64,000 nt of DNA. Origin: Schlesneria paludicola DSM 18645. Lineage in GTDB: Bacteria; Planctomycetota; Planctomycetia; Planctomycetales; Planctomycetaceae. Under the pieces are notes generated by a model that was not told the origin of the DNA, did not search any database, and saw only the letters and a list, made by a program, of their open reading frames with translations. The translations under genes were made by a program, and so were the position numbers. This document shows, piece after piece, positions 1 to 64,000 of this stretch. The DNA lies in NCBI GenBank assembly GCA_945869955.1, contig CAMBQP010000003.1, positions 1 through 64,000 of the forward strand, given 5' to 3'. The first letter of the stretch is position 1. Each line of letters begins with the position of its first letter.

Positions 1-42
1 CACTCAATGCCGATTCAATGAGAAAAGGGGCATGAAAAAAAT

Positions 43-945
43 ATGAAACACCATTTTGTGCCCCACACGCAATTTCAGCGGGCCTTTTCTCAACTTGCAC
101 AGCCGATGGTCATCATTGATCCGGGAGATCTGGTAACGTTTGCAACATCAGACGATGCGTATGAGCGACTCTGGCAGGGGGAGCCCCCCGAAGAGATTCC
201 CGATGAGGACTATAACGTGGTGACGGGACCGGTCGCGGTCCGTGGGGCAGAACCGGGTGACGAATTGCGGATCGAGATTCTCGATATTCAAATTCAACGG
301 GCGTGGTCGGTCTGGATCCCTGATTTTGGACCAATCGGTGATCAAACCAACCGGGTGCAGGTTCAGCCTGTGCCGATCGTAGACGGGCGATTGGCCTTGA
401 GCCCTCGTTTGCAGGTCCCCCTCGCGCCGATGATCGGCTGTATTGGCCTGGCCCCTGCAACCGGAACGGCCTCGACACTTGAGCCGGCCTATCCTTTTGG
501 CGGAAATCTGGATCTGCGGGAATTGTCGGTGGGAGCCACCTTATTTTTGCCCGTACAAACCCCGTTGGCGTGGCTTGCTCTGGGCGACTTACATGCGGCG
601 ATGGGGGCTGGTGAAGCGGCCCATCTCAGCATCGAGGCGGCGGGTACAGCAACGGTTCGTATTGGACTGGAAAAAGCGACTCGGCGAACAACCCCTCGCA
701 TCCGTCTCGCAAACCGAACGCTGTGTATCTCGGTCCTGGGGCTTGAGGAAACGATCGAGCAGGCGTCTGTTCAAGCAACACGCATGGCTTTTGACCTATT
801 GGTACAAGATTTTTCTTTAACCCCCTTTGAAGCATATAGTTACGTTTCTGCGGTTGTGGAACTGCGATTGGGAGGGCCCGCATCCCCCATTGTGATTGCC
901 ATTGTTCCCGATCCTGATAATATCGAGCAGAAAACAGGGGTTTGA
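43..945 (+). CDS. acetamidase/formamidase family protein
   Basis: 300-aa ORF; FmdA/AmdA-like motifs (VTGPVAVRGAEPGDELRIEI, MIGCIGLAP, GGNLDLRELSVGATLFLPV, LALGDLHAAMGAGE). Confidence 0.85.
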   Translation: MKHHFVPHTQFQRAFSQLAQPMVIIDPGDLVTFATSDDAYERLWQGEPPEEIPDEDYNVVTGPVAVRGAEPGDELRIEILDIQIQRAWSVWIPDFGPIGDQTNRVQVQPVPIVDGRLALSPRLQVPLAPMIGCIGLAPATGTASTLEPAYPFGGNLDLRELSVGATLFLPVQTPLAWLALGDLHAAMGAGEAAHLSIEAAGTATVRIGLEKATRRTTPRIRLANRTLCISVLGLEETIEQASVQATRMAFDLLVQDFSLTPFEAYSYVSAVVELRLGGPASPIVIAIVPDPDNIEQKTGV

Positions 946-984
946 GCTTGGCGATTGCATTTCAACTCGTCAAATTAGTGAGAG

Positions 985-2475
985 TTGATGCCATCCATAT
1001 TCCCTGTGGGCTTTTCGATGCGTAACGATCCAGAACCATTGCGTCCGCTCGCGAAGCTTGATCGCCGGCAGGTATTACGAGCAACTGGCGGTGCGGTCGG
1101 CCTCAATCTGGCGGGATTGTGGCATGCACAAGCGGGCCAGGGAGAGTTGGGGCCCGGTCAGCGCGGGACGGACTCGCCCATTAAATCCTGTATTGTTGTG
1201 TTCTATTATGGCGGCCCCAGCCATCTTGATACCTACGACATGAAACCGGGTGCTCCCGCCAGCGTGCGCGGCGAATTTGAGGCGATTTCGACCTCTGCAC
1301 CGGGGATTTTTGTCAGTGAACATCTTCCCAAAATGTCGCGCGTCATGCATAAGGTTGCATTGATCCGAAGCATGCATCACAATAACCGGTTGCATGATTC
1401 AGCGTCGACCGAGGCACTGACAGGGCGTCCGTCACTGAATGGTGATCGAGAAGAGTTTGCACCAATTAACCAGTTTTATCCCTGTTTCGGGGCCTGCCTC
1501 AGTTATCTTTGGCAAAACCATCGAATGGAAATTCCGCATGCGGCACTTCCATTCGTCTTTCATAATGTGGTGGACACTCCCTGCCAGGGGGGTGGATTTT
1601 TGGGGGCGAAATACGATCCCTTGCAGATCTCTGTGGATGTCGAGTCTCAGTCCTATCGAGCCGGGGCACTGGCCTTGCCGGTAGGACAAACTGCCACGCT
1701 CCTTTCTGATCGACGTCGTTTACTTGAGACACTCGAACGGGCTGCGATGAGCACCACTGCAACCCACACCCCGGTTGGCGCTCAATGGCGAACATTTTGT
1801 GATAAAGCATTTCAGTTACTCGGATCCGAAACCTTGCGGCAGTCATTGGATTTGAGCCAGGAAACGCCGCAGATGCGAGCGAGCTATGGGTTTGGCCCTA
1901 CCCCTCAAAGTGTGGGGGAAGGAGGGGGTGGAGGCAATGGATCCGAGATGGGGTATGGCCGCCAGATGCGAGGCCAAAACCTGCTGTTGGCCCGTCGCAT
2001 GGTGGAGTCGGGGGTTCCCTTCGTAAACGTTTATGATTTTCGACAGCAAGGCCAGAATTGGGACTCGCACTTTAAAAACTTCAATCAGCATAAAACCCAT
2101 TTATTGCCGCTGGCTGACCAAAGCCTGAGTACCTTGATCGAGGATCTGGATGATCGTGGCCTGCTCGATACGACGCTGGTTGTTGCCATGGGTGAGTTCG
2201 GGCGGACACCGAAGATTAATGCGGACGGGGGTCGCGATCATTGGCCCGATTGCTATACGGTCCTTTTGGCGGGTGGGGGAGTCCGTGGTGGGACTGTGTA
2301 TGGCGCCAGCGACAAATTAGGAGCCTTCCCTGCCAGCGATCCGGTGACCCCTTCTGATCTCGCAGCGACAATTTTCTGGCGGTTTGGAATCGATCCTGCA
2401 ACGGAAATTCATGATCTGACGGGCAGGCCACATCGGCTTTCAGACGGCCAACCCGTGAAGTCCATCTTCGGTTAA
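985..2475 (+). CDS. DUF1501 domain-containing protein, secreted (Tat-like leader)
   Basis: RRQVLRATGGAVGLNLAGL leader; IVVFYYGGPSHLDTYDMKPGAP, MGEFGRTPKIN..GRDHWP, DLAATIFWRFGIDP motifs typical of DUF1501. Confidence 0.9.
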   Translation: MMPSIFPVGFSMRNDPEPLRPLAKLDRRQVLRATGGAVGLNLAGLWHAQAGQGELGPGQRGTDSPIKSCIVVFYYGGPSHLDTYDMKPGAPASVRGEFEAISTSAPGIFVSEHLPKMSRVMHKVALIRSMHHNNRLHDSASTEALTGRPSLNGDREEFAPINQFYPCFGACLSYLWQNHRMEIPHAALPFVFHNVVDTPCQGGGFLGAKYDPLQISVDVESQSYRAGALALPVGQTATLLSDRRRLLETLERAAMSTTATHTPVGAQWRTFCDKAFQLLGSETLRQSLDLSQETPQMRASYGFGPTPQSVGEGGGGGNGSEMGYGRQMRGQNLLLARRMVESGVPFVNVYDFRQQGQNWDSHFKNFNQHKTHLLPLADQSLSTLIEDLDDRGLLDTTLVVAMGEFGRTPKINADGGRDHWPDCYTVLLAGGGVRGGTVYGASDKLGAFPASDPVTPSDLAATIFWRFGIDPATEIHDLTGRPHRLSDGQPVKSIFG

Positions 2476-2832
2476 TTACGATCATCCTGGTGAAGACGAT
2501 GATCGATTGCCCCAGGTGATCGGTCATGAGCGAGAGTGGGCAACGGCCCCTGCAAAACATTGATCATCGAAAAGTTCAATCGCATTAAAAACAGCATAAA
2601 ACAGAAAAGTTTGACGAAGCGGAAATCGACGGTTCCAATGACTTGCTCATTCGTGCGGGTTTGCGTGAAGGCTGAAATCCACCCCATCAGGCACCTAAAA
2701 TCGGCGGCCGATTCGAATCGTGCTGGACGCTGGACGGATCGGTGGCTAGAACTAAACGAGAATCATTTGTTTACGCACTCGCCCCGTGCCGCAAGGAATG
2801 CGTGTGTGGCCCATATTTTTCAGGAGTTTTTC

Positions 2833-4668
2833 ATGCAGCGAATCATTCTGTTTTTTGTTGTGCTCGGATTGGCGACGATCACACCCCCGACGATCACACC
2901 CCTGTTCGGACAGGCCGATCCCGCGCAACCTCAGGCCGTCAAAGACGCGGCAAAAGCAACCGCGAAAAAACTAACGGTCGGGCATATTGAGTTAAAAGGG
3001 AGCTATTCGGAGGGGGTCGGTGGGGGTGGCCTGTTCAGTGAAGTGGTCGAAACACTGGGTGACGTGCTGCAGCGTCTGAAAAAAGCCGCAAGCGATGAAA
3101 ACCTGGATGCCGTGGTGCTCCACATCGACGGGCCACAGATTGGCTGGGCCAAGCTGCATGAGATTCGGACCGCAATCGGAAAAATCCGACAAAATGGACG
3201 CAAGGTTTACGCCTGGCTGGAAAGCGCTGACACCAAGGACTATTTGCTGGCGTCAGCCTGCGACCAGATCATCATCCCCGAATCCGGGATGATCATGCTC
3301 CCTGGCCTTCGTGCTGAAATCTCGTTCTACAAAAACTTATTCGACATGTTGTCGATCCAGCCGGAAATGTTGCGGGTTGGTGAATTCAAATCGGCGGCAG
3401 AACCGTACAGCCGCACCGAGATGAGTCCCGCTTTCCGCGAGGAAATGGAAGCGATCATCAACGATTACTACCGTCAGATCGTCGAAATGGTCGCGGCATC
3501 ACGCAAACTGACTCCCGAGCAGGTCACGGCAATTATCGATACAGGATTGTTCTCGGCAGACGACGCCAAAAAGCAGGGACTGATTGACCATGTGGCCTAT
3601 GAAGATCACATCTTGAACTTAGTCAAGGGTGATCAGAAAGAGGCGGAAGTGAAATTGGTCAAGACATACGGCAAAAAAAAGATCGATACCGATTTCAGCG
3701 GCTTTGCCGGGATGGCGAAAATGATGAACATGCTTACTGGGGTCGAGCCGGCGACAAGAAAGTCGACCAATGCCAAAATTGCCGTGATCAGTGCGGTTGG
3801 GCCCATCATGTCGGGTTCGAGTCAGAGCGACTTTTTTGGCGATGAAACCATGGGCTCGACCACCATGATCAAGGCGATTCGGCAGGCACGAGATGACTCG
3901 ACAGTGAAAGCGGTTGTTTTGCGAGTCGATAGCCCAGGCGGGAGCGCTTTGGCGAGCGATCTGATGTGGCATGAACTGGAAACATTGGACGGTAAGAAGC
4001 CCCTGATCGTCAGCATGGGAGACACGGCGGCGAGCGGCGGTTACTACATCGCCATGGGGGCCGATCGGATCTTTGCGGAACCCGGGACGTTAACCGGGTC
4101 GATCGGGGTTGTCGGTGGCAAAATCGCACTTGAAAAATTTTATGCCAAAATCGGGATTACCACGAGTGTCGTACAGAAGGGGAAAAATGCAGGAGTGCTC
4201 AGCACCACCAAAGCCTGGACCGACACCGAGCGCGATGCGATGCAGAAAATGATGAACGATATTTACGCACAGTTCACGAAAAAGGCGGCCACCGGTCGCA
4301 AGATGGAATACGAAAAGCTGGAAAAAATGGCTCGGGGACGTGTTTACACGGGTGTCCAAGCTTTGGCATTGGGGTTGGTTGATGAACTGGGGACGCTTGA
4401 CGATGCCATCGCTCATGCGAAAAAAGCGGCAGGAATTGACCCGGAGACCAAATTGGAACGGCTGAATCTCCCCAAAGCCACCAGTCCCATCGAAGCGTTG
4501 TTTGGCCCACTGGATCCGACGGCACGATTGGGATCAGAAATCACGAAATCATGGCTCAATCGACTTCCCGACGAGATTTCATCTCAATTAAAGGCTCTTG
4601 AGGTATATGATATCCTGGCACAAGAGAAATTTTTGACTGTGATGCCATACCAACTGATCATCAAATGA
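2833..4668 (+). CDS. sppA: signal peptide peptidase SppA, 67K-like with two S49 domains
   Basis: ORF track starts at 2536, but MQRIILFFVVLGLATI at 2833 is a good signal peptide start; LRVDSPGGSALASD and SMGDTAASGGYYIAMGADRIFAEPGTLTGSIGVVGG motifs. Confidence 0.88.
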   Translation: MQRIILFFVVLGLATITPPTITPLFGQADPAQPQAVKDAAKATAKKLTVGHIELKGSYSEGVGGGGLFSEVVETLGDVLQRLKKAASDENLDAVVLHIDGPQIGWAKLHEIRTAIGKIRQNGRKVYAWLESADTKDYLLASACDQIIIPESGMIMLPGLRAEISFYKNLFDMLSIQPEMLRVGEFKSAAEPYSRTEMSPAFREEMEAIINDYYRQIVEMVAASRKLTPEQVTAIIDTGLFSADDAKKQGLIDHVAYEDHILNLVKGDQKEAEVKLVKTYGKKKIDTDFSGFAGMAKMMNMLTGVEPATRKSTNAKIAVISAVGPIMSGSSQSDFFGDETMGSTTMIKAIRQARDDSTVKAVVLRVDSPGGSALASDLMWHELETLDGKKPLIVSMGDTAASGGYYIAMGADRIFAEPGTLTGSIGVVGGKIALEKFYAKIGITTSVVQKGKNAGVLSTTKAWTDTERDAMQKMMNDIYAQFTKKAATGRKMEYEKLEKMARGRVYTGVQALALGLVDELGTLDDAIAHAKKAAGIDPETKLERLNLPKATSPIEALFGPLDPTARLGSEITKSWLNRLPDEISSQLKALEVYDILAQEKFLTVMPYQLIIK

Positions 4669-4775
4669 TGTCCGTTTGGTCGGTTCATCATTCCTCCTCG
4701 TTTCAACCGGCTCGCTGGCGAAATGCGATGGGGAGGGTAATCGGTCAGGTCTGCAGATCAGGGAGTTGGGGACAA

Positions 4776-4820
4776 ACGGGATCGGGAGAGACGTGATCAG
4801 GAAAGACGGGATCGGGTGAC
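4776..4820 (+). repeat. imperfect 15-bp x3 tandem repeat just upstream of a pseudopilin start codon
   Basis: acgggatcgggagag / acgtgatcaggaaag / acgggatcgggtgac, then tcg-ATG at 4824. Confidence 0.7.
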
Positions 4821-4823
4821 TCG

Positions 4824-5513
4824 ATGAGTGGTTCATGGGTGAAGACGAAGCCGTCTCAGCGAGCCCGCAGCGGATTCACGTTAGTGGAGATGCTGCTGGT
4901 GCTGGGGGTGTTCATTGTCTTTGCCGGGATCACCATCCCCTCTGTCATGCGGATGTTTGGCCAGCAAAAGCTAACCCATGCCGCAGAACGGGTGCGGGAA
5001 TCGGTTGCCAGTGCTCGATTTCGTGCGATTGATACGGGGCTGATTTATCAATTTTGTTGCGAATCCGGCGGCAGCCGTTTTGTGGTTGTGCCGTTTGAGC
5101 CGGACCATCCGGTGACAGGAGGGTCGGGTCCGGCGGCTCCCGTGACTTTACAGGGGCGATCCTGGGGGCAACTTCCGCAAGGAATTGTGTTTAGTTCGGT
5201 CGGCTTGAACTCGGCGTTGCCGACTACTTCCACGCCGACTAGTTCCACGCCGACCACTTCCACGCGGGCGACGACAACCCTCTCGACCGCTCCCACGCAC
5301 AAATTGGCTGCGGGGGCACTCGACGGACTTCCCAATGCGGGGGAATTGGCGGCAGCAAATTGGTCAGTACCGATCTTGTTTCATCCCGAAGGGACTGCCA
5401 ACGCCGATCTGGAAATCACCGTCAGTGACTCCAAGTCTCAGCAGATCAAATTGCGGGTTCGAGCCTTCACCGGTGCGGTCAGTATGGAACGACTGGCGGT
5501 GGGGAAACGATGA
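4824..5513 (+). CDS. type II secretion / pseudopilin protein, GspH-like
   Basis: prepilin leader RARSG^FTLVEMLLVLGVFIVFAGI; ends in an ATGA overlap with the next gene. Confidence 0.8.
   Translation: MSGSWVKTKPSQRARSGFTLVEMLLVLGVFIVFAGITIPSVMRMFGQQKLTHAAERVRESVASARFRAIDTGLIYQFCCESGGSRFVVVPFEPDHPVTGGSGPAAPVTLQGRSWGQLPQGIVFSSVGLNSALPTTSTPTSSTPTTSTRATTTLSTAPTHKLAAGALDGLPNAGELAAANWSVPILFHPEGTANADLEITVSDSKSQQIKLRVRAFTGAVSMERLAVGKR
5220..5264 (+). repeat. 15-bp x3 tandem repeat encoding a Thr/Ser/Pro linker
   Basis: ccgactacttccacg / ccgactagttccacg / ccgaccacttccacg inside the GspH-like CDS. Confidence 0.8.
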
Positions 5514-5971
5514 TCCGGATGCAAAACCGTCCAGCAGCGGGAAACCCTCGATCGGGGCTGACGTTATTGGAAATCGTCTTGTCATTGACCATTTTTTTTG
5601 CATCGATGGCAGCATTGTCACAGTTGGCCACGAATGGAACTCGTGCGACGGTCCTCGCCCGTTTGAAGACGCAGGCGACGATTCGGTGTGAAACGAAACT
5701 GAATGAAATTCTGGCCGGGGCGGAAGCGATGCAATCCAAATCGGGGGCCTCATTTCCGGATGACAGCCACTGGACCTGGAGTCTGGTGGTGACACCGAGT
5801 AGCTATTCGGACTTGATGCAACTGGATGTGACCGCAAGCCATCGGGGGAGTAGTCGCTTGGCAAGCGTTGATGTGACATTACGGCGGTGGGCGCGTCAGC
5901 AGGCCGTTTTCATCAAGGGAGTGACGCAGGAAAAACAAGAAGAAGAAAAAGCGGAGGCTCGTACACAATGA
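5510..5971 (+). CDS. pseudopilin, GspI-like
   Basis: prepilin leader RSG^LTLLEIVLSLTIFFASMAALSQLA; ATGA overlaps at both ends. Confidence 0.78.
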   Translation: MIRMQNRPAAGNPRSGLTLLEIVLSLTIFFASMAALSQLATNGTRATVLARLKTQATIRCETKLNEILAGAEAMQSKSGASFPDDSHWTWSLVVTPSSYSDLMQLDVTASHRGSSRLASVDVTLRRWARQQAVFIKGVTQEKQEEEKAEARTQ

Positions 5972-7170
5972 ACCCCTTCGTCCGCTCCCGACGGCCCGCT
6001 TCCCGATTGCCTCTTGCAGCGGGGGCTCAACAACGGACTCGCATCCACTCGTGGGGAGTCTCGCTCATGAATTTCCGTACCGCTCGTCTCGAGGCGAACC
6101 CTTTCAAGTCTGTTCCTCATAGGGCGTTGGGAAATCGAACTGGGGTGCGACAGGTATTCGCCAGATCGGCTTTTACTCTATTGGAAACCATCCTCGCTCT
6201 TTCGCTCTCTGCATTGCTACTGGGTGCCATTTTCACGGCGATTGATCAATCCTGGCGCACATCAGCCAGCGGTCGTGAAGAGATGGAACGGGCTCAATTG
6301 GCCCGTGCACTGATCCACCGAATTGAAGTCGATATCCGAGCGATCACGTATATTGCGCCACCTCCGGTGGAGGAAACTACGGATGCCAGTACCACATCCT
6401 CGTCAAGCACCGGCGGTAGTAGCGGCGGTAGTGGTAGTAGCAGCGGTAGTGGTAGTAGCGGCGGTAGTGGTAGTAGGAGCAGTAGTGGCGGCGGAGCGAG
6501 TGGTGGAAGTAGCGGCGGAAAAAGCGGCGGCGGAGGGAGTAGCGGAGGAGGCAAGTCTGGTTCCGGGAGCAGTGGAGGAAGTTTTGGAGGTTTTGCAGCG
6601 GCAAGTTCCTCGTCCCCGACCTCTTCGACAGCGGCGACCGATACCTCTGCGACCACAGAAGAGACGGGTCCGAATTCCAAAAGCATTGGAATTCGAGGAA
6701 CAATCCAGTCGTTTGAGATCAGTATTGCCCGGCCACGACGTGACCTGCTGCCGACGAGTGCCGGAGCAGCCACGGTGCGGACGAGCGATCTGAGGCAGGT
6801 TTCTTACAGTTTTCTTCCCCCCGGCACCTCGTCCACCTCCGGATTGATTCGAACCGAAGGAGATCGGATGGCGGTGGAAGCGGTCGAGGCCAATGGGGCT
6901 GCGGCAAGTCAGATTTCCAGTTCCCAAATACTGGCACCCGAGGTCGCCACATTTCGTGTGCGCTACTTTGATGGCACCACTTGGCTGGAAACCTGGGATT
7001 CGGACACCATTGGTCGTATTCCGCGCGCGGTCGAAGTGACGATTTCCTTTCTGCCTCCCAAACGAAAGCCACCCATTTTTAACGTGGCGGTCAGCAAATC
7101 CATGAATTCCTTTCGCACGGTGGTACTGATTCCCGTTTCCGACCCTTATCCGAAAGAGTTGGTCGAATGA
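5968..7170 (+). CDS. pseudopilin, GspJ-like, with Ser/Gly low-complexity insert
   Basis: RSA^FTLLETILALSLSALLLGAIFTAIDQSW; ORF track start 5887 moved to ATG 5968, giving an ATGA overlap with the upstream gene. Confidence 0.75.
   Translation: MNPFVRSRRPASRLPLAAGAQQRTRIHSWGVSLMNFRTARLEANPFKSVPHRALGNRTGVRQVFARSAFTLLETILALSLSALLLGAIFTAIDQSWRTSASGREEMERAQLARALIHRIEVDIRAITYIAPPPVEETTDASTTSSSSTGGSSGGSGSSSGSGSSGGSGSRSSSGGGASGGSSGGKSGGGGSSGGGKSGSGSSGGSFGGFAAASSSSPTSSTAATDTSATTEETGPNSKSIGIRGTIQSFEISIARPRRDLLPTSAGAATVRTSDLRQVSYSFLPPGTSSTSGLIRTEGDRMAVEAVEANGAAASQISSSQILAPEVATFRVRYFDGTTWLETWDSDTIGRIPRAVEVTISFLPPKRKPPIFNVAVSKSMNSFRTVVLIPVSDPYPKELVE
6397..6597 (+). repeat. Ser/Gly low-complexity coding repeat (AGT/GGT/GGC-rich)
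   Basis: translates as SSSTGGSSGGSGSSSGSGSSGGSGSRSSSGGGASGGSSGGKSGGGGSSGGGKSGSGSSGG. Confidence 0.9.
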
Positions 7171-8921
7171 AACACGGGACACCCATGATTGGACGTCAAC
7201 CGGCAAGAGATCGCCTGCGTGAGCTCACGACGAAATCCTCGGCGGCACGCTGGGGGAGTGTGCTGCTGCTGGTGATTGTGGTGATCGCCATGCTGACGTT
7301 GTCGGCATACAACTTTGCCCAGACCATGACGACGGAACTCGAAGCGGCGTCAATGTACACGCTGGACGTACAATCACGTGCAACAGCGGATTCGGGGGTC
7401 GAATTTGTGGCCACAATGCTCGGCAGCCGACAAACACTGGTGGCGGAAAACCTGATCCACAATCCGCAGATCTTCATGGGACAAGTTGTGTCCCCCTCGC
7501 CCCATTTGCGAGCCAATAGCCGGTTCACGGTGATTGCTCCGGTGGAACATGACACAAAGACGAATTCGATCCGTTATGGCTTGATGGACGAGTCCAGCAA
7601 ATTAAATCTCAACTTTCTTCCTAATATGGGACTGAGTAACGATGAGTTGAATACGTTGTTAATGAAGGTTCCCGGCGTAACGATTGAGATCGCCGATGCG
7701 ATCCTGGATTGGATCGATTCGGATGACACCAAAAATCCCTACGGAGCCGAATCCGAAACTTACCAGCAAATGAATCCCCCCTATCAAGCCAAAAATGGCC
7801 CGTTGGAAACGATGGATGAATTGTTGCTGGTGAACGGAATTACCCCCACGCTGCTGTATGGAGAAGACGCCAATCGAAATGGATTGCTGGATCCGAATGA
7901 AAACGATGGGGACGCAAGCCCCCCCATGGATAACGCCGACGGTGTACTCGATCATGGGTTCATTGCGTATTTTTCGGTACACGGACGAGAATCGAATCGT
8001 CGAAAAACAGGAACGCTGAAAATCAATGTCAATGATGGGTTTCTCACGGATCTCTATGACAACCTGGTTGAGGCGTTTGACGAAGATACCGCCAAATTTG
8101 TGATTGCCTTCCGAATCAGTGGCCCCGCAACCCCCGTGGAAGAGTCAAAAACCAACCCCGTCGTTCCGCCGACATCACCCACATCATCCACTTCATCGAC
8201 CTCCTCAACCTCGTCCACATCCTCCACTCCGGTTTCATCCGGTCAATCGATCCAGGAAAAACAGGCGGCAGAGAGTCTGTCTCAGTTTCTGGCTTCGATG
8301 GCGAAATCCGGAGGAACCGTGACCCGTGGCGGAATCGACCTTTCAAAGGGGGGGAAAACCTCGATCGAATCCCTGTGGTCCTTGATTGGAACTTCGGCCA
8401 AAATCTCGATCGATGGAACGCCAACCACTCTGAAAAGTCCGTGGTCGGATGACGTTTCTTCCATCTCGACCGTATACCCGGATATGATGGATAAATTGAC
8501 GACTACGAAGGAGGAATACCTGGAAGGTCGGATCAACATCAACCAGGCAAGACGTGAGGTTTTGCTGGGATTGCCGACGATGACCGAAGAAATTGTCAAT
8601 AATATTATTGCCGCGCAGCGCCTCGATTCGAATGGCCAACCTTCGCTCGACACGATCCGCCAACACAACTCCACCGCTTGGCTTTATTCCGAAAACCTGG
8701 TCGACCTGCCAGGAATGATTACGCTGGATCCCTATATCACCGCGCATGGTGATGTATATCGGGTTCAGGTATTGGGGTTCTTTGATGGTGGTGGTCCAGT
8801 CTCTCGACTCGAAGCCTTAATCGACGCCACGAAACTTCCACCCCGAATCATCTCGCAGCGAGACCTGAACGAGCTGGGCCGCGGATATACAAGGAGTCAG
8901 TTGTTGCAGGTGGTGAAATAG
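7167..8921 (+). CDS. general secretion pathway protein GspK-like
   Basis: N-terminal TM after basic leader (WGSVLLLVIVVIAMLTLSAYNFAQTM), DESSKLNLNFL, AILDWIDSDD, GRININQARREVLLGLP, as in T2SS GspK. Confidence 0.85.
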   Translation: MKHGTPMIGRQPARDRLRELTTKSSAARWGSVLLLVIVVIAMLTLSAYNFAQTMTTELEAASMYTLDVQSRATADSGVEFVATMLGSRQTLVAENLIHNPQIFMGQVVSPSPHLRANSRFTVIAPVEHDTKTNSIRYGLMDESSKLNLNFLPNMGLSNDELNTLLMKVPGVTIEIADAILDWIDSDDTKNPYGAESETYQQMNPPYQAKNGPLETMDELLLVNGITPTLLYGEDANRNGLLDPNENDGDASPPMDNADGVLDHGFIAYFSVHGRESNRRKTGTLKINVNDGFLTDLYDNLVEAFDEDTAKFVIAFRISGPATPVEESKTNPVVPPTSPTSSTSSTSSTSSTSSTPVSSGQSIQEKQAAESLSQFLASMAKSGGTVTRGGIDLSKGGKTSIESLWSLIGTSAKISIDGTPTTLKSPWSDDVSSISTVYPDMMDKLTTTKEEYLEGRININQARREVLLGLPTMTEEIVNNIIAAQRLDSNGQPSLDTIRQHNSTAWLYSENLVDLPGMITLDPYITAHGDVYRVQVLGFFDGGGPVSRLEALIDATKLPPRIISQRDLNELGRGYTRSQLLQVVK

Positions 8922-9017
8922 TCATTCCCCTGGGGTATACTTCGCCTCGGTGATCGGCCTGTGGAGATTTCGTTGGGTGCTGGCCAATGACTGTCCCGTT
9001 TTCAAAAAGAGAGAATC

Positions 9018-10151
9018 ATGCTTCAAAGACTTCCAGTCCGCTCATGGCTGCTGATTTCGAGTCTCATGCTGGGACTGAGCCCCGCATTGATGGCACAAAC
9101 GGTCGGGCCTGATGCTGGCCAACTCGCCAAGTCGCGGTTGCGAGGTGCAAATTTTCTCAAGACAACCCAGGCGGCTGATGGAAGCTGGACCTCACCCGAA
9201 TCACCGGGGATTTCGGGACTGGTCACCTTTTCAATGCTGCAAAGCGGCATCCCTGCCAAAGACCCGGTAGTGGAAAAAGCGTTGAAACATCTGGAAACGT
9301 TCATTCAACCGGACGGGGGAATCTATTCACCCAAAAGCTATCACAGCAATTATGAAACGGCGATCTGCCTGCTTGCTTTCAACGCCGCCAATGCCTCGAA
9401 AAAATACGATGAATTGATCCAGCGTGCTGACCGCTACCTGCGGAAGTTGCAATGGGATGACAGCGAACAGACCGACAAGTCAGACCCCAAATATGGGGGT
9501 GCCGGATACGGACGGACCAATGATCGCCCGGACCTGTCCAACACCACCTTTTTTCTTGACGCGCTCCAGGCGGCAGGAGCCAAAGGGGACGACCCCGCAG
9601 TCCAGAATGCGCTAATCTTTCTGTCACGCTGTCAAAATTTGGAATCGGCACATAACACGACCCCATTTCCTGCCAAAGTGAATGACGGGGGCTTTTATTA
9701 CACTCCCGCGGCAGGGGGAAACTCGCAGGCGGGAAATACGGAAAACGGAGGACTCCGCTCTTACGCGAGCATGACTTATGCCGGACTGAAGAGCATGGTG
9801 TTTGCGGGATTGACTGCTGAAGACCCGAGGGTCAAAGCAGCGCTCGAGTGGATTTCCAATCATTACTCGGTGCAAGAAAACCCGGGATTGGGGCAACAGG
9901 GGGTCTATTACTACTTCCAAATTTTTGCGAAATCGCTGTCGACGCTGGATCTGGACTATGCGACAGACACCGACGGCAAACAACATGACTGGCGTAAAGA
10001 ACTCGCGGAACATCTCTTTCAGCGACAGCAGGCGAACGGAGCGTGGCTGAATAAAAACGATCGCTGGTACGAAGGGGACCCTAACCTGGCCACCGCCTAC
10101 ACCTTGATGGCCATGAAGTACTGTGAGCCCAAGCCGTTGAAAGCCAAATAG
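9018..10151 (+). CDS. secreted prenyltransferase/squalene oxidase repeat-containing protein
   Basis: signal peptide; repeats such as FLKTTQAADGSWTSPESPGISGLVTFSML, DGGFYYTPA, QQANGAWLNKNDRWYEGDPNLATAYTLMAM. Confidence 0.8.
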   Translation: MLQRLPVRSWLLISSLMLGLSPALMAQTVGPDAGQLAKSRLRGANFLKTTQAADGSWTSPESPGISGLVTFSMLQSGIPAKDPVVEKALKHLETFIQPDGGIYSPKSYHSNYETAICLLAFNAANASKKYDELIQRADRYLRKLQWDDSEQTDKSDPKYGGAGYGRTNDRPDLSNTTFFLDALQAAGAKGDDPAVQNALIFLSRCQNLESAHNTTPFPAKVNDGGFYYTPAAGGNSQAGNTENGGLRSYASMTYAGLKSMVFAGLTAEDPRVKAALEWISNHYSVQENPGLGQQGVYYYFQIFAKSLSTLDLDYATDTDGKQHDWRKELAEHLFQRQQANGAWLNKNDRWYEGDPNLATAYTLMAMKYCEPKPLKAK

Positions 10152-10353
10152 CCTTCGCTCCCTGAAAACCGATTGCAGATCCTCAATCTGAATTCTCATT
10201 GAGATCCGCGTTCGCGTTGAGATCCGTAACCCGCTGAAAAACCTGCGGGAATCAGTTGCTTGTGATCATTTCCTTCAGGTCGTAAATTATCGGCCTTGCT
10301 CGAACGTTGATTTTCAATTTGATTTTGATTTTGAAATAAAAGGAGTTTTCTGG

Positions 10354-11655
10354 ATGATGTTGAAACCCTCGTACCTCATTTCTTCGATGTTACTCACCGG
10401 GGTCACCCTGTTGAATGCCGTCACCACTTTCGCTGACTGGCCTTCATTTCGCGGCAGTGATCGCACCGCCGTTTCCAGGGAAACGGGCCTCCTGAAGGAA
10501 TGGCCTGCCGGTGGACCGCCGCTCGCTTGGAAGGCCGAGGGATCTGGTCGGGGATATACCAGTCTGGCGATTGTCAAAGGCCGGATCTTCCTGTTGGGTG
10601 ATAGCATTACCGAAGGGGAAGGAACGGACGAATATCTCCTTTGTCTCGACCTTCGTGATGGAAAGCGACTCTGGGCAGCAAAAACCGGCCCCGCCTGGAA
10701 AGAAGGGCAGTCGAATTGGCAAAGCTCACGGAGCACGCCGACGGTCGACGAAGATCAGGTCTATGCCCTGACCGCCATTGGCGACTTGATCTGCTGTCAC
10801 GTCGAGTCTGGCAAGGAAGTCTGGCGTAAAAATCTGAAAACCGATTTCGGCGGCAACAAGGCGGATATGTGGGGGTACAGCGAATCAGTGCTGGTGGACG
10901 GAAAACAACTGGTCTGCACGCCCGGTGGCGGAAAAGCGACCATGGTGGCACTCGACAAGACAACGGGTGCAACACTCTGGAGTAGCGTTCGCGAAGGGGA
11001 TCGCGGGGCTGGGCATGCTTCGATCGTCACTGCAGAAATTGGCGGCGTTCGTGTCTATGTTCAAACGACCGGTAGCGGTGTGTTGGGTGTGCGTGCGAGT
11101 GACGGCAAATTGTTGTGGTCATACCCCATCGACAAGACCACGGCGGTGGCTCCGACCCCTATCATTCGTGATGACCTGGTCTTCTTCGCCGCAGGCTACA
11201 AACGAGGTGGTGCCTTACTGAAGCAGATTCCTGCTGAAAATCAGGGAGTCACCATCCAGGAAGTCTATGGATTAAAACCAGAACTCTCGAACAAGCACGG
11301 CGGAATCGTTCGTGTAGGCGAACACGTCTTCGGTGATTCCGATGATGGAGGAATCCCCTTCTGTGCTGAGATGGCAACGGGAAATGTGCTGTGGCGTAAG
11401 CGAGGTTCCGGCAATGGATCGATCGCGATGGCCGCTGCGGACGGTCGTCTGTATCTGCATTACGCGAATGGGACCATGGTACTCGCGAAAGCCGACCCCG
11501 CTGATTTTGTCGAAGTCGGGTCGTTCTCGGCCCCCGGCAGTGGTGAACGCCCGAGCTGGGCGCATCCCGTCATTTACGACGGAAAGCTTTATCTGCGCGA
11601 GAATAACACGGTTCTCTGCTACGACATTCGCGATCGAGCTGCTGCCGCAAAGTAG
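10354..11655 (+). CDS. PQQ-like beta-propeller repeat protein
   Basis: DWPSFRGSDRTAVSRETGLLKEWPAGGPPLAWKAEGSGRGYTSLAI; repeated GKxxWxxxT blades. Confidence 0.88.
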   Translation: MMLKPSYLISSMLLTGVTLLNAVTTFADWPSFRGSDRTAVSRETGLLKEWPAGGPPLAWKAEGSGRGYTSLAIVKGRIFLLGDSITEGEGTDEYLLCLDLRDGKRLWAAKTGPAWKEGQSNWQSSRSTPTVDEDQVYALTAIGDLICCHVESGKEVWRKNLKTDFGGNKADMWGYSESVLVDGKQLVCTPGGGKATMVALDKTTGATLWSSVREGDRGAGHASIVTAEIGGVRVYVQTTGSGVLGVRASDGKLLWSYPIDKTTAVAPTPIIRDDLVFFAAGYKRGGALLKQIPAENQGVTIQEVYGLKPELSNKHGGIVRVGEHVFGDSDDGGIPFCAEMATGNVLWRKRGSGNGSIAMAAADGRLYLHYANGTMVLAKADPADFVEVGSFSAPGSGERPSWAHPVIYDGKLYLRENNTVLCYDIRDRAAAAK

Positions 11656-11714
11656 TCGCGGGCAATCGCGATACCGCTGCCCAATACAGATTTCATCAAC
11701 AGCGAGCTCATAAA

Positions 11715-11759
11715 CAAGGTCCTCCCCGACAAGCAACTGTCGGGAGGACCTTTATTTTT
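11715..11759 (+). terminator. intrinsic terminator-like hairpin downstream of the PQQ-propeller gene
   Basis: aaggtcctcc(c)cgac-aagcaact-gtcgggaggacctt followed by tattttta; about 14-bp stem with one bulge. Confidence 0.8.
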
Positions 11760-11811
11760 ACGATCACCGCGGCCAATCACGAAACTGGCCACTGAAAACT
11801 GAAAACTTCAC

Positions 11812-12843
11812 CTAATCTTCCTTCCAGCTTAAAACAACCTTCCCTGATTGACCGGAAAGCATCGCGGCAAACCCCTGTTCAAACTCGGTGTAATGGAAGC
11901 GGTGAGTGATAATTGGCTTAATATCGAGGCCGCTTTCCAGCATCACTGACATCTTGTACCAAGTCTCATACATCTCGCGACCGTAAATTCCTTTGATCGT
12001 CAGCATGTTAAAGACGACGAGATTCCAGTCGATCGCGATCTGCTCTGACGGGATTCCAAGCATCGCAATTTTCCCGCCGTGTGCCATATTCGACAACAAT
12101 TCACGAAAAGCAGAAGGGTTCCCTGACATCTCCAACCCGACATCAAAGCCCTCTTTCATTCCCAGTTGTTGTTGAACATCAGCCAGATTTCCCTCGGTAA
12201 CATTCAGAGCCACGGTTGCCCCCATTTTTCGCGCCAGGTCGAGACGGTATTCGTTGACATCGGTGATGACCACGTACCGTGCGCCGGCATGCTTGACCAC
12301 CGCAGCGGCCATGATGCCAATCGGGCCCGCTCCAGTGATGAGGACATCTTCACCAAGGACGGGAAACGATAAGGCGGTATGCACGGCATTCCCAAAGGGA
12401 TCAAAAATTGAGGCCACATCCCGATCGATATCGTGACGATGATGCCAAACATTCGTCATGGGGAGCGAAAGGTATTCAGCAAATGCCCCAGCCCGATTGA
12501 CGCCGACCCCTTTGGTATCTTTGCAGAGATGGCGTCGTCCGGCGAGACAGTTTCGACAACGACCACAAACCACATGTCCTTCACCACTGACCACTTCACC
12601 CGGATGGAAGTCGGTGACATTGGAACCAACCTCGACGATTTCGCCGACAAATTCATGACCGACCACCATCGGGACGGGAATCGTTTTTTGAGCCCACGCA
12701 TCCCACTTGTAAATGTGGACATCGGTTCCACAGATCCCCGTTCGATCGACACGAATCAAGACATCATTGATCCCAATTCCGGGGACGGGAACCCGTTTCA
12801 AGGTGAGGCCGGGGCCGGAATGCTCTTTCACCAGGGCTTGCAT
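11812..12843 (-). CDS. tdh: L-threonine 3-dehydrogenase (zinc-type alcohol dehydrogenase superfamily)
   Basis: [64 protein letters not shown]; start placed at ATG with 5' base 12843. Confidence 0.92.
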
Positions 12844-12984
12844 CGTATTCACGATATCTGATTTCCATTTCCAAGTGCAAAAACCAACCACATTGTGAAT
12901 GCGTTTCGTCAAACAAAAATTCTCGCTCGTACTCATCAGGTGATGCCGCCCGGATCATAGGTTCATTCCGGCGGAGTCACCAAA

Positions 12985-13735
12985 TCATTCGGACTTTACG
13001 GTCAATCCAGCCTGTTGTTGAATTGCGATAAACAGCGCGTCCGCGATCGCGCGCATACCCTTGTCGCCGGGATGTCCGGCCACTCCTGCATGTTCAATTT
13101 TTCGCTCGGCACGCGCTGCATTCGTTTCATCGGAACCGAGTTTGGCAATGTCTACGAAAACCGCTCCCCCCACTGTGGCGGCATTGCGCATGATCTCGTC
13201 CTTGGTCGGGTTTGGCCAGAAACAACTTCGGACAAAGATGGTCGGTTTCCCCGCTTGCCGAAAGGTTTCGATCAGCTTCAAGTAAGCGGCGGCATACTCG
13301 GCTTTGGCCTGGTCGGTGGTCAGTTCGGCGACGTTTTCACCAATGGCTAAAATGACAATATCGGGGGGCAAAAGCAAGTTCGGCTTTGAACTCTTTTGCG
13401 ATGTCGAACGTAACATGTCCTCGTTCAAAATCGGCGATATTTCTCACCTGAATCTCGGGTCGGGTTCCTGCAGCCTTGGCGAGATCTGCAGTCAGTAGCG
13501 AGACATAATCCTTTTCTTTCGCACTCGCTGCCATACCCCAGGTGCCAGTCCAGCCAATCGCCGGGGCGGGGCCATGCAGCGTAATACTGTTGCCCAGATA
13601 CAGAACACGAGCGGCGGGAAGTTTCCCGATCCGCACGGGAATCGCAGGGACTTCATCAGCCTGAACTGGCAAAACACCAGCCATCGCTCCAGACAGCACC
13701 AGCAGCAGAACAAAAAGTCCGTTTTTCATCATCAT
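12985..13735 (-). pseudogene. SGNH/GDSL hydrolase family protein split by a single-nucleotide frameshift
   Basis: Upstream ORF 13337..13735 has signal peptide and VLYLGNSITLHG; downstream ORF 12985..13428 has PDIVILAIGENVAEL and GHPGDKGMRAIADAL. Removing one C from the coding-strand C6 (plus strand 13363-13368) fuses them as ...ELAFAPDIVILAIGENV... Confidence 0.85.
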
Positions 13736-13856
13736 CGACCTTCACTACGGGAAACACTCTGAAACCGAGATTACCACGTCATCTTGATCGATTTTCGTCT
13801 GACCAGCAAATGCCAATTGGGTTTCCGCATCGGGTTTCCATTACCATTGCCAGCGG

Positions 13857-15194
13857 TCATCTTTGCGGGCGTGCAGGAGGGCCTCGCTTTTGCATGGGTG
13901 GAAATTCTCGGGTCCGTTGCTGCATGGCCGCCTGCAGACGTTCGGCGATCACCGGTTCGTCCTGCAGGCGATCAGAGGTTTCACCTGGATCATTCCGAAG
14001 ATTGAACAAAAAATTCTTTCCTGCTGCGGTCTCGATGAATTTCCAGTCACCATCAAACAACGCCGAATTCGCAGCGGAAATCAGAAAGGGCCCTCGATCC
14101 TGAACCGTCCCCCCTCGAATGGGGTCCCACAAGTTTTTCCCATCGATTTTCAGCGATTCGTTCCAGGGTAAACCGACGGCCGCGGTGAGTGTCGGAAAAA
14201 GATCCTGAGCCGTCATCGGTTGCTGACTCGATGTGCCGGGATCGAGTTCTGCTGGCCAGCGCAGCAAGCAGGGGACATGAATCCCTCCTTCAAAGGTCGA
14301 GCCCTTTGCGCCCCGAAACGGTCCGTTCCGTCCCGACTGATCGGCACCATTGTCCGAAAGAAAGACGACAAGCGTATTCCGCCGCAGACCTTCTTCATCC
14401 AAGGTTTCGAGGATCCGACCGATGGCATCGTCCAAAGCGTCAAGCATGGCCAAGCGAGTGATATTTTCCCCCCGATGATTTCGATATTTGGCCTCGTACT
14501 CGGGTGGGGCAGCCAGTGGGAAATGGGGAGCGTTGAAGGCAACCTGCAGATAGAACGGTCGCTGGGAATCCCGATGTTGGATCAGACGAACCGCTTCATC
14601 CGCCAACAGGAATGTCGAATACCCTGCTTCCCGAATTGAGTTTCCATTCCGTTGCCAATCGACCTGACCGTTGCGGGCCGTATGACGATGATAATCAATT
14701 TCGGCCCCCAGAAATCCAAAAAAATGATCGAAGCCCGTGCGATTGGGATGGCTGGTACTTCCGAGATGCCACTTGCCGACCAGCATCGTCTGATAGCCCG
14801 CAGACTGGAGTGTGCGAGGTAACGTAGGTAGCCCTGCGGGGAGTCCCGCATCGCGCGGCTGCAGGGGACTGGCGATCCCATACCGACGTGGCATCTGCCC
14901 AGTGAGAATGGCGGCACGAGTCGGACTGCAAACCGGATAAGTGTAATACCGTAGCAACTCGACTCCCTCGACCGCGATTCGATCGATATTCGGCGTCCTC
15001 GCAGCGCCGCCATGCAGACCCAGATCTCCCCAGCCCAGATCATCGGCAAGCAGGACGAGGAGGTGCGGAGGGGACTGGGTTTTCGCCGATGAAACCGTCT
15101 GCCCCCAAACAGACCCCGGTGCGATCAGGAGCAAGATCACGGCGGTCACAGATCGAATTTGAACAAAACGCACTGGACAGTTCCCCGCAGTCAT
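13857..15194 (-). CDS. sulfatase (arylsulfatase A-like), secreted
   Basis: LLADDLGWGDLGLHGGAARTPNIDRIAVEG, VCSPTRAAILTGQ sulfatase signature, GKWHLG. Confidence 0.95.
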   Translation of the reverse strand: MTAGNCPVRFVQIRSVTAVILLLIAPGSVWGQTVSSAKTQSPPHLLVLLADDLGWGDLGLHGGAARTPNIDRIAVEGVELLRYYTYPVCSPTRAAILTGQMPRRYGIASPLQPRDAGLPAGLPTLPRTLQSAGYQTMLVGKWHLGSTSHPNRTGFDHFFGFLGAEIDYHRHTARNGQVDWQRNGNSIREAGYSTFLLADEAVRLIQHRDSQRPFYLQVAFNAPHFPLAAPPEYEAKYRNHRGENITRLAMLDALDDAIGRILETLDEEGLRRNTLVVFLSDNGADQSGRNGPFRGAKGSTFEGGIHVPCLLRWPAELDPGTSSQQPMTAQDLFPTLTAAVGLPWNESLKIDGKNLWDPIRGGTVQDRGPFLISAANSALFDGDWKFIETAAGKNFLFNLRNDPGETSDRLQDEPVIAERLQAAMQQRTREFPPMQKRGPPARPQR

Positions 15195-15268
15195 CCCCGC
15201 CCGTTCTTTACAAAAAGTGCGGATGGCGATCAGAGCTCATCCGCACTGTTCATCCCAGACCATCCGAC

Positions 15269-16120
15269 TCAATCAGGTCGACGTGGCCGTTCGGGACGGT
15301 CACCACCCTCATTTTGACGACCACCTCCGGGAGGCCCCCCTGCACCACCCCGTGGCCCGCGAACTCCTGGGCCTTCACCACCGGGTCCGCCCGGCCCACC
15401 TGGGCCTTCCTGTCCTGGATGGCGCTTAACGAAGTCATCAATAAATTTTTGCAGTTCGTCTTTATCGAGCTTTCCATCTTTGTCCGCGTCAAATTCTAAC
15501 GCGTGATTCAACATCCGCTCTGGGTTCACCGTTCCCCCACCCTCAGGTCCACCTGGTCCTCTCCCCGGACCGCCTGGTCCACCCGGAGCACCTGGGCCAC
15601 GAGCACCTCGAATGCCACCAGGAGGCCCCCCTTCAGGCGGACCTGCTTCCCCACCACGGCCGCGACCTCCCCCTGGTGCGCCACCCCCAGGTCCACCCGG
15701 TCCACCGCCCCCCTGACGACCTCGACCCGGTCCGCCCGGTCCGCCTGGTCCACCATCCGGTCCACCCGGTCCGCCGCCTCCCTGACGACCACCACCGGGC
15801 CCACCACCGGGACCACCGGGACCACCGGGACCACCTTGCGGACGAAACTCGTCCTCGGTCAGTTTTCCATCTTTGTTCTTGTCGAGAGCGTTTAACGAAG
15901 CGGTCGCACTTTTTAATTCTTCGGCAGAAATTTCTCCGTCATGATCGGTATCCAGGGCTTCGATCACGGGGTTGGGCCTGCGTCCTCCCGGTCCTCCCGG
16001 TCCTCCCGGTCCTCCTTGGCCGGGTGCCCCCGGTGGTCCGGGGGGAATCGGCGGTTGCGCCATCACCAGCGTTGCCCCCGCAACAACCACGGCAGCCAGT
16101 CCCCACATTGTTCGTTTCAT
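15269..16120 (-). CDS. EF-hand domain protein with extensive Gly/Pro (collagen-like GGP) repeats, secreted
   Basis: signal peptide; EF-hand loops DTDHDGEISAEE, DKNKDGKLTEDE, DADKDGKLDKDE; long GGPGGPGG tracts. Confidence 0.85.
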   Translation of the reverse strand: MKRTMWGLAAVVVAGATLVMAQPPIPPGPPGAPGQGGPGGPGGPGGRRPNPVIEALDTDHDGEISAEELKSATASLNALDKNKDGKLTEDEFRPQGGPGGPGGPGGGPGGGRQGGGGPGGPDGGPGGPGGPGRGRQGGGGPGGPGGGAPGGGRGRGGEAGPPEGGPPGGIRGARGPGAPGGPGGPGRGPGGPEGGGTVNPERMLNHALEFDADKDGKLDKDELQKFIDDFVKRHPGQEGPGGPGGPGGEGPGVRGPRGGAGGPPGGGRQNEGGDRPERPRRPD

Positions 16121-16277
16121 CGTTATTGCCTTTCAAAGTCAACGTTGAAGATTCCACGGCATCCGCCATTGTTTCCGGCAGAGCTCGGCGGGAATCAAAC
16201 CTTCCGAAACTCGGTCAACCACAATTCGTTCTGCATCAATCCCATTCTGCCTTGCACCACACCAATCCCAAGCTGTG

Positions 16278-17606
16278 TCACCGGGGCTTTGACTCGCTGA
16301 CACAATAAAGAAATCGATTCGATCGCAAAATCACGTCGCGACCACAGATCGCGGGAGTGGCGTTAAAATCACTTTCGTCCGAGGCGAACCGATTCTGTGC
16401 CAAGACTTCATACTTCGGTTTTGCGGCAAGCACCAGCACCCCATTCCAGCGGCTCGGAATGTATATCTTTCCATCCGCCACGATGGGTGAGGCATAGACC
16501 GGTCGGCCACCGGCATCCAACCCGGTCACTCGTTCGCGATAAACAGGTTCTCCTGTCTTGGCATTGATACAAAACGCCTGACCACGATCATCAACCCAAT
16601 ACAAATGGCCTTCAAACAGCGCGGGGGTTGCGACATACGAACTATTCCGACTGGTCCACAAGACCTGTGGCTTCTTGGCGTCGGTGCTGCCGTTCAGACG
16701 TAGCGACAGGCTTCCCGCAGAACGAAAGCCGCCAAAAACATAGACGGACTCGCCATCCGCAACGATACTGGGACAGATATTACCAGTCAGCGTATGTTCC
16801 TCAAACCAGCGAATTTTTCCGGTATCCGGATTCAGACCCCACGTTTCGCCAGGAACCGCAACCACCAAATCGGTTCGGCCGCTCGCTAACTCGATAAGCG
16901 CCGGTGTCCCATACGCCAGTTCCATGGCTGCCCCTGCTGCTTTCCAGACCTCTTTGCCTGTCTTCTGATCAAGAGCCCTGAGCGACTGACTCTCTTCCGA
17001 GGCATTCACGATCACCATGTTTTTGTACAGGATCAGACTCGCTCCGGATCCCCAGCGGCGATTGCTGGATTCTTTTCCGACGCCACTTTTCCAGAGCGGT
17101 TTTCCCTCCAGATCATACGCAACCACACCACTTTTGCCGAAGAAACAATAAACTCGTTCACCATCGGTGACGGGGGTCCCACTGGCATAGCCATGCTCGG
17201 AAAGATAACCCTGATACTGATCCTCGGGCAATTCACCTGCCACCGTGTTGGCCCAGAGCGTCTGACCCGAATCCCGGCTGATACAGACGATCTGTCGCTG
17301 CAAGGATTTCATATCACCCCCATTCGATTTGGGGAGACCATAGCCGGAATAACACGTGACAAAAATTCGATCACCCAACACAATCGGGCTGGAAGCACCC
17401 GCTCCTGGCAATTCCGCTTTCCACCGCAGGTTTTCCGTTTCACTCCACGTTAACGGCAGATGAGCAGCGGTACTGACCCCGGTACTACGGGGACCACGAA
17501 ACTGCACCCAATCGGCACCCTGAGTGTCGCCAGCCTTAGCGGAGTGCGCCGCAAAGAGTAACGCCACCAGTGAGAGAATGCACATCGAGGAGAGTCGAAA
17601 CAGCAT
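16278..17606 (-). CDS. PQQ-like beta-propeller repeat protein
   Basis: WVQFRGPRSTGVSTAAHLPLTWSETENLRWKAELPGAGASSPIV; start moved from 17657 to MLFRLSSMCILSLVALLFA (17606), which removes an overlap with the upstream gene. Confidence 0.88.
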   Translation of the reverse strand: MLFRLSSMCILSLVALLFAAHSAKAGDTQGADWVQFRGPRSTGVSTAAHLPLTWSETENLRWKAELPGAGASSPIVLGDRIFVTCYSGYGLPKSNGGDMKSLQRQIVCISRDSGQTLWANTVAGELPEDQYQGYLSEHGYASGTPVTDGERVYCFFGKSGVVAYDLEGKPLWKSGVGKESSNRRWGSGASLILYKNMVIVNASEESQSLRALDQKTGKEVWKAAGAAMELAYGTPALIELASGRTDLVVAVPGETWGLNPDTGKIRWFEEHTLTGNICPSIVADGESVYVFGGFRSAGSLSLRLNGSTDAKKPQVLWTSRNSSYVATPALFEGHLYWVDDRGQAFCINAKTGEPVYRERVTGLDAGGRPVYASPIVADGKIYIPSRWNGVLVLAAKPKYEVLAQNRFASDESDFNATPAICGRDVILRSNRFLYCVSESKPR

Positions 17607-17613
17607 GTTCAAG

Positions 17614-19317
17614 TTACTTCTTTCGTTCGTAGGTGAAATCGAGTGTTCCTTCGGCAATCGTCAGCGTTTTGATGGCCGTTAACAAGTTGGCACGAGTCGC
17701 CTGATCCGCAGTCAAATTCGGCGGTCCTGATAAGGCGTAAATGGTCAAGTGATAGGTTTTGACGCCGGGGCCTTTCGAGCACATCGGATCATAAGTCGCT
17801 CGTCGTTTATCATTCAGGCCAACCGTTCCGACATTTTTCGAGTTCCGGGCAATTTTTGTCGCATCTGCAGGAATGTCATAAACAACCCAATAAGATTTTT
17901 CCTGGTCTGGAGCGGTATGCCAGAGACTGACTGCAAACGATTTTGTTCCGGCCGGGGCTCCGGTCCATTCGACCGGGGGGGATGCACTGGCCCCATCGCA
18001 GGTGTATTCTGCTAACAGTCTTCCCTGTGCATCGATCGCGGCACTTGTCACCTGCAACTCGGGCAAATCCGTCCGACGTTTGGTCGCTGTTGCTTGCGGC
18101 GGAGCACCCTCGGGCCGCCGATTTTCTCTTCGAGGGGGAGGTGCATCGGGACGTGGTGGAGGATCGCGTCGGTCATTTCGGACACCACCGCGTCGGTTGG
18201 CAGGATACGTTTCACTTTTCGTGACCCCCTCGGGATCAATGAACGTGAACTTAGTCCCCCCATCCGCAGCCACGGCATACGATACAGTCCCCTTTTTGCC
18301 ACGTAACTCGTAAGTGAGCACATAAGAACCCGGTTGACTCTCGACAAAATCGGTGATCTTCGCATCCCGCAGCGGACGACCATCCGGACGGACCGGTTCG
18401 GCTCGAGGCTGAGGATCAACCTGACCACCCCGCTCGGTCACTTCACCATGAAACCCGCCATTCAGATAGGGATAGGTTTTGGTCGCATGATAATGATAGT
18501 TCCCGTTGGCATCCTGATGACCATTGAACGTATCCAGGCCTTTGACCTTTGATCCATCGGGTTCTTCATAGCCGTAGATCGGATAACCATCCAGGGCATA
18601 AGCGATCGGCAACCCTTTCCCAATGGTTTTTTCGAGATGGACCGGAGCGATGTGATAGTGGTAGTCATCGGCTCGTCCGCAGTGACCACCAAATTCATCG
18701 AGTTCGCCGAACAAATATGCATCGTCCCCTCGATTATTCAACGGATTGAAGATCGGAACCCCATTCGCGGCTATCGCAATGGCACCGCGTAAAAACCGGT
18801 TCTTGGCCGATAGAGGTTTTTTCGCAGGGACGGGATGCAGCGGAATTTGCCAAGAGTTTTCACCCGTATAGGGTTGTGGGAGCGGAACTTGCTGTTGCCA
18901 AGCAGTGATTCCCACCATCATGCGATGATCAGGAATCCCTCGCGATTCCACAAAAAAGAATCGCTCGTTCCAGCGAGTTTGAATCCCTCTGGATTTGACG
19001 AATGCTTCGAATGCCCGCGCCATTTCAGGGGCATCGTTCGGATCGGAACGTGATTCCTGGGGGTCCAGCATCGCCAGCAGCCGTGGAAAATCTTCCGCCT
19101 CCAGAGGCAGTCCCAGCATCATCACCTCTTCTTCTTCCTGGTCCTCGTCCGGTTGGTGTTCCTTGACCGCAAAATGTGAATGTCCTGGGTGCCCCCAGAC
19201 CAATGCTGCGGTTCCCCCGCAGATCAGCATCGCCCACGAAAAAAACGGGATCATTCCACGGAAATACTGCTGCTGTTCGACCTGGCCCACTGACAACATG
19301 TTTCCCTCCTTCACCAA
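17614..19317 (-). CDS. YHYH domain protein fused to a C-terminal YbhB/YbcL-like PEBP domain
   Basis: DDYHYHIAPVHLEK, ALDGYPIYGYEEPDG, GNYHYHATKTYPY; C-terminal TCDGASASPPVEWTGAPAGTKSFAVSLWH...YWVVYDIPAD. Confidence 0.85.
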   Translation of the reverse strand: MVKEGNMLSVGQVEQQQYFRGMIPFFSWAMLICGGTAALVWGHPGHSHFAVKEHQPDEDQEEEEVMMLGLPLEAEDFPRLLAMLDPQESRSDPNDAPEMARAFEAFVKSRGIQTRWNERFFFVESRGIPDHRMMVGITAWQQQVPLPQPYTGENSWQIPLHPVPAKKPLSAKNRFLRGAIAIAANGVPIFNPLNNRGDDAYLFGELDEFGGHCGRADDYHYHIAPVHLEKTIGKGLPIAYALDGYPIYGYEEPDGSKVKGLDTFNGHQDANGNYHYHATKTYPYLNGGFHGEVTERGGQVDPQPRAEPVRPDGRPLRDAKITDFVESQPGSYVLTYELRGKKGTVSYAVAADGGTKFTFIDPEGVTKSETYPANRRGGVRNDRRDPPPRPDAPPPRRENRRPEGAPPQATATKRRTDLPELQVTSAAIDAQGRLLAEYTCDGASASPPVEWTGAPAGTKSFAVSLWHTAPDQEKSYWVVYDIPADATKIARNSKNVGTVGLNDKRRATYDPMCSKGPGVKTYHLTIYALSGPPNLTADQATRANLLTAIKTLTIAEGTLDFTYERKK

Positions 19318-19473
19318 GGGTCACAGCGGAACACTGGAAACCGCCGCGGATTTCCACTTTTTCACCACGATTTGGCAAAAATTTACAGATCTCGCCCCGC
19401 AGACGGCGGGGCTCAATCTGTCTGAACACTCATGCAGTGAGAAAGTTGCGAAAAAAAACAAATTCCGGGGAAT

Positions 19474-19896
19474 TCAGATCTCGCCATGCAGCGTCAGAAT
19501 GAGCGAACGCTGTCCACCATGATTTCGATGTTCACAGAGATAAATCCCCTGCCAGGTCCCCAATGCCGGGCGGCCGTCGGTAATGGGGATGGTCAGCGAA
19601 CTTCCCAACAGCGCCGATTTCACATGAGCCGGCATGTCATCTGGCCCCTCGCACGTGTGTACAAACGGAAATCCCTCGGGAACGAGAGCATTCAATGCCG
19701 ACTCCAGATCGACCGGAACATCCGGGTCGGCGTTCTCGTTAATCGAAAGCGAGGCCGACGTATGCTGGATAAAGATGTGCAGTAATCCGATCCGGATGGA
19801 CCCCAATTCCGGCACGGCTCGCAACACCTGCGGCGTGATCAGATGAAAACCCCGGCGAAAAGAAGGAAGAAGCAGTTGTTTCTGGTGCCATCCCAT
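19474..19896 (-). CDS. YjbQ family protein (UPF0047, secondary thiamine-phosphate synthase enzyme)
   Basis: GLLHIFIQHTSASLSINENADPDVPVDLE, MPAHVKSALLGSSLTIPITDGRPALGTWQGIYLCEHR. Confidence 0.92.
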   Translation of the reverse strand: MGWHQKQLLLPSFRRGFHLITPQVLRAVPELGSIRIGLLHIFIQHTSASLSINENADPDVPVDLESALNALVPEGFPFVHTCEGPDDMPAHVKSALLGSSLTIPITDGRPALGTWQGIYLCEHRNHGGQRSLILTLHGEI

Positions 19897-19941
19897 GAGT
19901 TTACCCTGATATCAACAGTTCGGAGTACCCGCTCGGGGGGC

Positions 19942-20418
19942 TCATCGAACCCACTCGACAGGTGGATCCAGTCTTGCAACATTGATGTGGATGGATTCGA
20001 GAATCTCTCGCACCTGTTCCATGGGGAGTCCCTCATCAAGAGCCCACAGCATGACTTCCAGGTTTTCGATTACGGGACGATGCCCCCGTTTCATCATTTC
20101 CAGAATGGTCATTGCCAACGAATCATTTTCCAGGATTCGTCGCGTCATTTTTGCAAAATCGTCGCGAGAAAACTCGAACCAGCAACGAACCCCTTCGATG
20201 TGCTCGATTCGTCTTAACCGACAAAAGGGCAACCAAAATCGCTTGATCCAGTCCGCTTCGGCGGCCCGCCCCAAATCTCGTTTCGCTTTTTCACTTTCGA
20301 TCCAACGATGTCGCTGGACTTCTTCCCAGGCGAGCGGTAACAGGCTGGAAACCTCGGTCCCCAGCCATCGCTGGTCGGGATCGGAATCACCAGCGATGGT
20401 GTCGGATTGCAATGGCAT
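19942..20418 (-). CDS. conserved-looking hypothetical protein
   Basis: long ORF between annotated genes; likely start MPLQSDTIAGD at 20418 rather than 20550; no family recognised. Confidence 0.55.
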   Translation of the reverse strand: MPLQSDTIAGDSDPDQRWLGTEVSSLLPLAWEEVQRHRWIESEKAKRDLGRAAEADWIKRFWLPFCRLRRIEHIEGVRCWFEFSRDDFAKMTRRILENDSLAMTILEMMKRGHRPVIENLEVMLWALDEGLPMEQVREILESIHINVARLDPPVEWVR

Positions 20419-20800
20419 TAACGATTCCTCAGCGACGATTAGTCCAAGGCTTCCCCATTTCGCATTCGCGAATCTGCATACAATAGTAGAGGGTCTTATT
20501 TCAAATGCAACGGCGCCTCGCGTTTTGGCTGAAGGGAACCGAACAATCACGGGCTGTCAAATCTCTTCGTTTCCCCCCTGCCCCCCATTGACTGAGCCCA
20601 TCGGGCATTTTCCTTGTGGCTCGATCCGTCTGGCTCGGTGGGGAAATTCGTAATGCCATTCGGTGATCCACAAAAAACTTGATACCCGACGGCTTGTGAA
20701 ATGCCTCAGTTTCGCGTTGAATAGGTGTTGTTGAGCCATTGGATGAGGCTTGCTGCAAAACGCTTTTACAACTGATGATACTGGAAGGACTACGGACGCG

Positions 20801-22285
20801 ATGGAGATTCGCCGCACCGACAAACCTTTAACCCAAGTGGAAGCCGACTGGCTGATCGTTCCCGTGATCGAATCGGCAGAACTAACAGGGCCATTGACGT
20901 TGTTAGATCAGGCGTTGTCCGGAACGTTGACTCGGCTCAAGTCCCTCGGCGACCTGACCGGAAAACTCGCCTCCACGGTGATGCTTCGTGGCGTGGTGGG
21001 AATTGGAGCCCCTCGTCTGCTGTTCGTTGGACTGGGAACAGCCCAAGAAATCAGCACGGCTCGAATTGATAAAGCGCTGATGACTGCCACTCGAGCGATT
21101 GCGGATAAACCCAACACGAAGGTCGCGATCCTCGTTCCCACCGATCCCCTGGGGGCCGTCTCGACGGTAGGATTCATTGCATCGGCCGCCGCCAGTGGCC
21201 AGATTGGTTCACTGGGGCAGGATCTGTTCCGGACGGAACGAAGTCGCCATCCCTTCACCAGCCTGACTCTGATCACCGCCAACACTCCTGAAGCCGAAGC
21301 GGCGATCGAACTTGGGCGAATTATGGGACAGGCGATCAATCTCACTCGCGATCTCGTCAATCGTCCACCGCAAGAAATCACGCCGCTGGGATTTGCCAAA
21401 CGGGCCGAAGCGGTCGCCCAGGAATTTGGCCTGCGTTTTGAAATGCTGGATCAGACACGACTCCAGCAGGAGCACATGGGATCGCTGCTCGCTGTGGCAC
21501 AGGGTAGTCCGCAACCTCCGTGTATGGTGATCGTCGAACACAATGGGGGAGGCCCCAACGGTCCGCGTCTGGCTCTCGTGGGAAAGGGGGTGACCTTCGA
21601 CAGCGGTGGCCTCTCGTTAAAGCCGACCGATGGTATGCTGACCATGAAATGCGATATGGCCGGAGCGGCCACAGTACTCGGTGCCATGACCGCCATCGCC
21701 CGACTCAATCTCCCCGTAAACGTCGTGGGCTACATGGGTCTGGTCGAAAACATGATTGGTGGTAATGCGTTCAAGCTGGGTGATATCCTCACCGCCCGGA
21801 ATGGTGTCACCATCGAAGTGTTAAATACCGACGCCGAAGGGCGACTGGTCCTGGCCGATGTGCTCAGTTACGCAGTGGATGCGGGAGTTGATCGAATCGT
21901 CGATCTCGCCACTTTGACGGGTGCCTGCGTCGTGGCATTGGGCGAAGATGTCTCGGGAGCCTTCACCAACGATCAACGCTGGTGCGATACCCTCCTCGCT
22001 GCGGCGAAAACGACGGGTGAAGATGTCTGGCAACTGCCGATGTGGGATTCTTACGAAGACCTGATCAAGGGAGACATTGGCGATATCAAGAACACCGGCG
22101 GACGCTGGGGGGGTGCGATCACCGCCGCACGCTTCCTGCAGCATTTTGTCGGCAAAAAGCCGTGGGTTCATCTCGACATCGCCGGCCCAGCCTTTGCTTC
22201 ATCCAATAAACCCCATCGCGAAGCAGGTGCCACCGGTCACATGGTCAAAACGCTGGTGGAACTGGCTCGTCGCTTTGGAGTCTGA
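20801..22285 (+). CDS. pepA: leucyl aminopeptidase (M17)
   Basis: VGKGVTFDSGGLSLKPTDGMLTMKCDMAGAA and NTDAEGRLVLADVLSYA signatures; start MEIRRTDKPL at 20801. Confidence 0.95.
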   Translation: MEIRRTDKPLTQVEADWLIVPVIESAELTGPLTLLDQALSGTLTRLKSLGDLTGKLASTVMLRGVVGIGAPRLLFVGLGTAQEISTARIDKALMTATRAIADKPNTKVAILVPTDPLGAVSTVGFIASAAASGQIGSLGQDLFRTERSRHPFTSLTLITANTPEAEAAIELGRIMGQAINLTRDLVNRPPQEITPLGFAKRAEAVAQEFGLRFEMLDQTRLQQEHMGSLLAVAQGSPQPPCMVIVEHNGGGPNGPRLALVGKGVTFDSGGLSLKPTDGMLTMKCDMAGAATVLGAMTAIARLNLPVNVVGYMGLVENMIGGNAFKLGDILTARNGVTIEVLNTDAEGRLVLADVLSYAVDAGVDRIVDLATLTGACVVALGEDVSGAFTNDQRWCDTLLAAAKTTGEDVWQLPMWDSYEDLIKGDIGDIKNTGGRWGGAITAARFLQHFVGKKPWVHLDIAGPAFASSNKPHREAGATGHMVKTLVELARRFGV

Positions 22286-22416
22286 ACCTTGGTGGCGATG
22301 GGCCTGTCGGATTCATGGGCCGACCAGATCGGTAACAAGTCTCACCGATCCCTTTGGCCTGTGTCCCTGTCCCTTGAACTGAACCTCACTTTTTTCTTTT
22401 GCGACAACCATCGAAT

Positions 22417-23022
22417 ATGATCCGAATCGTCGACTATGGCATGGGCAATCTTCGCAGCGTCCAAAAGGGGTTCGAGAAACTCGGGATTGCCGCCGAGATT
22501 GTCACGCAGCCTGAACAGATTGCCGCAGCAGACCAACTGGTCCTCCCTGGGGTCGGAGCCTTCCGCGATGCGATCCATGAATTGCAGCGTCTGGAACTGG
22601 TCGAGCCGATTCGTGAACATATTCGTCGTGACAAACCCTTTCTGGGAATTTGTCTGGGACTGCAGTTGCTGTTTGATGTGAGCCACGAAGAGGGTGAATG
22701 GCAGGGACTGGGCGTTTTGGCGGGGGATGTCGTGCGGTTCCCCGTCATCGCCGACCTGAAAGTTCCCCACATGGGCTGGAATACGCTCAACCGGACGGGT
22801 GAAAGCCCCCTCTTGCAGGGGGTTCCGCAAGAAGCTTCGGTCTACTTTGTGCATAGCTATTATGTTCGCCCCCTGGACGAGTCTGTGATTGCAGCCAGAA
22901 CGGACTATGGAATACCCTTTGTCTCGATGGTCGCACGCGGTAACCTGTTCGCAACGCAGTTTCACCCAGAGAAAAGTCAAAAGGTGGGGCTAAAACTACT
23001 GGAAAACTTTGCTACGCGCTAA
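22417..23022 (+). CDS. hisH: imidazole glycerol phosphate synthase subunit HisH
   Basis: [53 protein letters not shown] at 22417. Confidence 0.95.
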
Positions 23023-23065
23023 GCCGCCGAATTCCCCCCCCAGCTCTTTTCAAGAAATTGGCCGC

Positions 23066-24340
23066 ATGACAACAGAGCCCCGCTCGCAATCATTCTGGAC
23101 GTGGTGGATTTGCGGATTGCTGCTCTGTGCAAGTACGATCAACTACATGGATCGCCAGACCTTGTCGACGGTCTCGGTCCGGATCACCGACGAATTCAAA
23201 ATCAACGACTCGCAGTACGGTGCGCTGGAAATGGTTTTCGGCTTGGCATTCGCCTCGGGGGCGATGGTTTTCGGCACCATCGCGGATCGGATCAACATCC
23301 GCTGGCTCTACCCCATTGTGCTGCTGCTCTGGTCCTTGATGGGATTTCTCACCGGATTTGTCGAGACGTATTTCGCGTTGTTAATGTGCCGGATGTTTCT
23401 TGGTTTGTTTGAAGCAGGCCATTGGCCCTGCGGTCTGATTACGACGCAACGACTCCTTTCACCGGAAAATCGGACGCTGGGGAATAGTGTTCTGCAGGGA
23501 GGAACGGCGATCGGAGCGTGTATCACTCCGCTGATCATGATGTATTTTCTGACCAATGAAGACGGTAACCCGACCAATGTACCGGGCAGCTGGCGTCCCG
23601 CCTTTCAGATCATTGCGGCGGTGGGTTCGATTTGGGCAGTACTTTGGATTTGCTCGACACGGTCTGAAGATTTGGCCCCCCGGCCACGCGAAAAATCTGC
23701 ACCCGGAGAACCGGATCCCCAACAACAAAGTGAGACGTTTTTCTCGGCAATTTTCACCTGGAAATTTCTGGCACTGGTGGTAACAGTGATTTGCATCAAC
23801 GCCTGCTGGCAACTCTTCCGCGCCTGGATGCCGAAATTTCTGCAGACGGGTCGAGGATACCCCGAACAATCGATGCTGGGTTTCATGTTTTTCTATCATC
23901 TCGCGACCGAGGCAGGGTGCTTGTCCGCCGGCTTGATAACCCGGTTGCTGTTTCAGTCGGGCATCAGTGTTCATCGGTCGCGCATGATCGCTTTTGGAAT
24001 TTGCGCCGCGCTGGTCGCCACTGGCGGACTGATTCCCTGGCTTCCCGCTGGAGATCGCCTGTTTGCCGTGTTGATGATGGTCGCATTTGGTTCACTGGGC
24101 CTCTTCCCTTGCTATTACTCGTTTGCTCAAGAGGTTTCGTCGCAACATCTGGGAAAAGTTTCCGGGTTGCTTGGTACGATTGCCTGGGTGACAACCTCGC
24201 CCCTGCAAATGGTTTTTGGGCGATACATTGATCAAACAAAATCCTTTGATCTTGGGATGGCGCTCTGTTGTGGGTTGCCGCTCGTGGCTTGGCTGGTTCT
24301 TTTCACCATCTGGCCTGCCCCAAGGCCCGTGACCGAGTAA
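23066..24340 (+). CDS. MFS transporter, anion:cation symporter-like
   Basis: INYMDRQTLSTVSVRITDEF, GTIADRINIRWLYPIVLLLWSLMGFLTGF; about 12 hydrophobic segments; start MTTEPRSQS at 23066. Confidence 0.85.
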   Translation: MTTEPRSQSFWTWWICGLLLCASTINYMDRQTLSTVSVRITDEFKINDSQYGALEMVFGLAFASGAMVFGTIADRINIRWLYPIVLLLWSLMGFLTGFVETYFALLMCRMFLGLFEAGHWPCGLITTQRLLSPENRTLGNSVLQGGTAIGACITPLIMMYFLTNEDGNPTNVPGSWRPAFQIIAAVGSIWAVLWICSTRSEDLAPRPREKSAPGEPDPQQQSETFFSAIFTWKFLALVVTVICINACWQLFRAWMPKFLQTGRGYPEQSMLGFMFFYHLATEAGCLSAGLITRLLFQSGISVHRSRMIAFGICAALVATGGLIPWLPAGDRLFAVLMMVAFGSLGLFPCYYSFAQEVSSQHLGKVSGLLGTIAWVTTSPLQMVFGRYIDQTKSFDLGMALCCGLPLVAWLVLFTIWPAPRPVTE

Positions 24341-24459
24341 ATCCCCGCGAAAACGTTGCTGACAGCCGTCTGGGCTGCTTCGACCAGAGAAGGGACCACA
24401 GATGGTGACACAGGATCTTTGCAAATTCCCGGAACGCGTTTGCTTGCGAGAACTGAATC

Positions 24460-24909
24460 ATGGCTTCTGAAACCGTTGGCCGGCCAATGGAAATTTTGTT
24501 GGTCGAGGACAGCCTGATGTTTGCCCGGATCGCGATTGGGGCGCTCTCACGGGGCCAGATTCAGCACCGCTTGACTTGGCTCAGCGACGGCCTGGAGGCA
24601 CTGCATTTCCTGCGGCGCCAGGGGAAATACACCCTCGCACCTCGTCCTGATCTGCTGCTGCTCGACCTTAAGCTTCCCGGAATGGATGGTCAAGAACTGC
24701 TGGAAAGTGTTCGGAGTGACGATCACTTGAAATCCATTCCGGTCGTTGTGATGACCGGTGATGGAGAACAAGCCCAACTGGGTGCTCTGCAAGTCGAAGC
24801 CTTTCTCACCAAACCGCTCGATCTGACAAAATTCATCGAAATCATCCAAAAACTTTCGAGGTTCTGGCAGGCCGATATGGTCCTCCCCTCGGCGGAACCC
24901 ACGGCTTGA
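24460..24909 (+). CDS. stand-alone response regulator (Rcp1-like receiver)
   Basis: ILLVEDSLMFARIA, PDLLLLDLKLPGMDGQELL, IPVVVMTGDGE, AFLTKPLDL. Confidence 0.9.
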   Translation: MASETVGRPMEILLVEDSLMFARIAIGALSRGQIQHRLTWLSDGLEALHFLRRQGKYTLAPRPDLLLLDLKLPGMDGQELLESVRSDDHLKSIPVVVMTGDGEQAQLGALQVEAFLTKPLDLTKFIEIIQKLSRFWQADMVLPSAEPTA

Positions 24910-25066
24910 TTGCTCTGCGCCGATCTCGATTCGATTTACCGAAGAGCGTTTTTTACCGATCGCGTTGCGGCCAGCGATCGAAAGCCATAAAGGCTAAGCT
25001 CTCTGTTTTGCCATCGATTCTTGCCATCGATGATGTCATGAGCGGATTTTTTGGATCAATCGACAT

Positions 25067-25330
25067 TTGTCGTTGATGGACGCAGGCGCATACCAACGAA
25101 TTCTTGGTTGTCGATGCGAGTTAGTGGGACTGAGTCGTTCGAGTCTTTACTACGAAGCCGCCACAGAACTACGAAGCGGCCACAGAAACGGAGATCAATG
25201 TTGGTTTGATGTGTTTGACCGACGAGCGTCATTGGGAGTCACGGTATCTGAGAAGTCGTTGGATGAATCGTCTTTTGGCGGCGCGCCGGGCATAAGCAGG
25301 TATCGAGATCAGCATGGATGTTCGAAGCCT
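25067..25330 (+). mobile_element. degenerate IS3-family OrfB-like transposase remnant
   Basis: CELVGLSRSSLYYEAATEL in one frame, then CLTDERHWESRYLRSRWMNRLLAARRA in another; resembles OrfB N-terminus, frameshifted and truncated. Confidence 0.55.
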
Positions 25331-25435
25331 TGCCTTGGAAAATAGGTATGTGAACTTTCTATGGCAAAGCCACTGCCGGAAAACCAAAGAGCGGGCGACT
25401 GGCTGGTGGCCAGTCTCTCAAATTAAATCCATTTT

Positions 25436-25648
25436 TTGGTCTCGAAAACAGAGTTAAACGTACGGATTTTAAACGGATCTCGCGCAAAACTCGCACTCCC
25501 GTCCAGTGTCGTCGAGGGATTCAACGGCAAAGTAAAGCGGATCACCGGGAATGCCTTAGGATTTCGGACATTCAAAGCCATTGAAATCGACTTATACCAC
25601 CTGCTCAGAGGTCTCTCTCAGCCGAAGTTCACCCTCCAATTTTGGTGA
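25436..25648 (+). mobile_element. C-terminal fragment of an ISL3-like transposase
   Basis: SSVVEGFNGKVKRITGNALGFRTFKAIEIDLYHLLRGLSQPKFTLQFW; no N-terminal catalytic region nearby. Confidence 0.65.
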
Positions 25649-26148
25649 GAAGGATTGATGAATACTTCCGGTTCCGCAAGTAATACGAATCAGAAAAAGA
25701 CGCGAATTCGGGAACAACCGACTGAATATTGATGAGTTTAACTACAGTTCATGTTGAATCAAACGTGGCAGCACGCTCGGCCCGCGATGCTCTGTCGCCC
25801 GTTCGATTATGGCTTGCCCTCGCGAAAATAAATCAACCCGAATTCGATCTCTCCAGACCACCCAGATTGTCTTTTGATGTGAGATGGACCCAAATGGAAG
25901 ACTCGCCGGTGAAAACAAGCCTACGTGAATTCTGCGGAAAACCAGCCCACGCCAATCAGGAAAGAGAGGATTTTGGCCACCAACGCTCGCAGGAACGAGC
26001 CAGAAGTTCTATCGCCAAATTCCTGCCATTTATCTCAAGATTACCCGTAGAGCGCGGGGCTTAGGGTTTTCGATCGACCCGACCACCCATTATTTTAGGG
26101 TAAAACCGTAATTTTAGCGGTTTATCACCGATTAAGTCGGCTTACCGC

Positions 26149-26177
26149 TTGACATTCGTGAATTATCTTGCTTTTAT
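26149..26177 (+). promoter_or_regulatory. candidate sigma70-like promoter for the 26228 gene
   Basis: TTGACA (26149-26154), 17-bp spacer, TTTTAT (26172-26177). Confidence 0.4.
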
Positions 26178-26227
26178 CATTGCTTGCTGTGTTAATTTTA
26201 CGAGAAGCCCCTTTATGGAGATCCCCG

Positions 26228-26602
26228 ATGGCCAAGAAATCCGCCCCAGCTCACTTCAACATGACGACCGTAATTCGAGAAATCCTGACTGCTAACCCCA
26301 ATGCATCGGCCAAAGAGGCAAATGACGCCATTTTGGAAAAATACCCCACCGCCAAAATCAACAAGAATAGCTTCTCTGTTGCGTTTTATACGGGGCGGAA
26401 AAAGCTGGGGATGAATCCTGCTTCGAACCGTGGTCGCAAAGTCGGCGTGAGAAAGTCCCTTTCAAGCGTGGTCACGTCAGCGGGTGGGCATCGCGTGGAT
26501 CTGGCCATGCTGCACGCAACCGCTAAGTTCCTGAGCGAAGTCGGCGGTGCCGATGCCGCGATTGAAGCGATCAAGCATGTACAGGCCATTCAGGTCAAGT
26601 AA
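26228..26602 (+). CDS. small basic protein, putative DNA-binding, no named family
   Basis: MAKKSAPAHFNMTTVIREILTANPNASAKEANDAILEKYPTAKINKNSFSVAFYTGRKKLG; Lys/Arg-rich middle; ATG 26228. Confidence 0.7.
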   Translation: MAKKSAPAHFNMTTVIREILTANPNASAKEANDAILEKYPTAKINKNSFSVAFYTGRKKLGMNPASNRGRKVGVRKSLSSVVTSAGGHRVDLAMLHATAKFLSEVGGADAAIEAIKHVQAIQVK

Positions 26603-26745
26603 GTGCTGGCAGATCGAGTCTTTTGAGAAAGCACCGTCTTTCATAAAATGCAACGCGGTTGGTGCGGTGATCGTACTCTCCAATCCAACCGCAGCAGACT
26701 CTTGCAATTGCGGTGATCTTTTCTGACATTTTGGACAGTTTAGCT

Positions 26746-28035
26746 ATGACGCCAACTGAATCTTCCCGTCGCTCATTCCTCATGAGTTCGCTTGCATCCA
26801 TGGGAGTCGTTCCGTTGGCGTTCCCTTTGCTGAATGTTAAGGCAGACGAAATCGCACCGGCAGATCAGCCGAAGGGGCCGCTTTTGGCCTACGTGGGAAC
26901 GTTCAGTTCACCGCTCAAGGATGTTTTGCCAACACAGGTTGATCTCCCTCCTGGGAACGGACGAGGAATCCATATTTTTCAGGTTAATCGAACGACCGGT
27001 GCGATGACCCCCGCCGGAACATTCGAGTTAGGGACCAGTCCCAGTTGTCTGGCGGTCAATGTGGCGGGCAACCGCCTCTATTCGGCCAACGAGACTGATC
27101 GAGTCGGAGAGGACAAAGAGGGAACAGTCAGTGCGTTTGCGATCAATCGAACGAATGGGCAGCTTGAGTTGCTCAACACGGTTCCTTCTGGAGGGGCTGG
27201 GCCGACGTACGTCAGCATTCACCCCTCGGGTCGATTTCTGCTCGTCGCTAATTACTTCGGTGGTTCGGTCTCAGTATTACCAATTCTGGCTGACGGAAAA
27301 ATCGGAAAAGCATCAGATATCAAGCAAGATCAGGGAACACTTGGACCTACCCAAGCCGTGCATGCCCCCGAGGGAAGCTTCGCTTTTAGCGGTCACGATC
27401 GAACACATGCGCACATGATTCAAGCGGATCCGACAGGGCAATTCGTGCTTCATGTCGATCTAGGGCTTGATCAAATTTTTGTCTGGAAACTTGATACTCA
27501 AAGCGGAAAACTATTTGCCAACGATCCCCCTTCTGTAACTCTTCCTGCAGGAGACGGGCCACGACATTTTCATTTTCATCCGAATGGTCGCTGGTTCTAC
27601 TCAATCCAGGAAGAAGGTTCGACGGTTGTCCTGTTTGATTTCGACAAGACATCAGGTCGATTGACTTCACGCCAAACCATTTCGTCGTTACCACCAGGAT
27701 ATACAGGAAGTAATTTCTGTTCCGAGATTCTCGTCTCCGCCGATGGAAAATTTCTGTATGCTGGAAATCGTCTTCACGATAGTATCGGAATTTTTTCAAT
27801 CGGAGCAACTGGCGAGTTGACCTTTGTTGCGGACGAATGGACGCGGGGGAATTATCCCCGCAGTTTTGATTTTGATCCGACCGGGAATTTTCTCTACTCG
27901 TGCAATCAGCGAGCCGACAATATCGCCGTCTTCCAGGTCGATCAGAAAACCGGTGGCCTTAAGTTCACCGGGCATTTCACACCCGTTGGCAATCCTTCGA
28001 TGATTCTCTTTGTTGATCTCGCCAAATCAAAGTGA
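26746..28035 (+). CDS. lactonase family protein (6-phosphogluconolactonase-like beta-propeller), Tat-like leader
   Basis: SRRSFLMSSLASMG leader; YVGTFSSP, GRGIHIFQVNRTTGAMTPAG, GPTYVSIHPSGRFLLVANYFGGSVSVLPI, GPRHFHFHPNGRW. Confidence 0.9.
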   Translation: MTPTESSRRSFLMSSLASMGVVPLAFPLLNVKADEIAPADQPKGPLLAYVGTFSSPLKDVLPTQVDLPPGNGRGIHIFQVNRTTGAMTPAGTFELGTSPSCLAVNVAGNRLYSANETDRVGEDKEGTVSAFAINRTNGQLELLNTVPSGGAGPTYVSIHPSGRFLLVANYFGGSVSVLPILADGKIGKASDIKQDQGTLGPTQAVHAPEGSFAFSGHDRTHAHMIQADPTGQFVLHVDLGLDQIFVWKLDTQSGKLFANDPPSVTLPAGDGPRHFHFHPNGRWFYSIQEEGSTVVLFDFDKTSGRLTSRQTISSLPPGYTGSNFCSEILVSADGKFLYAGNRLHDSIGIFSIGATGELTFVADEWTRGNYPRSFDFDPTGNFLYSCNQRADNIAVFQVDQKTGGLKFTGHFTPVGNPSMILFVDLAKSK

Positions 28036-28204
28036 TCCACATGGTATCCTGATCTTGTGGTGACATTGCTATTCCGCGTACCTGGTCGATTTTTCGATCA
28101 ACTGCCAGTGGAATCAAAATCCGTCTCACCAATCAGATTCGTGAAAAAGAAAATCGGCAATTTTCTCGTTTTCAGGTCCCCTCTTCTGAGCAAGGCAACA
28201 TTTC

Positions 28205-28975
28205 ATGGATCGTTTGAAAAACAAGGTTGCGGTGATCACGGGTGGGGGAGCGGGAATTGGTCGAGCAACCTGCGAGTTATTTGCCGAACAGGGTGCCGCA
28301 GTGATTGTGGCGGAACGAAATGAAGTCACTGGGCGTGAAGTGGCTCAAGCGATTCTCAATCGTGGTGGACGCGCTTTGTTTATCCAGACCGATGTCGCGA
28401 ACGAAGCCAGCATTCAGGCGATGGTCTCAGCGGCAGAAAACGAGTTTGGTCGTATCGACATTCTTGTGAATAATGCGGCTGTTTTTGTACTGAAGGGAAT
28501 TGATGCCACGGTGGAAGAGTGGCATGAAATCCTGAATGTCAACGTCATTGGTCCGGCGCTCTGCGCAAAGTATTGCGTCCCCGTGATGCGCCGCAGCGGG
28601 GGGGGTGCGATCGTCAATCTCGCCTCGATTTCGAGCGTCATCGCTCAGCCGCAAATGGTCACTTACAATGCAACCAAGGCGGCAATCGCCAATATGACGC
28701 GTTGCATGGCCATGGATCTGGCGGTCGATCGCATTCGCGTGAATGCGGTTGGGCCAGGTGCGGTCTGGACCCAGATTGTCGAGCGAATCACATCGGAGGG
28801 GGGGATGGACCGGCAAGCTGCCGATGCCGACGCCGAATGGGGCGGGGCTCATCTACTGAAGCGGATTGCAGAGCCCCGCGAAATCGCCTATCCAATTCTG
28901 TTCTTGGCGTCGGACGAGGCCTCGTTCGTTACAGGGTCGCTGCTCATGGCCGATGGAGGTTATACCGCCCGCTAA
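28205..28975 (+). CDS. SDR family oxidoreductase
   Basis: NKVAVITGGGAGIGRATCELFAEQGA, NNAAVF, YNATKAA, LASDEASFVTGSLLMADGGYTA. Confidence 0.95.
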   Translation: MDRLKNKVAVITGGGAGIGRATCELFAEQGAAVIVAERNEVTGREVAQAILNRGGRALFIQTDVANEASIQAMVSAAENEFGRIDILVNNAAVFVLKGIDATVEEWHEILNVNVIGPALCAKYCVPVMRRSGGGAIVNLASISSVIAQPQMVTYNATKAAIANMTRCMAMDLAVDRIRVNAVGPGAVWTQIVERITSEGGMDRQAADADAEWGGAHLLKRIAEPREIAYPILFLASDEASFVTGSLLMADGGYTAR

Positions 28976-29026
28976 TCTCTTCGTTTGATCCCGGACAATT
29001 CGGCAGGTTCGGTTCATCCATAAAAA

Positions 29027-30469
29027 TCAGGCGAGAATGGCATCGACGACGTGACCATGAACATCCGTGAGCCGAAAGTCCCGCCCCGAATACCGGTAAG
29101 TCAAACGTTCATGGTTCAATCCCATCAGGTGCAGGATTGTGGCATGGAGATCGTGAACATGGACACGATTTTCTACGGCACTCAATCCAAACGAATCGGT
29201 TGCACCGTAACTGAATCCTCGTTTCACACCCCCACCGGCCAACCAGTGCGTGAACCCGTAGTGATCGTGGTCGCGTCCTTTTGCCCCTTCAGATGTCGGT
29301 GCTCGTCCAAACTCGCCACCCCAAATAATCAAGGTTTCCTCGAACAATCCACGTTGTTTTAAATCGGTGATCAGTGCCGCGATCCCCTGATCACAGGCCT
29401 TAGCCAAACGCGCGTGACCCCCTTCAATATCGTCGTGTCCCGTATCCCAGGCGATATCGTAACCATCGATTGACAAGGAAACCTGGACCATCCGGACCCC
29501 CCGTTCAATCAAACGCCGGGCCAGCAGACAACCTTTGGCGTACTCGCTATCGCCGTACATTTCGAGCGTTTCCTTTGTTTCGCCTGTGATATCAAATGCC
29601 TCGGGGACCGAGCCCTGCATCCGAAAGGCCATCTCCATCGCGGCGAGCCGTGACTCCAGCGCGGGATCATGATGTTGCCGTTCGGAATGAATCCGATTTA
29701 ATCGACTCAACAAACCAAACTGCCGGTGCTGGTCTTCAGTGGAAACGAACCGGTTCTGCAAGTCTCGCATCACCGATTCTGGTTTCATTTCCGCAATGTT
29801 GGCATAAACTCCCGAGTAAGCCCCTGGCAGGAAACTGTTTCCCCAATTGGCCATTCCTCCTCGCGGCTGGGCTCGCGGTGAAAGTGCAACGAATCCGGGC
29901 AAATTTTGATTTTCGGTTCCTAATCCATAAGTCAGCCAAGCTCCCATGCTGGGGCGATTGGGCTGTAAATGGCCCACATTCATCATCATCATCGCACCCG
30001 CATGCTCGGGAATATCCGTGTGCATCGAGTGAATAAAACAGAGATCGTCGACATGTTGAGCGACCTTGGTAAACAGATCACTCACCCACTTGCCGGATTG
30101 TCCATACTGTTTGAAGGCAAATGGCGAGGGAAATAATCCGTTTTTTGTGTTGCGAAGCGACTTACGATCGACTTCGGAAGGACGCTGCCCAGCAAATTGT
30201 GCAATCTGCGGCTTGTAATCGAAGGTGTCGACCTGCGAAGGACCACCGGGCATGAACAATTGGATAATGTGTTTGGCTTTCGCAGGAAAATGTTGCGGCC
30301 TGGGGGCCAGTGGCGAAACCACCATCCCCGTCTGGTCCGCCGTCTCGTTTGCGCACAGCATTCCCTCGTCAGCCAGCAATCCGGCCAGACTCAAGGTCCC
30401 AAAGCCCGAACCGAGTCGGGATAACAGCTGCCGCCGGGTCACTACGGGATTCGGGTCGCGGTGAAACAT
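29027..30469 (-). CDS. DUF1501 domain-containing protein
   Basis: RRQLLSRLGSGFGTLSLAGLLA leader; IIQLFMPGGPSQVDTFDYKP, GGEFGRAPTSEGAKGRDHDHYGFTHWLAGGGVKRG. Confidence 0.93.
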   Translation of the reverse strand: MFHRDPNPVVTRRQLLSRLGSGFGTLSLAGLLADEGMLCANETADQTGMVVSPLAPRPQHFPAKAKHIIQLFMPGGPSQVDTFDYKPQIAQFAGQRPSEVDRKSLRNTKNGLFPSPFAFKQYGQSGKWVSDLFTKVAQHVDDLCFIHSMHTDIPEHAGAMMMMNVGHLQPNRPSMGAWLTYGLGTENQNLPGFVALSPRAQPRGGMANWGNSFLPGAYSGVYANIAEMKPESVMRDLQNRFVSTEDQHRQFGLLSRLNRIHSERQHHDPALESRLAAMEMAFRMQGSVPEAFDITGETKETLEMYGDSEYAKGCLLARRLIERGVRMVQVSLSIDGYDIAWDTGHDDIEGGHARLAKACDQGIAALITDLKQRGLFEETLIIWGGEFGRAPTSEGAKGRDHDHYGFTHWLAGGGVKRGFSYGATDSFGLSAVENRVHVHDLHATILHLMGLNHERLTYRYSGRDFRLTDVHGHVVDAILA

Positions 30470-30531
30470 GGTTTTTCCTTTGAATCAGTCAAACTGCCGA
30501 CGCTTTTGCTCATGATTTTCGGACTGGTATG

Positions 30532-32847
30532 TCATTCAACGTACATGACTTCACTGGCGCTCAGCAGTACCTGTGCGTACTGTTCCCAGAGGGAAAGGGG
30601 GCTGGTCGAGGCCGATTTGGATTGCAGGAAGTCGAGGCCGACTTCTTCTTCTTCCGTGGTCACCGGCCTGGCAAACAACAATTCGTATGCCAGGCGGATT
30701 CGCGCGGACTCTGTATTTGCCTCGCGGTGTAACCGCGTTGCGAGTCGTTTCGCTCGCTCAGCCATAAAAGGACTGTTCATCAGGAACAACGACTGCTGCG
30801 GAACAACACTCGACGTTCGCCCCTCACTTGTCGCGCGTGGCACGGGAAAATCAAACAGACGCAGAAAACCATCTGAAGAAAACCGATCGCCATTTCGGCT
30901 GACCGCAGCATATAAGGTACGGCGAGAACTGGCACCGATATCATCGATCGGTGGCCCACCGATGACCCCCTCTAACTCGCCGGTGAATGTCAGAATCGAA
31001 TCCCGCCACGATTCGACATCCAGCCGCCGGGGGTTCATGCGCCAGACCAGACGGTTGTCGCCATCCTTTTCCATCGCCTGCGGATTGGGGGAACTGGCCA
31101 TTTGATAAGCGGATGAAAGCAGAATGGTTCGATGCAGTTTTTTCAGTGACCAGCCGAAATCGGCCGCCTCTTTCCCCTGAAACCGGGATGCAAGCCAGTC
31201 CAGTAATTCCGGGTGGGTTGGTTTTTCTCCTAAGAGACCAAAATTACTGGGTGTACGAACCAGACCCAGCCCAAAATGCTGTTGCCAAACACGATTGACC
31301 ATCACGCGTGCGGTGAGGGGATTGGTGGCAGAGGTGAGTGCCTCGGCCAGATCCAGTCGCCCACTCCCCCGTTGAAACAGAGGTGTTTCCGCACCCCCGA
31401 GAATCCTCAGGAATCGCCGCGGGGCAGAGGGACCGGGTCTTCTCAGATTGCCACGAATCGCCAGTGTCATGTCTGCGTTCCCGATATCCGCAATGGCGTG
31501 AACGAGGTCATATTTGGGGGGGAGATTTTTTTTGAGTCGCTCCAGTTCGGGCTCGCCAGATTCCAGTTGGCTTTTTTCGTCGGGGGTTGGTTCCCGTTTT
31601 TCGTTGGCGATCCGGGCTTTGGTCTCAACGATTTGCTTTTCGAGATCGCGAATTGCTTTTTCTGCCAGATCCCAAGCCTCAATAGATTCCCGCTTTCCCT
31701 GGGGGACATCACGATTTTGGGTGTTATTAAAGATTCCTGCGAGCGAATAATAATCCAGCTGTGGAAAGGGGTCGAACCGATGGTCATGGCACCGACAGCA
31801 GGCAACCGTTAATCCCATCAATCCGCGCGTGACGGTGTCAACGCGATCATCCAGCGTTTCTGATCGCGCTTGCGCCGTGGCATCCGGATCGCCTCCGTCG
31901 GAAATATAGGTCGGGCCCAATGCCAAAAAGCCGGTTGCGACGGTCAGGTCAGGATTAATCAGATCCCCGGCAATTTGTCCCCTGACAAATTCGTCGAAAG
32001 GAAGATCCCGGTTGAGCGCCGAGACGACCCAATCACGGTAGCGCCAAGCGTTGGGCATGGCGGCGTTGTCAAGATCGCTATATCTGGCGACATCGAGCCA
32101 GTGTCGTCCCCATCGCTCGCCGTACTCGGGTGAACGGAGCAGTCGATCAACCAAGTCCGAGACAGCCTGCTTACGATTGTCGGCGAACGCGATTAAAAAA
32201 TGCTGAACTTCTGCGGTTGAGGGTGGAAGGCCGGTCAAATCGATCCTGATTCGCCGCAACAAAGCACGAGGTTGGGCTGGTGGATTGGGGTGCAGTCCGA
32301 CCGCTTCGATCTTCGCCAGTAGGAACCGATCAATCTCATTCTGCGGCCAGGTTGTGTCCTGAACTTTCGGCACTTCGGGTGACACGATCGGTCGCCAGGC
32401 CCAATGTTGTTGCTGAAGCTGAGGCCAATCGTAGGTTTTTTCGCTGAGGGCCGAATCGGGTTCCTGGGACTCTGGCCAGGGGGCTCCCCTTTGAATCCAT
32501 TGGATCAGTGTTTCAATCTGGTCTTCGCGCAGCTTGCCATTGGGGGGCATTTCAAGGGACTGCCAGCGAATCGCCTGAATCAAACGACTCTCATTCGGCT
32601 GGCCAACCACAACCGCTGCGCCCGACTCGCCCCCACGAATCGCCGCCATTCGCGAGTCGAGTCGCAACCCCCCTTTCACCGATTTCGCTTGCACGCTGTG
32701 GCAAGAAAAGCAGTGTTCATGGAGGAGCGGCCGGACTTTTGTTTCAAAAAATTCCAGATCTACCGGGGTGGGCTCTGCGGCATTGTGGAACGATGTCGCC
32801 AGCAATGTGATGATCATCGCCAAACAAGGAATCCAACACCTCATCAC
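30532..32847 (-). CDS. PSCyt1 + DUF1549 + DUF1553 protein (planctomycete-type cytochrome)
   Basis: FFETKVRPLLHEHCFSCHS..KGGLRLDSR, EIDRFLLAKIEAVGLHPNPPA, RIRIDLTGLPPS, LARVMVNRVWQQHFGLGLVRTPSNFG-type C-terminal region. Confidence 0.95.
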   Translation of the reverse strand: MMRCWIPCLAMIITLLATSFHNAAEPTPVDLEFFETKVRPLLHEHCFSCHSVQAKSVKGGLRLDSRMAAIRGGESGAAVVVGQPNESRLIQAIRWQSLEMPPNGKLREDQIETLIQWIQRGAPWPESQEPDSALSEKTYDWPQLQQQHWAWRPIVSPEVPKVQDTTWPQNEIDRFLLAKIEAVGLHPNPPAQPRALLRRIRIDLTGLPPSTAEVQHFLIAFADNRKQAVSDLVDRLLRSPEYGERWGRHWLDVARYSDLDNAAMPNAWRYRDWVVSALNRDLPFDEFVRGQIAGDLINPDLTVATGFLALGPTYISDGGDPDATAQARSETLDDRVDTVTRGLMGLTVACCRCHDHRFDPFPQLDYYSLAGIFNNTQNRDVPQGKRESIEAWDLAEKAIRDLEKQIVETKARIANEKREPTPDEKSQLESGEPELERLKKNLPPKYDLVHAIADIGNADMTLAIRGNLRRPGPSAPRRFLRILGGAETPLFQRGSGRLDLAEALTSATNPLTARVMVNRVWQQHFGLGLVRTPSNFGLLGEKPTHPELLDWLASRFQGKEAADFGWSLKKLHRTILLSSAYQMASSPNPQAMEKDGDNRLVWRMNPRRLDVESWRDSILTFTGELEGVIGGPPIDDIGASSRRTLYAAVSRNGDRFSSDGFLRLFDFPVPRATSEGRTSSVVPQQSLFLMNSPFMAERAKRLATRLHREANTESARIRLAYELLFARPVTTEEEEVGLDFLQSKSASTSPLSLWEQYAQVLLSASEVMYVE

Positions 32848-33190
32848 ACAACCCCAAAAACAAGATCAATCGGATCGTCTCTCAAGGTACAAGTTCTTAG
32901 ACTCTGACGAACCATTCCCATTTCTGCAATCCCGCGCAGATCAATTGCAATTCCCCTTTCGCCGCAGCAACTCCGTTTTCGACTTAGCCTGAGCGTCTCG
33001 TCGGAATTGGGGCGAGATTCTCCCCGGTAACGTTGGTCATTTTTGCCAAAAGGATGTTATAATCTGACTGCGGATCACGGGAGGGTCTATCGATTCGCTG
33101 TGTGGCTCACTTCAAGCCGACAAGAATTCAGTCCGCGAGAATCCAATTCGCAGAATTTGTCGCTCGACCAGTTCTGCGGGCAGAGGAGCG

Positions 33191-34354
33191 TTGTTCATGA
33201 GAATGCATGTCCAGAATCGGTGTTTTGCGGTCTGTTGTGTGAGTGCTTTTCTCGCGCTCGGACTTTCTCTTCGCGCCGCCTCGGTGGACGAAAATCTGCG
33301 TGCGATCAAGTCGGTCGGAGCGGAGGGTAAGGGACATGCGGCGGCGATCGTCGCAGTCAAAGAACTCGCAAATGCTCCTGTTGAATCGTTACCGTTGTTG
33401 CTGAAGAGTTTTGAGGGGGCCAGTCCGCTGGCGGTCAATTGGCTCCGTTCTACCGTCGATACCGTCGCCGATCGTGCTTTGAAAAAGACGGGGAAACTTC
33501 CTGCGGCGGCGCTGGAGTCCTTTGTCAAAGACACGGACCGTTCGCCTGAAGCCCGTCGTCTCGCCTACGAGTGGTTGATCAAAGTTGACGCCACGGCCAG
33601 CGATCGACTGATCCCAGGCATGCTCAATGATGCAAGCCCTGAGTTTCGCCGGGATGCGGTCGAGCGGCTGATGACCCAGGCAACAACAGCACATGATGCA
33701 AACGAGAAGGAAGCGGAAGCAAAACTTCTGCGTCAAGCCCTCAGTGGTGCGATTGATGATGATCAAGTCAAAGCGATCGTGAAACCGCTCCGCGAGCTCG
33801 GTGAAACGGTTGACCTGCAAAAGCACTTTGGATTCCTCACTGAATGGAATCTGATTGGCCCGTTCGACAACGTCGGGCTAAAAGGATTCGAAGTCGCTTA
33901 CCCGCCCGAGAAGGAAGTGAACCTGAAGGGGAAGTATGCAGGCAAGTCTGGCGAGATCGAGTGGAAGCCGTTTGCCACCGAGGACGAGTATGGTACGTTT
34001 GATATCGCGAAAAAAACCGAGCCTTTCAAAGGGGCAGTCACCTATGCAACAACCACATTTGTCTCGGATCAAGCCCGCGATCTGGAAATCCGGCTGGGGA
34101 CCCCCAATGCCTGGAAGCTCTGGGTGAATGGAGTTCAAATCTTCGCACGAGACGAATACCACCGTGGAACATTCCTTGATCAGTATAAAGTCACCGCCAA
34201 ATTCAAGCCCGGTCCTAACGTGATTCTGCTCAAGGTGTGCCAGAATGAGCAGAAAGAAGAGTGGGCCCAGGCTTGGAGCTTTCAATTACGCGTTTGTGAC
34301 CGGTCTGGAGTCGCCATCCCCACGTCAACGGCGGCAACAACATCGGCCAAATAA
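33191..34354 (+). CDS. secreted hypothetical protein with galactose-binding-like C-terminal half
   Basis: signal peptide; WNLIGPFDN...TTFVSDQARDLEIRLGTPNAWKLWVNGVQIFARDEYHRGTFLDQYKVTAKFKPGPNVILLKVCQNE. Confidence 0.7.
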   Translation: MFMRMHVQNRCFAVCCVSAFLALGLSLRAASVDENLRAIKSVGAEGKGHAAAIVAVKELANAPVESLPLLLKSFEGASPLAVNWLRSTVDTVADRALKKTGKLPAAALESFVKDTDRSPEARRLAYEWLIKVDATASDRLIPGMLNDASPEFRRDAVERLMTQATTAHDANEKEAEAKLLRQALSGAIDDDQVKAIVKPLRELGETVDLQKHFGFLTEWNLIGPFDNVGLKGFEVAYPPEKEVNLKGKYAGKSGEIEWKPFATEDEYGTFDIAKKTEPFKGAVTYATTTFVSDQARDLEIRLGTPNAWKLWVNGVQIFARDEYHRGTFLDQYKVTAKFKPGPNVILLKVCQNEQKEEWAQAWSFQLRVCDRSGVAIPTSTAATTSAK

Positions 34355-34552
34355 TGCGTGACGCTGCTGCAGCCTGAATCCAAACCATTTATTTCCGGTC
34401 TGGCGAGTAAGACGATCGCCCCTCCATCGCCGATTGGCGTGCGTTGGAGGGGGTTAGAATGGACATATTTTGCTGGCGGAATTTGCCAGATTCGCGCCGC
34501 AAAAAAAGCTTTGTGGAATCCATGCGGGATCCTTTGCGGACCTTGTTTCCGC

Positions 34553-35626
34553 TTATGCAGGAATGGGCGAGGCGATTCCTGCGTGTTTGGCGGCTTGCCC
34601 CAGCTTTTCCAGGACATCTGCAGGCAACAGGATACCAGCGGTTTGAGAATGGCGATGAAGCTCCCATTCGCGTTCACCCGGTAGCAGCACACGTTTGATT
34701 CCTGGTGCCGTTTTGGTAGCGTGAATTTCGTCGATCAGGCGCTGCAGGCGTTTTTCAAATTGCTCGGGCGGTCCCATGGCAGAAATATCGATCGCGATGA
34801 ATGCGGCATTGTGGAACGAGGGCTTCGAGGCGTCGTCAAAAATCCAGCTGCCAACCTGCCAGGTCATATTTCCACCGGGAAGGATCGCTGAAAGAATCTC
34901 GCACCACAGTCCAAAGCCATATCCTTTGTGTCCCGCCATCGGTGCCAGTGCGGCTCGATCCGGGTAAAGGGTTCCATCTGATGTCGGTTGACCTTGCGAG
35001 TCAATCAGCCACGACGAAGGGATTGGCTCGCCCCGCGAAAGTGCGGCATAAATCTTACCACCCGCGACAGCGGCGGTTGCCATATCCAGCACGATCGGAT
35101 CACGATTACCAACAGGAATTCCATAGGCAATGGGGTTGCTACCGAGAACCGCTCCGCTGGATCCAGGCGCCGCAACACTGGGAATATCGTTCCCGGTCAC
35201 CATACCGATGAAACCGGCCCGCGCTGCCGTGGCTGCATAATAGCCCGCAGCACCAATATGCCCGGTATTTCGCAAACCGACATAAGCGATTCCCACATTC
35301 CTCGCTTTGGCCATCGCGGTTTGCATCGCGAAGTGACTTCCGACTTGCCCTAGTGCCGATTCCCCGTCAATCAACGCCCACCCAAGTCCCTCACGTTCGA
35401 TTCGTGGAACTGCGGCCGCACGATAACCGCCCCCTTTGAGTTTATTCAGGTATCCTGCCAAGAGTTTTGTTCCATGCGTAAAGACTCCCATCGCATCGGT
35501 GGTCACCAGTGCATCGGCGGTCGTTTCCGCATCGACAGGCGACATTCCAACTCGCGTCAGCGCTTCGATACAGAACGCCTTCAAGGCCGTGAGGGAAATC
35601 GGTTTTGCAGTCTGATCATGGCTCAT
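34553..35626 (-). CDS. Ldh family oxidoreductase (malate/L-lactate dehydrogenase type)
   Basis: TTDAMGVFTHGTKLLAGYLNKLKGGG, GSNPIAYGIPVG, VLDMATAAVAGGKI, MAGHKGYGFGLWCEILSAILPGG. Confidence 0.92.
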   Translation of the reverse strand: MSHDQTAKPISLTALKAFCIEALTRVGMSPVDAETTADALVTTDAMGVFTHGTKLLAGYLNKLKGGGYRAAAVPRIEREGLGWALIDGESALGQVGSHFAMQTAMAKARNVGIAYVGLRNTGHIGAAGYYAATAARAGFIGMVTGNDIPSVAAPGSSGAVLGSNPIAYGIPVGNRDPIVLDMATAAVAGGKIYAALSRGEPIPSSWLIDSQGQPTSDGTLYPDRAALAPMAGHKGYGFGLWCEILSAILPGGNMTWQVGSWIFDDASKPSFHNAAFIAIDISAMGPPEQFEKRLQRLIDEIHATKTAPGIKRVLLPGEREWELHRHSQTAGILLPADVLEKLGQAAKHAGIASPIPA

Positions 35627-36570
35627 CAGGATTTTTGCTTTCGGTAAAATTCAACGGTTTTGCGGATCCCTTGCTCCAGCGTGACAGGAGACCAGTCAGG
35701 AAAGAGTGTCGAGATAAAGTTCGGTTTGGGGGGAATATTCGACGGGATTTCCGGGCCATTGATCGTAATCTGCGACCCCGATCCAGGTACGACCTGATCA
35801 ATCACCTCGACCACTTCTTCGGTTGACGCCAGATGACTGGGGAGGTCAACCACGGCCCAGCCTGCCGGGGTCTCCAAGGCGGAGCGGACAAATGCGAGTG
35901 CGACATCTTCAACGTAGTCATAGCCGACTCGCCCCCGGTAGTTGATAACATAGGGTTCTCCGCAGGCGGCAGCCCGAGCCGCTTGGGAAGGCCCTGCGGT
36001 CAACCCGACCGTTCTTTCAGGTCCATACGCGACGTGGGGCCTGATTCCAACCGATGCGATGCGAAAATGCCGCCAGTATTGCTCGGCCATCAAATCAAAA
36101 GACATTTTAAACGCACCGTAGAACGACGGTGGGCGGTTTTCAGCGGACTTCAAGCCGAGTGCTTGATCATCGATCTCCGGACCGTAAACCGCATAGGAGC
36201 TGGCGTACGAAATACCACGAATTCGCCCTGCATGAATGCGTGCGAGTTCCATGAGCGCCATACTTCCCAGGATATTGACTTCCGCTCCTTTGAAGGGATC
36301 CTGTTGGCAATCAGGGGTCAAAAGTGCGGCGAGATGAATGATGTGCGAAATCGGAAAATCGTCCATGATTTTTGCCAGCAACGGTCGATCCAGCAAGCTT
36401 CCGGAAACAAACTCGATTCGATCCGCCGCGGGGCCAAGAATCTTTTGCCATCGGGGGGTATTTTTCTGCAGGTCGAGTACGACAGGTGTCGCACCCCGTG
36501 ATAATAATTCCCGTAGCACCCAAGTTCCGATAAACCCGCCGCCACCGGTCACCAAAACAGAAACACTCAT
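35626..36570 (-). CDS. NAD-dependent epimerase/dehydratase
   Basis: SVLVTGGGGFIGTWVLRELLSRG, IIHLAALLTPDCQQDP, YGAFKMSFD; 4-bp overlap (bases 35624-35628) with the Ldh gene; start 36570 or 36582. Confidence 0.9.
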   Translation of the reverse strand: MSVSVLVTGGGGFIGTWVLRELLSRGATPVVLDLQKNTPRWQKILGPAADRIEFVSGSLLDRPLLAKIMDDFPISHIIHLAALLTPDCQQDPFKGAEVNILGSMALMELARIHAGRIRGISYASSYAVYGPEIDDQALGLKSAENRPPSFYGAFKMSFDLMAEQYWRHFRIASVGIRPHVAYGPERTVGLTAGPSQAARAAACGEPYVINYRGRVGYDYVEDVALAFVRSALETPAGWAVVDLPSHLASTEEVVEVIDQVVPGSGSQITINGPEIPSNIPPKPNFISTLFPDWSPVTLEQGIRKTVEFYRKQKS

Positions 36571-36912
36571 TCTGAGCCCCATACAAACGATCTACCAGAT
36601 GTTCTGGCGACCGCCGTGAAGCGCCGCCGAACCTTGTCCGGTATCTTGGAATTTTTCACGCAAGAACACCACCCGTGAGATTTGAAGATTTGGCAAGAGG
36701 GTATCATGGAGAATCTCAATTTGCCACAAATGAAACTCACTATGTGGCAAACAGCGCGGCAACAAGTGGTCGCGCAATGTGCGGACTCACCTGATTTTCC
36801 CGACCAAACACCCTGATAGCTTGGCGTTTGTTGTCACTTCCTGACTATACTGCGTGCTTCCCGGTTCCGGGAAACGACGCTTTGCTACAACCGCCTCCGT
36901 TTTGAAGGCTTT

Positions 36913-37977
36913 ATGGATACTCACGCAGAAGATCTGTCATACATTGTGCGTTACGGGGTCACGCGCATCCTCGGCGAATTTACCGCTCGTGGATTCGGTG
37001 CACTCCCCCGTGGCTCTTATGTGATTGTTCGCAGTGAACGCGGGCATGAATGGGGGACCGTCCTCAGCACGGCAACCGAACAGACGCGAACCTATCTCGG
37101 TACGACGGAATCCCACGGACGGATTATCCGGATTGCGACACCGGAAGATGAGGTCGAACGGGACCGTGCCCTGCTGTTTGAGAAGCAGGCATTCGCGGGT
37201 TGCCTCGACTTGATTCGCGAACGCAACATGCAAATGCAACTGATCGATGCCGAACAGGTGATCGGTGGCGAACGGCTGATTTTTTATTATGTTTCCGAGC
37301 AAAGAGTCGATTTTCGGGACTTGGTCAAAGGGTTGGCGAAACTGTTTCACGTCCGGATTGAGATGCGTCAAATTGGGATTCGGGACGAAGCCAAACTGCT
37401 AGCAGACTATGGCGACTGTGGTCAACCGGTCTGCTGCAGCACCTTTTTGCGAGAAATGCCCCCGGTCTCGATGAAAATGGCCAAGATGCAGAAGGCGACA
37501 CTGGACCCGTCGAAAATCTCGGGTCGCTGCGGTCGGTTAAAATGCTGCCTCCGCTACGAATATGACACCTACGAAGAACACCGCAAGGAAATGCCCCCGA
37601 TTGGGGCGACGGTGGTGACCAAACAGGGGACGGGGCGGGTGATCGGCCAGGAATTGCTGGCGCAAAAATTGGTGATCCAATACGAAGGCCAGCGTCAGGT
37701 GATGACCGATGCAAAAGATGTCTTGACCGTGGTCAATACAAAACCATCCAAGTCGAGCGAGCTGACACAAGAAAATCCGGCGGACGAGGGACTTCCTCAA
37801 GAAGGGGCGATTCAAGCGAATTCGTCCCCAGGCAGCCCGCTACGAGATCCCAAACCCCGGCACGATTCGCGCCCCAATCCCCGGCCGCGAAACCCGAATG
37901 GATCGGATCCCACGCGCGATCGTTCAGAACCTCCTCGCGAAAATGGCGACGAGAGATCGGGGACCAATCCTGCATGA
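36913..37977 (+). CDS. PSP1 domain protein (RicT-like) with disordered basic C-tail
   Basis: YIVRYGVTRILGEF, ERDRALLFEKQAF, LIFYYVSEQRVDFRDLVKGLAKLFHVRIEMRQIGIRDEAKLLADYGDCGQPVCC, SGRCGRLKCCLRYEYDTYEE. Confidence 0.93.
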   Translation: MDTHAEDLSYIVRYGVTRILGEFTARGFGALPRGSYVIVRSERGHEWGTVLSTATEQTRTYLGTTESHGRIIRIATPEDEVERDRALLFEKQAFAGCLDLIRERNMQMQLIDAEQVIGGERLIFYYVSEQRVDFRDLVKGLAKLFHVRIEMRQIGIRDEAKLLADYGDCGQPVCCSTFLREMPPVSMKMAKMQKATLDPSKISGRCGRLKCCLRYEYDTYEEHRKEMPPIGATVVTKQGTGRVIGQELLAQKLVIQYEGQRQVMTDAKDVLTVVNTKPSKSSELTQENPADEGLPQEGAIQANSSPGSPLRDPKPRHDSRPNPRPRNPNGSDPTRDRSEPPRENGDERSGTNPA

Positions 37978-38013
37978 TCTCTGACAGGACGGCCAGGAAA
38001 CACAGGGTCAACC

Positions 38014-38433
38014 ATGAAGACTTCACCTGAAATCCACGCAGATCTGGGACCAACATCCCGGCTGACACGCTGCGCGATGCTGGTTCTGTGTGTTTATTGG
38101 ATCGCCCTGTTTTATGGGACTCATTCCAAGGTCCCCCCTGGAATGCTCCCGGAAAATTCCGATAAGGTCGTTCATTTTTTTGCTTACGCGGGCTTGGGGA
38201 TGCTTTGGGCGATTTTGCGGGCGACTCAGGGTGCAATCACCTGGGGCAATCTTTCTTGGATGTGGCTGATGCTGGCCGCATATGGGGTGTTTGACGAGCT
38301 AACTCAATTGCTTGTTAATCGCAACGCCGATTTGAAGGACTTGCTTTTCGATGTCAGCGGAGCCGCAACAGGTCTAATCATCGTCGCGTTCGCTGTCTGG
38401 GGATTCCAGTCCAAGATTTGGAAAAGATTCTGA
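38014..38433 (+). CDS. VanZ family protein
   Basis: HSKVPPGMLPENSDKVVHFFAYAGLGMLWAI; DELTQLLVNRNADLKDLLFDVSGAATGLII. Confidence 0.85.
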   Translation: MKTSPEIHADLGPTSRLTRCAMLVLCVYWIALFYGTHSKVPPGMLPENSDKVVHFFAYAGLGMLWAILRATQGAITWGNLSWMWLMLAAYGVFDELTQLLVNRNADLKDLLFDVSGAATGLIIVAFAVWGFQSKIWKRF

Positions 38434-38529
38434 TGCCCGGTACTCCACGAAACAAAGTCGGTGAGTTATCCTCATCCTCGATTCGTTCTGTTGAGTCAGC
38501 AATGTTCCATAAGCAAAAGGCAAGCCTGA

Positions 38530-39312
38530 ATGTCTGATGAGCCTCTGATTGCGGTGTTTGTGGACTTTGAGAATCTCGCCATTGGCGTTCGCCACATGAA
38601 AGCGGGCGCCTTCCAGATTCAGCTGATCCTGAAGCGACTCTTGGAGAAAGGGCGCATTGTCCACAAACGCGCCTATTGTGACTGGAGCAATTATCGCGAC
38701 GCGGTTCGGGAGTTTCACGCGCAGGGGATCGAGCTGATTGATATTCCGCAGAGCAAAATGAGTGGTAAGAACAGTGCGGACATTCGTATGGTCGTCGACG
38801 CGATTGATCTTTGCTATGCCAAGCAGCACATTGATGTTTTTGCACTCATTTCCGGTGACAGCGATTTTTCGCCACTGGTTTCCAAGTTGAAGGAAAACAA
38901 CAAGCGCGTGATTGGCTGTGGCGTAAAAAGTTCCACCTCGGATCTGTTAATTGCCAATTGTGACGAGTTCATCTACTACGATGACTTGATTCGCATGGCT
39001 CAAAAGCCGGTCATCCCAGCCAAGCCGGGAACCGTCAAACGCGAAGACAAAAAACAGGAAGCCTACGATCGCTTGCTCGAAGTCTTGAACTCGCTGGAAC
39101 TCGACTACGACCCGCCGATCTGGGGTTCAATGCTGAAACAGGCAATTAAACGGGTTCATCCCGGTTTCAATGAAGGGTATTATGGCTATGGCAGCTTTAC
39201 AGACCTGTTGCATGACATTGAAGACGCAGGTCTGATTGAACTCGATTTTGATGAGAAACGTGGGAATTACCAGATTAGCACCAAAAAGGTCGTTAAGAAA
39301 AAGTTGAACTGA
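38530..39312 (+). CDS. NYN domain (LabA/DUF88-like) protein with OST-HTH/LOTUS-like C-terminus
   Basis: [70 protein letters not shown]-terminal [34 protein letters not shown]. Confidence 0.9.
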
Positions 39313-39429
39313 CCCGAAATGGATAATCGATTCCGACAGGTGAGATTCCGACCGGTGAATCGTCGAGAGTTCCCGGTTTGTTCCGTCCCTGAACCTCTTT
39401 CGGTCCCTCCCGCCGAGAAAGCAGAACCC

Positions 39430-40554
39430 ATGGCCGACGAGATGATTGATCTTCGCAGAAACATTGATCTTCGCAGTGACATTGATCTTCGCAGTGACAC
39501 AGTGACGAAACCCACGGCAGGAATGCGAGCCGCGATTGCCAGTGCCGAAGTCGGTGATGATATGTCAGGAGAAGATCCGACGGTCAATCGCCTGGAAAAA
39601 ATCATGGCCGATCTCTTGGGAAAAGAGGCCGCTGTCTACAACTGTTCAGGAACCCAGTCGAATCAGATGGCCATCCGTGCTCATTGCCAGCAAGGTGATG
39701 AAATCCTGATTGACGAGACCGGGCATATCGTCAACTACGAAGCAGGTGGCGCCGCAGCACTCAGCGGCGTTTCCGCTCGCCTGCTGCGAGGACGTGGTGG
39801 TTTGCTCGACATCGATGACCTGGAAGGAAAGGTCCGAGCCGACAATCAGCACTGCTGTATCACGCGCCTGCTTTGCGTCGAGAATACGACCAATCTGGGG
39901 GGAGGCCGCGTCTGGCCGTTAGGGCAGATGGCGCGTGTCGGGGAGTGGGCACACCGAAATGGGCTGAAAGTTCATCTGGATGGGGCACGACTGTTTAACG
40001 CAGCCGCTTCCATGGGCTATCAAGTGAAAGACTTTGTTGCTCATGTGGATTCCATTTCCGTCTGCTTTTCCAAGGGGCTGGGTTGTCCGATGGGTTCGAT
40101 TCTGGTCGGTGATGCCGCCACGATTTATCGAGCGCGCCGGGCACGTAAGCTGTTTGGGGGGGCATTACGGCAGGCCGGGATGATGGCTGCAGCAGCGATC
40201 TACGCTTTGGAACATCACATCGAACGATTGCACGAAGACCACCAAAACGCTCGGGTATTTGCCGAATTGACTTCGGTAATTGATGGTATTCATCTGAATC
40301 CGGAAGAGGTGGAATCCAATCTCGTTTTCTTTGATGTTGATTCTGCACGGGGAACGGCAGCCCAGCTTTCTTCGCGATTGCTCGAACAAGGTGTAAAAAT
40401 TAATCCAACAGGCCCACAGCGCCTGCGAGCCTGTACGCATCTGGATGTTTCTCAGGATCAAGTTCGAGCCGCCGCCGAAGCCATTCGAACTTGCCTCGGT
40501 CACGGAATTGCCCAAGCAAATCCTGTGATGAATGGAGCTTACGCCACCCGCTGA
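39430..40554 (+). CDS. low-specificity L-threonine aldolase-like, PLP-dependent
   Basis: [68 protein letters not shown]; start ATG 39430 likelier than 39319. Confidence 0.93.
39445..39498 (+). repeat. 18-bp x3 in-frame tandem repeat
   Basis: attgatcttcgcagaaac / attgatcttcgcagtgac / attgatcttcgcagtgac (unit 1 differs at 2 bases). Confidence 0.97.
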
Positions 40555-40557
40555 AGA

Positions 40558-42462
40558 TCATTCGGCGGTGGGGTGGGTGTGAATATGATCCGAAAACTGC
40601 CAACCCCAGGGAGCCGCCTCCTGTTTGGGAAACTCATCCTGATAAATCAATGCCTGCTGCCGCAGCTGAAACGCGTGCGAATGCCAGCGATGGGCCTCGC
40701 ATCCCCGTCCGATCCGCTGGAGCTCGCCCCCCAGTTCATTCGCCAACCAGGCGGACTCGGGGAAGAGCGCGCACATTTGCTTGAGCAGGTGCATCCATTC
40801 GGGACTCCCGGATGCTGACGAAATGAGTCCTGCCAGTTCCTGGCGAATCGCACGTAAAACGGTGGCTCGCTCACGCGGGACAATGCTCGGTGCGATCCGA
40901 TCGACCATGCGAGACAACGCCCGCAGTGATTCGGGGAGCGGATGGATTTCAGCCGCCAGGATCGCCAGCGAATAGCACTGCGGAAATTGCGTTTCGGCTC
41001 GATTGGCCCACTCAGCGCCATCGGTCATGCCATTGAGACGGATCAGTCGCAGCAGGTATTGCCAGGCGGGAAGGTAATTCTCGTCTGCCTGGATTGCTGC
41101 TTCTAATAATTGCCGAGCCTGCAGGGGCTTGTTGAGGCAAAACCAGGAACGCCCCAGTTCGCTCAGCACGCGCGGGCATTTTGGAGCCAACAACCGGGCC
41201 TGTTCAAGCACCTGTTGCGATCGGAGATGGTCGCGAGTGTCATTGAGTAATTGCCCCTGGCGCGCAAGGGCCGCAATGTAATCGGGAGTTTGCTGCGTCA
41301 GCGGACTCAGTTGCCGAAGGGCTTCGGCAGCAGTCGATGGTGACATCGAGGCGAGAAAGAGTCGTTCCGGTTCACCGGGGCGCAGCGAAATGTAGTTCCC
41401 CTCTTGTGATGAGATCGCCTGCTGAACGGAGAGAGGGAGCGTCACATTTTCGATGACAGCATGCGGCAGCAGACTCTGATACCAGCGGACACGTTCCAAC
41501 ACGTTCTCGTGCAGACGACGATTCTCTGCCACATAAGCATACGCGCGCTGACGAATCTGGTGACGTAGATCCGTCTCATGGGCCAGACGATCCAATGCGG
41601 CAATCATACCGGGAGCGCCCTTGCATCGTAAACCGGTCTCGCCATGCTTGACGCTGGACTGATACGGGGCCAGGTCGGCATAGACCCCCGCAACTCCCTG
41701 ACTGGCATATTCGAGAAATTTCACGTCCGAACGGCCGCAGTTGTAGCCAGTGGAAAGCAATGGTGCCAAGCCAATATCGAGCGAGCGTAAGAACCGGACG
41801 TAATCCTCGAGGGACCCGAAGCGGGTGAAGTGATATCGATGTGGTTCCAGTGTGATAAACGGATGAGCCAGTTCGTGAGTCATCACCGAAAGATGCACAT
41901 TAGGATGGGTGGCCAGCCAGTTCGTCAGCAACGGAGCGAGTTGATACCAGTCCGCAAAATGACCCGGCGAACCTCCCCAGCCAATTGTGAGTGGACGATC
42001 AGGAATTGCGGGAAGTGGATCGAGATCGACGAGATGATTGCGAAAGACGGCCACATTGCGGGCGCCTGACTGCCGCCAGCGATCGGCGAGGGCATTTGTA
42101 CTGGTTTGCACGCCATTGGCGGTGGTAAGCCACTTGAGGTACAGCGCTTGCACGGTTCGATCCAGCCAGGCTTCTGCAATCGGGCTCCAAGGCTGCAGAT
42201 CAAAGAAATCGTCGTTGGCTTCAAAAATGGTGATCTTGCCGGCTTCACGTCGACGCTGGCAGAGTGACAACAGCCCCCAGTCATGCACAAATTGCAAGAT
42301 CAGCACATCGGCAATTTCCGCAAGCAGGGGCAGAGTGTGATGCGAGAAATGGCAATCGATGGTTATCAGGCCAGGAATTTTGCCGAGTTGGCGAAGCGGT
42401 GCATGCATGCGATATTCGGCATCACCATCGTTACCAAAATCACAAACTTGGACAATCAGCAT
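40558..42462 (-). CDS. glycosyltransferase (family 1-like) fused to C-terminal TPR-like repeats
   Basis: FGNDGDAEYRMHAPLRQLG, TSTNALADRWRQSGARNVAVFRNHLVD, LTIGWGGSPGHFADW, DVKFLEYASQGVAGVYADLAPYQSSVKHGETGL; helical repeats after about aa 400. Confidence 0.82.
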   Translation of the reverse strand: MLIVQVCDFGNDGDAEYRMHAPLRQLGKIPGLITIDCHFSHHTLPLLAEIADVLILQFVHDWGLLSLCQRRREAGKITIFEANDDFFDLQPWSPIAEAWLDRTVQALYLKWLTTANGVQTSTNALADRWRQSGARNVAVFRNHLVDLDPLPAIPDRPLTIGWGGSPGHFADWYQLAPLLTNWLATHPNVHLSVMTHELAHPFITLEPHRYHFTRFGSLEDYVRFLRSLDIGLAPLLSTGYNCGRSDVKFLEYASQGVAGVYADLAPYQSSVKHGETGLRCKGAPGMIAALDRLAHETDLRHQIRQRAYAYVAENRRLHENVLERVRWYQSLLPHAVIENVTLPLSVQQAISSQEGNYISLRPGEPERLFLASMSPSTAAEALRQLSPLTQQTPDYIAALARQGQLLNDTRDHLRSQQVLEQARLLAPKCPRVLSELGRSWFCLNKPLQARQLLEAAIQADENYLPAWQYLLRLIRLNGMTDGAEWANRAETQFPQCYSLAILAAEIHPLPESLRALSRMVDRIAPSIVPRERATVLRAIRQELAGLISSASGSPEWMHLLKQMCALFPESAWLANELGGELQRIGRGCEAHRWHSHAFQLRQQALIYQDEFPKQEAAPWGWQFSDHIHTHPTAE

Positions 42463-43011
42463 TTCGGCTTAGCCTTGAATCGGTTCGTCGAAGTCACGAG
42501 TTCATCGGGGGAAACGGAAGCTCATCATTCCGCTCGCGACAGACAAAAATCAAGCGAAATGGTTGTTCCAGAAATTTTCCGTCGATGCGAATTGCGAAAA
42601 AACCAAATGTCATAATGGACTTCATTATTCGCATTGAGTCTATCGGGAGATCTCGCGGGAATGCAGTCTATCGAGGGAAAATTGTGAGCAGAATACCGGA
42701 AAACAAGGGATGGGAGATCGATTCGCAGGTAAAAACGAGGGAATCCGTTGCAGCGAGAATCGTTTTTTCTCACACGGACGCGGCGGCCGGTGTGACGGAA
42801 TCTATTTTTTCAACCCCTGATCGATCAAGTCGGTTTTTTATCGAAATTCTTCCGGGTTGGAATCTCTGTGGTCACTTTTTTTCTTGTCGTTCAAGCGTAT
42901 GATGTGACATCATCTCAGCGGCACAGAGAATTCGATGGGTGTCGTTTCGGATCGCTTGAGATCATTTTTAACCTCGACGGTCATCGTCATCAAAAGTAGA
43001 GGAAATATAGC

Positions 43012-43887
43012 ATGCGTTGGGAAGGTGGCAAGAAGAGCGAAAATCTGGAAGATCGCCGGAATATGGCTCCCGCAACGGTTGCAGCAGGGGGCATTGGTGT
43101 CGTGCTGATAATGCTGGTGGCTGCGTTTATGGGCATAGACCCGAAGCAAGCGCAAAAATTTATTGGAAATGCCGGGGGTAACGGCCAGAATCGGGGTGGA
43201 GGACAGGTTCAACGGGAATTGACGGCCGAGGAAGTCAAGAGCGGTGAGTTTTTCAGGACGGTTCTGAATTATACGGAAGAAGTCTGGGACGAACAGTTCC
43301 GCAAAGCGGGCGAAAAATATCTTAAGCCGAAAATGGTTCTCTTTTCTGAGCAAGTTTCCACCGGATGTGGCAATGCCCCCTCTGCAGTGGGACCGTTCTA
43401 CTGCCCCGCAGACAAAACCGTTTATTTGGATCCGACGTTCTTTGAAGAACTGAAGCTAAAAATGGGTGGGTCTGACGCCGAGTTCTCGCAGGCTTACGTG
43501 GTCGCTCATGAAATTGGCCACCATGTCCAAAATTTGCTCGGTTACAGCAGTATTGTGGATGAAGTCAGGCAAACAAAATCCAAGACCGAGGCCAACCATG
43601 CATCCGTCCGTCTGGAACTGCAAGCCGACTATCTCGCAGGGGTTTGGGCTCATTATGGCCAGCAAAAATTTAAGTTTGTCGAGTCTGGAGATATCGCGGC
43701 GGCGATGAAATCGGCCAACGCCATCGGTGATGATCGTTTGCAGAAAAATTCGCGAGGCTTTACGTCACCCGAAAGCTATACCCATGGCACTTCGGAACAG
43801 CGAATCAAATGGTTCCGCCTTGGCTTGCAAACCGGTGATCTGGGTGCTTTAAAAGAACTATTTTCTCTTCCCTACAATGAACTGTAA
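43012..43887 (+). CDS. neutral zinc metallopeptidase, YpfJ/KPN_02809 family
   Basis: MRWEGGKKSENLEDRRN, STGCGNAPSAVGPFYCPADKTVYLDPTFFEEL, AYVVAHEIGHHVQNLLG, LELQADYLAGVWAH. Confidence 0.95.
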   Translation: MRWEGGKKSENLEDRRNMAPATVAAGGIGVVLIMLVAAFMGIDPKQAQKFIGNAGGNGQNRGGGQVQRELTAEEVKSGEFFRTVLNYTEEVWDEQFRKAGEKYLKPKMVLFSEQVSTGCGNAPSAVGPFYCPADKTVYLDPTFFEELKLKMGGSDAEFSQAYVVAHEIGHHVQNLLGYSSIVDEVRQTKSKTEANHASVRLELQADYLAGVWAHYGQQKFKFVESGDIAAAMKSANAIGDDRLQKNSRGFTSPESYTHGTSEQRIKWFRLGLQTGDLGALKELFSLPYNEL

Positions 43888-43913
43888 CACGTAACAATGA
43901 ACTGTAACACGTA
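43874..43913 (+). repeat. 20-bp x2 perfect tandem duplication spanning the metallopeptidase stop codon
   Basis: acaatgaactgtaacacgta repeated exactly; the first copy contains the NEL-stop codons. Confidence 0.97.
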
Positions 43914-44000
43914 ACGGAAAACCTCGGCAGGCAGCGTCCCTGCAGCAAGTCTCGCAGTCATCGCGGCAGCGCGGTTGGTGCCGATTTTTTTCTTTTTTTG

Positions 44001-44020
44001 CAGAAATGAATTCATTTCTG
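44001..44020. promoter_or_regulatory. perfect 20-bp palindrome followed by a T-run
   Basis: CAGAAATGAATTCATTTCTG equals its own reverse complement; followed by aaattttttattt, preceded by ttttttctttttttg. Confidence 0.8.
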
Positions 44021-44059
44021 AAATTTTTTATTTCTTGTACGATCGCACTGGAAAGCAAC

Positions 44060-45472
44060 ATGCTTGGTTCCTGGCAAAAATTTGGCTTCATTTCGCTCTC
44101 GTTATTTGGATTCTCGATCGGATTTTTATCGACCGAAGCCTACTCGCAACAGCGAGAAACGCTGTCGAAATCTGATGCCCCCCTCGTGGCGGACGGTGTG
44201 GTCCGGGAAGTTTTTCGCAGCCCAAGACAGGGACGCATCGATTATCTGATTCAACTCGATGTGGCGAGATCAGAAGGGCGTAAACCACTTCCCGCAAACT
44301 CACAATTACGCTTTCCCGGTCCAGGCGAAACGATCTACGTGCATGTTTCACAACGAACCGACCCCGCTGGTCGGGTCGTGGCAGCCGATAGCCATAAATC
44401 CGTACCAGAAGAACGGGCACAAATCCGGGCCTATTTGACACCCCGCGCACAAGGGGGATGGGAAGGGACGTTCCCAGATTGGGTGGAAATCACCGCTGAC
44501 AAGGCTGTGGAACCTCGCAATGAAGACCCCGCTCCTAGCATCGCCGACGCTCCCGCTTCTCGCACGGCGAAGTCTAATCTCGGCATGACAACAGAACTGG
44601 TGAAGGCCCAAAAACAATTCGGACTTCGTGTCACCAGCGTCGAGCGCGGTGGCCCGGCCCAAAAAGCGGGTCTGGAAGTTGGTGATATCATCGCCGGTGT
44701 CGAGCGTGGTGAAATCACCAGTGCGGATCAACTCGAAGTCCTGGCCGCCAAGGGGAAGAAGTTCTCGTTAATCGTGGTGGATGTGAACACCGGACGGGGA
44801 ACACAAATTGAAATCGATCCGACATCCACCATGGTGGCGGAAACGGAAACAGAATCACCGGTCAAGCCGATACCGGTCGATCAACCCCCTAAAGTGTCAC
44901 TTGGCCTCTCTGCAGAACCCGTGACGCTCGGGTCACGAAGTGCACTGAAGGTCACTCGGATCGATCCCGAAGGCTTGGGAGCAAAGGCGGGATTGGAAGT
45001 CGGAGATATCATCGTGGCTGCTAACGGAGCACCGATTACAGGTCCAGAACAATTATTAGGTGCTCTGAGAAAAAGTGGCCCGGTTTTCAAACTGACCGTG
45101 CGTGATTCTCGGACTGGCCGTGACGCCGATGTCGAGGTAAAACTGGGTGGCACGAAGGCTGCCGCTCCCGCCGCACCTGTGGAAGTGGATAGTTCTCTGG
45201 CCGCTACCCCCGGCAAGTTGGGCGCGATTACCGAGTTGGCATTCCACGACGATGATTTCGCCGTGAAGGTGACCGAGGTGGAAGCGGGAAGCGCTGCCGC
45301 TCGTGCCGGTCTTCGCCCTGGAATTCTGATTGTCGCGGCCAATGGCAAGCCCGTGCTGCATCCAAACGACCTGAATGACATCGCTCGCAAAAGTGGTGGG
45401 ACTCTGAAACTGACTGTTGCCGATCCGAATACCGGCAAGAAGAGTAATGTCGACGTGAATCTCGGCCGCTAA
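44060..45472 (+). CDS. secreted protein with three PDZ domains
   Basis: AGLEVGDIIAGVERGEITS, AGLEVGDIIVAANGAPITGPEQL, AGLRPGILIVAANGKPVLHPNDL; start moved from 44006 to MLGSWQKFGFISLSLFGFSIGFLSTEAYS. Confidence 0.85.
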   Translation: MLGSWQKFGFISLSLFGFSIGFLSTEAYSQQRETLSKSDAPLVADGVVREVFRSPRQGRIDYLIQLDVARSEGRKPLPANSQLRFPGPGETIYVHVSQRTDPAGRVVAADSHKSVPEERAQIRAYLTPRAQGGWEGTFPDWVEITADKAVEPRNEDPAPSIADAPASRTAKSNLGMTTELVKAQKQFGLRVTSVERGGPAQKAGLEVGDIIAGVERGEITSADQLEVLAAKGKKFSLIVVDVNTGRGTQIEIDPTSTMVAETETESPVKPIPVDQPPKVSLGLSAEPVTLGSRSALKVTRIDPEGLGAKAGLEVGDIIVAANGAPITGPEQLLGALRKSGPVFKLTVRDSRTGRDADVEVKLGGTKAAAPAAPVEVDSSLAATPGKLGAITELAFHDDDFAVKVTEVEAGSAAARAGLRPGILIVAANGKPVLHPNDLNDIARKSGGTLKLTVADPNTGKKSNVDVNLGR

Positions 45473-45496
45473 TCGTTCGTTCGGTTTTCAGCTTGC

Positions 45497-45537
45497 AAAC
45501 AAGGTGTGATCGGTCTGCCAATCACACCTTGTTTTAC
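45497..45537 (+). terminator. intrinsic terminator after the PDZ gene
   Basis: perfect 14-bp stem aaacaaggtgtgat / atcacaccttgttt, 10-nt loop. Confidence 0.85.
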
Positions 45538-45652
45538 GTGAGCAGTTGCCCTGAAGCCCGTCAGGATTTGAACGTTGCTTGCAGGAGGGTTGTTCGCAGG
45601 ACCTACATCAGGAGGTTCGCCCAAGACGGGGAGGCTTTCTCGTGGTCGAGAG

Positions 45653-45712
45653 TTCCAGGGGATATTCCAGCGGATATTCCAGGGGATATTCCAGGGGATA
45701 TTCCAGGGGATG
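45653..45712 (+). repeat. 12-bp x5 tandem repeat in a convergent intergenic region
   Basis: ttccag[g/c]ggata units; last unit ends in g rather than a. Confidence 0.95.
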
Positions 45713-45714
45713 AT

Positions 45715-46998
45715 TCAGGGTTTCGTGGTTTGGCTGAATTGCTGCAGCGCCTCACGAGACCGGGAATGACTGGGGTCAATGGACAGGGCGGCTCGAAACC
45801 AAAGAACTGCCAACTGGGATTTCCCTAACCGGTTGGCCAGTTCTCCTGTCCGGTAACGAAGTTCCGCATCGTCGGGATGACTGGCGACCTGATCATGCAG
45901 ATCGCTAAACTCCCGTTCCCATGCTTGAATTTCCAACATTCGCTTCAACGCGACATCGGCCTCTTCCGTTTTTCCCATCGCACGAAACGCCTGAGACAGC
46001 TGTAATTGAATTTCTCGATTGAAGGGCTCAAGTTGTCGAGCCACAACCAGAATTTGGGCGGCATTCTCGGCCTGGCCTTGATCAAGCATTCGTTTTCCCA
46101 TGGCGAGTTTGGCGGGGGAATACTGCGGATCAAGCGCCATGGCCTCGATCAATTGGCTTTCTGCCAATTCAAATCGGCCCAGGCTGGTGTTGCACTGTGC
46201 CTGGATCGTCAGCGCGGCTGCGGACCGGGAAGCGTTCTTCAACGTCGTCAATGCTTCCTGGAATTGATCGACCTTCGTCTGCGATTCCGCGAGTTCAATC
46301 AGGACCTGTTCCACACCAGATTGGCGAGGATCGCGTTCAAGGGATTTGCGGTAGTGACCGATCGCTTTCGAATACAGTTCGCTGTCTTTCGCGATTAAAC
46401 CCAACAGCCGATCGGGACGCGCGTCTGTCGGGTCGTGTGCAGAAATATGCTCCATCTCGGTTGTTGCCTCAGAAACCGCCCCCAGATCGTAGTAAGCGGA
46501 CGCCAGCCAGCGACGCGCATCGAGCGCATGGGGGTCTTGCTGAAGAGCGTGCAATGCCGCATCAATCGCATGCAGATATCGTCCGGATTCATAACAACAG
46601 CGGGCGGTGATCGTGTTGGCTTCTACGGCCAGTTTGGGATTGATCGCCGCGCGCTGCAGGCAGACAATTGCCTCGTCACGCTTGCCCGCTCGAGCCAGGA
46701 TCAATCCTTTCAAGAGATTTCCTTCCGGTTCGAGGCCCGCCGTTTTTAACAGTTGTTCGGCAATCTCCAAAACTCTGACGCGATCCCCTTCGATCAGGGC
46801 TTCCCTTCCCTGTCGATAGAGGCCTTCTGGTCCGAATGAAATCCAGACCATCCAAGTCACGAGGAAGGCAAGCATGATGAGTGTGAAAAACATCACCCAT
46901 CGCCAGGACGGCGGCTTCCCAAGCCCTCTGCGGCGGGGCGATTCTGCAGCGGAACGCGTCGAAGAGGTGTCAGTCATGTTTGTTGCTTTACTGTTCAA
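45715..46998 (-). CDS. TPR repeat protein, membrane-anchored
   Basis: N-terminal TM (WRWVMFFTLIMLAFLVTWMVW); TPR units such as AIDAALHALQQDPHALDARRWLASAYYDLG. Confidence 0.88.
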   Translation of the reverse strand: MNSKATNMTDTSSTRSAAESPRRRGLGKPPSWRWVMFFTLIMLAFLVTWMVWISFGPEGLYRQGREALIEGDRVRVLEIAEQLLKTAGLEPEGNLLKGLILARAGKRDEAIVCLQRAAINPKLAVEANTITARCCYESGRYLHAIDAALHALQQDPHALDARRWLASAYYDLGAVSEATTEMEHISAHDPTDARPDRLLGLIAKDSELYSKAIGHYRKSLERDPRQSGVEQVLIELAESQTKVDQFQEALTTLKNASRSAAALTIQAQCNTSLGRFELAESQLIEAMALDPQYSPAKLAMGKRMLDQGQAENAAQILVVARQLEPFNREIQLQLSQAFRAMGKTEEADVALKRMLEIQAWEREFSDLHDQVASHPDDAELRYRTGELANRLGKSQLAVLWFRAALSIDPSHSRSREALQQFSQTTKP

Positions 46999-48736
46999 CG
47001 ACCGTCAAGACCTGATTGCACACCACATTTTTCAAAATCGTTTGGGAACCTGAAATCCATTTGATGGTCAATTCGTCGATTTGTTCTGCCGTTCCGCAAC
47101 CAAAATAAATCCGTGAATCACTGGACGAAGCATAACTGGAACCACTCCGAATTAAACGCATGAGACTCTTGGACCCCATACGAGCGGTTGCGACCGCTCC
47201 AATCGGACTGCGTGAGGACTTCCGTCCAATGACTCGTACAATCAGCCAATTGTGTTGGAAAGCGGATTCGTTCGAGAGAACCGTCGCCGGTTCATTCAGG
47301 TTTGAGATCACCACATCTTCATCCCCATCCCCATCCAGATCCCCCGTGGCCAATCCCCGTCCTGCATGCCCCCGCTGGAAGTAGTCGCCCGCCTGCCCGG
47401 AAATATTGACAAATCGCTTTCCTTCCCGATTTTCGAGCAACAGTGGTTGCTGCAGCCGTGGGGTATTCAATGGGAAGCGGATGACATGACCATTTGAGAC
47501 GACCAGATCTTCATCTCCATCCAGATCGGCATCAATGAAACGAGTTCCCCAGCCGACATACATTGCACCGACGGCCGCAATTCCAGCCGATTGGCTGATG
47601 TGACGGAACTGCCCTTTTCCCAGATTTCGATACAGGGCATTATTTTCCCGTTCGTAGTTAACCACCCAGAGATCTGGCAAGCCATCCCCATCGAAATCCC
47701 CCACATCGACCCCCATACTCCCGTCGGGGGTGCCGATATCACTGAGTGCGGTGCCGGTCATCAGTGCCACCTCTTCAAAATGCCCCCGACCGTCATTGCG
47801 ATACAGAAAATTGGGAACAGTATCGTTGGTCACATACAGATCGAGATCCCCATCCAGATCAAGGTCAGCGGCGATCACACCTAAGCCTTTGCCATCCGGT
47901 TGCAGTCCGGAATCTGGGGTTCCATTACGAAAGGTTCCGTCACCATTTCCGAAAAAGAGAGTATCGGGTAATCCCTGAAATTGCCGGGGAGGACAGACTT
48001 CCCGAGGATGTCCTGGCGGCCCCACACAAATCGGCTGGTTTTGAAATGACCAATCCACATAGTGGGCCACAAACAGATCCAGTGTTCCATCCTGATTAAA
48101 ATCACCCCAGGCCGCACTACTGCTCCAAAGTGGATCATCAAGTTGGGCTTGGTCCGCAATATTTTGAAATGTGCCATCCCCCTGATTTTGATAGAGCATC
48201 AATCCACCATAACCCGTTACCAGCACGTCATCAAAACCATCGTTGTCAAAGTCAGCGATCGCCGCTCCATGGCTGTAGAAACGGGCGGGGCCGATCTCAG
48301 AGGACGCAGTAACGTTGACAAAATCCCAGTTCGCCACATTTCGGAACAATGCCGACGGATTCCCCGTAGTTTTTTGAGTGGAAAAAGACCCGCCTCCCGG
48401 AAAAAAGAGATCGAGCCGGCCATCTCCGTCGAAGTCAAAGAGGGCGACTCCTCCCCCCAACGATTCAAGAATGGCAAAATCGGAGTGGGCTTCGTCGTTT
48501 TTATAGAGGAACGTGAGCTGCGAAGCCTCTGTCCGATCCTGGAAAACGATTCGAGATGCGGATGCTGTTACCCGCGCAATGGGTTCGGAATTCGTCACGG
48601 TGGGATCCGCGCGGTCGTTCATCGGGCGAGTCGCGGTCCGATCACATCCCAGTAAAGGGAGCAAGATCGAAAAACCAACGCAAAACAGAATTCCCTGCTC
48701 CCTAATCGACCTTAATGAGAGTCCCAATTTTGGCAT
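46988..48736 (-). CDS. CRTAC1-like FG-GAP/VCBS repeat protein with ASPIC/UnbV C-terminus
   Basis: VALFDFDGDGRLDLFFPGGG, GAAIADFDNDGFDDVLVTGYGG, GDLDGDGDEDVVISNLNEPATVLSN, IDELTIKWISGSQTIL; start likely MPKLGLSLRSIREQGILFCVGFSILLPLLGC. Confidence 0.9.
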   Translation of the reverse strand: MPKLGLSLRSIREQGILFCVGFSILLPLLGCDRTATRPMNDRADPTVTNSEPIARVTASASRIVFQDRTEASQLTFLYKNDEAHSDFAILESLGGGVALFDFDGDGRLDLFFPGGGSFSTQKTTGNPSALFRNVANWDFVNVTASSEIGPARFYSHGAAIADFDNDGFDDVLVTGYGGLMLYQNQGDGTFQNIADQAQLDDPLWSSSAAWGDFNQDGTLDLFVAHYVDWSFQNQPICVGPPGHPREVCPPRQFQGLPDTLFFGNGDGTFRNGTPDSGLQPDGKGLGVIAADLDLDGDLDLYVTNDTVPNFLYRNDGRGHFEEVALMTGTALSDIGTPDGSMGVDVGDFDGDGLPDLWVVNYERENNALYRNLGKGQFRHISQSAGIAAVGAMYVGWGTRFIDADLDGDEDLVVSNGHVIRFPLNTPRLQQPLLLENREGKRFVNISGQAGDYFQRGHAGRGLATGDLDGDGDEDVVISNLNEPATVLSNESAFQHNWLIVRVIGRKSSRSPIGAVATARMGSKSLMRLIRSGSSYASSSDSRIYFGCGTAEQIDELTIKWISGSQTILKNVVCNQVLTVVEQ

Positions 48737-49170
48737 GGTGATGTTTCTCAGCGGGTAAAGAGGGAATTTTCTGCGGCGTTTCTCATTCTCACCAATCGAC
48801 AAACTCTGCTTTTTAGAGAATGGACCACGAAATAGACAGCTGATTTTGATCCGAAAATGGCGATTGCCTCGAAAATCAGGGTGCGATGGCATCTCATATT
48901 TTCTGGCTGCATCAAGATTCTTCATCAAAAACTCATCAAATTCCGATTTTATCCTTGCAGTTACATTTCAGTGTCGACAAAATCACCCAGACCCTTACGC
49001 TACTCTTCGACGGTTACTCAAATTTCATTCGACGATTCGTTGTTAATTTCTCGCTGGTTTCCCTGAACTGAATCCGATTTCAACACTGTTATGTTTGTCT
49101 GATTTCGCTGAGTTCCAAGCCATTTCGGCTCTACTTTTTGGTTTTTTTCACATTTCGGGAGGAATCGCGC

Positions 49171-50148
49171 ATGACAAGGTATCGCGGTAAATTGCGGGGA
49201 TTTACGTTGATTGAATTGCTGGTGGTCATTGCGATCATCGCGGTTTTGATCGCACTTCTGCTCCCTGCCGTGCAGCAGGCACGTGAGGCAGCCCGTCGGA
49301 CTCAGTGCAAGAATAACCTGAAGCAATACGGCTTAGGACTGCACAACTACCATGACACGTACAAAATGTTCCCGATTGCGGGTCAGAACTGGGCGGTACC
49401 ATCGGGTATCGGCTGGCAGCCTCGAATTCTTCCCTTCGTCGATCAGGCACCGTTGTTTAATGCGATGAACTTCAGCCCGACCGCTGCAGACATCGCAGCC
49501 GGACGCAATAACGCCTACCAGTCCCTGTTGCCAAACGGTAAACAGGTTCAACAGACAGTATTGCCATTTTCTCGTTGTCCCAGCGATAACTCGAATAAGC
49601 TGGATGATCCAAGTCAGTGCAGTTATGGCGGCAGCTTGGGGTCACAACGAACTCCCTCTTGTGACGGAAATTGTAATACTTGGCTGGTTCAGGGTGTGAA
49701 CTACGATAATATTGGGGTTGCGGACCATGGCAACACGTTGTCGGCCAGTCAGCTTTCGGGAATGTTTGGTCGCCTTGGTGGATCGATCAACATGGCGAAA
49801 GTCAGCGATGGAACTTCTAACACGATCTTCGTGGGAGAAATCCTTTCGGATTGTACTGACCACAACGGGCACTTCTGGGACTATAACCAGGGTGCGAATG
49901 CTCATGCTTCGACATCGGCACCGCTGAACAACATGAACACATGCCCTAATTCCAAGCGAATTACCAACCCTGCCTGTACGGCACAGTGTAACTGGAACTA
50001 CTCATGGGGCTTCCGATCCCAGCACGTGGGTGGTGCTCAGTTCCTGCTGGTCGATGGCTCGGTCCGGTTCATCAGTGAGAACATTGACTACAACACGTAT
50101 CAACGCATCGGAGGTCGTGCTGATGGTAATACGGTTGGCGAATTCTAA
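49171..50148 (+). CDS. DUF1559 domain-containing protein with prepilin-type leader
   Basis: MTRYRGKLRG^FTLIELLVVIAIIAVLIALLLPAVQQAREAARRTQCKNNLKQYGLGLHNYHD; C-terminal FLLVDGSVRFISENID. Confidence 0.96.
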   Translation: MTRYRGKLRGFTLIELLVVIAIIAVLIALLLPAVQQAREAARRTQCKNNLKQYGLGLHNYHDTYKMFPIAGQNWAVPSGIGWQPRILPFVDQAPLFNAMNFSPTAADIAAGRNNAYQSLLPNGKQVQQTVLPFSRCPSDNSNKLDDPSQCSYGGSLGSQRTPSCDGNCNTWLVQGVNYDNIGVADHGNTLSASQLSGMFGRLGGSINMAKVSDGTSNTIFVGEILSDCTDHNGHFWDYNQGANAHASTSAPLNNMNTCPNSKRITNPACTAQCNWNYSWGFRSQHVGGAQFLLVDGSVRFISENIDYNTYQRIGGRADGNTVGEF

Positions 50149-50186
50149 TCGTTTTCGTTTGGCATGTGCTTGATCATTTGAAATCG

Positions 50187-50230
50187 CTCGTCCATCAGGT
50201 ACTTTCAGACTTGGTGGACGAGTTTCTCTA
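50187..50230 (+). terminator. hairpin between the DUF1559 and lipoprotein genes
   Basis: ctcgtccatca / tggtggacgag 11-bp stem (one T.G), 14-nt loop, then tttctcta. Confidence 0.65.
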
Positions 50231-50265
50231 TTCTGATTTATTGTTATTTTGCGGAGATTTCAGGC

Positions 50266-50733
50266 GTGCATTTTTCAAGGTTTTTGTCACTGCTCGTGAT
50301 CACCAGCTTGTGTGGCTGCGGTTCTTCAGACACGTTAACGCTAGCTCCCGTGACCGGCACCGTACTCTTCAAAGGGAAGCCCCTTTCGGGTGCCACCGTG
50401 ACGATGATCAGCGAAAAAGGCCAAATGGCGAACGGTTTCACAGATAATGACGGAAAGTTTCGCATGACAACGGGTGGCCGACCGGGAGTTCCCGTTGGCT
50501 TGGCAAAGGTCGGTATCTTGAAGATGGCCGGCAATACAGCCACAGTCGATATCAAAAACGTCAAACCCGATGACATGAAGAATATGCAAATTTCGGGGGG
50601 CGGAGTTGCTAAGGATCTTGTTCCCAAAAGTGAAATTCCCGCAAAATACTCGAAGCCTGAGGAAAGCAAATTAACCGCTGCCGTTGATAAAGATGGCAAA
50701 AAAAATGTGTTTGAATTCATTTTGGTTGAGTAA
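50266..50733 (+). CDS. small carboxypeptidase-regulatory-like lipoprotein
   Basis: lipobox-like LVITSLCGCGSS; VTGTVLFKGKPLSGATVTM; GTG start; downstream of DUF1559 as is common in planctomycetes. Confidence 0.8.
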   Translation: MHFSRFLSLLVITSLCGCGSSDTLTLAPVTGTVLFKGKPLSGATVTMISEKGQMANGFTDNDGKFRMTTGGRPGVPVGLAKVGILKMAGNTATVDIKNVKPDDMKNMQISGGGVAKDLVPKSEIPAKYSKPEESKLTAAVDKDGKKNVFEFILVE

Positions 50734-50933
50734 CTTCTCTGCGGAATCGCTAAGCTGCGGGATGATACAAAACACAAACAGCAGATTGGATTTTGCTGTT
50801 TTTTGATCATCGGTTCTGTCTGCCTCGGCCTCTTCGCATGATAACGCGGGGCGGCCTCATCGCGTGAAAACGCGGAGGGTTCTCTTTGTGTGTGAAAGAG
50901 CAGGATTAAGGCTTGATCTGGGATGATCATCGG

Positions 50934-52247
50934 TCATTTCGATTGGCCGCTACTCCCAACTTCTCGATCGTGTAAATAGGTTTCCAGTGCCTCGCGGGCC
51001 TGCGGATGGTTTGGCTGCATCTGTAAAACGGTCTGCAGCCACGCAGCACCGTCCTCTTTCATCCCCATGTCCATAAAAATCTTGCCGGCTTCGTAACGCA
51101 AGTCGGCATTCCCCGGTCGATCTACAAGAATCCGAGCGATTTCTTCGACTCGTTCTCGCTGTGAGCGAACTTGTTTCGATCGTTCCAGTGCCTCTTGCGA
51201 TTTTTGCAGCTCACCACTGGACGAGTAGGCTTGAGACAGTGCAAACCAGATTGACGCCTCGGCAGGATCCAGCTGGACCGCTTTTTCAAGATTCCCAATC
51301 GCGTCGATCCATCGCCCGGCATCGGCTTCGATTTGTCCCTGATGCGACAGCGCCGTGGCACGTTCGACGGTGGAAAGATTGAGCGTCATCACATGCTGCA
51401 GTAACGGGATCGCTTTGTTGACGTTTCCCAATCGTCGCTCGCATTCGGCAGCACCAATCAAGAGATCGGGGCGATTCGGAGCTTGAACCAGTCCCAATTC
51501 AAATTCGCGCGCGGCGGCTTCAATCCGATTCGAATCTTTCAAGACTTCAGCCAGTCGACTGCGTGCGTTGAGATAACGGGGATCGATTGCGAGAATTTCT
51601 CGATATTCCTGTTCTTCCGCTGTCGGATTATCAATTCGACGGCAGATATCGGCACGCCAATACTTGGGAAAGATCGCCTTCGGCTTCCATTCGCTCCAAA
51701 AATTCAAACAATCCCAAGCTTCTTTCAGTCGATACGTTTTCAGAAAGCCGATCGACAGCGCTTCGTAGATCTCTTCGGCCGCTTCATCGCTGGCACCACG
51801 CCCCATGATCGATTTGATGCGGGAATTCACCGAATCAATCTCGCCATTCTGAGCGATCGAGAGCAACGTCTGTCGTTCAATATCCTCTTTGTTCCACCCG
51901 AGCTGCTGTGCGGATTCGAGTGGCTTCAGCACCTGATCCAAATGTCCTGCGCGGCGCTGTGCGACGGCAAGTCGGTAATGAGCTTCGGCGGATTGCGGGG
52001 CATAATTGATGGCGTGTTGCAGTCGCGGAATTGCCAACGGGGCATTTCCTGACGATAACTCGTTGCGGGCCGAGTAAAGCTGCCATAACAGCCAACCCTG
52101 TGGAAATGCGATCAAAGCAATCACGGCAAAAAGACCTGCGGCGATCGCCCAGCGCCGCATTCGCCATGGACCTCGAGTCTGTTGGCTGCGTGATGGAGTG
52201 TGTACCGAGTTCACGCGGGAGTCTGCTGCTTTTTGAAACCAGCTCAT
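50934..52247 (-). CDS. TPR repeat protein, membrane-anchored
   Basis: TM AAGLFAVIALIAFPQGWLLWQLY; multiple TPR units (AIPRLQHAINYAPQSAEAHYRLAVAQ...). Confidence 0.88.
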   Translation of the reverse strand: MSWFQKAADSRVNSVHTPSRSQQTRGPWRMRRWAIAAGLFAVIALIAFPQGWLLWQLYSARNELSSGNAPLAIPRLQHAINYAPQSAEAHYRLAVAQRRAGHLDQVLKPLESAQQLGWNKEDIERQTLLSIAQNGEIDSVNSRIKSIMGRGASDEAAEEIYEALSIGFLKTYRLKEAWDCLNFWSEWKPKAIFPKYWRADICRRIDNPTAEEQEYREILAIDPRYLNARSRLAEVLKDSNRIEAAAREFELGLVQAPNRPDLLIGAAECERRLGNVNKAIPLLQHVMTLNLSTVERATALSHQGQIEADAGRWIDAIGNLEKAVQLDPAEASIWFALSQAYSSSGELQKSQEALERSKQVRSQRERVEEIARILVDRPGNADLRYEAGKIFMDMGMKEDGAAWLQTVLQMQPNHPQAREALETYLHDREVGSSGQSK

Positions 52248-52464
52248 GAATCAAGACCGTCGCTAGAGAATCACGGAAAGAGGACTTCGTCGCAAGGGGT
52301 AAAAAGCGTTATAACATCTGACGAATGGTTAAGGCATCCTGAGATTTCGGTTTTTTGCAACGATCAAATCGCTTGAATCACCCAATTCCATTTTGACGTG
52401 TTGTTTCACCGACTCGATGATTGCGGGAACGACTCACGGCTGGTCCCCGCGTTAGCAGGTATTG

Positions 52465-54651
52465 ATGTCAAACGAATCGCCATCCGCGAATCCTCAACAC
52501 TCGCACGCCCGTGCTGTTCGCCGAACGGTGAATTCCGTTGTTTGCCTGCTGCTGCTGAGCTCGCTCGCTGCTGGGTGTTGGTTTTGGAGCGGGTCAGAAA
52601 AACAGCGGAAATTGGATGTGACCATCGCCTCTACAACGTCGAGCCACACCGAACTGACAGGCCCTCTCGAAAAAACCTCGGGATATGTGGGGCCAGAGGC
52701 TTGTGCCGCTTGTCACCGCGAACGGGTCGCTGAATTTATCCAGACTAAGCATTTTCTGGCTTGTCGTGAACCACAAGCGGACAAAATGCCCCGTGCTTTC
52801 TTAACCGAACAAGGACGAGTTCCGTCGCGGGAACCGCAAATTGAGTTTGAAATGACCCAGACTCAAGAGGGATTTTTTCAAACGGCGATTCAGTCGACAT
52901 CGGGGGGTGTCAGAAGTAGCACTTCAAGGATTGACCTGCAGTATGGCTCGCCCCCCAACGACGAGGTCTACTTTTCCTGGAAGGGGGATTTTCTGTATGA
53001 ACTTCCTGTCGCCTGGCTTCATCCCCAGCAGGAATGGGGGATCAGCACCTTTAATCCCGATAGCGGCGGAGATTTTTCTCGCCCCATGTCCGTTCGATGC
53101 CTCGAGTGCCATACCACATGGATGGAACATCTCCCAGGGACTCAAAACGGATTCAAACGAGATCACGCGATCCTGGGGGTGACCTGCGAACGTTGTCATG
53201 GACCGGCTCAGCCACACGTCGATTTCCATCGAATGCATCCCGATGAACAATCCGGTGCCGAAATCCTGCATCCCGGACGATTATCTCGTGAACGGCTGAT
53301 CGAAGTCTGCACACAATGTCACAGCAACGCGATCAAACACCGTGGTCCCGCCTATTCGTATCGTCCCGGACAACTACTCGACGAGTCCTACAAGACGACG
53401 AGCAGTCGATATCCCGAAGAAAATCACGTGGCCAATCAAATTCAGTCCTTACGCGAAAGCAAGTGCTTTCAGCAGAGTGATTCGATGACGTGTATAACCT
53501 GTCATGACCCCCATCATTCCTCAGCAGCCGCGCCCGAGATCGAGGCGCAGGCGAGCCATTCCTGTACAACTTGTCATCAGGAAACCGCTTGCCATGCACG
53601 ACCACAATTACCAACCGGGGTTCAGCATCAGTGTGTTGCGTGTCACATGCCTGCGCATCGCAAGATTCAGGTTTATTTTGACACCACAAAGGATACGTAC
53701 GTCGCTCCCGTCATGGCGTACGAACACCAGATTCGGATTGATCCCATGGCAACCCAAACAGTCCTTTGGGAATGGCACAAAAAACAGCCCGGCGACGAAA
53801 ACGCTCTCTTGGCCAAGTCGCTGGCAAACTCGCTCTACCAACACTGGAACGATGAGGGCGATCGGAGGCGGCAGAACTCTCGACATCTGGCTGCAGCCGA
53901 TGCCTACCGGGAAGCACTTCGTTTCCAATCGGATCCGGATGTTGAGTCGAAGTTGAAAGCGGTACTGGCCGACCGGAGCACAATTGATGTGCAGTCGATG
54001 GTTGCCGCCCGACAGATTCGTCAGCAGCAGTACCGCGATGCCGCGATCACGCTCGAGAAGATTCTGCTTTTAAAGCCAGATCAAGCGCAGGCTCACGGCA
54101 AGCTGGGGGCTGTCTATGCGACGCTTGGTCAAAAAACTCGGGCCGTAGAACACTTGGAAGCAGTACGCCAATGCGACCCGGACGATGCGTATGGAGAAGG
54201 GATGCTCGGCTGGTTGGCATACAATGACGGTCAATACGCCTCGGCGATCGAGCACTACCAGCAAGCCGACGAAATGGAGCCGTTCAAAGCGAAACTTCAT
54301 TTCCAGTGGGGGCTGGCCTGCATGAAAATGGAAAGTTGGAAGTCTGCCAGTGACCAATTCCGCCTGGCGGTGACCATCGATCCGCGGCATGCGGATGCGA
54401 GTGACGCATTGAGTCAATCACTCCAAAAACAGGGGGATTTCGACGGTGCAATTCAATCGGCTCGCCGTGCGGTAATGCTGACTGAACGCAAACGACCGGA
54501 ATTTTTGCTGCAACTTGCCGAGTCCCTGGCGGACAATCGTCAACTCGCGGAAGCCCAGCAGGTTGCCGTCGAGAGCCTGAACGTAACAAGACCCAACGAT
54601 GCCGAGCTCATGTTGCGCATTCGGCGTCGTCTGCAGGAATACCAGAAATAA
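52465..54651 (+). CDS. multihaem cytochrome c with C-terminal TPR domain
   Basis: seven CXXCH motifs: CAACH, CLECH, CERCH, CTQCH, CITCH, CTTCH, CVACH; TPRs in the last ~250 aa. Confidence 0.92.
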   Translation: MSNESPSANPQHSHARAVRRTVNSVVCLLLLSSLAAGCWFWSGSEKQRKLDVTIASTTSSHTELTGPLEKTSGYVGPEACAACHRERVAEFIQTKHFLACREPQADKMPRAFLTEQGRVPSREPQIEFEMTQTQEGFFQTAIQSTSGGVRSSTSRIDLQYGSPPNDEVYFSWKGDFLYELPVAWLHPQQEWGISTFNPDSGGDFSRPMSVRCLECHTTWMEHLPGTQNGFKRDHAILGVTCERCHGPAQPHVDFHRMHPDEQSGAEILHPGRLSRERLIEVCTQCHSNAIKHRGPAYSYRPGQLLDESYKTTSSRYPEENHVANQIQSLRESKCFQQSDSMTCITCHDPHHSSAAAPEIEAQASHSCTTCHQETACHARPQLPTGVQHQCVACHMPAHRKIQVYFDTTKDTYVAPVMAYEHQIRIDPMATQTVLWEWHKKQPGDENALLAKSLANSLYQHWNDEGDRRRQNSRHLAAADAYREALRFQSDPDVESKLKAVLADRSTIDVQSMVAARQIRQQQYRDAAITLEKILLLKPDQAQAHGKLGAVYATLGQKTRAVEHLEAVRQCDPDDAYGEGMLGWLAYNDGQYASAIEHYQQADEMEPFKAKLHFQWGLACMKMESWKSASDQFRLAVTIDPRHADASDALSQSLQKQGDFDGAIQSARRAVMLTERKRPEFLLQLAESLADNRQLAEAQQVAVESLNVTRPNDAELMLRIRRRLQEYQK

Positions 54652-54672
54652 CGATCCTCCTCAGGATCTGCG

Positions 54673-56292
54673 ATGATTAATGCTCAAGGTGCTTTCATGA
54701 ATCCTCTGATTCCGCAACGCGTCCGTCCCGATCGCTGGTGCTTGCCGTTGGTACTGATGATCCCCTGTGGATTGATTTCCTGTCAGCCCGCAGCGCCGGT
54801 CGGCCAACACTCCATACAGACTCGTACCGAGTCTGCAGCAACGGAACCTTCACAGACGACGGACGCGCAGATTGTCGCGTTTTGCGGTGGGTGTCACGCA
54901 TTCCCATCACCGACGAGTTTTCCCAAGTCAGCTTGGTACGACGAAGTCAAACGAGGTTTTGGATTCTACCATCAATCTCAACGGAAAGATCTGAATCCTC
55001 CCCCTGTTCAACCGGTTGTTGATTATTTTCGTTCCCGCGCCCCAGAAGCGCTGCCACAGAATGTTGCCCAATCGTTTCCGAATCCACCCAGGATCCATTT
55101 TCGGCGGACCGAGGTTTCCATTCCGCAGAATGGTTCAAGCACCTTGAAGCCTCCTGCGATTTCGTTTATCGGGCCGGGGAAGCATACGAAGGGTGGCGAG
55201 CAGGGGGTGTTGTTCAGCGACATGGCCAATGGGACAGTATCGCTGGCCACATTTCAGTCCCATTCAGTTCAGTCCAATTCGTTCCCCGTAACCCCGCTGG
55301 TTCAACTGCAACATCCCGCTGCGGCTCGTCAGTGCGATCTGGATCAAAACGGTCGCATGGGGCTTGTCATGGCAGAGCTCGGAAGTTTCACGCCTGGTGA
55401 TCATGATCAAGGTCGGGTCATGTGGTTGGCGGACCTGGAAAGTTCAGGTTCGACGGCAGTTCCCCTCTGTGAGGGGATCGGTCGGGTGGCAGACGTACAG
55501 CCTGCTGACTTTGATGGGGACGGAGATCTCGATCTGATCGTGGCCGAATTTGGTTGGCATCAAACGGGAGGGATTTTCTGGTTGGAAAATCAGGGAAAAA
55601 CGAAATCGCCTCAATTTATTCCGCATCCGATTGATCCGCGTCCAGGGACAATTCAGGTCCCTGTCGTCGATCTGAATCAGGATGGAAAGCCCGATTTTGT
55701 AGCGATCATCAGCCAGGAATTTGAGGTCATCGAAGCCTTTTTCAATCAGGGAGATGGTACGTTTCTGAAAAAGACCATCCATGCTGCCGGGGATCCCTCC
55801 TTTGGGTCTAGCGGAATTCAGCTGGCTGACCTGGATGGTGACGGCGATCAGGACGTGGTCTACACCAATGGTGACATGTTCGATAGCTTTTTGATCAAGC
55901 CTTATCACGGCGTGCATTGGCTCGAAAATCAGGGATCCTTTCCCTTTGTGCTCCACCCACTCACTCCGTTTCCCGGTGCGCATCGTGCGATTGCCGGTGA
56001 CCTGGATCAGGACGGTGACCTGGATCTCATCGCAGGGTCCTTTCTTCCAGGATCGGTACGCGAATCCGAAATCGGCAAACAACTCGAATCTCTGATCTGG
56101 CTGGAACAGACTCGCCCCGGCGAATTTGTCCGTCATGCCCTCGAAACCGGTAACGCGATGCATGCCACGCTGGAATTGATCGACCTCGACGGTGACGGCG
56201 ATTTGGATCTTGTGACAGGCTCATTTCGCGACCGAGGTTCGGTTGACCAGTCTGCAATCACCATCTGGTGGAACGAACTTTCGCCCCCCTGA
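54673..56292 (+). CDS. FG-GAP/VCBS repeat protein with an N-terminal CXXCH haem-like motif
   Basis: IVAFCGGCHAFPSPTSFPKSAW; PADFDGDGDLDLIVAEFGWHQTGGIFWLENQG, LADLDGDGDQDVVYTNGD repeats. Confidence 0.9.
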   Translation: MINAQGAFMNPLIPQRVRPDRWCLPLVLMIPCGLISCQPAAPVGQHSIQTRTESAATEPSQTTDAQIVAFCGGCHAFPSPTSFPKSAWYDEVKRGFGFYHQSQRKDLNPPPVQPVVDYFRSRAPEALPQNVAQSFPNPPRIHFRRTEVSIPQNGSSTLKPPAISFIGPGKHTKGGEQGVLFSDMANGTVSLATFQSHSVQSNSFPVTPLVQLQHPAAARQCDLDQNGRMGLVMAELGSFTPGDHDQGRVMWLADLESSGSTAVPLCEGIGRVADVQPADFDGDGDLDLIVAEFGWHQTGGIFWLENQGKTKSPQFIPHPIDPRPGTIQVPVVDLNQDGKPDFVAIISQEFEVIEAFFNQGDGTFLKKTIHAAGDPSFGSSGIQLADLDGDGDQDVVYTNGDMFDSFLIKPYHGVHWLENQGSFPFVLHPLTPFPGAHRAIAGDLDQDGDLDLIAGSFLPGSVRESEIGKQLESLIWLEQTRPGEFVRHALETGNAMHATLELIDLDGDGDLDLVTGSFRDRGSVDQSAITIWWNELSPP

Positions 56293-56371
56293 TCAAGGCA
56301 ATTTTGAAAGCAATCGAAATCGCCCAACAAGGGACACTGAATCGGTGTAAAACGGAAAACGGAAAACGGAA

Positions 56372-58948
56372 TCACCTCTCTCCCCCCGCTTCCTCGGCAA
56401 TTTGCCGATAACGGGCTTTGGCCCGATTGAACGTTTCCCGCGCCTGATCTCGCTCGCTGGGAACAATATTCCGTTCGCGGTTTCGCCAAAGCAAATCGAT
56501 CGTCTGCTCACACCAACGCGCACTTTCCCGAGAAGCTCGGATCGGTTGATTTTCCACGATAACGTTGACCGGATTGGTATGCAGTTGCGGAAATTGCCTG
56601 AGCGTAATCCAGCTGCTTCGTGGTACTGGAATTTCAAACGTGAGATCATGAATCTGACCGTCAGCAGGGACCGACTGGCTGGCAATCGGTCGACCATTGA
56701 GAACGATTTCGACCAGTCGTTGACCACCCCGTTGCAGCGTCTCGCGGCGCGGTCCATGTAACTCGACCGTATCACCCACCAGACGCAGGCCACCAGCCGG
56801 AAGCTCGGTTCCCTGCGCGACTGTTGCCGGAGTTTCGGGTGCGAAACTGACGCGAGCAGTGACTTTGACCATTCCTGGTGCAGCGAGTGAAACTTCATTG
56901 CGGCCGGGGGAAATTCCATTGACCTGAAATTCCAATGCATGGGCAAAACCATCCGAAACATAGGATTGGCCTCGCGCCAGCCCGGTACACCATGCGGAAA
57001 AATCGAGTTCTGAAAAAATTTCAGGCGGTGTCCCCGTCGAGGTGGGTGTCGCAGCAGGTAATTGAACGTAAACACGCCCCTGCCCCACTCGTCGACTACT
57101 CATGCAGGGAAAGTCCGTCTCACCACTCACTTTTAGTGGAAATCCACAGTTGAGCAGGTGATACCACGTATTCCATTCTTGAATGCGCCGGGTATCCATC
57201 GCGCTGATAAAGTCACAGACCCCCTCAGCCGTGGTGACACAGATTTCCATCGCCCCCACCCCATTCATTTCGGGAATCGCCAGATTTGGAAGCTGATCGG
57301 CAACGCGATCGTGGCTGGCAACCAGTTCCATTTCGTCCAATCGTTGATCGGAATTCGAATCGATTCGGACCCAGGATTCGGGCAAGAGTGCCCCCTTGGC
57401 TTCGGGTGACGACAGGCAACCGTCTTGATCTTGGTCATAGGTCTGCAGCAATCGTCTGGTGGCCGCTGCGGCGTCGATTGCCAAACCGCTGGCGGAATGG
57501 GCGTAGCCGGTAATCCCCCCCTGCGCCTTGGCCCAGCGCATCACCGGGGTTGTCCAGCTGGGCCAACCCTTGGTCTCAGTTCCATCGGATCCTGGGTAGG
57601 TCTGATCCTGGAGATTGAGCAGGCAGACATGCCCCAGGGCTTGTGAACCAAATCCGCTGATTTCCAGATCATATTTCAGTAAAGTCAATGGTTCGCTCAC
57701 ATCATGCGGTTTGGGGGCAAAGAACTGTCGCTGGTGCCCGTAACAGGGGCCCCAGGTCAACACACAGCCCACGTTCAGACCTTCTCCTTTCACCTGTCGA
57801 AACATCTCGACCGGCAGCACTCCTTCCGTCGGTGAGGTATAATGTGCGCATCCCGCAGCGTGGATGTGGTGGTCACCACTGTAAAATCCGAACCGTTGCG
57901 GGTGAACCCAGCGCTGCAGACGAATTTCCAGACGCTGTTCCGCAGGCCGATCCAAATTTGCCTCGTTTGGCGCCGATGTGGTTTCGGTCACTGTTAACAC
58001 TTGTTCTCGAGTCAAGTACTCCGGGCCACGACCACTCTGAACGGTAAATTCTCCCGGTGGCAGCAGCAGTCTCTCGCCGTCGGCTCGGTAGATTTGCGGC
58101 TGAAAAAAGAAATCCGGCGCCAGCCGTTTGGCTTGCGGCGGATAAACATGGCCCTGTCGGTCGCGAATAATCAGCGACGCGGTGGTCGGCGAATCATCCT
58201 CGTCACGGATTGAGAGTTGAATCGGAACGGCGGGACGGATCGAAAACAGCACCGGGATTTCGCCCCGAAAACCGAGATCCTGTTCTTGTTGACCAAGATC
58301 AAATCCGATGGTTACCTCACGACGCCCCGATTCGGTCGAAAGGATCAGCCCGACAGCATACTCCACCTCCAGGCCACTCAGTCGATCAGACATCGGCGGT
58401 TGCTGGAACAGTTCGACTGCCAGGAACCGCTGCTTGTCTCGCTGTCGATTTTCATTCTCGATCAGTTCGAGTGACTGTTGCCGCTGCATACTCAGCTTGG
58501 CGACACCCGCGTAGACCGCACCTGCTTGGGGGCTCACGATCCGCAGCGGTTTGGTCACGGTACTGTCATTCAAAATCTTAATCAAAAAGGGAGTAAAGCC
58601 AAACTGTTGTAAAGTCAGTTTGGCAGGCCCACGCCGAACTTTGACTCGCTCTTCCGGGTTGATCTGAACAACGAATAACACGAGTGGATCGAGCTGCTGT
58701 TGGATTTGGTCGGCATCTCCCGACTCGATTGAATTCATCAGCCCCTTGATCGACGAGTCGGCCAATGGGGTTCCGAGTAACTGCATGGTTGAGATTAATC
58801 GGCGCGCATTGGCACCCAGCGGTTGAGCCTCGACCTGGGCGCGATCAGGGATTGAGCCGAGTTGGTCTTCCCCCGTGCAGCGCGATGAAAAAGCGCCGTC
58901 GCACACGAGGGCAAGTAACAAGAGAAATCGCCGAGTCTTGTATTTCAT
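56372..58948 (-). CDS. CehA/McbA-type metallohydrolase (PHP-like) with embedded EF-hand pair
   Basis: FYSGDHHIHAAGCAHYTSPTEGVLPVEMFRQVKGEGLNVGCVLTWGPCY; AQGGITGYAHSASGL; SGETDFPCMSSRRVGQGRVYVQL; start MKYKTRRFLLLLALV. Confidence 0.82.
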   Translation of the reverse strand: MKYKTRRFLLLLALVCDGAFSSRCTGEDQLGSIPDRAQVEAQPLGANARRLISTMQLLGTPLADSSIKGLMNSIESGDADQIQQQLDPLVLFVVQINPEERVKVRRGPAKLTLQQFGFTPFLIKILNDSTVTKPLRIVSPQAGAVYAGVAKLSMQRQQSLELIENENRQRDKQRFLAVELFQQPPMSDRLSGLEVEYAVGLILSTESGRREVTIGFDLGQQEQDLGFRGEIPVLFSIRPAVPIQLSIRDEDDSPTTASLIIRDRQGHVYPPQAKRLAPDFFFQPQIYRADGERLLLPPGEFTVQSGRGPEYLTREQVLTVTETTSAPNEANLDRPAEQRLEIRLQRWVHPQRFGFYSGDHHIHAAGCAHYTSPTEGVLPVEMFRQVKGEGLNVGCVLTWGPCYGHQRQFFAPKPHDVSEPLTLLKYDLEISGFGSQALGHVCLLNLQDQTYPGSDGTETKGWPSWTTPVMRWAKAQGGITGYAHSASGLAIDAAAATRRLLQTYDQDQDGCLSSPEAKGALLPESWVRIDSNSDQRLDEMELVASHDRVADQLPNLAIPEMNGVGAMEICVTTAEGVCDFISAMDTRRIQEWNTWYHLLNCGFPLKVSGETDFPCMSSRRVGQGRVYVQLPAATPTSTGTPPEIFSELDFSAWCTGLARGQSYVSDGFAHALEFQVNGISPGRNEVSLAAPGMVKVTARVSFAPETPATVAQGTELPAGGLRLVGDTVELHGPRRETLQRGGQRLVEIVLNGRPIASQSVPADGQIHDLTFEIPVPRSSWITLRQFPQLHTNPVNVIVENQPIRASRESARWCEQTIDLLWRNRERNIVPSERDQARETFNRAKARYRQIAEEAGGER

Positions 58949-59005
58949 GAATGGGCCTCCAACGGACTTCGCCGCAGTATCTCTCGTCAACCGGCAGGAA
59001 TTGGA

Positions 59006-60061
59006 TCACCGACGGGGTTTCCAGGCGTAAGCGATGCTCGCATTTTTGGCAAAAAACTTTTCTCTGGCACTGAGACTCTGATCCTGAAAAAAGTCAGTGA
59101 CAATCTGCAACACCAACTCGTAGGGGCCGGCAAGTTCGCTGACGGGCCAATTGCTGCCGTAGATCAATTTGTCTTCGCCGAATGCCTGCCAGGCCTTCTG
59201 CAGCACTGGATGATAAAACTCGGTCGCCTGCGGAGCCTTTTTCGCATCGGTCCGGGCACTCTCGATCAGTGCGGAAACTTTCAGGTACACCTGTGGATGG
59301 CTGGCGGCGGCTTTCAGTCCCCCCAGCCATTCGGCGGGTGGCTGCTTGCCATCGATTTTGATGTTGGAAAGATGGTTGATGACGATCCGCAAATCCGGTA
59401 TTCGTCCAGCCAGCCGATCAACCAGCATCAAGGTTTCCGGGCCACCGTTCACATCGAGCTCAAGATCCGCATCGACCAGCCTCTGCAAATCCAAGAGGAA
59501 TTCAGGTCGATCCAGCCCCGCTTTCACCTGCGAGGATCCGATCCGAATCCCACGATAAAGGGAATTCCTGGAAAATCTCGCCAACTCTTTCGCGAACAGT
59601 GCCGTTCCAGGAGAAAGATTTCCGACGATCCCCAAGACGAAGGGATGATTGGTGGCGAGGTCAAGCAGCCATTGATTGTCTTCCAGCCAAGGACTCGCCC
59701 CAACAATGATCGTCCCCGTGACGCCAAAGGGCTTGGTCAACGATTCAAATTCTCGGGGGAGAACCGGCCGGTAAAGCACCGGGTCATTTTTTGCTGGCCA
59801 CGGTACGCCCTCGGGACGAGTTGGATCGTAGAAGTGAGTGTGCGTATCAACGATCGGAAACGCAGTTTTGTGGGTTCCGGCCTTTCGATCGAGCGAAGTC
59901 TTCCCGTTGACCTCATCCGCAAGTGCTGCTGTCAAAGGAGGGGTCGAGGGGCTGGCAGTCGCGCTTTTCTGAGATAGCAGTTGTGATGCCAGTGGTACCG
60001 TGAAAAGTCCCGCCATCGCGGACGAACTGGACCTGATGAAATCTCGACGAGTGTACGCCAT
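59006..60061 (-). CDS. amidohydrolase family protein (TIM-barrel), Tat-like leader
   Basis: YTRRDFIRSSSSAMAGLF; FPIVDTHTHFYDPTRPEGVPWP; DLRIVINHLSN; LIYGSNWPVSEL. Confidence 0.93.
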   Translation of the reverse strand: MAYTRRDFIRSSSSAMAGLFTVPLASQLLSQKSATASPSTPPLTAALADEVNGKTSLDRKAGTHKTAFPIVDTHTHFYDPTRPEGVPWPAKNDPVLYRPVLPREFESLTKPFGVTGTIIVGASPWLEDNQWLLDLATNHPFVLGIVGNLSPGTALFAKELARFSRNSLYRGIRIGSSQVKAGLDRPEFLLDLQRLVDADLELDVNGGPETLMLVDRLAGRIPDLRIVINHLSNIKIDGKQPPAEWLGGLKAAASHPQVYLKVSALIESARTDAKKAPQATEFYHPVLQKAWQAFGEDKLIYGSNWPVSELAGPYELVLQIVTDFFQDQSLSAREKFFAKNASIAYAWKPRR

Positions 60062-60152
60062 CAGCCAGATCCTGTTCGCTTAAGGAATGAGTAAACGGTC
60101 GATTCCATCATCGTACAAACGGGGATCGCTATGTACAGGCAGAACAGGAATA

Positions 60153-61079
60153 TCAGGTAGTTGGACGAACTCGGGTGGGGATCGATTTAAAGAGTCGAAC
60201 CATCCCCAGCAGCAAGACAAACCCCACACTTCCAATCCCACCGAGTGCAGCCACACTCAGCCAGTCGCTGAAGATCATTCGAGTTTGCTCCCACAAGCGT
60301 CCCCAATTAAAGAGGACCACGACCGCCGCAATGCTGAGCCACGGACCGTACGGAAGGTAAGTCTTTCCGGAGACGATTCGGACCACGACACCAACGGTGA
60401 GTCCCGCGACAGGAGCCAGCAGGAAGACGAGTGTCACCGCCTGCCAGCCAAGAAAACTGCCGATCATCGCCATCAGGGTGATGTCACCCGTTCCCATCGC
60501 CTCTTGCCCAAGAACGTAGGAACTGATGAGGCGGGCGATCCCGGTCAGTGCTGCTCCTGTGGCGAGTCCAGTCAGACTCCAGGCAAGACCGTGCCAGAAA
60601 CGCCAGGCATCGTACCAGGGGGGGATATAAGGCCCGCGCAACTGGGGAATGGCCACTGTCCAGTCAACCCATAAGTGACAGATCTGGACTTCGCCAATGA
60701 TCGCTGCCCCAGCCACCCCGACCAGCATTCCGGGGAAGGTGATGAGGTCGGGGATTATGTAACAGTCGAAATCAATCGCCGTCGCCAGAACCAGAAGCGA
60801 AACCAGGATCAGATGGTATCCCAGACGCCAATAACGTCCGAGTCCGGAGGGTTGAACCTCGGCAGTTTCCAGGCAACCCCACTCGAGCGAAGCCCCATGA
60901 AAAAATCCGAACAAGAGTGCGATGGCGAGGACGATGGAGGCCCCTCGAAGCCAGCGAACCCGCGTCTCCACTGGGGGAAGTTCAAGCAAACGTCGCTCGT
61001 GCAGACTGAACCACTCAAGCAAGGCAGCGAGGCCGGTACCCACAATCAGAGAGAACAGCATGGTGAGTGGGGGGGTCAA
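60153..61079 (-). CDS. prepilin peptidase (A24, type IV leader peptidase), apparently without the N-terminal Cys4 domain
   Basis: LVLATAIDFDCYIIPDLITFPGML and EAMGTGDITLMAMIGSFLGWQ (GxGD) motifs; multiple TMs. Confidence 0.87.
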   Translation of the reverse strand: MTPPLTMLFSLIVGTGLAALLEWFSLHERRLLELPPVETRVRWLRGASIVLAIALLFGFFHGASLEWGCLETAEVQPSGLGRYWRLGYHLILVSLLVLATAIDFDCYIIPDLITFPGMLVGVAGAAIIGEVQICHLWVDWTVAIPQLRGPYIPPWYDAWRFWHGLAWSLTGLATGAALTGIARLISSYVLGQEAMGTGDITLMAMIGSFLGWQAVTLVFLLAPVAGLTVGVVVRIVSGKTYLPYGPWLSIAAVVVLFNWGRLWEQTRMIFSDWLSVAALGGIGSVGFVLLLGMVRLFKSIPTRVRPTT

Positions 61080-61199
61080 TAAACGATTCCTGCCTGAAAT
61101 CCTGAGAATAACGCTTTCAACATTCGCAACATATCATCCAAAGTTTCCCACAGAGTTCCACCCCCCTGCCATTTAAATCAGAGCTCATGCCAGAATTTA

Positions 61200-61215
61200 C
61201 GGCACAAGAGTTGCC
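61200..61215 (+). promoter_or_regulatory. candidate sigma-54 (-24/-12) promoter of the amt-PII locus
   Basis: C-GGCAC-AAGAG-TTGC-C; matches GGCAC-N5-TTGC with the required GG/GC spacing, 121 nt upstream of the amt start. Confidence 0.65.
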
Positions 61216-61336
61216 TCAAGGGAGGTGTGATAGGCTGATTCTCTACAAGGGAAGGTGACCTCTCGACTTTGGATTTTCTCGGTAGAGATCCAAAATAACT
61301 TGCCACAATGATCCTGAAGCGCTCGAGGAGATTCTT

Positions 61337-62737
61337 GTGAGGTTTTCTTTTTTGGCTGCAATCGCAGCATGTCTGGTTTCGTGTTTTTCCCCCGGGTTTG
61401 CGTTAGCAGACGAGTCTGCTGGTGCGGCACCTGCGGCAGCAGCAATTAACCAATTCAATTCCGGCGACATCGCCTGGATGCTTATATCATCAGCACTAGT
61501 GCTTATGATGACAGCACCCGGACTGGCTTTGTTCTACGGCGGGCTGGTTCGGAAAAAAAATATTTTGGGGGTGATGATGCAATGCATCACCTTGATGGGA
61601 GTGATGTCTATCATTTGGGCACTTTATGGGTACAGCCTTTGCTTCGGAGATTCCTTGGGTGGAAATGGCTTCATCGGGGATTTCAAGTACGCCTTCCTGA
61701 ATGGTGTTGTTCCTTATTGGGATTCCCAATTGGAAGTCGGCGTGCATCCTGCGTATAGCCCGAGTCTTCCTCGCTCGATTCACATGATTTTTCAAATGAT
61801 GTTTTTCATCATTACTCCCGCTCTGATTTGCGGTGCTTTTGCCGAACGGATGAAGTTCAGTGCGATGCTGCTGTTCTCAATCCTTTGGGGGACGTTCATC
61901 TACTGTCCGGTTGCCCACTGGGTCTGGAATGACCTGGGATGGTGTTCCGAGTTGAATGCAAACGCGACCTATAAAGCCTTTGATTTCGCGGGTGGCACCG
62001 TGGTGCACATCACTTCGGGAATCTCGGCATTGGTGTGCAGTATCCTTTTGGGAAAACGCTTGGGATTTGGGCACGAACCCATGCCACCGCACAATTTGAC
62101 CTATACGTTTATCGGAGCGACCATGCTGTGGGTCGGTTGGTTTGGCTTCAATGCCGGTAGCGCGTGTGCAGCGGATCTCCGCGCGGCCAATGCTTTTGTG
62201 ACGACCCACATGGCGGCAGCAGCGGGTACGGTGGCCTGGGCCTTGCTCGAATGGATCGTTCGAGGAAAACCCAGCATCCTGGGAGCCTGTTCGGGTGCGG
62301 TGGCGGGGTTGGTTTGTGTCACACCTGCCAGCGGTTCCGCGACGCCGATGAGTGGCATTGTATTCGGTCTGCTCGCTGGAGTTGTCTGCTTCTACGCCTG
62401 TACCAGTCTTAAAAACAAGCTGGGTTACGACGATTCGTTGGACGCGTTTGGAGTTCATGGTGTCGGCGGGACGTTAGGAGCCCTGTTGACTGGCGTATTT
62501 GCAACCCGAGCGGTGATTCCCGGAGCAAAGGAAGCCTGCGGATTATTGGAGGGAAATCCAGGACAGGTAGTCTCTCAGGCAGTCGGTGCCGGCGCCGCGA
62601 TTCTTTTAGCGGTGATTGGCACCGTGATCATCCTGAAATTGGTGGATGCCTTGATTGGATTACGAGTGAATCAGGCAGGAGAATTGCAAGGCCTGGATAT
62701 TAACCAGCATGGTGAAGAAGGTTACATTTTCTATTGA
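61337..62737 (+). CDS. amtB: ammonium transporter (Amt family)
   Basis: MMTAPGLALFYGGLVRKKNILGVMMQ, AFAERMKFSAMLLFSILWGTFIYCPVAHWVW, FDFAGGTVVHITSGISALV; GTG start. Confidence 0.96.
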   Translation: MRFSFLAAIAACLVSCFSPGFALADESAGAAPAAAAINQFNSGDIAWMLISSALVLMMTAPGLALFYGGLVRKKNILGVMMQCITLMGVMSIIWALYGYSLCFGDSLGGNGFIGDFKYAFLNGVVPYWDSQLEVGVHPAYSPSLPRSIHMIFQMMFFIITPALICGAFAERMKFSAMLLFSILWGTFIYCPVAHWVWNDLGWCSELNANATYKAFDFAGGTVVHITSGISALVCSILLGKRLGFGHEPMPPHNLTYTFIGATMLWVGWFGFNAGSACAADLRAANAFVTTHMAAAAGTVAWALLEWIVRGKPSILGACSGAVAGLVCVTPASGSATPMSGIVFGLLAGVVCFYACTSLKNKLGYDDSLDAFGVHGVGGTLGALLTGVFATRAVIPGAKEACGLLEGNPGQVVSQAVGAGAAILLAVIGTVIILKLVDALIGLRVNQAGELQGLDINQHGEEGYIFY

Positions 62738-63142
<405 letters not shown>

Positions 63143-63237
63143 ACCACGAGTCTGAAATGGTCTGACCACTGCGGCAGATCTTTTTACCTCAGAATTTTTT
63201 AAGATGGTCACTATTGTCGTAAGGCATGTGTGGTTGA

Positions 63238-63666
<429 letters not shown>

Positions 63667-63691
63667 ATTGTGGTGAAAAAGAGGCACATAC

Positions 63692-63721
63692 CACTGCTTC
63701 CGTGGCTCAACTGAAGCAGTG
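63692..63721 (+). terminator. hairpin after the second P-II gene
   Basis: perfect 9-bp inverted repeat cactgcttc / gaagcagtg, 12-nt loop; no strong U-tract. Confidence 0.4.
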
Positions 63722-64000
63722 AGTGTACCGTGTCTGCCAGAAACAGACGATTCATCTTGGTCTGGGATCTCCGGTCACCTTTGAATTTCAGCTCGGCCCC
63801 ATGCCCCCCCTACCGTGAGCGATTTCACGAACCGACAAATCATGCAAATCTTCGTGATCGAATGATGAATGGAGTCTTTCATTTCGGAAGAGGCGATTTC
63901 ATCGATTGTTGCGGATTCAAAATCATTGAATCCTGCGCGCATGGATCGGATTGCGATCCTGCGAATGCGAGTTGACGAGCTGAGAAAACAGGCGCTCAGG

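What the first reader, a model, noticed from the sequence alone, without database searches (positions are those of the whole stretch)
4824..8921. Translationally coupled GspH/I/J/K-like pseudopilin operon with low-complexity linkers in three of four proteins
Three consecutive junctions (5510-5513, 5968-5971, 7167-7170) are the same 4-bp ATGA stop/start overlap. The GspH-like protein carries a Thr/Ser/Pro linker, the GspJ-like a ~60-aa Ser/Gly tract and the GspK-like a (TSS)n tract; the GspI-like has none. No gspD, E, F or G lies in the window. GspH-I-J-K form the pseudopilus tip in canonical T2SS, so a tip-only operon with flexible, possibly glycosylated, linkers is a plausible variant. That function is inference.
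Basis: partly seen in the sequence, partly recalled or inferred. Interest (0 to 1): 0.62.

Follow-up and report, generated by a model that had tools for sequence, protein, structure and literature searches.

The report
Tip genes of a scattered secretion system
The four genes make the tip of a type II protein-secretion machine that nearly every sampled bacterium of this planctomycete family keeps; in most it is encoded in one gene cluster, but in this genus the cluster has broken into seven or so pieces across the chromosome and the four tip genes have stayed together.

Summary
In detail: four genes at 4824-8921 encode GspH-, GspI-, GspJ- and GspK-like pseudopilins joined by three ATGA overlaps, with Ser/Thr/Gly-rich tracts in H, J and K. 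The 'tip-only operon' reading needs changing. GspK of this type occurs in 119 of 120 genomes of the order. In many other genera it sits inside a full operon: a barrel-less secretin-like gene, then E-F-G-H-I-J-K-L-M-D and a lipoprotein gene. In the window's genus that same system ('type A') is complete but scattered: over seven contigs here, and over 0.7-5.4 Mb of a one-contig genome of the same genus (gspG not located there). A second, contiguous T2SS ('type B') with its own H-K also exists; the window's K is not from that one. When the operon breaks, H-I-J-K stays joined in 37 of 38 loci, while the K-L, G-H and M-D joints break often. Four-base overlaps, above all I/J, also occur in intact operons. 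The tracts are repeat-expanded disordered loops: J's at a conserved place, K's in a variable loop, H's nearly specific to this genome. A scattered T2SS is known from Legionella. New variant of a known kind, moderately interesting.

The parts
4824..5513 (+). gspH-like minor pseudopilin gene, 229 aa; Thr/Ser/Pro tract at residues 123-160
   Evidence: GFTLVE motif; Pfam N_methyl 21.3 bits over the cut-off and GspH 19.6 just under it; family alignment A1
5510..5971 (+). gspI-like minor pseudopilin gene, 153 aa, no low-complexity tract
   Evidence: TIGR01707 gspI E 8e-8, below cut-off; GLTLLE motif; profile found a GspI-type relative in 59 of 62 genomes
5968..7170 (+). gspJ-like minor pseudopilin gene, 400 aa; long leader before AFTLLE; Ser/Gly tract at residues 130-235
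   Evidence: Pfam T2SSJ over cut-off; PDB profile hit EpsJ 1e-5; model matches EpsJ and XcpW; tract predicted disordered, pLDDT under 50
7167..8921 (+). gspK-like tip pseudopilin gene, 584 aa, no Glu5; (TSS)n tract at residues 325-365 between its two helix-hairpin-helix/SAM-like parts
   Evidence: Pfam T2SSK_1st 63.5 bits; NCBIfam T2SS_GspK E 1e-22, below cut-off; PDB profile hits XcpX and GspK; model matches them, Foldseek probability 1.00; residues 336-361 disordered
5510..5513 (+). H/I ATGA stop-start overlap
5968..5971 (+). I/J ATGA stop-start overlap, the most conserved of the three across the family
7167..7170 (+). J/K ATGA stop-start overlap
2794..4668 (+). SppA-like S49 peptidase gene upstream, the same neighbour in most of the same-genus genomes fetched; not part of the T2SS
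   Evidence: Pfam Peptidase_S49 266 bits; neighbour in L064-L070

Best explanation
The operon encodes the minor-pseudopilin tip complex (GspH-I-J-K) of a complete T2SS, here called type A, that is nearly universal in this planctomycete family and whose once contiguous operon has been broken up in this genus. Shown: family and fold of J and K, the intact operon in other genera, the scattered but complete set here, the joint-by-joint pattern of breakage, and purifying selection on the four genes. Inferred from studied T2SSs: I, J and K form a complex in the inner membrane that starts and caps the pseudopilus, H joins it to the GspG filament, and GspE, F, L and M drive the filament to push folded proteins out through the GspD secretin. 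Also inferred: H-I-J-K stay coupled because the complex needs matched amounts of its parts, whereas the other modules tolerate separate expression. The Ser/Thr/Gly tracts are read as flexible surface loops lengthened by repeat slippage, not as the defining novelty.
For: Type-A K is in 119 of 120 genomes at roughly 40-78% identity over the main matches. Intact clusters running from the Secretin_N gene through E-F-G-H-I-J-K-L-M to D occur in G016, G012, G036, G002, G062, G102, G051, G014 and the Red Sea genome L034; G023 is similar. In the own genome E is on C4 (68% to the intact-operon E against 56% for type B), F on C121, G on C66, L-M on C19, D plus lipoprotein on C226, the Secretin_N gene on C60, H-I-J-K on C3. 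In the one-contig genome G053 of the same genus they lie at 0.72, 2.67, 3.59, 4.57, 4.60 and 5.42 Mb, and the type-B cluster is contiguous at 6.33-6.35 Mb. G025 is intermediate: Secretin_N gene-E-F-G-H-I-J-K together, L-M and D elsewhere. Joints kept/broken: H-I 36/0, I-J 36/0, J-K 37/1, against G-H 24/12, K-L 20/17, M-D 10/7. The window's K groups with type A and type B is a separate starred branch. Scattered parts score best as GspE, GspF, GspG and GspD, not as type IV pilus homologues. dN/dS of H, I, J, K between two close relatives is about 0.14, 0.06, 0.13 and 0.07 (my division).
Against: Nothing shows that the scattered parts work together; the link rests on descent from a shared operon and on co-retention. 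No GspC was recognised in the operon, and genome-wide GspC and the prepilin peptidase were not searched. H and I fall below curated cut-offs. Support for type A as one clade is 77, not starred. The joint counts are anchored on K, so they favour genes near K. In G034, a complete genome, K is separate and I lies 5 Mb away, so the tip genes can be split.
Confidence: 0.86

Rival explanations
1. The H-I-J-K set is a spare tip that plugs into the type-B T2SS of the same genome, giving it an alternative tip and substrate range.
For: A contiguous T2SS with E, F, G, L and M exists on C13, so the machinery for a shared filament is present. Pseudopilins of related systems can cross-assemble (general knowledge).
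Against: Type B has its own H-I-J-K. The window's K is 34% identical to the C13 K but about 40-50% to K of intact type-A operons. Type-A E, F, G, L, M and D are all present. Several same-genus genomes carry H-I-J-K with no type-B match at this threshold, e.g. G038, G045, G047, G070.
Confidence: 0.06
2. Type A is not a secretion system but builds a surface filament, for example the pili-like fibres of planctomycete crateriform structures, with H-I-J-K as its adhesive or glycan-binding tip and the long linkers as spacers.
For: Planctomycetes carry crateriform structures with 12-nm fibres that bind dextran (PMC5394234). D is very long (5-6 Secretin_N domains) and is joined by a second Secretin_N protein, which could suit a wide periplasm. 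GspM in the intact operon carries Ig-like domains.
Against: A separate type IV pilus set (PilB-, PilT- and PilC-like) lies on C34. The major pilin-like protein is GspG-like with the T2SSG domain, and E, F and D all score best as T2SS proteins. No adhesin domain was seen in H-I-J-K.
Confidence: 0.12
3. The operon is a decaying remnant and the tracts are signs of relaxed constraint.
For: The tracts are tandem-repeat expansions and vary strongly between close relatives.
Against: All reading frames are intact, dN/dS is well below 1 between close relatives, all other parts are retained, and the tracts sit in predicted disordered loops.
Confidence: 0.02

Closest known systems
Canonical T2SS GspH-I-J-K (E. 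coli GspK-I-J 3CI0, P. aeruginosa XcpVWX 5VTM, Vibrio EpsI-J 2RET)
   Same: Gene order H-I-J-K; Glu5 in H, I, J and not in K; J and K folds match solved structures
   Different: K and J are much longer; low-complexity loops; sequence scores below or near curated cut-offs; no G, F, E or D next to them
Scattered Lsp T2SS of Legionella pneumophila, five loci (PMC6617341; described as very atypical in PMC4793230)
   Same: A complete T2SS split over distant chromosomal loci, found across a whole genus
   Different: Legionella keeps F-G-H-I-J-K together; here H-I-J-K is alone and E, F and G are each separate. Legionella has LspC; no GspC was recognised in the operon here
Type-B T2SS of the same genome (C13, with C25)
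   Same: E-F-G-H-I-J-K-L-M order; the same kind of D plus lipoprotein plus Secretin_N protein
   Different: Contiguous in G053, sporadic among relatives, K only 34% identical
Type IVa pilus machinery on C34
   Same: Homologous ATPase and platform protein
   Different: Separate locus with PilT; type-A E and F score higher as GspE and GspF

Membership tests
T2SS minor pseudopilin tip operon (GspH-I-J-K) | Prepilin signal and hydrophobic helix in all four, Glu5 in H, I, J and absent in K | tested here: met
   Motifs in the window and in relatives
T2SS minor pseudopilin tip operon (GspH-I-J-K) | GspK with the extra SAM-like/helix-hairpin-helix parts | tested here: met
   T2SSK_1st 63.5 bits and HHH_3; Foldseek 5VTM/3CI0 probability 1.00, TM by target 0.6-0.7
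T2SS minor pseudopilin tip operon (GspH-I-J-K) | GspJ fold | tested here: met
   T2SSJ over cut-off; Foldseek EpsJ/XcpW probability 1.00, TM by target about 0.5
T2SS minor pseudopilin tip operon (GspH-I-J-K) | GspH and GspI identity beyond the shared N-terminal helix | tested here: inconclusive
   GspH Pfam 19.6 against 21; gspI NCBIfam 32.7 against 44.35; PDB profile hits for I weak and for H only along the N-terminal helix
T2SS (whole type-A system) | GspE, F, G, D present and nearer to T2SS than to type IV pilus | tested here: met
   Best NCBIfam model is GspE, GspF, GspG and GspD respectively, though each falls under its cut-off
T2SS (whole type-A system) | GspL and GspM | tested here: inconclusive
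   Operon genes at the L and M positions; L matches PilM/PilN weakly, M showed only Ig-like domains
T2SS (whole type-A system) | GspC | tested here: inconclusive
   No GspC match among the operon proteins scanned; not searched genome-wide
T2SS (whole type-A system) | Prepilin peptidase GspO/PilD | not tested
   Not searched
T2SS (whole type-A system) | Secretes folded periplasmic proteins | not testable with these tools
   Needs an experiment
T2SS as usually detected: single locus | Genes co-localised (96.5% of detected T2SS in PMC4793230, whose model required co-localisation) | tested here: not met
   Seven contigs in this genome; six distant places in one-contig G053

The most novel reading that the evidence does not exclude
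Type A is an undescribed planctomycete subtype of T2SS, nearly universal in the family: a very long secretin (5-6 Secretin_N domains) works with a second, barrel-less Secretin_N protein, perhaps to span the wide planctomycete periplasm, with an Ig-domain GspM and no GspC. Its operon breaks up at the borders of its physical sub-assemblies, so the tip complex H-I-J-K, still translationally coupled, is the set that must be made together.
Probability: 0.35. Interest if true: 0.72.

Novelty: new variant of a known kind. Interest (0 to 1): 0.5.

Why it matters
T2SS has been reported as very rare outside Proteobacteria by a search that required clustered genes and set score thresholds (PMC4793230). 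Here a whole planctomycete family carries one whose proteins fall under curated cut-offs and whose genes, in some genera, are scattered, so it would be missed. These bacteria degrade polysaccharides, and a T2SS is an obvious candidate route for their exoenzymes. The graded break-up (intact, G025-like, Schlesneria-like, G034) is a natural experiment on which subunits must be co-expressed, and the answer here, the H-I-J-K tip, can be tested directly.

Tried and rejected
Pfam T2SSK (PF03934) over the genome found nothing, because planctomycete GspK is too divergent in that domain. The genome-contig scan with K gave only 3 relatives; the genome search did far better. Considered and rejected: that the tip set belongs to type B (identity and tree), that it is a type IV pilus minor-pilin set (separate pilus locus, E/F/G/D scores), and that the linkers are unique recent insertions (J tract at the same place in most same-genus genomes). 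Promoter scan of the region gave no more than chance (3 against 2.7), so it says nothing on transcription. Paper searches for a described planctomycete T2SS found none in the held open-access library; most subscription papers are not in it.
Full report
What is there. The four genes at 4824-8921 are as described: H 229, I 153, J 400 and K 584 codons, joined by three ATGA overlaps. Family searches put K firmly in GspK (T2SSK_1st 63.5 bits, cut-off 26.2), J in GspJ (just over the Pfam cut-off), and H and I below cut-off but with the prepilin motif. Glu5 is present in H, I and J and missing in K, as in real tip sets. Profiles built from 24-25 relatives find solved GspK/XcpX (1e-8) and EpsJ (1e-5). 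AlphaFold models made from those alignments match XcpX/GspK (Foldseek E 2e-6 to 1e-4, TM by target 0.6-0.7) and EpsJ/XcpW (TM by target about 0.5).

The genome around it. The genome is a 394-contig draft of 6.25 Mb, 95% complete. Near relatives in a named collection are 'uncultured Schlesneria sp.'; two of those contigs have the same lengths as contigs of genomes G070 and G038, so I take the genus to be Schlesneria-like. A second T2SS operon, E-F-G-H-I-J-K-L-M, lies on contig C13, and its secretin, a lipoprotein and a 1975-aa Secretin_N protein on C25; in the one-contig genome G053 of the same genus these two parts are one cluster at 6.33-6.35 Mb. I call this type B. Its K is 34% identical to the window's.

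The window's set belongs to another system, type A. A K of this kind is present in 119 of 120 genomes of the order (all drawn from one family code). I fetched about 20 kb around K in some 37 genomes and named the genes by similarity. In G016, G012, G036, G002, G051, G062, G102 and G014, and in the Red Sea genome L034, K lies in one operon: Secretin_N gene, E, F, G, H, I, J, K, L, M, D, lipoprotein (in G002 the fetched stretch ends after D; G023 is the same except that the L and M frames as called overlap). In the window's genus (all 10 other genomes whose loci were fetched) and in G015 of genus g9, H-I-J-K stands alone. The other type-A parts are still there: in the own genome E on C4, F on C121, G on C66, L-M on C19, D and lipoprotein on C226, Secretin_N gene on C60. 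In G053 they are spread over 0.7-5.4 Mb of a 7.07-Mb chromosome, so this is not an assembly effect; gspG was not located in G053. G025 shows a half-way state and G034 a fully scattered one, with L and M apart and K apart from I.

Which joints break. Across 38 loci, kept/broken counts were H-I 36/0, I-J 36/0, J-K 37/1, G-H 24/12, K-L 20/17, L-M 16/3, M-D 10/7, D-lipoprotein 9/0. On the K tree the fewest changes are 1 for G-H, 3 for K-L and 4 for M-D. L and M found genome-wide are neighbours in all g1 genomes tested. By my tally, I and K lie within a few kilobases of each other in 48 of the 56 genomes that have both; they are certainly apart in one complete genome (G034) and on different contigs in seven drafts, three of which have one of the genes at a contig end. 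The I/J 4-base overlap recurs in most relatives, intact operons included. So the coupling is inherited from the intact operon, not a new feature of the tip operon.

The tracts. The J tract lies at one place in the alignment (window residues about 125-241). Every relative has at least 37 residues there, but composition runs from Gly/Ser (most of this genus) to acidic (other genera). The K tract lies in a variable region (13-86 residues) between the two SAM-like parts; a few other sequences have a low-complexity stretch at or near it. The H tract is nearly private to this genome: 43 residues where close relatives have 24-29. The DNA is tandemly repeated, which points to slippage. AlphaFold gives pLDDT under 50 in the J and K tracts. 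The simplest reading is tolerated surface loops. Glycosylation is untested.

Mechanism. By established knowledge of T2SS, I-J-K form the initiating and capping complex, H connects to the GspG filament, E/F/L/M drive it and D is the pore. That this type-A set secretes proteins is inferred from homology. Retention is under selection: dN/dS is about 0.06-0.14 for the pair of close relatives whose synonymous sites are not saturated (ratio taken by me).

Membership. The window genes meet the tests for a T2SS tip set (K, J, Glu5 rule); H and I are inconclusive on their own and rest on position. The whole system meets the tests for E, F, G and D by best model, but every one is under its curated cut-off (604 of 630, 365 of 424, 72 of 89, 348.3 of 351.35). 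No GspC was seen in the operon. It fails the single-locus feature used to detect most T2SS (PMC4793230), as the five-locus system of Legionella does (PMC6617341). A statement that many planctomycete genes are not in operons (PMC4807772) fits this trend.

Verdict. A real, functional-looking tip operon of a scattered T2SS; the linkers are a side issue. A new variant of a known kind, with interest mainly in the near-universal planctomycete system and in the pattern of operon break-up.

Noticed in passing
L123:5387-9421 (own contig C60) and first gene of intact operons, e.g. L077:17030-19807: A protein of 925-1344 aa with 4-5 Secretin_N domains and no secretin barrel precedes gspE in intact type-A operons; type B has a 1975-aa counterpart on C25.
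   Followed up: partly
L023:2749-6957, L077:1880-5908: Type-A GspD is 1330-1400 aa with 5-6 Secretin_N domains, and is followed by a conserved lipoprotein-like gene; the own-genome copy has no Pfam match.
   Followed up: partly
L077:6135-7952: The GspM-position protein carries Ig/cadherin-like (He_PIG) domains, unusual for a T2SS platform protein.
   Followed up: partly
window 5968-6170: GspJ has an unusually long leader (about 66 residues) before the prepilin motif; its start at the I/J overlap is conserved in the genus.
   Followed up: partly
L119:7882-11914 (G053): The Secretin_N gene is split into two overlapping reading frames in the one-contig genome G053; frameshift or true split not decided.
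   Followed up: no
L097 (G052 contig C23): A third, more divergent T2SS-like cluster (E-F-G-I-K-L-M-D) in one genome of the same genus.
   Followed up: no
window 15269-16120: A 283-aa minus-strand ORF is largely Gly/Pro-rich repeats (GGPGGPGG).
   Followed up: no
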